Source of the DNA: an uncultured Bacteroidales bacterium | Lineage (GTDB): Bacteria > Bacteroidota > Bacteroidia > Bacteroidales > ML635J-15 | Reading direction: 5' to 3' | DNA: 37,974 nucleotides | Assembly: GCA_937982115.1 (NCBI GenBank) | Contig: CALJNE010000076.1 | Span: 1 to 37,974 of the forward strand | Position numbers and translations under genes: made by a program | The notes under the pieces: generated by a model | Databases searched by the model: none | What the model saw: the letters and a program-made list of their open reading frames with translations, nothing else | What the model was told of the DNA's origin: nothing | Part shown: positions 1 to 37,974 of the stretch, in pieces | Numbering within the stretch: position 1 is the stretch's first letter | Layout of the letters: every line of letters begins with the position of its first letter

Positions 1-27
1 TCACATCGCAGCACCACTTTCCTCTTT

Positions 28-84
28 TACCTTTTCACTTTCACCTTTTACCTAATTTTTAACAACAAAATTTTGAATAAGAAC
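28..84. repeat. Short dispersed intergenic repeat
   Basis: CACCTTTTACCTAATTTT followed by TTAACAACAAAATTTTGAAT recurs in variant form near 22758-22800, with a partial copy near 22577-22597. All are in non-coding sequence. The nature of the element is unknown. Confidence 0.45.
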
Positions 85-136
85 CAATAATTAATCTTTT
101 GAGTTATCTTAGTTGGCTTTTGGACAAAATGAATTT

Positions 137-1729
137 TTAGCAATAATTTCCGAGTTGCATACAAATATGCTCTGCGAAGCCTGCTCCTGATTCAGAATAA
201 ATATCGTAAGCAAAATGCACTCCTAATCTTTTGAGCATATCTAATTCGTCTTCGTGAGTTGCTGCTGCAGCAATTTTTCCCGGATAACCGATTTCCTTAA
301 GCCTGTCTATTGCAATAAGATTAGCTTGAAAGTTACCCATACACAAAATAACCAATTTAACTTGAGCAGCATTATCGTGCTTTTCTTTTACTGAAATCCA
401 GAATTCAAGGTCTGTTGCGTCGTCATGTAATACTTCTCTACCTTCTTTTTGATGTTTTTCTACTTTTGTAAGGTCAAAATCTATTGCAAGAACCCTTTTG
501 CCATATTTCTTTTCGAGGTTATCATAAACAGATGTTCCCAGACGCCCCATACCAAAAACCAAAATTTCAGCATTTCCAATATCAAAAGTTTTATCATATT
601 CCAATCTGATTTTTGTTTCAAAATATTTTAGTTTATACCTCAAAAAAGAGAATAATTTATGTCCTTTTACATTAAGAGGAGTTGAAACCAAAAAAGAAAT
701 AGACAAGGCCAATGCTATAATAATCAACCAATCAGAACTTAAAAACCCTGTTGAAAAGGATACTGCAGCCACAATAAGTCCAAATTCACTATAGTTTGAC
801 AATGCAAGTGTTGAAAAAAATGCTGTCCGTGCTCTAACTTTAAATCTGGTAAAAATCAAAAAATCAACTATAACTTTAAAATTAATTAATAATGCAATAA
901 GAAAAGCAACCCATAAATGATTAAAATTGGGCATCCCAATTAATCCTATTTTTATAAAAAAACCAATAAGAAATAGGTCTTTAAAATTAATTAATTTTTC
1001 ATAAAGTTCATCACCTTCTTTTGTATTTGAAATAAGCAACCCAATAACCAATGCTCCCATATTGTGTCCTAATCCCATAAAATTAAAAATTTCCGGTCCA
1101 ATTACCAGACTTAGCAAAAATCCAAGTAAGATTAAAAGTTCTCCATGTCCAATAAATTTTAAAATTCGTATCAGTAGGACTCTTAAAAACAATAAAATCA
1201 ACGGTAAAGCTATAATATAAATACTTGGAGTTTCTCCGGTTATTAAAAACATGAATATTACTGCAAAAATATCCTGAAAAACGAGAACTCCCAAAGCCAA
1301 AACTCCATGATAGGAGTTTATTTCGCCAAAATCTTCAAATATTTTAACAGCAAAGACAGTACTCGAAAAACTTAAGGCAAATGCTAATATTAGTGCTGTT
1401 TTTATATTTAGATTTTCAAAAAATATCAACCCTAATCTGGAAAATAAAATAAAAGTTACACCAAAAAAAATTGTCAAAATTAGCATTTGAATGGTTGTAC
1501 CTGCCCAAATTTCTTTTCGAGCAAAAGTTTTTACTTTCAGTTTGAGCCCAATAGTGAAAAGCAAAAGATTTATTCCCAACTCAGATATGACTTCTAAAGT
1601 TTCCCCGGAGTTAAAACCGAAAGCAGAAAGCAGAAATCCTGCTCCTAAATATCCAACCATGGGCGGTAACTCTATAAATTTAGCTAATAATCCCAATATA
1701 AATGCTACCGCGAGAATAATAGGTTCCAT
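137..1729 (-). CDS. CPA2-family cation:proton antiporter with C-terminal TrkA-N (RCK) domain
   Basis: Probable inner-membrane monovalent cation/H+ antiporter of the KefB/KefC/CPA2 family, 530 aa. Residues 1-355 are a run of hydrophobic helices and include the family's charged membrane motif VFQDIF near 150-155. The cytosolic tail carries a Rossmann nucleotide-binding domain (GMGRLG at 393-398, acidic strand end around D417/D419) typical of TrkA-N/RCK regulatory modules that sense NAD(H) or ligands. KefC-type proteins are usually somewhat longer, so the TrkA-C part seems to be missing or very short. The start ATG overlaps the stop of the upstream folate dehydrogenase by one base (TAATG arrangement), so it is probably translationally coupled as the last gene of a three-gene minus-strand operon. 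The transported ion (K+ or Na+) cannot be told from sequence alone. Confidence 0.88.
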   Translation of the reverse strand: MEPIILAVAFILGLLAKFIELPPMVGYLGAGFLLSAFGFNSGETLEVISELGINLLLFTIGLKLKVKTFARKEIWAGTTIQMLILTIFFGVTFILFSRLGLIFFENLNIKTALILAFALSFSSTVFAVKIFEDFGEINSYHGVLALGVLVFQDIFAVIFMFLITGETPSIYIIALPLILLFLRVLLIRILKFIGHGELLILLGFLLSLVIGPEIFNFMGLGHNMGALVIGLLISNTKEGDELYEKLINFKDLFLIGFFIKIGLIGMPNFNHLWVAFLIALLINFKVIVDFLIFTRFKVRARTAFFSTLALSNYSEFGLIVAAVSFSTGFLSSDWLIIIALALSISFLVSTPLNVKGHKLFSFLRYKLKYFETKIRLEYDKTFDIGNAEILVFGMGRLGTSVYDNLEKKYGKRVLAIDFDLTKVEKHQKEGREVLHDDATDLEFWISVKEKHDNAAQVKLVILCMGNFQANLIAIDRLKEIGYPGKIAAAATHEDELDMLKRLGVHFAYDIYSESGAGFAEHICMQLGNYC

Positions 1730-2718
1730 TAAATTTTTCCTTTCATTTTCAATAATTCTTCTTCTGGTAATTTACTATTAATCAAATAGAAAAGATTTGA
1801 TACAAGTCTGTTTAGAGTCATATCGTTTATTCGATTACCTTTTTCGACTAAATCCCAACGAGGTGCAATTTTATAACATTTTTCAAAAACAGAAGGGTAA
1901 TCAAAATTTCCCTCAAAAGAAATATCAATAAGTATTGAATTTTCGGGCACATATTCTGTTGGGATTTTAAATTTTCCGGAAGGTACGGCGGAAATAACTA
2001 TGTCCGACAAAGAAACACTCTCTAAGGTTTTCTCAAATGGGGTATATTGATGACAAATTTGTACATAAGCATTTTCATTTAAAAGCATCAAGGCCAGAGA
2101 ACGACCAACTGCCAGAGAATCGTTTATTATTGTAACACGTTTACCTTCAAGATCAAAAGGATTTGTCGTAACATTTTCAGGATAAAAGCCTCTTTCTTTA
2201 TAAAAATCCTCAAAATCAATATAATATCTTTTAAAAATACTTAATATCCCTTTTGCAGTAGGTGGAATTACTAATTTTCTTAATTGCTCGGCATCACGAA
2301 ACTTTTCAAATTGAACCAAATATCCCAAATAAGAATAACTTAACCCTTCAACATCTTTATCCGGCGATACTAAATTCATAAAAACCGTATCTTTAATTCC
2401 ATAACCGGTTGGATACATTACTATTATTCCATGAACTTTATTATCTCTATTCAGATTATTAATACATTCCTCGAGGCTTTTAGCATCGCTTACCGAATGT
2501 TGTTGAAACTTTACTCCAAGAGAATTGCAGAAATTACTGATACCCTTAGTATATGATATACAACCACCATCATTATTTGTTAAAACTACAGCAAGACAAG
2601 GATCAATATTATTTCGTTCATAAAAAAGTTTATTGCATTCAAAAGCAGGAACATCAAACTTTTCAATTAAATGCCTGATATTTAATATTTTTCTTTTTAA
2701 TTCTTCTTGTATAATCAT
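1729..2718 (-). CDS. folD: FolD-family methylenetetrahydrofolate dehydrogenase, MTD1-like (probably monofunctional)
   Basis: 329 aa protein of the FolD fold, acting on 5,10-methylene-tetrahydrofolate in one-carbon metabolism. Recognisable blocks are the N-terminal folate region with S55-Y56, KDVEG at 121-125, PPTAKG at 152-157, the Rossmann glycine/Ser region VGRS at 204-207, and ISAVPSGKFKIPTEY around 242-256. Bifunctional FolD enzymes have a YxxxK motif whose Lys is needed for cyclohydrolase activity. Here the equivalent position is I60, and DVDG has become DVEG. As I remember it, the yeast NAD-dependent monofunctional enzyme MTD1 shows the same features (no Lys, DVEG, a matching VPS..K.PTEY block). 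I therefore infer a dehydrogenase without cyclohydrolase activity, possibly NAD-linked. It lies 20 bp downstream of the phosphodiesterase gene and overlaps the antiporter by one base. Confidence 0.82.
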   Translation of the reverse strand: MIIQEELKRKILNIRHLIEKFDVPAFECNKLFYERNNIDPCLAVVLTNNDGGCISYTKGISNFCNSLGVKFQQHSVSDAKSLEECINNLNRDNKVHGIIVMYPTGYGIKDTVFMNLVSPDKDVEGLSYSYLGYLVQFEKFRDAEQLRKLVIPPTAKGILSIFKRYYIDFEDFYKERGFYPENVTTNPFDLEGKRVTIINDSLAVGRSLALMLLNENAYVQICHQYTPFEKTLESVSLSDIVISAVPSGKFKIPTEYVPENSILIDISFEGNFDYPSVFEKCYKIAPRWDLVEKGNRINDMTLNRLVSNLFYLINSKLPEEELLKMKGKI

Positions 2719-2738
2719 AAAATTTTATTTTTCGATTA

Positions 2739-3227
2739 CTACCTTTTTCTTTCAAAAACCTGTATATTTTTTATTTCGCCAGAAATTATTTCAAATTTTA
2801 CTGCAGTAACAAATTTATGCCAACCTTTATTTCCAACTGCCCCCGGATTTATGTACAATAAATTATGCTTGTCATCATACATAATCTTCAAAATGTGAGA
2901 ATGCCCACAAACAAAAATATCCGGTTTCAGTTCTGTCAGTAAATTTCTAATGCCGGGAGCATATTTTCCGGGATATCCACCTATATGTGTAATCAAAATT
3001 TTTTTACCTTCAACCTCAAAAAACAAATTTTCTTTACATCTAAGCCGGATTTTGTAATCATCAATATTGCCATAAACTGCTCTTAAAGGTTTCCAGTTTT
3101 CTAACTTTTCAAAAAGTTCTACAGAACCTATATCTCCGGCATGCCAGATTTCATCAGCATCGCCGCAAAATTCTATAATTCCGGCTTCCAAATAAGAATG
3201 AGTATCAGAAATTACACATATTTTCAT
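2739..3227 (-). CDS. YfcE/MJ0936-type metallophosphoesterase
   Basis: 162 aa single-domain calcineurin-like phosphoesterase of the YfcE/MJ0936 group, probably a cytosolic Mn-dependent phosphodiesterase of unknown natural substrate. All metal-binding blocks are visible: D8-x-H10 (SDTH), G31-D32, G53-N54, H81 in ITHIGG, and G108-H109-S-H111. The length matches the family (about 155-185 aa) and there is no signal peptide. It is the first gene of the minus-strand operon with the folate dehydrogenase and the antiporter; no functional link between the three is obvious. A TAATTTTG box sits only a few bases upstream of the ATG, so the leader may be very short. Confidence 0.9.
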   Translation of the reverse strand: MKICVISDTHSYLEAGIIEFCGDADEIWHAGDIGSVELFEKLENWKPLRAVYGNIDDYKIRLRCKENLFFEVEGKKILITHIGGYPGKYAPGIRNLLTELKPDIFVCGHSHILKIMYDDKHNLLYINPGAVGNKGWHKFVTAVKFEIISGEIKNIQVFERKR

Positions 3228-3349
3228 ATTTCAAAATTAAAAAATCTTTAAGAAAAACATAACTATTTTTATGTATTCCGAATTTTTCATTCGAAAAAAA
3301 CATTTTTGTTAAATTTTTTTTAAAACTATGTAATATAAATTTTTTTATT

Positions 3350-3357
3350 TATCTTTG
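3350..3357 (+). promoter_or_regulatory. Bacteroidetes -7 box for the Ca2+ ATPase gene
   Basis: TATCTTTG matches the Bacteroidetes TAnnTTTG consensus and lies 28 bp before the ATG at 3386, in a very AT-rich intergenic stretch. A clear -33 TTG is not present at 19 bp spacing (ATG is found there), so the promoter may be moderate in strength. Confidence 0.55.
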
Positions 3358-3385
3358 ACCAAACGTTCAGTCAATAAATTATTTT

Positions 3386-6265
3386 ATGAAAACAATTGAT
3401 TATCAAGGATTAAACGAACAGGAAGTTCTCGAAAACAGAAAAAAATTTGGAGAAAATATTCTTAGTCCCCCAAAAAGAAAATCTGCTTTTAGCCTATTTT
3501 TAGAAAAATTTGACGATCCGGTTATAAAAATTTTAATCATTGCAGCAATTATTTCACTTGGGATAGGATTTTTTCATGATGATTTTACGGAAGCAATCGG
3601 TATAATAATAGCAATTATATTGGCCACCGGCATAGGTTTTTGGTTCGAATACGATGCTCGTAAAAAATTTGATATTTTAAATCTTGTAAATGACGAAACT
3701 CCGGTAAAAGTTATAAGAAATAACAGAATTACTGAAGTTCCAAAAAAGGATGTAGTTGTTGGTGACATTGTTATTTTAAATACAGGAGACGAAGTCCCGG
3801 CAGACGGTGAAATTTTAGATTCAGTAAATCTTAGTGTTAATGAGTCTTCGCTTACAGGAGAAATGATGGTTGAAAAATCTGCTGATCCACAAAAAGTAAC
3901 TCACGAGAGCACGTACCCGGCTAATAAACTTTTTAAAGGCTGCACAGTTATTGATGGTAATGCAGTAATGAAAGTAACAGCTGTTGGTGACAATACTGAA
4001 TATGGCAAACTTGCTTTTAAGTCCGGTGAGGAAACCGAAACAAAAACCCCACTTAACGAACAACTTGACAAACTTGCAAAATTGATTGGTTTTGTTGGAT
4101 TTAGTTTTTCTGTTTTTGTTTTTATTGTACTTTTCGCAAAAAATCTCATAATAGGTAACCTACAGTTATCATTTTCTCAATTATACCTTGTATTATCAAT
4201 ATTTCTTGTTTTAACAATATTTCTTTCAAAAATATGGGTGCCAATACTCTATGACGGATTAAAAATTATATTGAAAAGAGATTTTTCTCATAAATTTATT
4301 GAACATCCTTTATCAATCAAAAGAGTTACAATTGTCGGGGTTCTTATACTCCTGTTTCTAACCATAACAGGTTACATAATTGGAGTAAATCCACTTGATT
4401 CGGACAGCTGGATCAACCTTGATCAAGCCTCAATGTTTCTGGAGTATTTCATGATTTCAGTTACAATTGTTGTGGTAAGTATTCCCGAAGGTTTGCCGAT
4501 GAGCGTTACTTTAAGTCTTGCATTAAGTATGAGACGAATGTTAAAATCAAAAAATCTGGTTCGAAAGATGCATGCTACCGAAACTATGGGAGCAGTAACC
4601 GTAATTTGTACCGACAAAACCGGAACACTTACGAAAAATGAGATGAACGTTTTTGATATTCAATTTTTTTCAACCAACTCTGTAAGAAACAATTCCGAAC
4701 AATCAAAAATAATCATTGAAAGCATGGCTGTTAATTCAACAGCAAATCTCGATTTTTCCGAAAAAATCTCTAAACCTATCGGGAATCCGACAGAATCAGC
4801 TTTGTTAAAATTCTTATTCGACAACGGCATCAATTATCTTGATGTTCGTAAAAAAACTGAAATATTAGATCAATTAAGTTTCTCAACTGAGCGAAAATAC
4901 ATGGCTACTCTGGCATATTCCGAAGCACTTAACAAAAAAATACTATACGTAAAAGGAGCTCCGGAAATAGTTCTGGGACTATCAACAAAAGTTTTAACTT
5001 CCGATAATACCGAGCCTGTTTCTAATTTTGAAAGTACGATCAAAGAAAACATGCTTCGTTTTCAAAATAAAGGTATGAGAACTCTCGGATTTGCCTACAA
5101 GATTATTGAAGACGATTCCCCGGTGTTTTCAAATTCTGGTTTAGTTTGTAATGACCTAACATACCTCGGCTTAGTCGCTATTTCTGACCCGGTTCGCGAA
5201 GATGTTTCGCAAGCTATTACCGATTGCATAAGTGCAGGGGTAAAAGTAATTATGGTAACCGGTGATATCGAAGGAACTGCTAAAGAAATCGCTCGTCAGT
5301 CAGGAATAATAAATTCTCTTAATAAAAATGAATTAGTTCTTTCAGGTAAAGAGTTTGAATCTATGTCTGACGAAGAAATAATTAATATACTTCCAAACCT
5401 AAAAATATTATGCAGAGCAAAACCGGGCGATAAACAAAGATTAGTAAACTTATTACAAAGAACAGGAGAAATTGTAGCTGTTACAGGAGACGGCACAAAT
5501 GATGCTCCGGCTCTTAACCATGCCCATGTAGGACTTGCAATGGGAAGCGGTACTGCTGTAGCTAAAGAAGCCGGCGATATAGTAATTATGGACGATTCTT
5601 TTTCGACAATTGTTTCCGCAATTATGTGGGGACGATCACTTTATAAAAACATACAAAAATTTCTGGTTTTTCAACTTATAATTAATTTTACTGCACTGAT
5701 AATTGTTTTATTTGGTTCTATTTTAGGCCATGAAATTCCTCTCACAGTTACTCAAATGCTCTGGATAAATATCATAATGGACACGTTCGCAGCGGCAGCT
5801 CTTGCCTCTCTCCCTCCGGACAAAAAGGTATTACAAGAAAAACCAAGAAAAAATTCAGATTTTATCATTACAAAAAAAATGAAAAATGCAATCATGGGAT
5901 GGGGAAGTTTTTTTGTTATAACTCTGTTTACTCTGCATCATCTTTTAAAAGATAATTTTGGAGACATAAGTCTATACAATTTGACAATTTTCTTTACTGT
6001 ATTTGTTATGATGCAATTCTGGAACTTGTTTAATGTCAAATCATTTGGAATTAATAGGTCTGCATTCTACCAGCTTTCAAAATCAAAAGCCTTCCTTCTG
6101 GTTGCTACATTAATTATAGTAGGGCAAATAATAATTGTAGAATTTGGAGGAGCAGCATTCAGAACTGTTCCATTAAGTTTCGAAGATTTAATAATTATAA
6201 TTCTTTCCACATCTCCGATTTTACTGATTCCTGAGCTGGTAAAACTGATTTCACCAGGAAAATAA
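3386..6265 (+). CDS. PMCA-type calcium-translocating P-type ATPase
   Basis: 959 aa P2-type ATPase that would pump Ca2+ out of the cytosol. Motifs in order: N-terminal cation ATPase domain, actuator loop TGE at 157-159, membrane helix 4 motif IPEGLP at 366-371 (the PEGLP form is typical of Ca2+ pumps), phosphorylation site DKTGTLTKNE with D410, nucleotide-binding KGAPE, hinge GDGTNDAP at about 701-708, and a hydrophobic C-terminal set of helices. Between helix 3 and PEGLP there are roughly 100 residues (about 250-350) containing extra hydrophobic segments and a basic loop, more than a plain PMCA core needs. The gene stands alone between divergent and convergent neighbours, with its own promoter-like box. 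No calmodulin-like tail is visible. Confidence 0.92.
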   Translation: MKTIDYQGLNEQEVLENRKKFGENILSPPKRKSAFSLFLEKFDDPVIKILIIAAIISLGIGFFHDDFTEAIGIIIAIILATGIGFWFEYDARKKFDILNLVNDETPVKVIRNNRITEVPKKDVVVGDIVILNTGDEVPADGEILDSVNLSVNESSLTGEMMVEKSADPQKVTHESTYPANKLFKGCTVIDGNAVMKVTAVGDNTEYGKLAFKSGEETETKTPLNEQLDKLAKLIGFVGFSFSVFVFIVLFAKNLIIGNLQLSFSQLYLVLSIFLVLTIFLSKIWVPILYDGLKIILKRDFSHKFIEHPLSIKRVTIVGVLILLFLTITGYIIGVNPLDSDSWINLDQASMFLEYFMISVTIVVVSIPEGLPMSVTLSLALSMRRMLKSKNLVRKMHATETMGAVTVICTDKTGTLTKNEMNVFDIQFFSTNSVRNNSEQSKIIIESMAVNSTANLDFSEKISKPIGNPTESALLKFLFDNGINYLDVRKKTEILDQLSFSTERKYMATLAYSEALNKKILYVKGAPEIVLGLSTKVLTSDNTEPVSNFESTIKENMLRFQNKGMRTLGFAYKIIEDDSPVFSNSGLVCNDLTYLGLVAISDPVREDVSQAITDCISAGVKVIMVTGDIEGTAKEIARQSGIINSLNKNELVLSGKEFESMSDEEIINILPNLKILCRAKPGDKQRLVNLLQRTGEIVAVTGDGTNDAPALNHAHVGLAMGSGTAVAKEAGDIVIMDDSFSTIVSAIMWGRSLYKNIQKFLVFQLIINFTALIIVLFGSILGHEIPLTVTQMLWINIIMDTFAAAALASLPPDKKVLQEKPRKNSDFIITKKMKNAIMGWGSFFVITLFTLHHLLKDNFGDISLYNLTIFFTVFVMMQFWNLFNVKSFGINRSAFYQLSKSKAFLLVATLIIVGQIIIVEFGGAAFRTVPLSFEDLIIIILSTSPILLIPELVKLISPGK

Positions 6266-6339
6266 CTGCTGATAATCAATAATTTAAATAGATATAAAGG
6301 GGCTTAAAGCAAATTAATTGAAAAAAATAAAAAATATTT

Positions 6340-6369
6340 TTGGTATTTAAAAAAAACTATATATCTTTG
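6340..6369 (+). promoter_or_regulatory. tRNA-Val promoter
   Basis: TTG at 6340-6342 and TATCTTTG at 6362-6369 are separated by 19 bp, the spacing expected for Bacteroidetes housekeeping sigma promoters. The -7 box ends 13 bp before the mature tRNA 5' end. Confidence 0.75.
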
Positions 6370-6381
6370 CATCGCTTTTAA

Positions 6382-6830
<449 letters not shown>

Positions 6831-6846
<16 letters not shown>

Positions 6847-6886
6847 CATATAAGGGTTTCAGTTATGAAGCCCTATTTTTTTATCT
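6831..6886 (+). repeat. 56 bp direct repeat, right copy
   Basis: Second copy of the tRNA-Val 3' end and terminator (see 6442-6497). The terminator hairpin here is 6853-6874 followed by A and seven Ts. On the minus strand its T-run encodes the last codons and stop of the TonB-C-like gene. Confidence 0.92.
6853..6882 (+). terminator. Duplicated tRNA-Val terminator
   Basis: Same 8 bp stem AGGGTTTC/GAAGCCCT and loop AGTTAT as the original, with a seven-T run. It could end any transcript of the nuclease ORF. Because of its symmetry it may also affect the convergent minus-strand gene that ends inside it. Confidence 0.8.
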
Positions 6887-7283
6887 TTGAATTTATTCCA
6901 ACTCTAATTGGGATGTTAAGCATCATATTCATTTTAACGGGATTAGTTTCTGCTAAAGCCGGAATAAATTTCAGTTCGGAAAGAACTCGCTTAAACTCTT
7001 CGTCAATTCCATATCCTAAACCACTGATTATATAAATACCACTAACCGTGCTGTCTGGCAAAACATCAAAACTAACCATAATTTCTCCATCAACTTTTGC
7101 ATCAACAGCTTCTTGGGTAAATTCCATCAATGACCAGATGTCACTAACCAACTTCATCATCCCTCCGGGATATTCAGCTTCGCGGGTATAGTTAACATGC
7201 ATATTCTGAGGGTCACTGAAATCCTGTCCAAATAACGAAAATGTAAAAAATACTATTACGAATAATAAATTGAGCTTCTTCAT
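6873..7283 (-). CDS. Secreted protein with TonB C-terminal-like domain
   Basis: 136 aa. Residues 1-19 form a signal peptide (MKKLNLLFVIVFFTFSLFGQ). After it, YPGG near 38-41, VDGEIMVSFDVLPDST, a GYGIDEEF helix and LKFIPA fit the TonB_C-like fold that many small Bacteroidetes periplasmic proteins carry. The N-terminal membrane anchor and proline-rich linker of a true TonB are absent, so energy transduction is unlikely and the role is unknown. The final codons (AAA AAA TAG) lie in the T-run of the duplicated tRNA-Val terminator, and the stop depends on a base that differs between the two terminator copies. The C-terminus may therefore have been reshaped by the cassette. TAAATTTG at 7301-7308 (minus strand) could be its -7 box. 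Confidence 0.72.
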   Translation of the reverse strand: MKKLNLLFVIVFFTFSLFGQDFSDPQNMHVNYTREAEYPGGMMKLVSDIWSLMEFTQEAVDAKVDGEIMVSFDVLPDSTVSGIYIISGLGYGIDEEFKRVLSELKFIPALAETNPVKMNMMLNIPIRVGINSKIKK

Positions 7284-7455
7284 AATCCTTTATTTTACAA
7301 CAAATTTAATCAATTTTTACAAAATATCGTTAATAAGCACATTTTAAATTTTATTTTACCATCAAAAATAAATTCACCCAACTGATAACAAATATTAAGC
7401 CTCTTAAATCAAATAATGATTAATACAGAAATACTATTCATTAAGCTCAATTTTG

Positions 7456-7463
7456 TATCTTTG
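7456..7463 (+). promoter_or_regulatory. -7 box for mutS2 operon
   Basis: TATCTTTG fits TAnnTTTG and ends 16 bp before the TTG start, implying a leader of about 10 nt. No convincing -33 box is seen at 19 bp. Confidence 0.6.
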
Positions 7464-7479
7464 CAAAAAATTTTAAAAA

Positions 7480-9939
7480 TTGATTTACCCGGAAAGTTTT
7501 GAAAATAAATTAGGTTTCGACAAAATACGCAAGATGCTGAAAGATAAATGTTTAAGCAATCCCGGAAAGTTATTGGTGGACGACATTAAATTCAGCACAG
7601 AAATTTCTTTTTTACAAAAGCAATTAGACGAAACATCTGAAATGATAAATATCATCAGGCTTAAAGATAACTATCCCGCAAATAATTATCCAGATATTGA
7701 AGAATGCCTGAAAAAATTAAAAATTGAGGGAATCTCACTAAGTTTCGATGATTTTATAAATATAAGAAAAATTCTTGAAAACGGAAAAGCCATACTAACT
7801 TTTTTCTCAAAAGATAACAAAAACGAATTTCCAAACTTAAAGAACATCACCAGCCCATTAACTTTTCCTGTATTTGTCCTTGACAGAATAAATTCAATAT
7901 TCACAAAAAACGGTGAAATTAAAGACACTGCCAGCGTTAAATTAAAACAAATCAGAAGCAATCTTCAACAACAACTTTCGCTTGTTTCTACGCGTTTAAA
8001 CAGTATTCTCAACACAATAAAAAATGAAGGCTGGGTAAGTAAGGATTTGTCTGCAACTTATGTCAACGGTAGGTTGGTATTACCAATTGAGTCAACACAT
8101 AAAAGAAAGATAAAAGGGCTTATTCACGACGAATCAGCAACGGGAAAAACTGCATACATAGAACCACAGGAAATTGTGGAACTAAACAACAACATAAGAG
8201 AACTGGAACTCGAAGAATCAAGAGAAATACAAAAAATTCTTGCCGAATTAACTGATGAAATAAGAAAGTACAGAGAAGAAATATCAAGCATTTTTCAGGT
8301 TGTTGTTTATATGGATTTTGTGAGAGCTAAAGCAATTTTTTCACACGAAATTAATGCAATAGCTCCTAAATTAGTTGAAAGTCCGGGATTAGAGTTAAGT
8401 AATGCCCGACATCCTTTGTTATTTTTAGCTTTAAAAAAAGAAAAAAAAGAAGTAGTCCCCTTAAGTTTTAGTTTAACTTCTAATAATAGGATTATGGTAA
8501 TTTCCGGGCCTAATGCAGGAGGTAAAAGTGTTTGTCTGAAAACTACAGGATTACTTTGTTATATGGTTCAATGCGGACTACCTGTCTCGGTTGGAGGCAC
8601 AAGTGTTTTTGGAATTTTCAAAAAAATATTCATTGATATTGGAGACCAACAATCTGTAGAAAACGACCTTAGCACATACAGCTCGCATCTGAACGACATG
8701 AAAGTTTTTTTACGAAATTCGGATGAAAATTCTTTGATATTGATTGATGAATTTGGCTCCGGAACCGACCCTGTAATTGGAGGAATTATTGCAGAGTCCA
8801 TTCTCGAAGAACTTAATAAAAAACAAGTATTTGGTGTCATCACTACACATTATTCCAATTTAAAAATTTTTGCAGCAAATAATCCGGGAATTTTCAATGC
8901 GGCTATGCTTATTGACCATAATACAATGTCGCCATCATTTATTTTACAGACCGGAATACCCGGAAGTTCTTATGCGATTGAAATTGCACAAAGAATTGGA
9001 ATACCTCAAACTATTATCGAAAAAACCAAAGAATTAGCAGGAAATTCACAAACTAATATTGATAAGTTCCTGAGACAAGTTCTTAGAGATAAAAAATATT
9101 GGGAAGAAAAACGAAATAAAATAAAAATACAGGAAAAAAATCTCGAAAATCTTATAGAAAAAAACATTCGTGAAATAGAAAACATTAAACTGAAACGTAA
9201 AGCAATTTTAGATGAAGCAAAAATAGAATCACAAAAATTATTAAGCGAAGTCAATAAAAGAATTGAAAATACCATCAGAGCAATTAAGGAATCAAATGCC
9301 GACAAAGAAATAACTAAACAAGCCCGCAAAGAATTAAATGAATTTATCGAAAGTCTGAATTTAGAAGAATTAAATTCACAACATGAAATTGAGAAAAAAC
9401 AAGAATTTCTAAAATCTAAATTAGAAAAACGTAAGCAAAACGAAGAAAAAGAAAAGCCGGAAATAATTAAAATTGACCCAAATAAAATAAATATTGGGAG
9501 CAAAGTTAAAATAAAAGATAAGGAGTTATATGGCGAAGTTATTGATTTTAATGAAAAAACAGCAGTTGTTGCTTTCGGCAATATGTACACAAGTGTACCT
9601 TTAGATTCTCTGGAAAAAATCAGACAGGAAGATTTTAAAGAATTGAAAAAAACTTCGGGATTGGCAAAAACAATATATTCTCAAAAGGTTTTAGACTTTA
9701 ATCCATTTATTGACGTTAGAGGCAATACAGTTGAAGAAGCAATTAAAAAAGTTACCAATTTCGTTGACGAAGCAGCTATGCTGGATTTTAAAGAAATAAA
9801 AATATTGCACGGAAAAGGGAATGGCATCCTGCGACAACACATTAGAGACTATTTAAAAACATTTCCCTATGTAGAAGCTTGCTTCGACGAAGATATTAGA
9901 TTTGGAGGTTCAGGAATTACAATTGTAAAACTTAAATAA
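7480..9939 (+). CDS. mutS2: MutS2 family DNA/ribosome-associated ATPase with Smr domain
   Basis: 819 aa, the usual MutS2 length. In order: coiled core/lever region (about 1-300), MutS-type ATPase with Walker A GPNAGGKS at 343-350 and Walker B LIDEFGSGTDP with D423/E424, a long charged coiled-coil clamp insertion (about 515-660), then a C-terminal Smr domain with DVRG (745-748) and HGKG (777-780). There is no mismatch-recognition N-terminal domain, which separates it from MutS1. Family members act on branched DNA to suppress recombination and, in some bacteria, on collided ribosomes; which applies here is unknown. The start is TTG (MIYPESFE, the conserved family N-terminus). Its stop overlaps the start of the DUF3109 gene by one base. 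Confidence 0.95.
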   Translation: MIYPESFENKLGFDKIRKMLKDKCLSNPGKLLVDDIKFSTEISFLQKQLDETSEMINIIRLKDNYPANNYPDIEECLKKLKIEGISLSFDDFINIRKILENGKAILTFFSKDNKNEFPNLKNITSPLTFPVFVLDRINSIFTKNGEIKDTASVKLKQIRSNLQQQLSLVSTRLNSILNTIKNEGWVSKDLSATYVNGRLVLPIESTHKRKIKGLIHDESATGKTAYIEPQEIVELNNNIRELELEESREIQKILAELTDEIRKYREEISSIFQVVVYMDFVRAKAIFSHEINAIAPKLVESPGLELSNARHPLLFLALKKEKKEVVPLSFSLTSNNRIMVISGPNAGGKSVCLKTTGLLCYMVQCGLPVSVGGTSVFGIFKKIFIDIGDQQSVENDLSTYSSHLNDMKVFLRNSDENSLILIDEFGSGTDPVIGGIIAESILEELNKKQVFGVITTHYSNLKIFAANNPGIFNAAMLIDHNTMSPSFILQTGIPGSSYAIEIAQRIGIPQTIIEKTKELAGNSQTNIDKFLRQVLRDKKYWEEKRNKIKIQEKNLENLIEKNIREIENIKLKRKAILDEAKIESQKLLSEVNKRIENTIRAIKESNADKEITKQARKELNEFIESLNLEELNSQHEIEKKQEFLKSKLEKRKQNEEKEKPEIIKIDPNKINIGSKVKIKDKELYGEVIDFNEKTAVVAFGNMYTSVPLDSLEKIRQEDFKELKKTSGLAKTIYSQKVLDFNPFIDVRGNTVEEAIKKVTNFVDEAAMLDFKEIKILHGKGNGILRQHIRDYLKTFPYVEACFDEDIRFGGSGITIVKLK

Positions 9940-10529
9940 TGTTTGACATTGACAATAAAATAGTACACCGCGAGGTTTTATGTAAGAATTTCGCTTGCGA
10001 TATAAAAAAATGCAAGGGAGCTTGCTGTGTGGAAGGCGATTCGGGAGCACCACTCGAAGAACAGGAGGCAGAAAAAATCAAAGCACTGCTTCTAAAAATT
10101 ATGGATAAGCTGACCGATGATGCAAAAAAAATTATTCAGGAACAAGGACCGGTTATTATTGACATTGAAGGCGATTTAACAACAAGTATAATCGGAAAAG
10201 GCGGAGCATGTGTTTTTGTAACTTACAATGATGAAGGCATAGCTCTTTGTGCAATCGAACAAGCCTGGCAAAACGGAGTTACGGATTTCAGGAAACCGTT
10301 GTCATGTCATCTTTATCCTGTTAGAGTAAAAAAATACAATAATTTCGAAGCAGTAAATTTTCATGAATGGGAAATTTGCAAAGAGGCTATTATAAACGGT
10401 AAAATGAACAACATTAAAGTTTATGAATTTTTAAAAGAAGCTTTGATACGAAAGTATGGCGAAAAATGGTATGAAGAACTTAAATTAATTTCAGAAAAGT
10501 TAAGGAACCAATTTAATACATGCAAATAG
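9939..10529 (+). CDS. DUF3109 family cysteine-rich protein
   Basis: 196 aa. A dense N-terminal cysteine cluster (VLCKNFAC, KKCKGACCVEGD within residues 13-30) and later Cys in GGACVF, ALCAIE, LSCHLYPVRV and WEICKEA match DUF3109. This group is widespread in Bacteroidetes and related to YkgJ-type putative metal-chelating (Zn or Fe-S) proteins. There is no signal peptide, so it is cytosolic. It is translationally coupled to mutS2 through TAATG. Function is not known. It ends 8 bp from the convergent ruvC; a small inverted repeat AAATAG-TTTG-CTATTT at 10524-10539 spans both stop regions and may serve as a weak two-way terminator. Confidence 0.85.
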   Translation: MFDIDNKIVHREVLCKNFACDIKKCKGACCVEGDSGAPLEEQEAEKIKALLLKIMDKLTDDAKKIIQEQGPVIIDIEGDLTTSIIGKGGACVFVTYNDEGIALCAIEQAWQNGVTDFRKPLSCHLYPVRVKKYNNFEAVNFHEWEICKEAIINGKMNNIKVYEFLKEALIRKYGEKWYEELKLISEKLRNQFNTCK

Positions 10530-10537
10530 TTTGCTAT

Positions 10538-11110
10538 TTATAAATCCTTATCATCAAAGGGGATATTTTTTCTACGCAAAAACTCTTTCCAATTATTGCA
10601 TTTAACATCTGAAATAATACTGTCGCGTTGATAGCAATGACACAAAGCTGCTGCAATACCATCAGTTGCATCAAGTTTCTCGGGAAGTTCATTTAGTTTT
10701 AATATTCTTTGGAGCATTCCGGCAACTTGTTCTTTTGAGGCAGCACCATTTCCTGTTATGGCAAGTTTAATTTTGCGAGGTGAATATTCAAAAATTGGTA
10801 TTGTTCGATTTAAAGCTGCGGCAATTGCAGCTCCCTGAGCACGTCCAAGTTTTAGCATAGACTGAACATTTTTACCTTGAAAAGGAGCTTCAATAGCCAG
10901 TTCGTCGGGTTTAAAGCCATCTATCAACTGAATTGTTCGTTCGTAAATATGTTTTAGTTTATCGAAATGACCATCCATTTTTCTCATATCCACAATACCA
11001 TATCCGATACAGACTATCACAGAATTTTTTTCGTGAATAACTCCGTATCCCATGATATTTGTACCAGGGTCTATTCCTAAGATTATTCTGTCTTTTGTGG
11101 GTTTAGTCAT
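10538..11110 (-). CDS. ruvC: Crossover junction endodeoxyribonuclease RuvC
   Basis: 190 aa Holliday-junction resolvase. The RNase H-like catalytic acids are all present: D14 (GIDPGT), E74 (AIEAPF), D147 and D150 (LDATD), with the same three-residue spacing of the last pair as in E. coli RuvC. The length is normal with a short extra C-terminal tail. It works with RuvAB, which are not in this window. ruvC is the last gene of the serS-lipoprotein-TPR-ruvC operon, and its ATG overlaps the TPR gene stop by four bases (ATGA). Confidence 0.96.
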
Positions 11111-12918
11111 TTTCTATCTGTAATATTTCTTAAATTTTTGCGAGCATCAACTGTGAAAATACTTCCGGGATAATCCATTATCAGTTTGAGGTAATGTTCT
11201 TTTGCTTCATCAAAATTCCTGAGTTTCTCCTGAATTATTGCATAATTAAAAAGAGCATTATCAGCTAAAATGTCGTATCCAAATTCAGTAAAAACGCGTT
11301 TATAATAATCAAGAGCTTTTTGATAATTTCCGGTTTTCTTATAGATTTCAGCTTTCCTGAAGAGTACATCATCCATCAAGCTATGACCTTTAAAAAGATT
11401 TTCAATTGAATCGAGAGTTTGCAAGGCGGCCTGATATTTATTTGAAAAAAAGTAAAAATCTGCTCTTGCAAACATTTTCATTGTATGTTCAGTTGTATCG
11501 AGATTATAATTTTCGGCAATAAACAAACTTAATTCCAGTGCGTCGTTAGCAATTAGTTTTGAAGTACTGGCTTTTAGCACATCGAGTTGAGCCTGAGCCC
11601 ATTTAAACTGTCCTGTATAGTATGCTAATTTAGCTTTCCTCAATCTTGCCTCATGTCCGATTGGTTGTTCTTTACTTTCTTTTTCAACCTGAGCATAAGC
11701 TAATGCAGCATCCCAAGGATTGCCGGACAATAAATAAATATCACCGAGCAAAAGTTTTAAAATATTTTCCTGTTCAACCGGAAATCTTCTGTCTGATAAG
11801 CTAACTTTTATTAAATTTATTGCCTCATCAAATTTTTCGAGATAAAAAGCTTTTATATTAACAAGTGCATAAATTATTTTGTAAGAATCTTTACGCGTAA
11901 CAAAACTTAGAGACTCCTCGAGCATTTTTTCAAGTTTTGTAAGTTCTTCAGCAGAAGGAGAAAGTTGAGATGTAGCCTTAGAATATAAAACATTCAAATA
12001 CTCAATATAAGCATACTGATAATATGAATTGTCTCTTCCTTTAGCCATTATATATTCAAAAGTTTGTAAAGCCAGTTCATATTCCTCGTTTTCAAACATC
12101 AGTACTCCAAATTCTATTATTTCTTTTTCGCCTGATTTTGTACGTTTGTCAATTGCGATTAATTGATTTAATGCCTGTCTGAATTTTCCAGTTTGAGTGT
12201 ATTGCCATATAAGTAATTGAGTAAAAACAGGATTTTGGGGGAACTTTTGAATTTTATCAAAAACCATCACTTCAATAATGCTGTCCACATTTTGGTCTAT
12301 GTCATTTAGCATGGATTGTTGCAAACGAGATTGGACGGTAGGCATGTTTTGAGGATATCTTTCAAGATTTCGCAGGTATTCTGCCAACATTCTGTAATAA
12401 TCTCGTTGTATGTAATACAAATTTCCTAATTCCATTGAAAGGTCAGAATTAGTCGCCTTCTCCCCTTTTTTATAAACTTGTTCGGCATATTCCCACAAGC
12501 GATAACTCATAAAAGCACTTGCAGCAATATTTATATTATTTCGATTTGTAATTGCTAAATCAATTGCCTCTTTAAAAATTTTATCTGCTTCAGAAGTACG
12601 ATTAGATGAATAATAAACCATTCCGAGGTCAATTTGCAGATAGAGATCGTTTTTATTCTTTTTGAGTTCGCGTTTTAAGAATTTTTCGGCTGTGTCAAAA
12701 TCTTTCAATTCAAATAAACACCGGAGATAATAATCTCTATTATGTTTGTATCCGGTTTCGCGATACAATTTTTCATAAATCTCGGCAGCCTTTTGAAATT
12801 CACCATTTTGATAATATCGCAAGGCAAGCTGCGAGTCACTATCCTGAGCAATTGCGGTTGCTGCAATAAAAAGCAATCCGCAAATTAAGAGACAATATTT
12901 AAAAATATTTTTCTTCAA
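11107..12918 (-). CDS. Secreted tetratricopeptide-repeat protein
   Basis: 603 aa with a signal peptide (residues 1-24, cleavage after ATAIA). The remainder is all-helical with repeated TPR-like units, for instance [39 protein letters not shown] and [17 protein letters not shown] near the C-terminus. It is probably a periplasmic or outer-membrane-associated scaffold. The last repeats resemble those of YbgF/BamD-type tetratricopeptide proteins, but I do not recognise a named family. It overlaps the upstream lipoprotein gene by 20 bp and ruvC by 4 bp, so co-expression is likely. Confidence 0.85.
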
Positions 12919-13456
12919 GGGATTTTTTTAGTTTTATCATTTTTGGATGAAGTTCTTTATATTTTGCCTCATGATAGCGAGCAAAATCAATTTCTCCGTC
13001 AAGAATAATGCTTATTTGATTAAGAATAGAATCTTCTTCTCTAAGATATTTGTCAATTTCATCATCTTTCAAAAATCCTCTTTTAATATCGTGTTTGAGA
13101 TTTTCAATCTGAGATTTAGATTTTATAAGCTCATTACGCAAAGGATTAATATGATGAGATTCTAATTTTTTAAAACATTTTTCGATAGCTCCGTATTGAG
13201 CAATTAAATCCCATTCTTCGTCGGAGAATTCAGCATCGGGAGGTAATTTACTGATAAACAAATCATAGACTTTTGTAGTGTCATAGATTTGTTTAAACTT
13301 TTTGAAATCAAGGCTATCAATTCTTTTGTTGAGAAAATCAATTTTTGAAAGCATCTCATTTGTTTTTTCGATACCTTCTTTCTGTTTTTGAGTTTTGCAA
13401 GATGCTAAAGTAAGCAAAACGAACAACCACAATATTAAAGTTCTGCTAATTTTCAT
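12899..13456 (-). CDS. Lipoprotein of unknown function
   Basis: 185 aa. The N-terminus has a charged start, a hydrophobic stretch and a lipobox LASC (Cys20), so it is a lipid-anchored envelope protein. The rest is strongly charged and predicted helical (heptad-like stretches such as MLSKIDFLNKRIDSLDF and LIKSKSQIENLKHDIKRGFL). I do not recognise the family. It lies 8 bp after serS and overlaps the TPR gene by 20 bp. The constant pairing with a secreted TPR protein suggests the two may act together at the envelope (inference from order only). Confidence 0.75.
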   Translation of the reverse strand: MKISRTLILWLFVLLTLASCKTQKQKEGIEKTNEMLSKIDFLNKRIDSLDFKKFKQIYDTTKVYDLFISKLPPDAEFSDEEWDLIAQYGAIEKCFKKLESHHINPLRNELIKSKSQIENLKHDIKRGFLKDDEIDKYLREEDSILNQISIILDGEIDFARYHEAKYKELHPKMIKLKKSLEEKYF

Positions 13457-13464
13457 TATAAAGA

Positions 13465-14739
13465 TTATTTAGTAATAAATTCAAAACCTGTATATTTTAC
13501 TAGAACTTCCGGTATTTTAATTCCTTGTTTACTTTGATTATTTTCGAGCAATGCGGCAATAATTCGAGGCAAAGCAAGAGCACTTCCGTTTAATGTATGA
13601 GCAAGTTTTGTTTTTTTATCACTTTCGGATTTAAATCTCAATTTCAAGCGATTAGCCTGAAATTCCTCGAAGTTTGATACGGAACTTACTTCGAGCCATC
13701 TTTCCTGAGCGGCGGAGAAAACTTCAAAATCATAAGTTAATGCAGAAGTAAAGCTCATATCTCCACCACAAAGTTTAACTATTCTGTATGGTAAGCCTAA
13801 TTTAGCAAGGAGGGATTCAACATGAGCCACCATTTCGTCGAGAGCCTGATAAGAGTCATCGGGTTTACGAATTTGAACTATTTCTACTTTGTCGAATTGA
13901 TGCAAACGATTTAGTCCTCGCACATGAGCTCCCCATGAACCTGCTTCGCGACGAAAACATGCCGAATATGCACAATTCTTTATTGGAAAATCTTTTTCCG
14001 ACAATATTACATCTCTGTAAATATTTGTTACAGGAACTTCAGCTGTTGGAATAAGATATAGATTATCTTCTGTTACATGATACATCTGACCTTCTTTGTC
14101 AGGTAACTGGCCTGTTCCAAAACCACTGTCTTGATTTACCATTAATGGCGGCAATACTTCGACATATCCGGATTTTTCTGCTTCGTCAAGAAAAAAACTA
14201 ATCAATGCACGTTGTAATTTAGCTCCTTTCCCTTTATACACGGGAAAACCGGCACCTGTAATTTTAACTCCAAGTTCAAAATCAATAATATCATATTCTT
14301 TTATCAAATCCCAGTGTGCTTTTTTCTCTTCCAAAACAGGAATCTGGCCTCCCTCCTTAACAATGATATTATCATCGGTCCCTTTCCCGGCAGGAACAGA
14401 TTCGTGAGGGAGATTTGGTAACAGCACTATTAAATTATTCAGCTCTGTTTCGGCGAGGTTAAAATCACTTTCTAAAATTTTAATTTGTTCTTTTAAACTT
14501 GCAGTTTTTTCTTTAAGGATTTCTGCTTCTTCTCTTTTACCTTGAGAATAAAGCATTCCGATTTGTTTGGAAATATCGTTTAATTCTTTTTGATTGTTAT
14601 CTTTTTTAAACTGAATTTCTCTACGTTTATCGTCAATTTCGATTATTTTTTCAACAATTTCTCCGGCATCGAAATTTTTAATTTTCAAGCGATTAATCAC
14701 TTTTTCCTTTTCTTCTCTAATCGTCTTTAAGGTTAACAT
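13465..14739 (-). CDS. serS: Seryl-tRNA synthetase
   Basis: Charges tRNA-Ser. Residues 1-105 form the long antiparallel coiled-coil tRNA-binding arm (KTIREEKEKVINRLK... to about 105). The class II catalytic domain has motif 2 (ACFRREAGSWG...RLHQFDKVE) and motif 3 (NGSALALPRIIAALLENNQ). I choose the ATG at 14739 (MLTLKTIRE, the conserved beginning). A longer frame from a TTG at 14745 adds only two residues. Length is 424 aa, normal for the family. It follows the rpmA terminator, so it probably has its own promoter, and leads the operon with the lipoprotein, TPR and ruvC genes. Confidence 0.97.
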   Translation of the reverse strand: MLTLKTIREEKEKVINRLKIKNFDAGEIVEKIIEIDDKRREIQFKKDNNQKELNDISKQIGMLYSQGKREEAEILKEKTASLKEQIKILESDFNLAETELNNLIVLLPNLPHESVPAGKGTDDNIIVKEGGQIPVLEEKKAHWDLIKEYDIIDFELGVKITGAGFPVYKGKGAKLQRALISFFLDEAEKSGYVEVLPPLMVNQDSGFGTGQLPDKEGQMYHVTEDNLYLIPTAEVPVTNIYRDVILSEKDFPIKNCAYSACFRREAGSWGAHVRGLNRLHQFDKVEIVQIRKPDDSYQALDEMVAHVESLLAKLGLPYRIVKLCGGDMSFTSALTYDFEVFSAAQERWLEVSSVSNFEEFQANRLKLRFKSESDKKTKLAHTLNGSALALPRIIAALLENNQSKQGIKIPEVLVKYTGFEFITK

Positions 14740-14808
14740 AAGCAAAATTTTATCAATATTTACAACGCGAAATTACATAAAGTATTTTCAATATCAAAAC
14801 CTGAATAA

Positions 14809-14846
14809 AACAAAAGAGTTACAGAATTATCTGCAACTCTTTTGTT
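14809..14846 (-). terminator. Terminator after rplU-rpmA
   Basis: Twelve-base-pair stem AACAAAAGAGTT/AACTCTTTTGTT, one mismatch, then a CAGA/TCTG inner stem with loop ATTA. On the minus strand it is followed by TTTATT. It lies 38 bp past the rpmA stop and separates the ribosomal genes from serS. Confidence 0.8.
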
Positions 14847-14883
14847 AAAACTATGGAAACAAAATTACAACTATGAAAACAAT

Positions 14884-15180
14884 TTATTCTTGAGTTTGTT
14901 CAACAGCTTGAGTTTCTTCCTTCTTTGCAAAAGGGATTACAGAAACATAAGATTTATTGTTGCGTTTTTTGCGGAATTCAACAATACCATCAACAAGAGC
15001 AAACAAGGTATGATCTTTTCCCATTCCTACGTTATTACCGGGATTATGTGTTGTACCTCTCTGACGAACGATAATGTTTCCTGCAATTGCTTTTTGTCCG
15101 CCGAATATTTTAACTCCAAGACGCTTACTTTCTGATTCGCGTCCGTTTCTTGAACTACCTACACCTTTCTTATGTGCCAT
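14884..15180 (-). CDS. rpmA: 50S ribosomal protein L27
   Basis: 98 aa. Begins [16 protein letters not shown], the conserved L27 N-terminus that reaches the peptidyl-transferase centre, followed by [10 protein letters not shown] and [13 protein letters not shown]. No N-terminal cleavable extension is present (unlike Firmicutes L27). The tail after about residue 80 is slightly extended and acidic/Gln-rich ([13 protein letters not shown]). It is 12 bp downstream of rplU, the standard rplU-rpmA pair. Confidence 0.98.
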
Positions 15181-15192
15181 GATACTTAAATA

Positions 15193-15504
15193 TTATGCGT
15201 TGATATCTTGAATTTCTATCTCAGTGAAATATTGTCTGTGACCATTGAGTTTTTTATAGCCTTTTCTTCTTTTCTTTTTGAAAACAAGAACTTTGTCTCC
15301 TTTGCAGTGCTGTAAAACTTTTGCAGAAACACTTGCTCCTTCAACTACCGGTGTTCCTAGGTTTACATTATTTTCATCTTCGATAAGTAAAACATTTTCA
15401 AATTTTACTTCGCTGCCTTCAGCTTCTTGCAATCTGTGTACAAAAACTTTCTTGCCTTTTTCAACTTTGAACTGTTGACCTGCTATTTCTACTATTGCGT
15501 ACAT
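15193..15504 (-). CDS. rplU: 50S ribosomal protein L21
   Basis: 103 aa, normal length. [19 protein letters not shown] and the C-terminal [15 protein letters not shown] basic segment are diagnostic for L21, which binds 23S rRNA. First gene of the rplU-rpmA operon, with a good promoter at 15562-15593. The leader of about 50 nt shows no strong structure that I could pick out by eye. Confidence 0.98.
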
Positions 15505-15561
15505 CTTTTTTATAAATTTCTAATCCGTTTAAACACTATTTTTCAAAAAATTCGGACTGCA

Positions 15562-15593
15562 AAGATATAAACTTTATTTTTATTAGCAAAAAT
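15562..15593 (-). promoter_or_regulatory. rplU-rpmA promoter
   Basis: Reading the minus strand, TTTTG (15593-15589) and TATCTTTG (15569-15562) are 19 bp apart, a full match to the Bacteroidetes consensus. The predicted transcript begins about 50 nt before the rplU ATG. Confidence 0.75.
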
Positions 15594-15648
15594 AATTTTA
15601 CATTTTTTTGAGGATAATTATATTTTTATTCTTCGACGTTTAAAAAAA

Positions 15649-15982
15649 CTAATATAACTCTTTCAGTAGAAGGTTTGCGTGAATTGTCATTTTTGAAAAC
15701 GCAAACAGTTTTTTCCCAAAATCCTTCAATGAAGCTCCAATATGATAAACATCCGTATCATCAATAATAATTAAAAAACGGTCGTGCGATTTATTGTAAA
15801 CTTTAATTTCAATTGGTGGATATTGTTTATTATGCTTTTCAAGGTAAGTTTTAAGTATTGAATTCAAATTGACTGTATAAAATACAACGATTAATTCCAT
15901 CCTTCCTTTTCAAAAACAAATTCAAAACAGATTCGTCAATGTAGTTATCAATTAAAATTAATCCGTAACTCCGCAAAGGTTT
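15649..15982 (-). pseudogene. Remnant of a protein with a PLD-like C-terminal domain (ORF6N/KilA-N type)
   Basis: The open part (15649-15900, 83 aa) holds KSHDRFLIIIDD...VYHIGASLKDFGKKLFAFSKM. I recognise this as the C-terminal PLD-like module of Bacteroidetes ORF6N-type DNA-binding proteins. Just upstream, in a different frame (15901-15980), the sequence still reads PLRSYGLILIDNYIDESVLN, then LFLKRK, which is the expected preceding strand of the same domain. The gene is therefore broken by a frameshift near 15895-15905, and everything further upstream is lost where the TTAG tract begins. The methionine at 15900 is probably not a true start. What remains is unlikely to be functional. Confidence 0.68.
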
Positions 15983-16153
15983 TAGTTAGATAGTTATTTA
16001 GTTTATCGGTTAGTTAGTTAGTTAGTTAGTCGGTTAGTCGGTTAGTCAGTTAGTCAGTTAGTTAGTTAGTTGGTTAGTAAGTTGGTAAGTTAGTTAGTTG
16101 GGTAGTTGATTGGTTAGCGAGTTAATTAGTTTGATAGTTAGCGAGTTGGTTAG
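15981..16153 (+). repeat. Degenerate tetranucleotide (TTAG/GTTA)n tract
   Basis: About 170 bp made almost entirely of GTTAG-type four-base units with point variants (GTTAGTCGG, GTTGGTAAG, GTTAGCGAG). Unlike a CRISPR array it has no long repeat and no unique spacers. It starts exactly where homology to the gene remnant stops. Confidence 0.9.
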
Positions 16154-17020
16154 GAAATTTGAAAGTTAAAGAAAATCTGTTGAGTGAAAAGGAAATAAAT
16201 TATAAGAATACTTTTAAATTATCGAAGATAATTTGTGGGATGCCCAGTGAAGTTTAATGTCGCCTTCTGAATTTTTTCGTAAAATCAAAAAAAATCTATG
16301 TCGGGATTAACCCGGATGCTCCACACGTGCCTACACACTTGAAAATCATCAAACAGGGTAAGAGCAGAAGCAAAAATTCCCGTTGGGCTGCGGGGTGAGC
16401 CGTGTATTATTTTTGCTATGGCTGCGGTTTGATATATTATTAGAAAAAATTCTGACAGCAACAAGCTTTTTCTTTTGTTACTTTTCTTTTTGAGCGGCAT
16501 AAAAAGAAAAGTAAATACCACAAAACAGACAAAACATCTATACTCTAACGAACAAAGTAATTCTTTACAACTTACAACAAAACGAAATTACATATTACGT
16601 AAATACGTTTTACAATAAAAGTTCTAAAACCTTTTATGTTAATGTAATACCTTTACTTATTACGTATTTTTGTCGGAGTTATAGTTTAAACAACAGAAAA
16701 AAATTATGCTTACGATAATGTCGAAAATGTTTTTGTGAAATTTGAAAAGCAATTTAACAAACCCATTTATTTTTATACTGTAATTCCAATGTATTTTCAG
16801 CTCACAAATTTTTGTCGCTGCGTATTCACGAATTTATCACGAATAATTTATTTTTGTTTGATGGCTAAAAACTCTCAAATTTTATATTTACTAATTTAAC
16901 CCAAATTTCGCATTGATTAAACAAGCTTCTGAAAACTTGCTTAATAAAATAATTATCAAAAATTAGCGTTTATAGTTTGAAAAATTTTTTTAGGTGTATA
17001 TTTGCAAAAAATTATAAGAA
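16154..17020 (+). other. Gene-poor intergenic region
   Basis: About 870 bp without a credible gene. A relatively GC-rich island at about 16296-16430 includes a small inverted repeat CGGG-ATTAA-CCCG and is open for 78 codons on the minus strand (16285-16521), but that ORF has no recognisable domain and may be chance or a dispersed repeat. Around 16590-16675 there are ATTACGTA motifs and a TATTTTTG box, followed by no ORF of any length. The 3' end holds the porT promoter. Confidence 0.6.
16997..17004 (+). promoter_or_regulatory. -7 box upstream of porT-like gene
   Basis: TATATTTG fits TAnnTTTG and ends 16 bp before the TTG start. A TTTG at 16976-16979 gives 17 bp spacing, slightly short of the usual 19. 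Confidence 0.55.
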
Positions 17021-17773
17021 TTGAAGACGTACAGATTACATATACTTATATTTTTAATTTCAACAGCAGGAATTTTCCCCTATCTATATTCACAAAAACA
17101 GATTCCTCAGAATCTGCCCAAACTCGACCAGCAGCCTGCACATTTTGGATATTCCTTAGGTCTTAATACAATGGATTTTATTATCAGACCTTCAGATAAT
17201 TTTCTATTAAACACATTCGATACTGTTTATGCAATTGAAGTTGGGAAGTATATTGGGTTTAATCTTAACATGATTTCAAACTTAAGACTTACCGACCAAC
17301 TAAGCGTAAGATTTTTACCGGGTTTGATTTTTGGACAAAGAAATCTCAACTATAAAATTAAAAGGAACAATGAATATCGTCTCCACAGTATGATGATAGA
17401 ATCCACATTTATTGATTTGCCGATTTATCTTAAATATAAAGCTGTGCGAATAAATAATTGGCGGCCATTTATTTTAGCCGGCGTATCTCCACGTATTGAT
17501 TTGGCTGCTCAACGAAAAATCCGCCCCGAAGAGATGCCCAAAATAAGATTGAAAAATTTTGATGCATACTACGAGGTTGGACTCGGATTGGACTTCTTCC
17601 TCGAATATTTTATGTTTGGAATAGAACTCAAAGGTTCGTGGGGAGTTTTCAACATGGTTAGATACGATAATACTGAATTCAGTGACGTTTATCGCCGCTT
17701 AAATTCCAGAATGCTGATACTATCTTTTCATTTCGAAGGCGGAAAACTTGACAAAATTAAATGGTGGGATTAA
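17021..17773 (+). CDS. porT: PorT-family outer-membrane beta-barrel protein
   Basis: 250 aa with a signal peptide (about residues 1-24, ending YLYSQ). The body is made of alternating amphipathic strands (FGYSLGLNTMDF, ISNLRLTDQLSVRFLPGLIFG, FIDLPIYLKYKAVRINN, YEVGLGLDFFLEYFMFGIELKGS, LILSFHFEG), an eight-strand barrel pattern. The LPKLDQQPAHFGYSLGLNTMDF opening is what I associate with PorT, a protein needed for type IX secretion in Porphyromonas. No other T9SS gene is nearby. The start is TTG at 17021, supported by the promoter 16 bp upstream and by the signal peptide. It is followed after 3 bp by the FAD oxidoreductase gene. Confidence 0.75.
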   Translation: MKTYRLHILIFLISTAGIFPYLYSQKQIPQNLPKLDQQPAHFGYSLGLNTMDFIIRPSDNFLLNTFDTVYAIEVGKYIGFNLNMISNLRLTDQLSVRFLPGLIFGQRNLNYKIKRNNEYRLHSMMIESTFIDLPIYLKYKAVRINNWRPFILAGVSPRIDLAAQRKIRPEEMPKIRLKNFDAYYEVGLGLDFFLEYFMFGIELKGSWGVFNMVRYDNTEFSDVYRRLNSRMLILSFHFEGGKLDKIKWWD

Positions 17774-17776
17774 GGA

Positions 17777-19333
17777 ATGGAACGTTTTTTTGATTTAATT
17801 TTAAATCCTGACCAATTTCACGACAGGCAATTTGTATTAAACGAAATTTCAGGAAAATCCGGCATAAAAACCTCCGACATTAAGGATTTCAGAATATTGA
17901 GAAAATCCATTGACGCGAGAAAAAACGTTAAATTTAATGTTCGGATTGAGATTATTTTGCACGGCGAAACATTTAAACCAATTTTTGACAATTATATATT
18001 TGAGAATGTTGAAAACAGCAAAAATATAATCATTGTTGGTGCCGGTCCGGCAGGATATTTTGCAGCATTAGAATGTATTTTACACGGACTCAAACCTATT
18101 GTTTTAGAACGAGGGAAACCTGTTGAGGAAAGAAAAAAAGATATTGCACTTTTGAATCGTAATATCTCAATTAATACCGAATCTAACTATGCTTTTGGCG
18201 AAGGCGGAGCAGGTACTTATTCCGACGGAAAACTTTACACCAGAAGCAAAAAAAGAGGAGATGTAAACAAAGTCCTTTCTCTTCTTGTGCAATTTGGAGC
18301 AAATCCCGAAATTTTAATTGACACTCATCCCCATATAGGTACTGATAAATTGCCGCAAATTATTAAAAACATCAGAAATCAGATTTTATCTTGCGGTGGT
18401 GAAATTCATTTTAATACCAAAGTTACAGAAATCGTTACGGAAGATAATGAGGTAAAAGGAGTTATTTGTTCTGATGGAAGGTTCTTCGAAAGCGATAATA
18501 TTATTTTAGCAACCGGACATTCCGCAAGGGACGTGTATTATTTTCTGGCAAAACAAGGCATAAATATGTCAAACAAAGGTTTTGCCATGGGTGTGAGGGT
18601 TGAACATCCACAAGAACTGATAAACAAGATTCAATACAGAAAAGATTATAAAAATCCACATTTACCGGCTGCAAGTTATAGTATTGCTGTTCAGATTGAA
18701 AACAGAGGAGTATATTCATTTTGTATGTGCCCGGGAGGAACAATAGTAAATTCTTCAACCGAAAACCGAGAACTTGTTGTAAACGGGATGTCAAACTCAA
18801 AACGAAATTCGCCTTACGCAAACTCCGGTATAGTTGTAGAAATTCGCCCAGAAGATTACATAAAACTTTATGGCAACGAACTGTTTGCCGGCTTGAATAT
18901 GCAAATGGAGTTTGAAAAGTCAGCATATTTTAATGCAGGTGGTGGTTTTAGAGCTCCCGCACAAAGATTGCAAGATTTTGTTAATGGCAAACTTTCTTCA
19001 GCATTGCCCAAAAGCTCATATCATCCGGGACTTGTGAGCAGCCCGTTGCATTTCTGGATGCCGGAATTTATTTCTTCAAGACTAAGAAAATCTTTTGTGG
19101 AATTCAATAAAAAAATGAAGAATTTTATTTCTAACGATGCGATAGTTGTTGGTGTAGAAAGCCGCACCAGCTCGCCAATACAAATATCCCGTAACGAGAA
19201 TTTTGAAAGCTCTTCTGTTAAAGGATTATTCCCTTGCGGCGAAGGAGCAGGATATGCCGGTGGTATTGTTTCATCGGCAATTGATGGCATCGAAACAGTA
19301 AAGAGAATTAAACAAGTTATTGAAAACAAGTAA
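17777..19333 (+). CDS. FAD-dependent dehydrogenase (COG2509-like)
   Basis: 518 aa flavoprotein. Residues 1-75 form a small N-terminal alpha/beta domain, then IIIVGAGPAGYFAALE (GxGxxG at 88-93) binds FAD, E115 after VL is the expected ribose-binding acid, and GEGGAGTYSDGKLYTR follows. Near the C-terminus GLFPCGEGAGYAGGIVSSAIDG is the second FAD contact. This arrangement matches the uncharacterised FAD-dependent dehydrogenase family found in many bacteria, and the substrate is unknown. The only gene upstream within 3 bp is the PorT-like barrel, and the HAD phosphatase begins 4 bp after the stop, so the three are probably co-transcribed. Confidence 0.88.
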   Translation: MERFFDLILNPDQFHDRQFVLNEISGKSGIKTSDIKDFRILRKSIDARKNVKFNVRIEIILHGETFKPIFDNYIFENVENSKNIIIVGAGPAGYFAALECILHGLKPIVLERGKPVEERKKDIALLNRNISINTESNYAFGEGGAGTYSDGKLYTRSKKRGDVNKVLSLLVQFGANPEILIDTHPHIGTDKLPQIIKNIRNQILSCGGEIHFNTKVTEIVTEDNEVKGVICSDGRFFESDNIILATGHSARDVYYFLAKQGINMSNKGFAMGVRVEHPQELINKIQYRKDYKNPHLPAASYSIAVQIENRGVYSFCMCPGGTIVNSSTENRELVVNGMSNSKRNSPYANSGIVVEIRPEDYIKLYGNELFAGLNMQMEFEKSAYFNAGGGFRAPAQRLQDFVNGKLSSALPKSSYHPGLVSSPLHFWMPEFISSRLRKSFVEFNKKMKNFISNDAIVVGVESRTSSPIQISRNENFESSSVKGLFPCGEGAGYAGGIVSSAIDGIETVKRIKQVIENK

Positions 19334-19337
19334 ACAA

Positions 19338-19961
19338 ATGATTATCAAAAATATTATTTTCGATTTAGGAAATGTTTTGCTAAAAATAAATACTGAACTA
19401 AGTAAACAAGCTTTTAAAAACCACGGCATTTCCAATTTTGACAGTTTATATACTCTGGCAAATCAAGTAAATTTGTTTGATGAACTCGAAACAGGCAAAA
19501 TCACGGAGTTTGAATTTTTTGAAAAGTTTCGAGCAATTACAAAAACTAATCTCGAAAATGAAATTATTGAGAAATGCTGGAATGAACTAATCCTTGATTA
19601 CCCCCATGAAAATCTCGAAATTTTAAAACAAATAAAAAATTCATATAATACATTTATTCTCAGCAACACAAACAAAATTCATTACAATCATTACACTTCC
19701 ATTCTTAAACAAAAACACGGAATAGAAAATCTGGAATCTTTAGTTAAGAAAGCATATTTTTCCCACGAATGCGGGCTAAGAAAACCCGATAAAAATTTTT
19801 TCTTATTAGTTCTAAACGAGAACGCTTTAATCCCTGCAGAAACTCTGTTCATTGATGATGATATAAGAAATGTAAAAGCTGCAAACGAAATTGGTATTAA
19901 AACATATCATCTCGAGAAGCTAAACATAGAAAAGGCGTTGAAGAATTATAATTTGTTATAA
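19338..19961 (+). CDS. HAD-superfamily phosphatase, YihX-like
   Basis: 207 aa from the ATG chosen here (MIIKNIIFDLGNVLLKIN). The frame extends to an upstream TTG at 19320, but that overlaps the preceding gene and lies outside the family's conserved start. HAD motif I FDLGNV (D9, second Asp replaced by Gly as in YihX-type sugar phosphatases), motif II FILSNTN, motif III Lys in LRKPDKNFF, and motif IV FIDDDIRN are all present. An all-helical cap lies between about 15 and 85. Likely a soluble sugar-phosphate or similar phosphatase. It ends 7 bp from the convergent iaaA-like gene. Confidence 0.88.
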   Translation: MIIKNIIFDLGNVLLKINTELSKQAFKNHGISNFDSLYTLANQVNLFDELETGKITEFEFFEKFRAITKTNLENEIIEKCWNELILDYPHENLEILKQIKNSYNTFILSNTNKIHYNHYTSILKQKHGIENLESLVKKAYFSHECGLRKPDKNFFLLVLNENALIPAETLFIDDDIRNVKAANEIGIKTYHLEKLNIEKALKNYNLL

Positions 19962-19968
19962 ACTATAG

Positions 19969-20928
19969 TTAAAACTCAATTACTGGATTAGAATTTGATT
20001 TCTTATAACCCCTGAACATTGACTTTGTATTGAATTTAAAAACGACATTGCCGTATTTATCAACAGCAATAAGTCCACCGGTTCCACCAAGGTTTGCAAT
20101 TTGATGAATAGCATTTTCTGCAGCATCTTCTATGTTCATATTCGCATATTTCATGGCAGCAACAAGATTATATGCACACAATGTTCTAATAAAATATTCG
20201 CCGTGACCGGTACATGAAACTGCAGCAAAATGATTATCAGCATAAGTTCCGGCACCGATTATTGGGGAATCACCTACTCTGCCGTATTTTTTCATCATCA
20301 TTCCACCGGTAGAAGTCGCTGCTGCCAAATTTCCATATTTATCCAATACTACTACGCCAATAGTTCCATTTTTATCTTTAACGGCAGAATTATATCTTTT
20401 CATCACTTCCGGCGTTTCAAAATACTCAGGGGCTACTATTTCAATTCTTTTTAAACGAGCAAATTCTTCTGCTCCCGCTCCAATGAGCATTACATGAGAA
20501 GTGCTGTCCATAACCATACGAGCAAGCACTATAGGGTTTTTTACTATTTTTACTCCTGCAACTGCTCCGGCTTTTAAATTACTTCCATCCATGATGGAAG
20601 CGTCCAACTCAAACTCCCCTTTTGAGTTAACAACCGCTCCTTTACCTGAATTAAACAAAGGATTGTTTTCAAATATTATCGCACATTTCTCTACAACATC
20701 TATTGCTTTACTCCCAATTGATAATAAGGAATCCCCTAATAACAAAACTTCTTTAATAGAATTATAGTACTTCCAATAAGTAACAGTATCGAACTCCGAA
20801 GAAATAAAATTTCCAGCTCCGCCATGCACAACAATACAATATTCGGGTTGTTCTTGAGGAAATGCCCCGTTTATTATAAAAAGTTGAGAACTCAGTAAAA
20901 CTAAAAGCAAGTAAAAAAACTTTTTCAT
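19969..20928 (-). CDS. iaaA: Isoaspartyl peptidase / L-asparaginase (Ntn hydrolase), exported
   Basis: 319 aa precursor with a signal peptide (residues 1-25), so periplasmic or secreted. It is a type 2 (plant-type) asparaginase: VVHGGAGN near 33-40, NSGKGAV, ASIMDGS, and the autocleavage site NGT189-IGVVVLDKYGNLAAATSTGG, where T189 becomes the N-terminal nucleophile of the beta chain after self-processing. RVGDSPIIGAGTYA and CTGHGE are further active-site blocks. The family hydrolyses isoaspartyl dipeptides and asparagine. It overlaps the mltF-like gene by four bases (ATGA), so it is co-translated with a peptidoglycan-cleaving enzyme. Together they suggest periplasmic peptide scavenging (inference). 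Confidence 0.93.
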   Translation of the reverse strand: MKKFFYLLLVLLSSQLFIINGAFPQEQPEYCIVVHGGAGNFISSEFDTVTYWKYYNSIKEVLLLGDSLLSIGSKAIDVVEKCAIIFENNPLFNSGKGAVVNSKGEFELDASIMDGSNLKAGAVAGVKIVKNPIVLARMVMDSTSHVMLIGAGAEEFARLKRIEIVAPEYFETPEVMKRYNSAVKDKNGTIGVVVLDKYGNLAAATSTGGMMMKKYGRVGDSPIIGAGTYADNHFAAVSCTGHGEYFIRTLCAYNLVAAMKYANMNIEDAAENAIHQIANLGGTGGLIAVDKYGNVVFKFNTKSMFRGYKKSNSNPVIEF

Positions 20929-22352
20929 TGTTTTTGAGGTTTTGCAGGAATAATATTCAAATAATGTTTATAACGATTATACACAGAATTAGCAAATTCC
21001 ACGGAAAAAATTCCGGGAAAGTAGCCGTTCTTAACACAGGTATCTGTATAATATTTTCGATTAGATAAATTGATTATATAATAACTGAGATTATCCCAAT
21101 CATTGCAATCCTTATTATATTTTTTACAAAGACAAATTGCATCCATAATATGTCCCGGCCCAATGTTGTAGGATGCAAGAGAAGACTTTAATATGGTTAC
21201 TGTGTCATTAAGTTCATTTTGCAATAAATTTTTTATATAACTCAAATAATTACAAGCCGCAAAAATTTCACTTTCTACACCACTATATTTTTCATCTTTG
21301 TACTTTCTATAAATCACAGGTAATAATTGCATTAGTCCTGTAGCTCCTGCCCAGCTTTGAGCATTTGGATTGAAACGAGATTCCTCGTAAGCTAAAGAAG
21401 CAATTAGTCGCCAATCCCAACCCGTTACTGTAGCATGTTTATAAAACAATTCATCATATTCGCTTAAACGAGCCTTGTTATGACTATGGAACTCGCTTTC
21501 GATGTTGAAATTATGCCGAAACTTATTGATATACTTTAGACTCAATCTTCTATAATCGTCCGACTCCTTAAATTTTTCAATCCAAACATTTAAACTATCC
21601 AACAAAACAGGAGAATTTTCTCTTACTCCCCAGACAATATTTAAAGGTAAACTCATATCCACACTATTATCAATATTTTGATAATAATTACGCGCAAGTA
21701 TTGAATACTCAAAAGCACAAACTGCATAATCAATCTTACATGAAGCTACCATATTAATTAATTGTTCCTGCGACAAAGAATCAATTTCTCTAACTGAAAT
21801 ATTTTTCGCAAAATCCTGAATAAAAACTTTAAAAGAATTGAGATTTCTTGTCCCAGAAGAAACATACAGAACAGCTGATTGAATATCATTTATTGATTTT
21901 ATTGTTTCAATATTTTTCCCGACACTGTCTTTGCTTCGTTGAATTAAAACTAATTTTGTCTCACGAATTGGCTTTGTCATATCTATTTTAAGGTCAAGCT
22001 CAGAATTTTGAATAATTCCCTGAGCTAAAATGTCTGCTTTATTTCTTCTGAGAAGTTCTATTCCGGAATCTAAATCAGACTCAACTATAATTTCCAGTTC
22101 TAAGCCATATCTCTTCGAAAAAGCTTCAATCATTTCCAATTGAAAACCAAGTGGAGAACCTTCATAAACAAAATAATCCACAGGGTCTATATTAAAAACT
22201 ACTCTTAATACACCCTCGTCAACTATTTCCTTAAAATCTCTAATTTCAGCTTTTTCAACATCTTCTCCAGAAGAATATTTGTAAATTATCCAAACAATAA
22301 ATAAAAACAGGACTACGGAAATAACTATGGTAAAAATCCTGAAATTTTTCAT
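20925..22352 (-). CDS. mltF: MltF-like membrane-bound lytic murein transglycosylase
   Basis: 475 aa. An N-terminal hydrophobic anchor (about 7-25) is followed by a periplasmic solute-binding-protein type 3 module (about 40-275, e.g. EGVLRVVFNIDPVDYF, GSPLGFQLEMIEAF) and a C-terminal SLT lysozyme-like domain (about 300-460). In the SLT domain AYEESRFNP carries the catalytic Glu (E324), followed by GATGLMQLLP and ASYNIGPGHI. This two-module order is that of MltF, which cuts glycan strands of peptidoglycan and is thought to be controlled by its binding domain. First gene of a two-gene operon with the iaaA-like gene. Confidence 0.9.
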   Translation of the reverse strand: MKNFRIFTIVISVVLFLFIVWIIYKYSSGEDVEKAEIRDFKEIVDEGVLRVVFNIDPVDYFVYEGSPLGFQLEMIEAFSKRYGLELEIIVESDLDSGIELLRRNKADILAQGIIQNSELDLKIDMTKPIRETKLVLIQRSKDSVGKNIETIKSINDIQSAVLYVSSGTRNLNSFKVFIQDFAKNISVREIDSLSQEQLINMVASCKIDYAVCAFEYSILARNYYQNIDNSVDMSLPLNIVWGVRENSPVLLDSLNVWIEKFKESDDYRRLSLKYINKFRHNFNIESEFHSHNKARLSEYDELFYKHATVTGWDWRLIASLAYEESRFNPNAQSWAGATGLMQLLPVIYRKYKDEKYSGVESEIFAACNYLSYIKNLLQNELNDTVTILKSSLASYNIGPGHIMDAICLCKKYNKDCNDWDNLSYYIINLSNRKYYTDTCVKNGYFPGIFSVEFANSVYNRYKHYLNIIPAKPQKQ

Positions 22353-22867
22353 TGATGTTACTTAATTTATTTTTCGGTAGCAAGATACAAAAAATTTATT
22401 TCGACTTGAAAGCAAACCTTATCTAAATGTAGATTTATATGAACTGCAACTTAATCTAAAAAAACGTTAATACTTTAAATTTTTCATCCGTTTAAATTTT
22501 TATATGTTTTTAAAATTCAGCACTTTTAACCGCAAAAATACGCAAAGTTATTTTCGCAAAGCAACGCAAAGAAAACTTAACAACAATATTTTGAATATGA
22601 ATTCATTAGTAAAAGCCTAATAAACTCCACACACAAATGTTCTCGTTTCCCCTTCGCCGTTGGTTTGTCGTGATTTTCTCAACACATCTCCAAAATATTT
22701 TGTAAAATAAAACTTCCCCTCAAAAAACTTATCGCAGCAAACACACTTTTCCCTTTCCCCTTTTACCTTTTACCTAATTTCAACAACATTATTTTTAAAC
22801 ATGAATATCATATTTAATATTTATTTTCACAGATTTTAAATATTTGTAATTTTGCAAAAAAACAATC
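22353..22867. other. Intergenic region with short dispersed repeats
   Basis: 515 bp with no ORF of note. It contains three CGCAAAG-type units at 22549-22571, the motif AACAACAATATTTTGAAT near 22580, and a pyrimidine-rich block CCTTTTACCTTTTACCTAAT near 22756-22777 followed by AACAACATTATTTTTAAA. The last two are shared with bases 28-80 at the left edge of the window. TAATTTTG at 22847-22854 is a probable -7 box for the following gene. Confidence 0.6.
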
Positions 22868-23332
22868 ATGAAAAAACTTCTTTTCATATTGACTTTTTCC
22901 TTTCTAGCATCAATAAATTCTTTCGCTCAGCTTGAAAAAGAATTTCCCATATGGTTAGCAGGGATCTGGCAAATTCAAAACGAAAACGGATTTTCTTATG
23001 AATCCTGGGAAATAGTTTCTGATAATTTCTTAAAAGGTAAAACTTTTAGAATTTTTGCAACTGATACTATTATTTTCGACACAATGAATCTAAAAGTATC
23101 CGAAAATAAAATTATATATGAGCTTACAGCCATGTCAGGTTCAAAAAGAGTTTTTGCAGGTTACGTGCTCAACAGTTTAACTGAAGATGTCTGGAGATTC
23201 GAGAATCAAATTACGGATTTTCCGAGTGCAATAATTTATCAAAAGCTCTCACCCGAAAAAGTGTATGTTTGGACTGAATCTCGTAACAAAGAAGCTATAT
23301 GTACTGACTTTACAATGATTAAAATAAAATGA
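22868..23332 (+). CDS. Secreted DUF6265-like protein
   Basis: 154 aa with a signal peptide (1-20, cleavage after NSFA). The mature part begins with a WLAGIWQI motif, then SYESWEIVSDNFLKGKTF, and ends with strands carrying FPSAIIYQ. This WLxGxW start and beta-rich pattern resembles the DUF6265/lipocalin-like small secreted proteins, which are of unknown function; the family assignment is from memory. Its stop overlaps the start of the next gene by four bases (ATGA). Confidence 0.68.
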   Translation: MKKLLFILTFSFLASINSFAQLEKEFPIWLAGIWQIQNENGFSYESWEIVSDNFLKGKTFRIFATDTIIFDTMNLKVSENKIIYELTAMSGSKRVFAGYVLNSLTEDVWRFENQITDFPSAIIYQKLSPEKVYVWTESRNKEAICTDFTMIKIK

Positions 23333-23808
23333 ATTATCTACCTGACCTTTGTTTCCCAAAATTTGAGTTCAGATTTAGAATTAAAGAAAATAAAACATAT
23401 ATATTCGACGAAATCAGAAAATCATGGTTTGTCCTAACTCCGGAAGAATGGGTTAGACAAAATCTTCTTAAATTTCTTGTAGAAAATTATGCTTATCCCT
23501 CCTCTTTGATCGCCGTTGAAAAATCACTGAAAATTGCAGACAAAACCTTACGATTCGACGCTCTTGTATTCGACAAAAACGCTAATCCATTAATGCTTAT
23601 CGAGTGTAAAGCTCCTGAAGTAAAATTAACACAAAAAGTTTTTGATCAAATCTGGGTTTATAATTACGAAATAAGTGCTCCGTTTTTTTTGGTAACCAAC
23701 GGAGTGGCTTTTGTTATGGGTTCTTGTTTTAAAAATGAAAAACCGGAATTCTTTACCGAAGTTAAAGACTATAACTCATTATTATCTCTTATTTCCCAAC
23801 GTTCCTGA
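23329..23808 (+). CDS. HsdR N-terminal-like (PD-(D/E)XK fold) protein
   Basis: 159 aa. Contains the type I restriction enzyme R N-terminal type fold: TPEEWVRQNLLKFL, then RFDALVFD...LMLIECKAP, the PD-(D/E)XK nuclease core (D in RFDALV, ECK). It lacks any helicase domain and there are no hsdM/hsdS genes around, so it is not a restriction system. Stand-alone proteins of this type are common single genes in Bacteroidetes with no known job. It is coupled to the secreted protein upstream by a 4 bp overlap. Its last 40 bases overlap the convergent lipoprotein gene. Confidence 0.83.
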   Translation: MNYLPDLCFPKFEFRFRIKENKTYIFDEIRKSWFVLTPEEWVRQNLLKFLVENYAYPSSLIAVEKSLKIADKTLRFDALVFDKNANPLMLIECKAPEVKLTQKVFDQIWVYNYEISAPFFLVTNGVAFVMGSCFKNEKPEFFTEVKDYNSLLSLISQRS

Positions 23809-23993
23809 TTTGATAATATCATATTATCAACTTTATCATCATTATTCAAAGAAATATTTTGTTCAGGAACATTTCGAGAAACAGGCACTCCATATTCCGG
23901 ACGGATATCATCATCATTACAGCCAGTAAATCCTAAAACTGCGAGTATTGATGCTATAAAGAAACTCAAAAATTTAAAAAATTTTCTTTTCAT
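23769..23993 (-). CDS. Small lipoprotein
   Basis: 74 aa with basic start, hydrophobic core and lipobox-like LGFTGC (Cys25), then a short acidic tail NDDDIRPEYGVPVS. The C(N)DDD..EYGVP beginning recalls the N-terminus of longer Bacteroidales lipoproteins that accompany radical-SAM genes, but here the protein stops soon after, so it may be truncated. Its 3' end overlaps the HsdR-like gene on the other strand by 40 bp and spans a 21 bp palindrome. It lies 3 bp after the GNAT gene and is probably part of that operon. Function unknown. Confidence 0.6.
   Translation of the reverse strand: MKRKFFKFLSFFIASILAVLGFTGCNDDDIRPEYGVPVSRNVPEQNISLNNDDKVDNMILSNQERWEIRDNNEL
23810..23830. repeat. 21 bp AT-rich palindrome
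   Basis: TTGATAATAT, a central C, then ATATTATCAA: ten perfect pairs around one base. It starts two bases after the stop of the HsdR-like gene and lies inside the lipoprotein gene. No T-run follows, so it is a weak terminator candidate; an operator or chance palindrome is possible. Confidence 0.7.
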
Positions 23994-23996
23994 TGT

Positions 23997-24533
23997 TTAC
24001 TTTTTTATTAACTGATAAAATTCAACATTAACAAAACGATTTTCGATTTTTTTCCAATCTTTTAAAATCCCTGTCAATTCAAATCCAAATTTAGTAAATA
24101 ATTTTATACTGAGCGCATTTTCACTTAAAATATTACACCAAACCTGATGTAAATCTAAAATATTAAAACAATAATTCAAGCATATTTCGAGAGACTGCGA
24201 AGCTATTCCATGGTTCTGAAATTTTTTATCTATTATAATCCCGATTCCGCAACGATTATTCGCTGGATCAAATTCAAACAAATCTATTATTCCAAGTTGT
24301 AAATCAGTTCTTTTTTCGCAAATAATCAATCTTAATTCCTTGTTTGTGTAAATGTCGTAAATCGAATTCTCAATATGTTGTTTCAATTGCCATTTTGAGT
24401 ATGGGGCTTTGGTATCGCTAACAAACCAATACTCCGGATTATTTTCAATTTTATACAAAAATTCCAGATCCTCAGGTTCGGGTTTACGAAGAAGAATGTT
24501 TTTATTTTCTAAACTTGCCCCAAATTTTTCCAT
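23997..24533 (-). CDS. GNAT-family N-acetyltransferase (RimJ/RimL-like)
   Basis: 178 aa. N-terminal LENKNILLRKPEPEDLEFLYKIENNPEYW is the standard opening of the Acetyltransf_3 (RimJ/RimL, SpeG) group. The acetyl-CoA-binding region reads CGIGIIIDKKFQNHGIASQSLEICLNYCF (about 93-121), followed by LHQVWCNILSENALSIKLFTKFGFELTGIL. Acceptor unknown: protein N-terminus, polyamine or sugar are all seen in the family. It overlaps the glycosyltransferase gene by 25 bp and precedes the lipoprotein by 3 bp. Confidence 0.87.
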   Translation of the reverse strand: MEKFGASLENKNILLRKPEPEDLEFLYKIENNPEYWFVSDTKAPYSKWQLKQHIENSIYDIYTNKELRLIICEKRTDLQLGIIDLFEFDPANNRCGIGIIIDKKFQNHGIASQSLEICLNYCFNILDLHQVWCNILSENALSIKLFTKFGFELTGILKDWKKIENRFVNVEFYQLIKK

Positions 24534-26470
24534 GATTTTAAAATTATAAATAAATCCTGAATTATTTTATAATCTTTGGCATACATAATATTTCGAGCAT
24601 TTATGTTTTCTATGTTCTTATCTTTTTCATTTAGTAAATCAGCCGTAGTAAAAACCCCCTTTTTTATTTTTGGTAAAAAGGTGGTATCTATATTTTTATC
24701 ATAATAAGAAACAAAAGACTTATAGCCTTGCAGAATGCTCAGCAAATTAACAAATGCACGCCCAGGATTACGAATAAAGAAAATTAAAATTGGAAAGAAC
24801 AATAACATTACAAAAGAAATAACAAAATCAAGTACACGCTTGTTCCTTTTATTCTCAGGCTTTATGATACTGTTAATATCAATATTGTATAGTTCGGCTG
24901 TAGTATTTATTGAATTACTGCCAATAACAGAAAAACCGTCAGGACTGGCAATTTTATAGTCTAATGATGGATTGTTCAGACTTAACATTGTTTGAATAAT
25001 CTGCTGGGCTGTTAAATCTTTTGAACAAAATATAATCTCATCAATTTTATTTATTTGAATTATTTCTTCGAGTTGAGATAATTTACCAGCAAAAAACTCA
25101 TTATCTTCTGAATTTTCGTTTGGATCAACGAAGGCAACAATTTTTATTCTTGGATTTTTATTGTTCAACTGAATTATCAAATCTTCAGTTTCTTTTTTAC
25201 TCCCAACTATTGCCACGCGTTTTTTCTGCGGATAGCTAACCTCAAAAACACTTCTTCCTGTCATCCCTAACAAAAGTCTCACTAAAGGAAGCAGTAAAAA
25301 TGTCCAGGCAGAACCCAAAAGTATAAGAGCTCTGGAAAATCTGTACTCAACAGGTAAAAGTGAATACAAAGCTAAAATTATAATTGTACCGATAAGAATT
25401 CCTCTGTAAACATTTTTAATTTTCACCGGACGATCATATCCCCCCGAAAACAGCAATGAAATCAACCAGATTATAACATAGCCGGCAAGAGCATAATACA
25501 ACAATTTTTTAGGATAATAATCTTTTACTCCGTGTGTTAGTTCTGCCCAAAATGGCGTTAATACTAAAAAACCCAATATTATTATTGTCGCGTCAACAAG
25601 CGGAGTGATTATGCTGCGTCCAAAACGATAAATAATTGCCAACAAAGCTCTGAAATATATCGCCAGCTTTATCATAGCGATCATTAACCCGGCATTTCGC
25701 TCCGAAAAATGCTTCTTGGCAAAAATTATCATAGCATTATAAAACACAACTACATAATTAATACTACCCTTTTTTGTGCTTTCTCCTTTGTAGTGAATTA
25801 TTGTTGTTTCCGGAAAATAGTAATTATTATATCCCGCCTTGGTTATTCTGTAAGAAATATCAATATCTTCGCCATACATAAAGAAACTTTCATCCAAAAG
25901 TCCTATTTCATCCAGTACGCTCCTGCGTAAAAGCATAAATGCACCGCTTAGTACATCTATTTTGTGTATCTCGTCCTTGCTTAAATAATTCAAATGATAT
26001 TGACCGAAGCGACGCGAATTTTTAAAAATTTTTGATAATCCGAAAATTTTATAAAAAGCCACTTCTGGAGTTGGTAAACCGCGTTTTGATTCCGGAAGAA
26101 AACGCCCTTTACCATCTATCATTTTTACCCCCAAACCTCCCGCATCAGGATGAGAATCCATAAAATCACATACCAACTTAAATGTATATTCCTGAACTAC
26201 AGTGTCAGGATTAAGCAAAAGCACATACTTACCTTTGCTTTCTCCTATGGCCTGATTATTTGCATAAGAAAAACCGTAATTCTTTTTATTTTCGATTAAT
26301 CTCACCTGCGAGAACTTCGATTTCACCATTGCACAGCTTCCGTCAACCGAATTGTTGTCAACCACAAAAACTTCACACTCACAATGTTCAGCCGCAGCAA
26401 ATACCGAATTTAAACATTGTTCAAGGAAATGCTTGACATTATAATTTACTATTACTACACTTAATCTCAT
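24509..26470 (-). CDS. GT2 glycosyltransferase fused to a membrane and Rossmann domain of sugar-transferase type
   Basis: 653 aa. Residues 1-240 are a GT2 (GT-A) glycosyltransferase of the rhamnosyltransferase-like type: VVIVNYN, VVDNNS (36-41), LLLNPDT (84-90), and MYGEDIDISYR (198-208). Residues about 265-405 hold several membrane helices. About 417-515 form a Rossmann-like segment (RVAIVGSKKETEDLI, FVDPNEN) like that preceding the catalytic part of WcaJ/PglC-type polyprenyl glycosylphosphotransferases. After a further hydrophobic hairpin (about 546-570, KRVLDFVISFVMLLFFPILIF) the expected catalytic sugar-phosphate transferase core is absent. Likely role: cell-surface polysaccharide assembly. 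A -7 box TACTTTTG (26485-26478) lies just before the ATG, giving an almost leaderless transcript. Confidence 0.82.
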   Translation of the reverse strand: MRLSVVIVNYNVKHFLEQCLNSVFAAAEHCECEVFVVDNNSVDGSCAMVKSKFSQVRLIENKKNYGFSYANNQAIGESKGKYVLLLNPDTVVQEYTFKLVCDFMDSHPDAGGLGVKMIDGKGRFLPESKRGLPTPEVAFYKIFGLSKIFKNSRRFGQYHLNYLSKDEIHKIDVLSGAFMLLRRSVLDEIGLLDESFFMYGEDIDISYRITKAGYNNYYFPETTIIHYKGESTKKGSINYVVVFYNAMIIFAKKHFSERNAGLMIAMIKLAIYFRALLAIIYRFGRSIITPLVDATIIILGFLVLTPFWAELTHGVKDYYPKKLLYYALAGYVIIWLISLLFSGGYDRPVKIKNVYRGILIGTIIILALYSLLPVEYRFSRALILLGSAWTFLLLPLVRLLLGMTGRSVFEVSYPQKKRVAIVGSKKETEDLIIQLNNKNPRIKIVAFVDPNENSEDNEFFAGKLSQLEEIIQINKIDEIIFCSKDLTAQQIIQTMLSLNNPSLDYKIASPDGFSVIGSNSINTTAELYNIDINSIIKPENKRNKRVLDFVISFVMLLFFPILIFFIRNPGRAFVNLLSILQGYKSFVSYYDKNIDTTFLPKIKKGVFTTADLLNEKDKNIENINARNIMYAKDYKIIQDLFIILKSWKNLGQV

Positions 26471-26531
26471 CGCATTGCAAAAGTAAAAATTTTTTTTGAT
26501 GCTTATTTAATTCTTAACATTTAGGATAAAC

Positions 26532-26539
26532 TAAATTTG
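26532..26539 (+). promoter_or_regulatory. -7 box for alpha-2-macroglobulin gene
   Basis: TAAATTTG fits TAnnTTTG, 77 bp before the ATG. No good -33 box is seen. The leader contains a 16-codon ORF at 26562-26612. Confidence 0.45.
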
Positions 26540-26561
26540 TATCAAATTATTTTTTATTTTT

Positions 26562-26612
26562 ATGAAAATTTTAATTTTTTGCATCTGTTGTTCCGTTAAC
26601 CTAAAATTCTAA
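26562..26612 (+). other. Possible 16-codon upstream ORF
   Basis: ATG AAA ATT TTA ... TTC TAA encodes a short hydrophobic, cysteine-containing peptide (MKILIFCICCSVNLKF) and stops four bases before the alpha-2-macroglobulin ATG. It could be a coupled leader peptide or a remnant of an alternative signal sequence. Translation is unproven. Confidence 0.3.
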
Positions 26613-26616
26613 AATT

Positions 26617-29600
26617 ATGGAAAGTTTCTTAAGCAAAAGTTTGTTTATTGCCTCTTATTTTCTTGTTTTTAATATTTTTTTCCCTAATTCATCAAACGAA
26701 AATAATTGCAGGAATAACAACAAAAATAATTATGAAAAAATGTGGCAAGAAGTACAAAAATTTGAAGCTGACGGCCTTCCTAAATCAGCTTTAGCAAAAG
26801 TTAACGAAATTTATGATCTGGCTATTAAAGAAAAAAATAATGAACAAATCGTTAAAGCAGTAATTTACCGAATAAAATATATTGCAATTACCGAAGATTC
26901 CGGACAAGAAGCTGCAATAAAACAACTTAACCAGGATATTACTGCTGTTGAGCAACCGGCTAAAGCATTTTTAAACTTATTACTCGGAATAACATATCTT
27001 GAATATTACAATTACAATTCTTATGTAATTGATCAAATGTCTGTTACTTCTGAATTCGAAAACTCAGACTTTAAAACCTGGGACAAGAATAAATTCAAAA
27101 CCGAAATAATCAAAAATTACAACCTTGCTCTCGATGAAAGTCTAAAATCAATTCCTATCAATGAATTTCCAGAATTAATAGAATACGCCAATGAATCAGC
27201 TTTGAGGTATCCAACTGTTTTCGACTTTATGTGCAGTTATGTTATTCAAAATCTTCAAAGCCGAAATTATTACTATTATTATTATGGTGGCAACCCAGAC
27301 ACTGATAAAAATATTACAGAAACAGGATATTTTGCTCCTGCTAATGAATTTTGTCTTTTCCCAATCACCGAGGACTCATTAAATTTCAATGTAAATGTTT
27401 TAAGAATTTACCAAAAATGGTTATCAAAACGAATTTCTGACACTAAAAACTCTGAAGCTTTCGTGGTTGCAGATCTTTCAAGATTAACATTTTTGAAAGA
27501 AAATGTAAAATCAAGTAAAACTAACAGCTTTTATGAAAAATCTCTTTTAAATCTTCACGAAAAATTTTATAAAGACCCTATCCTACTTTTAATTGATTAT
27601 AATCTTGCTGAATATTACTTTAATCTTTCAAACTCCTACATTCCATCAGATCCAACAACAAAAAAATATGCAGCTTATAGAAAAACAGCATGGGAACTTT
27701 TGAGCAATGTAATCGAAATGTATCCAAAATCACCATATACAAATCAATGCATAAACCTTAAAAATACAATAGAAAACAAAGATATATCCTTCGAAGCAAA
27801 AAACTCTGCACCTATTGGAAAATCGTTTCCTATAAAAATCAACTACAGAAATTTCGACAAAATCTATCTAACAGTTCTAAATGTGGATTATTTTAAGTTT
27901 CTTGACTTTAAAAAATCTTACTATGATGATAATTATTTCAAAGACATTTTAAAATTCTCAAAAACTGTAATATCAAACAAAGAAATCTTACTACCCCCAG
28001 CTGACGACTTCAATCAACATTCAGTTGAATACCTGATGGAGCCGCTCGAAAAAGGTTTTTACATAATAATACTACATGCAACTCCCTCGCTTTCAAATAA
28101 AAATAATATTGTTGCACAAAACAATATTTTTGTAACAGATCTTACAATCACAAAATCAAAATTAAATAAAAACAAAAATTATTTATACATTTTCAACAGC
28201 AACACCGGGAAACCTGTTTCAAATGCAAAAGTATTGTTATATAAATATGAGTATTCTTATGTTAAAAGAGATTACATATATGATAAATTTGCAGAATTAA
28301 CATCGGACGAATATGGAATTGTTACCGTAAACAATAATAAAATTGACAATTACTATTCTAACATCAGAATAGATGTAATCACTACGAATGATTTTTATTC
28401 GGAAAGTTCATATATTTATAAAGACTATGATTCAAACGAATCAACCCAAACTTTAGTAAAACTATTCACCGACAGAGCTATATACCGTCCCGGTCAAACA
28501 GTTTATTTCAAAGGTATTTGCACTGAATTCAAAAATGGAAATCATACTTTACTAACCAATTACACAACAACAGTTTTCTTAAAAGACGTTAATTATCAGG
28601 TTGTTTCGGAGCTTTCATTAAAAACTAACGAATTTGGCAGCTTTAACGGAAGTTTTCAAATTCCAACTGGTGTGCTAACCGGCAACTTTACGATAGAAAC
28701 TCATGGAGGCACCATTACTGTAAAAGTAGAAGAATATAAAAGACCTAATTTTGAAATTGAATTTAAACCAATAGAAGGTGAGTATAGAATAAATGATAGT
28801 ATTTATGTCGAAGGTACTGTTAAATCTTATGCCGGATATCCGATTCCAAATGCAAAAGTAAAATATCGAATTCAACGAAATCCATATTGGTGGTATTACT
28901 GGAGAGGAAATCTAAAAGCTGAAGAAATTGCATTCGGCAAACTGACAACCGACGATAATGGAAATTTTAAAATCGGATTTATTGCTTCGGCCGAAAATTT
29001 CGATGAACTCAATAACTATATTTACTATGGCTATTCAATTTTTGTGGATGCAACCGACATTAATGGTGAAACTCAATCAGCTTCAAAAACTGTTTATGCT
29101 TCATCTGTTGCTTATAGTCTATCAACTGATATGCTACCAATTACTGAAATCTCAAAAATTGATACCCTCAAAATCACTGCAACAAATGTATCAGGATCAT
29201 CAATTAATACTGATGTTGACATCGAAATTGTAAAACTTCACGACCCCGAATTATTACTTTCGAAAAGAATCTGGACGCACCCGGATAAAAAACTTTACAC
29301 TATTAACGAATGGTATCAAAAAAATCCCGGCAACGAATTTGAGAACGAAACAAATTTCGATAACTGGGGGATTGAAAAATCTGTATTTAAAACTAAATTT
29401 AACACCAAAAATCAAAAATTAAAATTACCTGACACAAAAAAATGGCAACCCGGAGTTTACAGAATCATACTAAAATCTAAAGATAAATGGGGAAATGATA
29501 TTACCCACAAGCAAAATTTTGTTGTTTTCGATCCTCGTTCATCTAAAATGCCTTTTGTTGGCACTGACTTTTTCTACTGCAACAATAATTCCGCTCAACC

Positions 29601-32600
29601 AGGCGAAATTGTGAAAATATTTGTTGGGTCTTCATATAAAGATACCGAAATGTATTATTTTATTAAAATTAAAGATGAAGTAAGTGCCCGACAAACATTA
29701 AAAATTAATTCAGAAATTAAAAATATCGAAATTCCAATCAACGAAGATTGCAGAGGCGGTATTTCGGTTTATCTTATGTTCATTAAGAATGGCATCACAT
29801 ATCAAAAAACATTTATCATTGATGTGCCATACACAAACAAAATTCTTAATATCAAGTGGACTTCTTTCAGGGATAAAACCTTACCCGGCTCTAAAGAACA
29901 ATGGAAACTGAAAATTACGGATGCTTTTAACAAAACTGAAAATGCAGAATTGTTAGCAAGTTTATACGATGCTTCTCTGGATATTTTTGCTAAAAATTAT
30001 TGGTATCTCGATTATAACAAATACTATCAACCTTCATTTTATTTTGAAAGCAAGTTAATGCAGACTGTAGTTTCAACTTTATCTACCATTGAATTTTACA
30101 AAAGTCCTCTACCTGTTAACATATACGATCCGATACTAAATCTATTTGGTTATGGATATTTTTCCACATATTATTCATATTATGATAATGGAATTTTTAC
30201 AAAAAAAGATGGAAGATACAACTTATTAAAGACAGAGGCCTCAGGAACTGCTATGCCTGGAGCAGCCTTAAAAGACGGAGACGAAAAATTTGCACTTGAA
30301 GAACAAGAATTAACACTTAATATTGACCAAACTATGGATGGCGAGGATATTCCCGGGGGTAAAGATAACATATCTCAAAAACCGCAAATAAGAAGTAATT
30401 TCAACGAAACGGCATTCTTTTATCCTAACTTACAAACAGACAAAAACGGTGAAATTATTCTGAACTTTACAATGCCGGAAAGCCTCACAAGATGGAATTT
30501 CATGGGATTGGCTCACACAAAAGATCTAAAGGTCGGGACTATTACCGCACAGGTCGTAACTGCAAAAGAGCTAATGATAGTGCCAAACTTACCGCGATTC
30601 TTTAGAGAAAATGATGAACAAACAATCTCAATCAAAATCAATAATGTTTCGGATGAACAAATTTCTGGAATTGCCAAAATCGAATTTTACGATGCAGTAA
30701 CTTTAAAAGATATAACATCAGATTTCTTAAAAGATAATCAGGAAAAATCTTTTACGACAATTTCAGGTCAAAGCATAAATACAGAATGGAGTATAAAAAT
30801 ATCAGAAAAGTACAGTGCCGTAGGCGTTAGAATTTTTGCTGTGGGTAAAAACCACTCCGACGGAGAAGAAAGAATTTTACCTGTTTTATCAAACAGAATG
30901 CTTGTTACCGAAGCAAAACCACTACCTGTTAGAAAAGCAGGAGTTACTGAATTCAAATTCCAGAGTTTATTAAATTCTAATCAGTCTTCGACTTTAAAAA
31001 ACCATCGTTTTACCCTCGAATTTACATCTAATCCGGCTTGGTACGCTGTTCAGGCTCTTCCATACATCATGGAATATCCTTATGAATGTGCCGAACAAAC
31101 ATTCTCGAGATTGTATGCAAATCTACTCGCAAGCCATATAGCAAATTCAAATCCTAAAATTAAAAGAGTATTCGATATCTGGAAGTCGTATCCGGATAGT
31201 CAAGCTCTTTTGTCAAATCTCGAAAAAAACCAGGAACTTAAATCCTTAATGCTCGAAGAAACACCATGGCTACTTGACGGAAAAGATGAAACTCAAAGAA
31301 AACAAAGAATTGCGCTACTTTTCGATCTCAACAGAATGAGTACAGAAACTTCTTCGGCAATTAAAAAACTTAGCGAAATGCAAACTATCAACGGTGGTTG
31401 GCCGTGGTTTAAAGGAATGAAAGAAAGTTGGTACATAACCCAACATATTGCTTGCGGTTTCGGAAAATTATCAAAACTCGGAGTTACAGATATTCAAACA
31501 AATTCCACTATTAAAACAATGTCGGAAAAAGCTATTGGTTTTATTGACGACGAACTTGCCGTTAGTTACAAAGAATTGAAAAAATACTGCAACGAGAACT
31601 GTCTTAAACAAGATAATCTCAATTATATCCATATTCATTATCTTTATACTCGTTCGTTCTTCCTTGACAAATACCCCATAAAAAAATCTACACGAGAAGC
31701 TTATGATTACTACTTATCTCAAACAGAAAAATATTGGAAAAACAAAAGCTTTTATATGCAAGGTATGATTGCTGTGGCTTTGTATCGTAATAATAAAATT
31801 ACTGAATACAATAAAATTATTGCCTCATTAAAAGAACATGCCATTACAAACGAAGAAATGGGCATGTACTGGAAATACGACAGAGGCTATTATTGGTACC
31901 AGGCACCAATTGAATCCCAAGCTATGCTTATAGAAGCTTTTGAAGAAAACAATCAAAACAAGACCGAAGTGGAAGAAATGAAAGTATGGTTACTAAAACA
32001 AAAGCAAACTCAAGATTGGAAAACCACAAAAGCTACCGTAGAAGCCATTTACGCCTTGTTAATGAGAGGTACCGACATACTTGCCGACGATGAAATTGCA
32101 GTAATTACAATTGGCGAAATGGTTGTTGATGCCTCTAAAGACCCCGAAATTAAAACTGAGGCAGGGACAGGTTACTTTAAAAAGTCATGGGACGGCACTC
32201 AGGTAAAACCTGAATGGGGAAATATCAGCGTTAAAAAGAATTCTAACACCGTTTCGTGGGGAGCTGTTTACTGGCAATATTTCGAACAACTTGATAAAAT
32301 AAAGCACTTCGAAGAAACTCCTGTAAAAATTAATAAAAAATTATTTGTACAACGTCGCGAAAATGGATTGCCTGTAATTGTTCCTATCGAAAAAGACAAT
32401 AATCTGAAAATTGGAGATAAAGTTACTGTAAGAGTAGAAATCAGAGTTGACAGGGATATGGAATATGTTCATCTGAAAGATATGAGAGCTGCTTGCTTCG
32501 AACCAACAGAATATCTTTCCGGATATAGATACAAAAATGGACTCGGCTATTATCAAAGCATTAGGGATGCCTCTATGAACTTCTTTATAGACTATCTTAG

Positions 32601-32739
32601 AAAAGGTACTTATGTTTTTGAATATGAACTTGTGGTTTCGCAAAAAGGAAATTTCTCAAACGGAATAACAAGCCTGCAATGTATGTATGCTCCCGAATTC
32701 ACATCTCACAGCGAAGGAGTTAGAGTTGTGGTTAAATAA
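26617..32739 (+). CDS. Alpha-2-macroglobulin family protein
   Basis: 2040 aa, probably envelope-exposed. Residues 5-26 are a hydrophobic export signal without a lipobox, followed by an Asn-rich stretch and a helical, TPR-like region (about 40-390). A carboxypeptidase-regulatory-like beta domain is near 525-570, MG2 domain near 617 (FTDRAIYRPGQTVYFKG), and the A2M domain begins near 1267 (YPNLQTDKNGEIILNFTMPESLTRW). The thioester-type motif YPYECAEQT has C1491 and Q1494, followed by the helical toroid (TEDs) with NGGWPWFKG. Family members trap proteases through the thioester. Bacterial homologues usually pair with a PBP1c gene, which is not adjacent here. The large helical N-terminal extension is typical of Bacteroidetes homologues. 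A strong terminator follows. Confidence 0.9.
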   Translation: MESFLSKSLFIASYFLVFNIFFPNSSNENNCRNNNKNNYEKMWQEVQKFEADGLPKSALAKVNEIYDLAIKEKNNEQIVKAVIYRIKYIAITEDSGQEAAIKQLNQDITAVEQPAKAFLNLLLGITYLEYYNYNSYVIDQMSVTSEFENSDFKTWDKNKFKTEIIKNYNLALDESLKSIPINEFPELIEYANESALRYPTVFDFMCSYVIQNLQSRNYYYYYYGGNPDTDKNITETGYFAPANEFCLFPITEDSLNFNVNVLRIYQKWLSKRISDTKNSEAFVVADLSRLTFLKENVKSSKTNSFYEKSLLNLHEKFYKDPILLLIDYNLAEYYFNLSNSYIPSDPTTKKYAAYRKTAWELLSNVIEMYPKSPYTNQCINLKNTIENKDISFEAKNSAPIGKSFPIKINYRNFDKIYLTVLNVDYFKFLDFKKSYYDDNYFKDILKFSKTVISNKEILLPPADDFNQHSVEYLMEPLEKGFYIIILHATPSLSNKNNIVAQNNIFVTDLTITKSKLNKNKNYLYIFNSNTGKPVSNAKVLLYKYEYSYVKRDYIYDKFAELTSDEYGIVTVNNNKIDNYYSNIRIDVITTNDFYSESSYIYKDYDSNESTQTLVKLFTDRAIYRPGQTVYFKGICTEFKNGNHTLLTNYTTTVFLKDVNYQVVSELSLKTNEFGSFNGSFQIPTGVLTGNFTIETHGGTITVKVEEYKRPNFEIEFKPIEGEYRINDSIYVEGTVKSYAGYPIPNAKVKYRIQRNPYWWYYWRGNLKAEEIAFGKLTTDDNGNFKIGFIASAENFDELNNYIYYGYSIFVDATDINGETQSASKTVYASSVAYSLSTDMLPITEISKIDTLKITATNVSGSSINTDVDIEIVKLHDPELLLSKRIWTHPDKKLYTINEWYQKNPGNEFENETNFDNWGIEKSVFKTKFNTKNQKLKLPDTKKWQPGVYRIILKSKDKWGNDITHKQNFVVFDPRSSKMPFVGTDFFYCNNNSAQPGEIVKIFVGSSYKDTEMYYFIKIKDEVSARQTLKINSEIKNIEIPINEDCRGGISVYLMFIKNGITYQKTFIIDVPYTNKILNIKWTSFRDKTLPGSKEQWKLKITDAFNKTENAELLASLYDASLDIFAKNYWYLDYNKYYQPSFYFESKLMQTVVSTLSTIEFYKSPLPVNIYDPILNLFGYGYFSTYYSYYDNGIFTKKDGRYNLLKTEASGTAMPGAALKDGDEKFALEEQELTLNIDQTMDGEDIPGGKDNISQKPQIRSNFNETAFFYPNLQTDKNGEIILNFTMPESLTRWNFMGLAHTKDLKVGTITAQVVTAKELMIVPNLPRFFRENDEQTISIKINNVSDEQISGIAKIEFYDAVTLKDITSDFLKDNQEKSFTTISGQSINTEWSIKISEKYSAVGVRIFAVGKNHSDGEERILPVLSNRMLVTEAKPLPVRKAGVTEFKFQSLLNSNQSSTLKNHRFTLEFTSNPAWYAVQALPYIMEYPYECAEQTFSRLYANLLASHIANSNPKIKRVFDIWKSYPDSQALLSNLEKNQELKSLMLEETPWLLDGKDETQRKQRIALLFDLNRMSTETSSAIKKLSEMQTINGGWPWFKGMKESWYITQHIACGFGKLSKLGVTDIQTNSTIKTMSEKAIGFIDDELAVSYKELKKYCNENCLKQDNLNYIHIHYLYTRSFFLDKYPIKKSTREAYDYYLSQTEKYWKNKSFYMQGMIAVALYRNNKITEYNKIIASLKEHAITNEEMGMYWKYDRGYYWYQAPIESQAMLIEAFEENNQNKTEVEEMKVWLLKQKQTQDWKTTKATVEAIYALLMRGTDILADDEIAVITIGEMVVDASKDPEIKTEAGTGYFKKSWDGTQVKPEWGNISVKKNSNTVSWGAVYWQYFEQLDKIKHFEETPVKINKKLFVQRRENGLPVIVPIEKDNNLKIGDKVTVRVEIRVDRDMEYVHLKDMRAACFEPTEYLSGYRYKNGLGYYQSIRDASMNFFIDYLRKGTYVFEYELVVSQKGNFSNGITSLQCMYAPEFTSHSEGVRVVVK

Positions 32740-32740
32740 T

Positions 32741-32788
32741 AAAAAACGCTCGCATTCTTAATTTTGAAGCGAGCGTTTAATTTTTTTA
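32741..32788. terminator. Bidirectional terminator between A2M gene and pepD
   Basis: Ten-base-pair stem AAACGCTCGC/GCGAGCGTTT (32744-32753 with 32769-32778), loop of 15 nt, T-run on the right and A-run on the left, so it can serve both convergent genes. Confidence 0.88.
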
Positions 32789-32796
32789 GTAGAATA

Positions 32797-34254
32797 TTAT
32801 TTAATAGGTATATTTTTTAAAGTTTCTACCATAAAGTTCCAGAATTTTTCAACTGATGGAATATGAACTCTTTCATCGGGAGAGTGCGGAGAACGAATAG
32901 TAGGACCGAATGAAATCATGTCCCAATTAGGATAAGCAGCTCCTAAAATACCGCATTCCAATCCGGCATGTATAGCTTTTATTTCAGGAGTTTTGCCATA
33001 TAGTTTTTCATAAACAGTTTGCATAGTTTTTAAAATCGGAGAATTCAGATTTGGTTTCCATCCCGGATAAGATCCCTCAAATGAAACATTTGCCCCAATC
33101 AAATCGAAGATTGTTCCAATTTTGTACATTGTGCCTTCTTTTGCAGTGTCAACCGAACTACGAACAAGACAATTTACCGTAAACTTTCCGTCCTCGATTT
33201 TAACAATAGCCAGATTATTTGAAGTTTCGACCAGTCCTGGCATGCTGTCGCTCATTCTTTCAACACCGTGCGGACAAGCAAATGTAGCCTTGATAACTTT
33301 TACCATATCTTCCTGATTCATAATTTTTGCCGGCAATTCTGTTTTTACAGCCCGCATATTTAAATCAGGATCTGCTGTTCCAAATTCGTTTTTGAAAATA
33401 TTTTCAAAATTTGAAACTTCATTTTCAAAAGCCACAGCTTCTTTCTCTGGCACAAGCACTATTGCGAAAGCTTCACGCGGGATAGCATTTCTTAAGTTGC
33501 CCCCACTGACTTTTGCAAGTTTTATATCAAAATGATACAAACAATGATTTAAAAATCTGAACAATAATTTATTTGAATTAGCTCTTCCAATATTAATATC
33601 CATTCCGCTATGTCCACCCTTCAATCCGGTAATTGCAAGATTATAAGCAATAAATCCGTCCGGAGCATTAACTTCTTCGTAATTCATACTTACATTGACA
33701 TCAACACCTCCTGCACAACCAACGTAAAGTTCGCCTTCGTCTTCAGAATCGGTATTTAATAAAATTTCACCTTTAAGAATTCCCGGTTCAATATTTTTTG
33801 CTCCTGTCATGCCTGCTTCTTCGTCAATTGTTAACAGAGCCTCAATAAGACCATGTTGCAAATCTTTAGCTTCGAGAATAGCCATAATTGCAGCAACTCC
33901 AATTCCATTATCGGCACCAAGTGTTGTTCCGTTTGCTTTTACCCACTCGCCTTCCACTCTTGTTTCTATTGGGTCTTTCTCAAAATCGTGAACTTTGTCT
34001 GAATTTTTTTGAGGAACCATATCAACATGAGCCTGCAAAACTACGCCTTTACGATTTTCCATACCCGGAGTTGCCGGTTTTCTAATAATTACGTTCCCGA
34101 TTTTGTCTGTAAAAGTTTCTAAACCAAGGCTTTTGCCATAATTTAATAAATACTCCACTAATTTAGCTTCTTTTTTTGATGGATGTGGAATTTGTGTTAT
34201 CGCATAGAAATGTTTCCACACATTCTCCGGTTTTAATTTTAAAATTTCACTCAT
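32797..34254 (-). CDS. pepD: Cytosolic non-specific (aminoacyl-histidine) dipeptidase PepD
   Basis: 485 aa M20C metallopeptidase that splits Xaa-His and other dipeptides. Metal and catalytic residues are visible: H76-V-D78 (LQAHVDMVP), D115 (LGADNGIG), E145-E146 (IDEEAGMTG), D in LLNTDSEDEG, and a C-terminal HSPDERVHI block. A lid domain (about 185-395, with GLKGGHSGMDIN) provides dimerisation. No signal peptide; length normal. Monocistronic, facing the alpha-2-macroglobulin gene across a shared terminator. Confidence 0.95.
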   Translation of the reverse strand: MSEILKLKPENVWKHFYAITQIPHPSKKEAKLVEYLLNYGKSLGLETFTDKIGNVIIRKPATPGMENRKGVVLQAHVDMVPQKNSDKVHDFEKDPIETRVEGEWVKANGTTLGADNGIGVAAIMAILEAKDLQHGLIEALLTIDEEAGMTGAKNIEPGILKGEILLNTDSEDEGELYVGCAGGVDVNVSMNYEEVNAPDGFIAYNLAITGLKGGHSGMDINIGRANSNKLLFRFLNHCLYHFDIKLAKVSGGNLRNAIPREAFAIVLVPEKEAVAFENEVSNFENIFKNEFGTADPDLNMRAVKTELPAKIMNQEDMVKVIKATFACPHGVERMSDSMPGLVETSNNLAIVKIEDGKFTVNCLVRSSVDTAKEGTMYKIGTIFDLIGANVSFEGSYPGWKPNLNSPILKTMQTVYEKLYGKTPEIKAIHAGLECGILGAAYPNWDMISFGPTIRSPHSPDERVHIPSVEKFWNFMVETLKNIPIK

Positions 34255-34330
34255 AATTAAATTTTTTTTAATTTTGACATAATTTTTGAGGTTATAAAAT
34301 TACAATTTTTAATTAAATATTTTTTAGAAA

Positions 34331-35356
34331 ATGAATATGATTAATAAAATTTTAGGAATAATTTTTTCAATTATTATTCTGAACAATCTAAACTACAGCT
34401 ATTCGCAAGAAAGTCTTATAAAGTGGATGAGTTTTGAAGATGCAATCAAAGCACATAAAGAAAATCCAAAAACAATTTTTATTGATATGTACACCGATTG
34501 GTGTGGTTGGTGCAAAAAAATGGATAGAGAAACTTTCAGCAATCCCGATATTGCAAATTACATTAATACTTATTTTTATCCTGTAAAATTCAATGCCGAA
34601 AGAACTGATACAGTTGAATATAATGGTATAAAATATTATAATCCTAACACTGGACCTCGTTCTAGTCACCAACTGGCTCAAGTTTTACTGAACGGACGAA
34701 TGTCCTACCCAACTATTGTTTACATAGATTTTGAAAATAATGTAAATCCTGTTCCGGGTTTTATGGATGTCCAGAATATCGAGCCCATATTGGTTTATTT
34801 TGCCGAAAGGCTAAATAAAAATTGTGATTTTTCGGATTTTAAAGTTGACTTTTTCAACACTTTTTATCCTGACGAAAATTCTTATAATACAGCCTCAATT
34901 AACTGGATAAGCTTTGAAACTCTTGAAAAAAAAATGAAAGAAAATCCAAAAAAATTTCTGATTCTTATTAATTCTAATTATAATAACAGCAGTAAAATTT
35001 TACTTGGTTCTGCCCTAAAACATCCGGTAATAGCAAGGCTTATAAACGATAATTTCTATTCCGTAAGAATAGATTATGATACCAATGATACTATTGTTTT
35101 TATGAACAACAAGTTTATTAACGAACAAAAAGCTCCTAATTATCCTCATCAATTACCGATTGCATTACTTCAACCGGATATTCGACTTCCCTCAATAGCG
35201 TTTTTTGATAAAGATTATAATTATATTTTCCCATTAAGAGGATATTTTCCGCCAAAAACACTTGAGCGTTACCTCAAATTTATGATTCAAGATTTGCATA
35301 AAACAGGAGGGGACTGGCAAAAATTTAATCAAGAGTTAATTCCCGAAATAAAATAA
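34331..35356 (+). CDS. Exported protein with two thioredoxin-like domains, only the first with CxxC
   Basis: 341 aa. Signal peptide about 1-25 (cleavage near SYS). The first domain (about 28-165) carries the redox site DWCGWCKK (C58, C61), followed by a cis-Pro strand SYPTIVYID. The second domain (about 185-325) repeats the same pattern (INWISFETLEKKMKENPKKF mirrors IKWMSFEDAIKAHKENPKTI, and LPSIAFFD mirrors YPTIVYID). Its CxxC is replaced by NSNYNNSS, so it is redox-inactive and perhaps a substrate-binding module. Probably a periplasmic thiol oxidoreductase or reductase; the partner is not known. The start could also be the Met at codon 3. Confidence 0.85.
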   Translation: MNMINKILGIIFSIIILNNLNYSYSQESLIKWMSFEDAIKAHKENPKTIFIDMYTDWCGWCKKMDRETFSNPDIANYINTYFYPVKFNAERTDTVEYNGIKYYNPNTGPRSSHQLAQVLLNGRMSYPTIVYIDFENNVNPVPGFMDVQNIEPILVYFAERLNKNCDFSDFKVDFFNTFYPDENSYNTASINWISFETLEKKMKENPKKFLILINSNYNNSSKILLGSALKHPVIARLINDNFYSVRIDYDTNDTIVFMNNKFINEQKAPNYPHQLPIALLQPDIRLPSIAFFDKDYNYIFPLRGYFPPKTLERYLKFMIQDLHKTGGDWQKFNQELIPEIK

Positions 35357-35385
35357 AAAAAGAGGCTTTAATTAGCCTCATTTTT
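35353..35385. terminator. Bidirectional terminator between thioredoxin gene and tRNA-Leu
   Basis: Stem GAGGCT/AGCCTC (35362-35367 with 35374-35379), loop TTAATT. Five Ts to the right and eight As to the left make it usable from both directions. Confidence 0.85.
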
Positions 35386-35386
35386 G

Positions 35387-35470
35387 TGCCCAGGACAAGA
35401 TTCGAACTTGCACATCCTTAAGGACGCCAGCCCCTCAAGCTGGTGTGTCTACCAATTCCACCACCTGGGC
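35387..35470 (-). tRNA. tRNA-Leu (anticodon GAG)
   Basis: 84 nt class II tRNA on the minus strand. Acceptor GCCCAGG/CCTGGGC, long D-loop with GGTAGA, anticodon arm CCAGC-TTGAGGG-GCTGG with anticodon GAG (reads CTC/CTT), long variable arm (CGTCCTTAAGGATG), and T-arm with TTCGAAT. Discriminator A; CCA not encoded. No damaged copy lies beside this tRNA, in contrast to tRNA-Val and tRNA-Asn. Confidence 0.95.
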
Positions 35471-35482
35471 ATTTTGCATGTG

Positions 35483-35514
35483 CAAAGATATTATTTTTTT
35501 TTATTCCTACAAAA
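35483..35514 (-). promoter_or_regulatory. tRNA-Leu promoter
   Basis: Minus-strand TTTTG (35514-35510) and TATCTTTG (35490-35483) are separated by 19 bp. The -7 box ends 12 bp before the tRNA. Confidence 0.75.
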
Positions 35515-35574
35515 TTAATAAAAAAGTTGATGTAATTTTTTCTGATACTTTTTTTACTTTTACCAAAAAAATAT

Positions 35575-36666
35575 ATGCAAAAGCAAATTACACTTTTTCT
35601 CAGCTTTATACTTTTTTTATCTTCTGTAAATGCTCAAAATCTAAAAAGTGGTTTTGACTGCAATGAGTTTTTAACAGTTTTAAAAATTACAGCCTATCAG
35701 ATTGATACACCCTGGACAGAAGTAAAAATACCATATCCGGAAAATTTTCGTTTAGATTATCGTTCTGCTGAAACAGGACTAAAAAATCGCTGGGACTTAT
35801 GGATTAAAGATTCTTCACTTGCCATTATCAGTATAAGAGGCACAACTGCAAGTTCTGTCAGCTGGTTAGAAAATTTTTATGCCGCTATGGTTCCGGCTGT
35901 AGGTACAATTAAAATATCACAAAACCAAACTGTGCATTATAAACTTTCTAACGACCCAAATTCTGCAGTACATGCAGGATGGTTATTAGGTTTTGCTCAT
36001 CTGAAACCGGATATCGAAAATAAAATTGATTCATGTATAAACATAGGTTACAGGAATTTTTTAATAATAGGACATTCGCAAGGCGGAGCTATAGCAAGCC
36101 TTCTTACAGCATCTATACTAATTCAGCAACAACAAGGAAAATTTCCTGACAGTATTTTTAAAACCTATTGCTCAGCAGCTCCTAAACCTGGTAATATTAA
36201 TTTTTCAAGAGAATATGCATATTTGACAAAAAATTCTTTTGCTTTCAATATTATCAATGCAGCAGATTGGGTACCGGAAACTCCTTTCAGCATTCAACGA
36301 ACAACAGATTTTAACGTCCCAAATCCAATTTCCGAAAAACAGAAATCCTTAAAAAATGCCGGTTTAATTCAAAGAGCATACATTAATTATAAATATAAGT
36401 CTATTGAAAAATCTATTCAAAAATCTCAAAAAAAGTTAAAAAAGACTTTGGGAGACAACACTTATAAATTAGTAAAAAAGAATCTCGATTACTATGAAAA
36501 GCCAAAATATAGTGATTGCAATTACTACGTAACAGCTGGTCAGATAATTGTTCTATATCCGGATGAAGAATATTTTCAGCACTTTGACAGAAATAGCTCA
36601 TTCGTCCATCATAGCCTCAGAGCACATATTTATTTATTGCAAAAACAGTTTAATTGCAAATTGTAA
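35575..36666 (+). CDS. Exported lipase class 3 family protein
   Basis: 363 aa alpha/beta hydrolase with a signal peptide (1-20, cleavage after SVNA). The nucleophile elbow is IIGHSQGGA with S168. The acid is probably D231 (NAADWVPETPF). The His is probably one of H345/H346 in SFVHHSLRAH near the C-terminus. An oxyanion-side strand IISIRGTT near 80-87 is typical of Lipase_3 (PF01764). An inserted helical, Lys-rich segment lies at about 265-300. Acts outside the cytoplasm on an unknown ester or glyceride. It ends one base from the stop of the convergent kinase gene, with no terminator between them. Confidence 0.87.
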   Translation: MQKQITLFLSFILFLSSVNAQNLKSGFDCNEFLTVLKITAYQIDTPWTEVKIPYPENFRLDYRSAETGLKNRWDLWIKDSSLAIISIRGTTASSVSWLENFYAAMVPAVGTIKISQNQTVHYKLSNDPNSAVHAGWLLGFAHLKPDIENKIDSCINIGYRNFLIIGHSQGGAIASLLTASILIQQQQGKFPDSIFKTYCSAAPKPGNINFSREYAYLTKNSFAFNIINAADWVPETPFSIQRTTDFNVPNPISEKQKSLKNAGLIQRAYINYKYKSIEKSIQKSQKKLKKTLGDNTYKLVKKNLDYYEKPKYSDCNYYVTAGQIIVLYPDEEYFQHFDRNSSFVHHSLRAHIYLLQKQFNCKL

Positions 36667-36667
36667 A

Positions 36668-37642
36668 CTAAATGGTTTTTATTATTTGTTTAATTTCTTC
36701 CCATTTATTATCTGACAATGACGTACCGACAACCTCAATTACTTTACCTGCCAACACAGAACCATATTTTGCTGAAACATCAAGAGGTTTATTATTGATT
36801 AATCCATATAAGAACCCTGCTGCATAATAATCCCCAGCTCCTGTTGTATCAATAGGTTTAGCCTTCATTGCATCTACTTTGTACTTTTTATCTCCTTTTT
36901 TAACCATTGATCCTTCTGCCCCAAGCTTAACAACAGCAATATCACACATGGCAGAAATCATTTCAATTGCCTTATCCGGTTCCTTCCCTGTAAAAGCATA
37001 AGACTCTTCTTCATTAGCAAAGACAATGTTAACATATCTATCTATAAGATATTTTAAAAAATCAAGATTTTCCTGAACAACATTATATGAAGCAAGATCC
37101 AACGAAATTGTGAGACCATTCTTAAAAGCCATCTCCATGGCTTTTTCTATTAAATATTGATTAAAAACAAGATAACCTTCGATATGCAAAATATCATAAC
37201 CAGCAAAGGTAAGTTCGTTAATTTCATCCGGAGTCATTTGAGAAGCTGCTCCTAAATAAGTTGCAAAAGTGCGTTCCGAATCCTTACTAACCAAAGCAAT
37301 TGCTCGTCCGGAAGGAAGGTCAGAATTTATCAGTTTTGTAAAAACACCTATCTTTTTAATATCGTCTGCAAAAAATTTTCCAATATCATCATTTCCGACT
37401 TTTCCGACATATCCTGTAGTTGCTCCAAGCTTAGCAAGAGCTCTAATTGTATTTGCAGCAGATCCTCCGCTGGCCATATGTCGGTTAAGACCTTCGGTAT
37501 TCTTTAAAACTTTTTCACTTTCCTCAAAACTAACTAACTGCATGCTACCTTTCGGAAGTTGCAGATTTTCAAGTACTTGATCGTTTTCCAACAATGTTAG
37601 GATATCCACGAGTGCATTACCTATTGCAATAATTTTAGACAT
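36668..37642 (-). CDS. PfkB-family carbohydrate/nucleoside kinase, adenosine kinase-like
   Basis: 324 aa ribokinase-fold kinase. Conserved N-terminal GNALVDIL, substrate Gly-Gly switch SGGSAANT (58-65), GYVGKVGND, and the C-terminal anion-hole and catalytic motif DTTGAGD (265-271, base D271). The overall pattern matches bacterial proteins annotated as adenosine kinase. True substrate could be adenosine, inosine or a sugar. Expression is from a promoter that interlocks with the divergent tRNA-Asn promoter. Confidence 0.88.
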   Translation of the reverse strand: MSKIIAIGNALVDILTLLENDQVLENLQLPKGSMQLVSFEESEKVLKNTEGLNRHMASGGSAANTIRALAKLGATTGYVGKVGNDDIGKFFADDIKKIGVFTKLINSDLPSGRAIALVSKDSERTFATYLGAASQMTPDEINELTFAGYDILHIEGYLVFNQYLIEKAMEMAFKNGLTISLDLASYNVVQENLDFLKYLIDRYVNIVFANEEESYAFTGKEPDKAIEMISAMCDIAVVKLGAEGSMVKKGDKKYKVDAMKAKPIDTTGAGDYYAAGFLYGLINNKPLDVSAKYGSVLAGKVIEVVGTSLSDNKWEEIKQIIKTI

Positions 37643-37667
37643 GATTAAAAAAAATTTTTAAAAATAT

Positions 37668-37701
37668 TTTGCAAATATAAAAAACAATATTAATTTTGCA
37701 A
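37668..37701. promoter_or_regulatory. Interlocked divergent promoters: kinase (minus) and tRNA-Asn (plus)
   Basis: Plus strand: TTTG at 37668-37671, 19 bp spacer, TAATTTTG at 37691-37698 for tRNA-Asn. Minus strand: TTG at 37701-37699, 19 bp spacer, TATATTTG at 37679-37672 for the kinase. Each -33 box abuts the other promoter's -7 box, so the two polymerase sites coincide. Confidence 0.75.
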
Positions 37702-37709
37702 CGCAATTT

Positions 37710-37783
37710 TCCTCCTTAGCTCAGTTGGTTAGAGCACCTGACTGTTAATCAGGGGGTCCTAGGTTCAAGTCCTAGAGGGGGAG
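37710..37783 (+). tRNA. tRNA-Asn (anticodon GTT)
   Basis: Full cloverleaf. Acceptor TCCTCCT/AGGGGGA (one T-G), D-arm GCTC/GAGC, anticodon arm CCTGA-CTGTTAA-TCAGG with anticodon GTT, and T-arm CTAGG-TTCAAGT-CCTAG, with discriminator G as expected for tRNA-Asn. CCA not encoded. It is followed by its terminator and then by damaged partial copies. Confidence 0.96.
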
Positions 37784-37785
37784 CA

Positions 37786-37820
37786 AAAACAGTCTGAGAA
37801 TATCAGGCTGTTTTTTTTTT
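37786..37820 (+). terminator. Intrinsic terminator of tRNA-Asn
   Basis: Stem AACAGTCTGA/TCAGGCTGTT (10 bp with one T-G), loop GAATA, ten Ts. It is repeated 99-101 bp downstream with eight Ts. Confidence 0.9.
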
Positions 37821-37884
37821 GCTCAGTGGTTAGAGCATCCCGACAAAGTCGGGAGGGTACTAGGTTCAAGTCCTAGAGGGGGAG
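37821..37884 (+). pseudogene. 5'-truncated, anticodon-less copy of tRNA-Asn
   Basis: GCTCAGTGGTTAGAGCA copies the D-arm with one T missing from the loop (AGTTGG became AGTGG). The 17 nt anticodon arm is replaced by a 17 nt hairpin TCCCGAC-AAA-GTCGGGA (37838-37854). GGGTACTAGGTTCAAG and the rest of the T-arm, acceptor 3' strand and discriminator follow, differing from the real gene by one base (C to A). No 5' acceptor strand is present; the T-run of the first terminator precedes it directly. It cannot function as a normal tRNA. Confidence 0.92.
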
Positions 37885-37886
37885 CA

Positions 37887-37919
37887 AAAACAGTCTGAGA
37901 ATATCAGGCTGTTTTTTTT
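37887..37919 (+). terminator. Duplicated tRNA-Asn terminator
   Basis: Identical stem and loop to the first copy, with eight rather than ten Ts. Confidence 0.85.
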
Positions 37920-37974
37920 GCTCAGTGGTTAGAGCAATAAGAGTTCGGAAGAATGTAATATTACACCATTATTT

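Follow-up and report, generated by a model that had tools for sequence, protein, structure and literature searches.

Hairpin-bearing tRNA gene halves in Bacteroidota are probably the outer edges of a small GIY-YIG element

Beside intact tRNA genes of Bacteroidota and neighbouring phyla lie partial tRNA copies in which a palindromic hairpin replaces the anticodon arm. These chimeras are probably the outer edges of a small element that parasitises tRNA genes and carries a GIY-YIG nuclease gene of ~90 residues together with the hairpins. The arrangement is real, recurrent and, as far as we searched, undescribed. The window analysed here comprises 37,974 nucleotides of an uncultured Bacteroidales bacterium and represents an entire contig of a 2.69 Mb draft genome. 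Within it, TCCCGAC-N-GTCGGGA occurs only at the two chimeras that the first-pass annotation had described beside tRNA-Val and tRNA-Asn; the pattern TCCCGACN{3,12}GTCGGGA matched these two sites and had no match in 100 shuffles.

The Val locus, with all features on the forward strand, begins with the motif TATCTTTG (TAnnTTTG; 6362..6369), which we take to be the -7 promoter-like consensus of Bacteroidota, followed by a complete tRNA-Val (TAC) at 6383..6458, identified by both ARAGORN and Rfam (RF00005, 73 bits), and by its terminator at 6460..6497, a repeat with a second copy behind the chimera. An ORF of 89 residues (6511..6780) encoding a GIY-YIG nuclease (PF01541, E 3.7e-16) is located between the terminator and the chimera; its TTG start is a mechanical choice and uncertain. 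The ORF ends inside the hairpin, as its C-terminal GSEHPD is encoded by the D-loop copy and the hairpin, and its stop codon TAA lies within the hairpin loop. The chimera consists of a repeated D-loop/D-stem remnant TGGTTCAGAGCA (6759..6770), the hairpin TCCCGAC-TAACG-GTCGGGA found by pattern match in place of the anticodon arm (6771..6789; 19 nt, rather than the 17 nt first given), and a copy of the variable loop, T-arm, acceptor 3' strand and terminator (6790..6886). This copy is made of GGGTCAATGGTTCGAA (6790-6805), a 25-nt interruption (6806-6830), and the remaining T-arm, acceptor 3' strand and terminator (6831-6886), which are 96% identical to the original. An interruption of similar form (~25 nt, with CTCACGA and AGGAG) is also seen at loci L235 and L138, from a genus relative and a distant Bacteroidales genome, so it may be functional.

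The Asn locus, also on the forward strand, contains a complete tRNA-Asn (GTT) at 37710..37784 (ARAGORN; Rfam, 70 bits) and a terminator at 37785..37819, recognised by its sequence and as a repeat. The chimera follows with a D-arm copy GCTCAGTGGTTAGAGCA (37821..37837), in which the D-loop is one T short, the pattern-matched hairpin TCCCGAC-AAA-GTCGGGA replacing the anticodon arm (37838..37854), and a copy of the tRNA 3' half and terminator (37855..37919), such that 37754-37818 and 37855-37919 form a 65-nt repeat of 98% identity. A third repeat of the D-arm, without a hairpin, lies at 37920..37936. As the window is the whole contig, which ends at 37974, the array is cut 38 nt past this third D-arm; for the contig end, no match was found among the other contigs, and the locus represents a truncated form without a visible ORF. 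Thus, the body of each copy matches the adjacent tRNA as first described, except that the T-arm copy of Val is interrupted; the loss of one D-loop T is not general, since the T is kept in L137. Elsewhere, the window holds an ORF of 2040 residues (26617-32739).

Other tRNA genes of the same genome bear similar marks. The pattern TCCCGAN{1,25}TCGGGA has 12 matches in the whole genome (2.7 Mb), six of them in tRNA copies, compared to two for the reversed control. By eye, beside tRNA-Asp (L168) a unit of 191-192 nt occurs three times in tandem, its hairpin placed in the copied T-stem, and tRNA-Pro (L169) is accompanied by a core of D-loop, hairpin and T-arm. At tRNA-Ala (L170), a decayed GIY-YIG frame precedes an interrupted copy of the T-arm and acceptor. 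The three loci lie on contigs C2, C23 and C29, respectively; together with Val and Asn, five tRNA genes of this genome have been touched.

Searches of other genomes argue for the specific, recurrent process proposed in the first-pass annotation. The motif GAGCA-TCCCGA-N-TCGGGA-GGGT was found in 11 of the 296 genomes of a phylum sample and its reversed control in none. A wider contig scan yielded at least 118 genome stretches with the chimera pattern, and most of the listed chimera records are titled Bacteroidota or neighbouring FCB phyla. Together with three loci from a viral collection (IMG/VR), these stretches hold at least 163 matches, corresponding to at least 161 distinct chimeras at 121 loci, so that the chimera is far from confined to the two loci of the window. 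The scan demanded GAGCA, TCCCGA, TCGGGA and GGG, which biases both the set of tRNAs recovered and the innermost positions. Seven loci (L053, L132, L141, L155, L163, L166 and L167) have no tRNA flanks and resemble chance matches. The last two are from IMG/VR, where only L165 (1959 bases covered of a 42.6 kb contig) contains the element, here at tRNA-Lys with four chimeras and a GIY-YIG frame.

The chimeras are closely tied to intact tRNA genes. Among the 161 listed, 67 have at least 1.5 kb on both sides, and 61 of these 67 lie near an intact tRNA on the same strand (at most 1.5 kb upstream or 0.6 kb downstream of the chimera), compared to 284 of 1340 points drawn at random from these loci. Among the matches listed, Val(TAC) and Lys(TTT) account for most neighbours, joined by Lys(CTT), Val(GAC), Arg, Met, Asn, Gly, Ala and Thr. 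The copied half should track its neighbour, as the first-pass annotation had it, and it does: in an unthresholded comparison by best isotype against a panel of 126 tRNAs, leaving aside 48 unassigned and four too short of the 161, the neighbour fits best in 91 of the 109 assignable chimeras listed, with nine ties and nine against (51 of 58 upstream copies and 40 of 51 downstream copies). In many of the exceptions the copy is interrupted by an insertion or a second hairpin; second palindromes lie in the T-arm of, for example, L064, L106, L131 and L149. With score thresholds the agreement among the matches listed rises to 37 of 37 and 50 of 51, but thresholds favour matches and we thus prefer the unthresholded count.

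The upstream and downstream copies differ in which part of the tRNA they keep. In the 51 upstream copies among the matches listed, the 5' half is retained with an identity of 0.92-1.00 across 26 positions and the 3' side is lost within ~15 nt; in the 50 downstream copies listed, the 5' side is reduced to ~13 nt and the 3' half persists at ~0.6-1.0 identity, the innermost bases in both being fixed by the search pattern. Judged from these profiles, they look like the two halves of one tRNA gene split at the anticodon arm. The upstream 5' halves also show that copying is not limited to the stretch from D-arm to terminator, as had been assumed. In complete loci, the left part is composed of the native leader, the tRNA 5' half, a hairpin, a short T-arm piece and a spacer, and the right part of the complete tRNA, its terminator, the GIY-YIG ORF, a short D-loop piece, a hairpin, the tRNA 3' half and the native flank.

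An empty allele provides a direct comparison. In Algoriphagus, the tRNA-Lys locus beside Pro-Arg is polymorphic for the element: at 13 of 30 loci, several of the 30 being truncated by contig ends, tRNA-Lys is accompanied by a GIY-YIG frame or a hairpin copy of the GAGCA type, and at least L203, L206 and L227 hold a hairpin in the T-arm of the retained copies. In L201 and L207, it is the leader of the outermost 5' chimera that aligned well with the leader of the empty allele L204 (scores 61 and 62), whereas the leader of the intact tRNA in these two loci aligned with it poorly (scores 20 and 14). In addition, the right flank of the empty allele resumes past the 3' chimera of L207 (score 203); the slice of L090 aligned with this flank mainly over the terminator (score 65). 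As leader and flank thus match the outer edges of the chimeras, the intact tRNA and the ORF lie inside the insertion at this locus, a comparison that covers one tRNA (Lys) in one genus, with the right flank matched in one carrier. Of the three origins first offered for the copies, namely an element end, a decoy or a mark of repaired cleavage, the element end comes closest; at the level of sequence, nothing pointed to either of the other two.

The same geometry bears on a reading without any incoming element, in which a GIY-YIG nuclease breaks DNA at or near a tRNA gene, after which inaccurate repair would duplicate portions of the tRNA and leave hairpins as scars. It accords with the tandem units on both sides of the tRNA in L077, L090, L106 and L123, and with the terminators of the intact tRNA and the downstream copy, which share homology in 27 of 49 loci, reaching a tandem-array-like length of at least 86 nt in 11 of the 27. 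Local duplication therefore occurs too. There is also a precedent in the free-standing GIY-YIG nuclease SegB of phages T4 and T6, which the accessible parts of the reports tie to inheritance of the tRNA region and segmental amplification, with accordion-like locus arrays in T6 (PMC13096335) and a proposed microhomology recombination between the tRNA 5' region and the nuclease gene 3' region (PMC13096335, PMC2988022). However, in 33 of the 39 loci with upstream copies the outermost copy and the intact tRNA share no more than 5 nt of exact leader sequence, and terminator homology is absent from 22 of 49 downstream copies, neither of which would be expected unless the sequences have decayed. Moreover, local amplification leaves unexplained why different tRNAs and phyla share one hairpin, and we regard it as unlikely. 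A mirror-image version, in which a broken end copies its missing half from a sister, predicts homologous leaders; as the leaders are mostly unmatched, we retained it only as part of this reading.

Insertion of an element remains our preferred reading of the complete loci. In 11 of the 39 loci, the motif TAnnTTTG is found no more than 26 nt ahead of the outermost copy, and in none of the 39 ahead of the intact tRNA; it is present at 16 of the 71 tRNAs that have no upstream copies. For right-only loci such as the tRNA-Val of the window, splitting of the tRNA gene and insertion behind its terminator fit equally well. The age order of the arrays was left unused: in left arrays the inner units are closer to the intact tRNA in 12 of 13 cases, mainly owing to the unique outermost leader, and in right arrays three inner, three equal and five outer units were counted.

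The hairpin itself is conserved as a paired structure. Stem position 7, which was free in the search, is complementary in 140 of the 149 hairpins among the matches listed (T-A 74, C-G 57, A-T 8 and G-C 1), and the length among those listed is mostly 17-20 nt. The left and right hairpins of one locus resemble each other, with a distance of 2.2 compared to 4.1 after shuffling (13 loci; none of 2000 shuffles as low). By eye, a palindrome is present in every recognisable tRNA copy listed for other clades, apart from decayed loci such as L018, and related hairpins sit at other places there: in the T-loop of an Asn copy (L044), in the variable loop of an Asn-like copy (L194), and in the anticodon/variable region or T-loop of Met copies (L181, L192 and L193). 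The site of the hairpin therefore seems to be clade-specific.

A stem that covaries, a length near that of an anticodon arm and the recognition of some chimeras as tRNAs by Rfam or ARAGORN are what one would expect if the chimeras acted as RNA, either as tRNA-like decoys or as regulatory leaders or trailers of the nuclease or tRNA, with the hairpin providing a harmless fold. Yet the 5' strands of the acceptor and D-stem are often missing from downstream copies, and the acceptor 3' strand from most upstream copies, so many chimeras cannot form a cloverleaf, and an RNA role of this kind is improbable. The chimeras do mislead annotation programs: ARAGORN reports the Asn chimera of the window (37812-37885) as tRNA-Phe(aaa), and several chimeras pass the Rfam tRNA cut-off. 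Because both programs report chimeras as tRNAs, public annotations may contain them as false tRNAs. Odd tRNA calls (Stop, ???) were also seen at chimeras of relatives.

The first-pass annotation had proposed a small element or enzyme with its own hairpin; the proposal gains support, and the component it overlooked is the GIY-YIG gene. Among the matches listed, a GIY-YIG frame precedes 30 of the 35 distinct first downstream chimeras, drawn from 52 full-flank tRNAs with a chimera, and was absent from the place searched in the other five. Of the 11 listed tRNAs with upstream copies only, three have a downstream GIY-YIG frame and eight do not; in two of these eight (L056 and L073, at tRNA-Gly), a frame lies between the 5' chimera and the tRNA. 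Counted by match, a frame ends at most 150 nt upstream of, or runs past, 53 of the 163 matches listed, and 15 frames among those listed are still open at the chimera. The catalytic Tyr, Gly, Arg, His and Glu are, gaps aside, invariant (100%) in the 66 tRNA-linked frames among the matches listed, and all 220 usable nuclease pairs, many of them near saturation, have a dN/dS below 1. Judged from the nuclease tree, the clades appear largely to follow tRNA isotype, with 13 label changes over 65 labelled rows compared to 27-35 in 500 shuffles, on a tree that is weakly resolved as its 106 proteins share few columns.

Profile match (PF01541), conserved core and fold model all place the protein in the GIY-YIG superfamily. 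The model, built from an alignment of 35 sequences (pLDDT 79.7), is predicted to be closest among PDB folds to the UPF0213 protein 1zg2 (E 1.2e-4), followed by Slx1 structures with weak E-values from 1.4e-2, whereas I-TevI would match only at 0.48. The solved relatives found by sequence, 1zg2 and 1ywl, are also UPF0213 proteins, making UPF0213/Slx1-type nucleases the nearest known group in both sequence and fold. No NCBIfam family matched two of the nuclease proteins, PADLOC assigned none of its anti-phage defence families to the window nuclease, and no match to phages and plasmids was found at 1e-5. We found no paper joining any two of UPF0213, GIY-YIG and YhbQ, and know of no mobile or tRNA context for UPF0213 proteins.

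Taken together, we propose that the nuclease is specific for a single kind of tRNA gene, or for the tRNA halves and hairpin, and would break the gene at the anticodon arm; the fold, conservation and isotype specificity of the enzyme, together with where the tRNA gene is split, suggest such cutting. The element would then be inserted by repair on a donor copy, with the tRNA halves acting as homology arms and hairpins left at the two junctions, and only insertions that keep one working tRNA would survive. In right-only forms such as the tRNA-Val of the window, the tRNA may have been completed by a new 3' half. The patchy occurrence in Algoriphagus and the empty allele fit a homing endonuclease gene. 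The split copies lack the anticodon arm, and carriers retain an intact tRNA gene whose anticodon arm is unchanged. Low expression behind the terminator, or activity on hairpin or branched DNA only, would fit the tolerance of carriers for the enzyme; Slx1 processes branched DNA (entry 6seh).

The complete tRNA inside the insertion could also be a resistant, recoded antidote to a nuclease that destroys the host tRNA gene, making loss of the element lethal. Such an antidote finds no support, because the anticodon arms of carriers and most non-carriers are the same: in the genus of the window, all four carriers share one Val(TAC) arm with 19 of the 22 loci scored as lacking the element; in one of these 22 (L238), a second partial copy extends past the contig end. 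Similarly, the Algoriphagus tRNA-Lys stem ATACA/TGTAT is found with the element in 13 of 26 loci and without it in 13 of 26, and one (L227) of the four TAACA/TGTTA loci holds two hairpin-bearing 3' copies, leaving a cleave-and-rescue system highly improbable. Decay is visible at some loci, including tRNA-Ala of the window's genome, yet mere tRNA pseudogene debris with unrelated interspersed palindromes is scarcely credible given that hairpin position, isotype tracking, nuclease association and stem pairing are all far from random.

Integrative elements at tRNA genes insert inside the gene, restore a functional tRNA and leave the displaced 3' piece in place. The present arrangement resembles them in the insertion within a tRNA gene, the restored working tRNA and the displaced 3' piece, but differs in the hairpin that replaces the anticodon arm at the junctions and in the displaced 5' halves. 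A recombinase-borne element was rejected, as the 262-460 nt from tRNA end to hairpin in 23 of 25 GIY-bearing downstream loci among the matches listed hold the GIY-YIG frame and leave no space for a recombinase; in the Val insert no recombinase was found, and the only ORF of at least 80 residues is the GIY-YIG frame. Group I or II introns were likewise rejected, as Rfam at its gathering threshold returned only tRNAs (three in the window and 34 in 12 element loci).

The best functional parallel in the accessible literature is SegB, since in both systems a GIY-YIG gene adjoins tRNA genes. The present element, however, resides in bacterial chromosomes and has a fold near UPF0213/Slx1 rather than I-TevI. 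Moreover, each of its clades is largely devoted to one isotype and is flanked by tRNA halves and palindromes, features absent from the descriptions of SegB as far as these were available. Both the family to which the nuclease belongs and homing into tRNA regions as a concept are already known. For the split-and-restore anatomy with palindromic borders we know of no precedent. A search of open-licence full texts found no description of a split tRNA, hairpin and GIY-YIG gene together, although one may exist; PMC12455944, in the part accessible, was unrelated.

A further parallel is offered by REP/RAYT systems, in which, in the descriptions accessible, a small DNA enzyme is likewise tied to palindromes. 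Here the enzyme is of the GIY-YIG type, PF01541 being the only domain in the window ORF, rather than a Y1 tyrosine transposase, and the TCCCGA palindrome, with its 12 copies in 2.7 Mb, is not a high-copy dispersed repeat. Of the 54 closed frames of lower-scoring GIY-YIG homologues, found with a profile built from chimera-linked frames, 20 lie at most 700 nt behind a tRNA on the same strand; the remaining 34 have none there, and some of them lie at contig ends or in arrays. Hairpins with arms of at least 7 nt just behind the tRNA-free genes (13 of 34, compared to 24 of 120 control ORFs) are unconvincing alone. Five tRNA-free homologues (L026, L027, L028, L043 and L182) lie near another palindrome, ATGCTGAA-N-TTCAGCAT. 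This palindrome has 27-47 copies in each of four genomes (G301, G317, G318 and G338), one in G337 and none in the window's genome, with no match of the reversed control in any of the six, and G318 carries two copies on each side of the GIY-YIG gene, which suggests a RAYT-like pairing of nuclease and palindromic repeat. Tentatively, an Slx1-like, structure-selective GIY-YIG nuclease and a palindrome might form a new class of minimal mobile element, with one branch that splits individual tRNA genes and carries or rebuilds a complete tRNA, which would let the host survive, and a sister branch that spreads free palindromic repeats across Bacteroidota genomes as a counterpart of RAYT.

If our reading holds, a set of small GIY-YIG genes of Bacteroidota would be parasites of tRNA genes with isotype-specific targets, and five tRNA loci of a single genome would carry their marks. 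It would also account for the odd hairpin-bearing tRNA calls of annotation programs. Furthermore, it would provide a tractable natural case of a selfish element within essential genes and connect a probably structure-selective nuclease with palindromic repeats in a way open to testing, and the function of UPF0213-like proteins would become directly testable.
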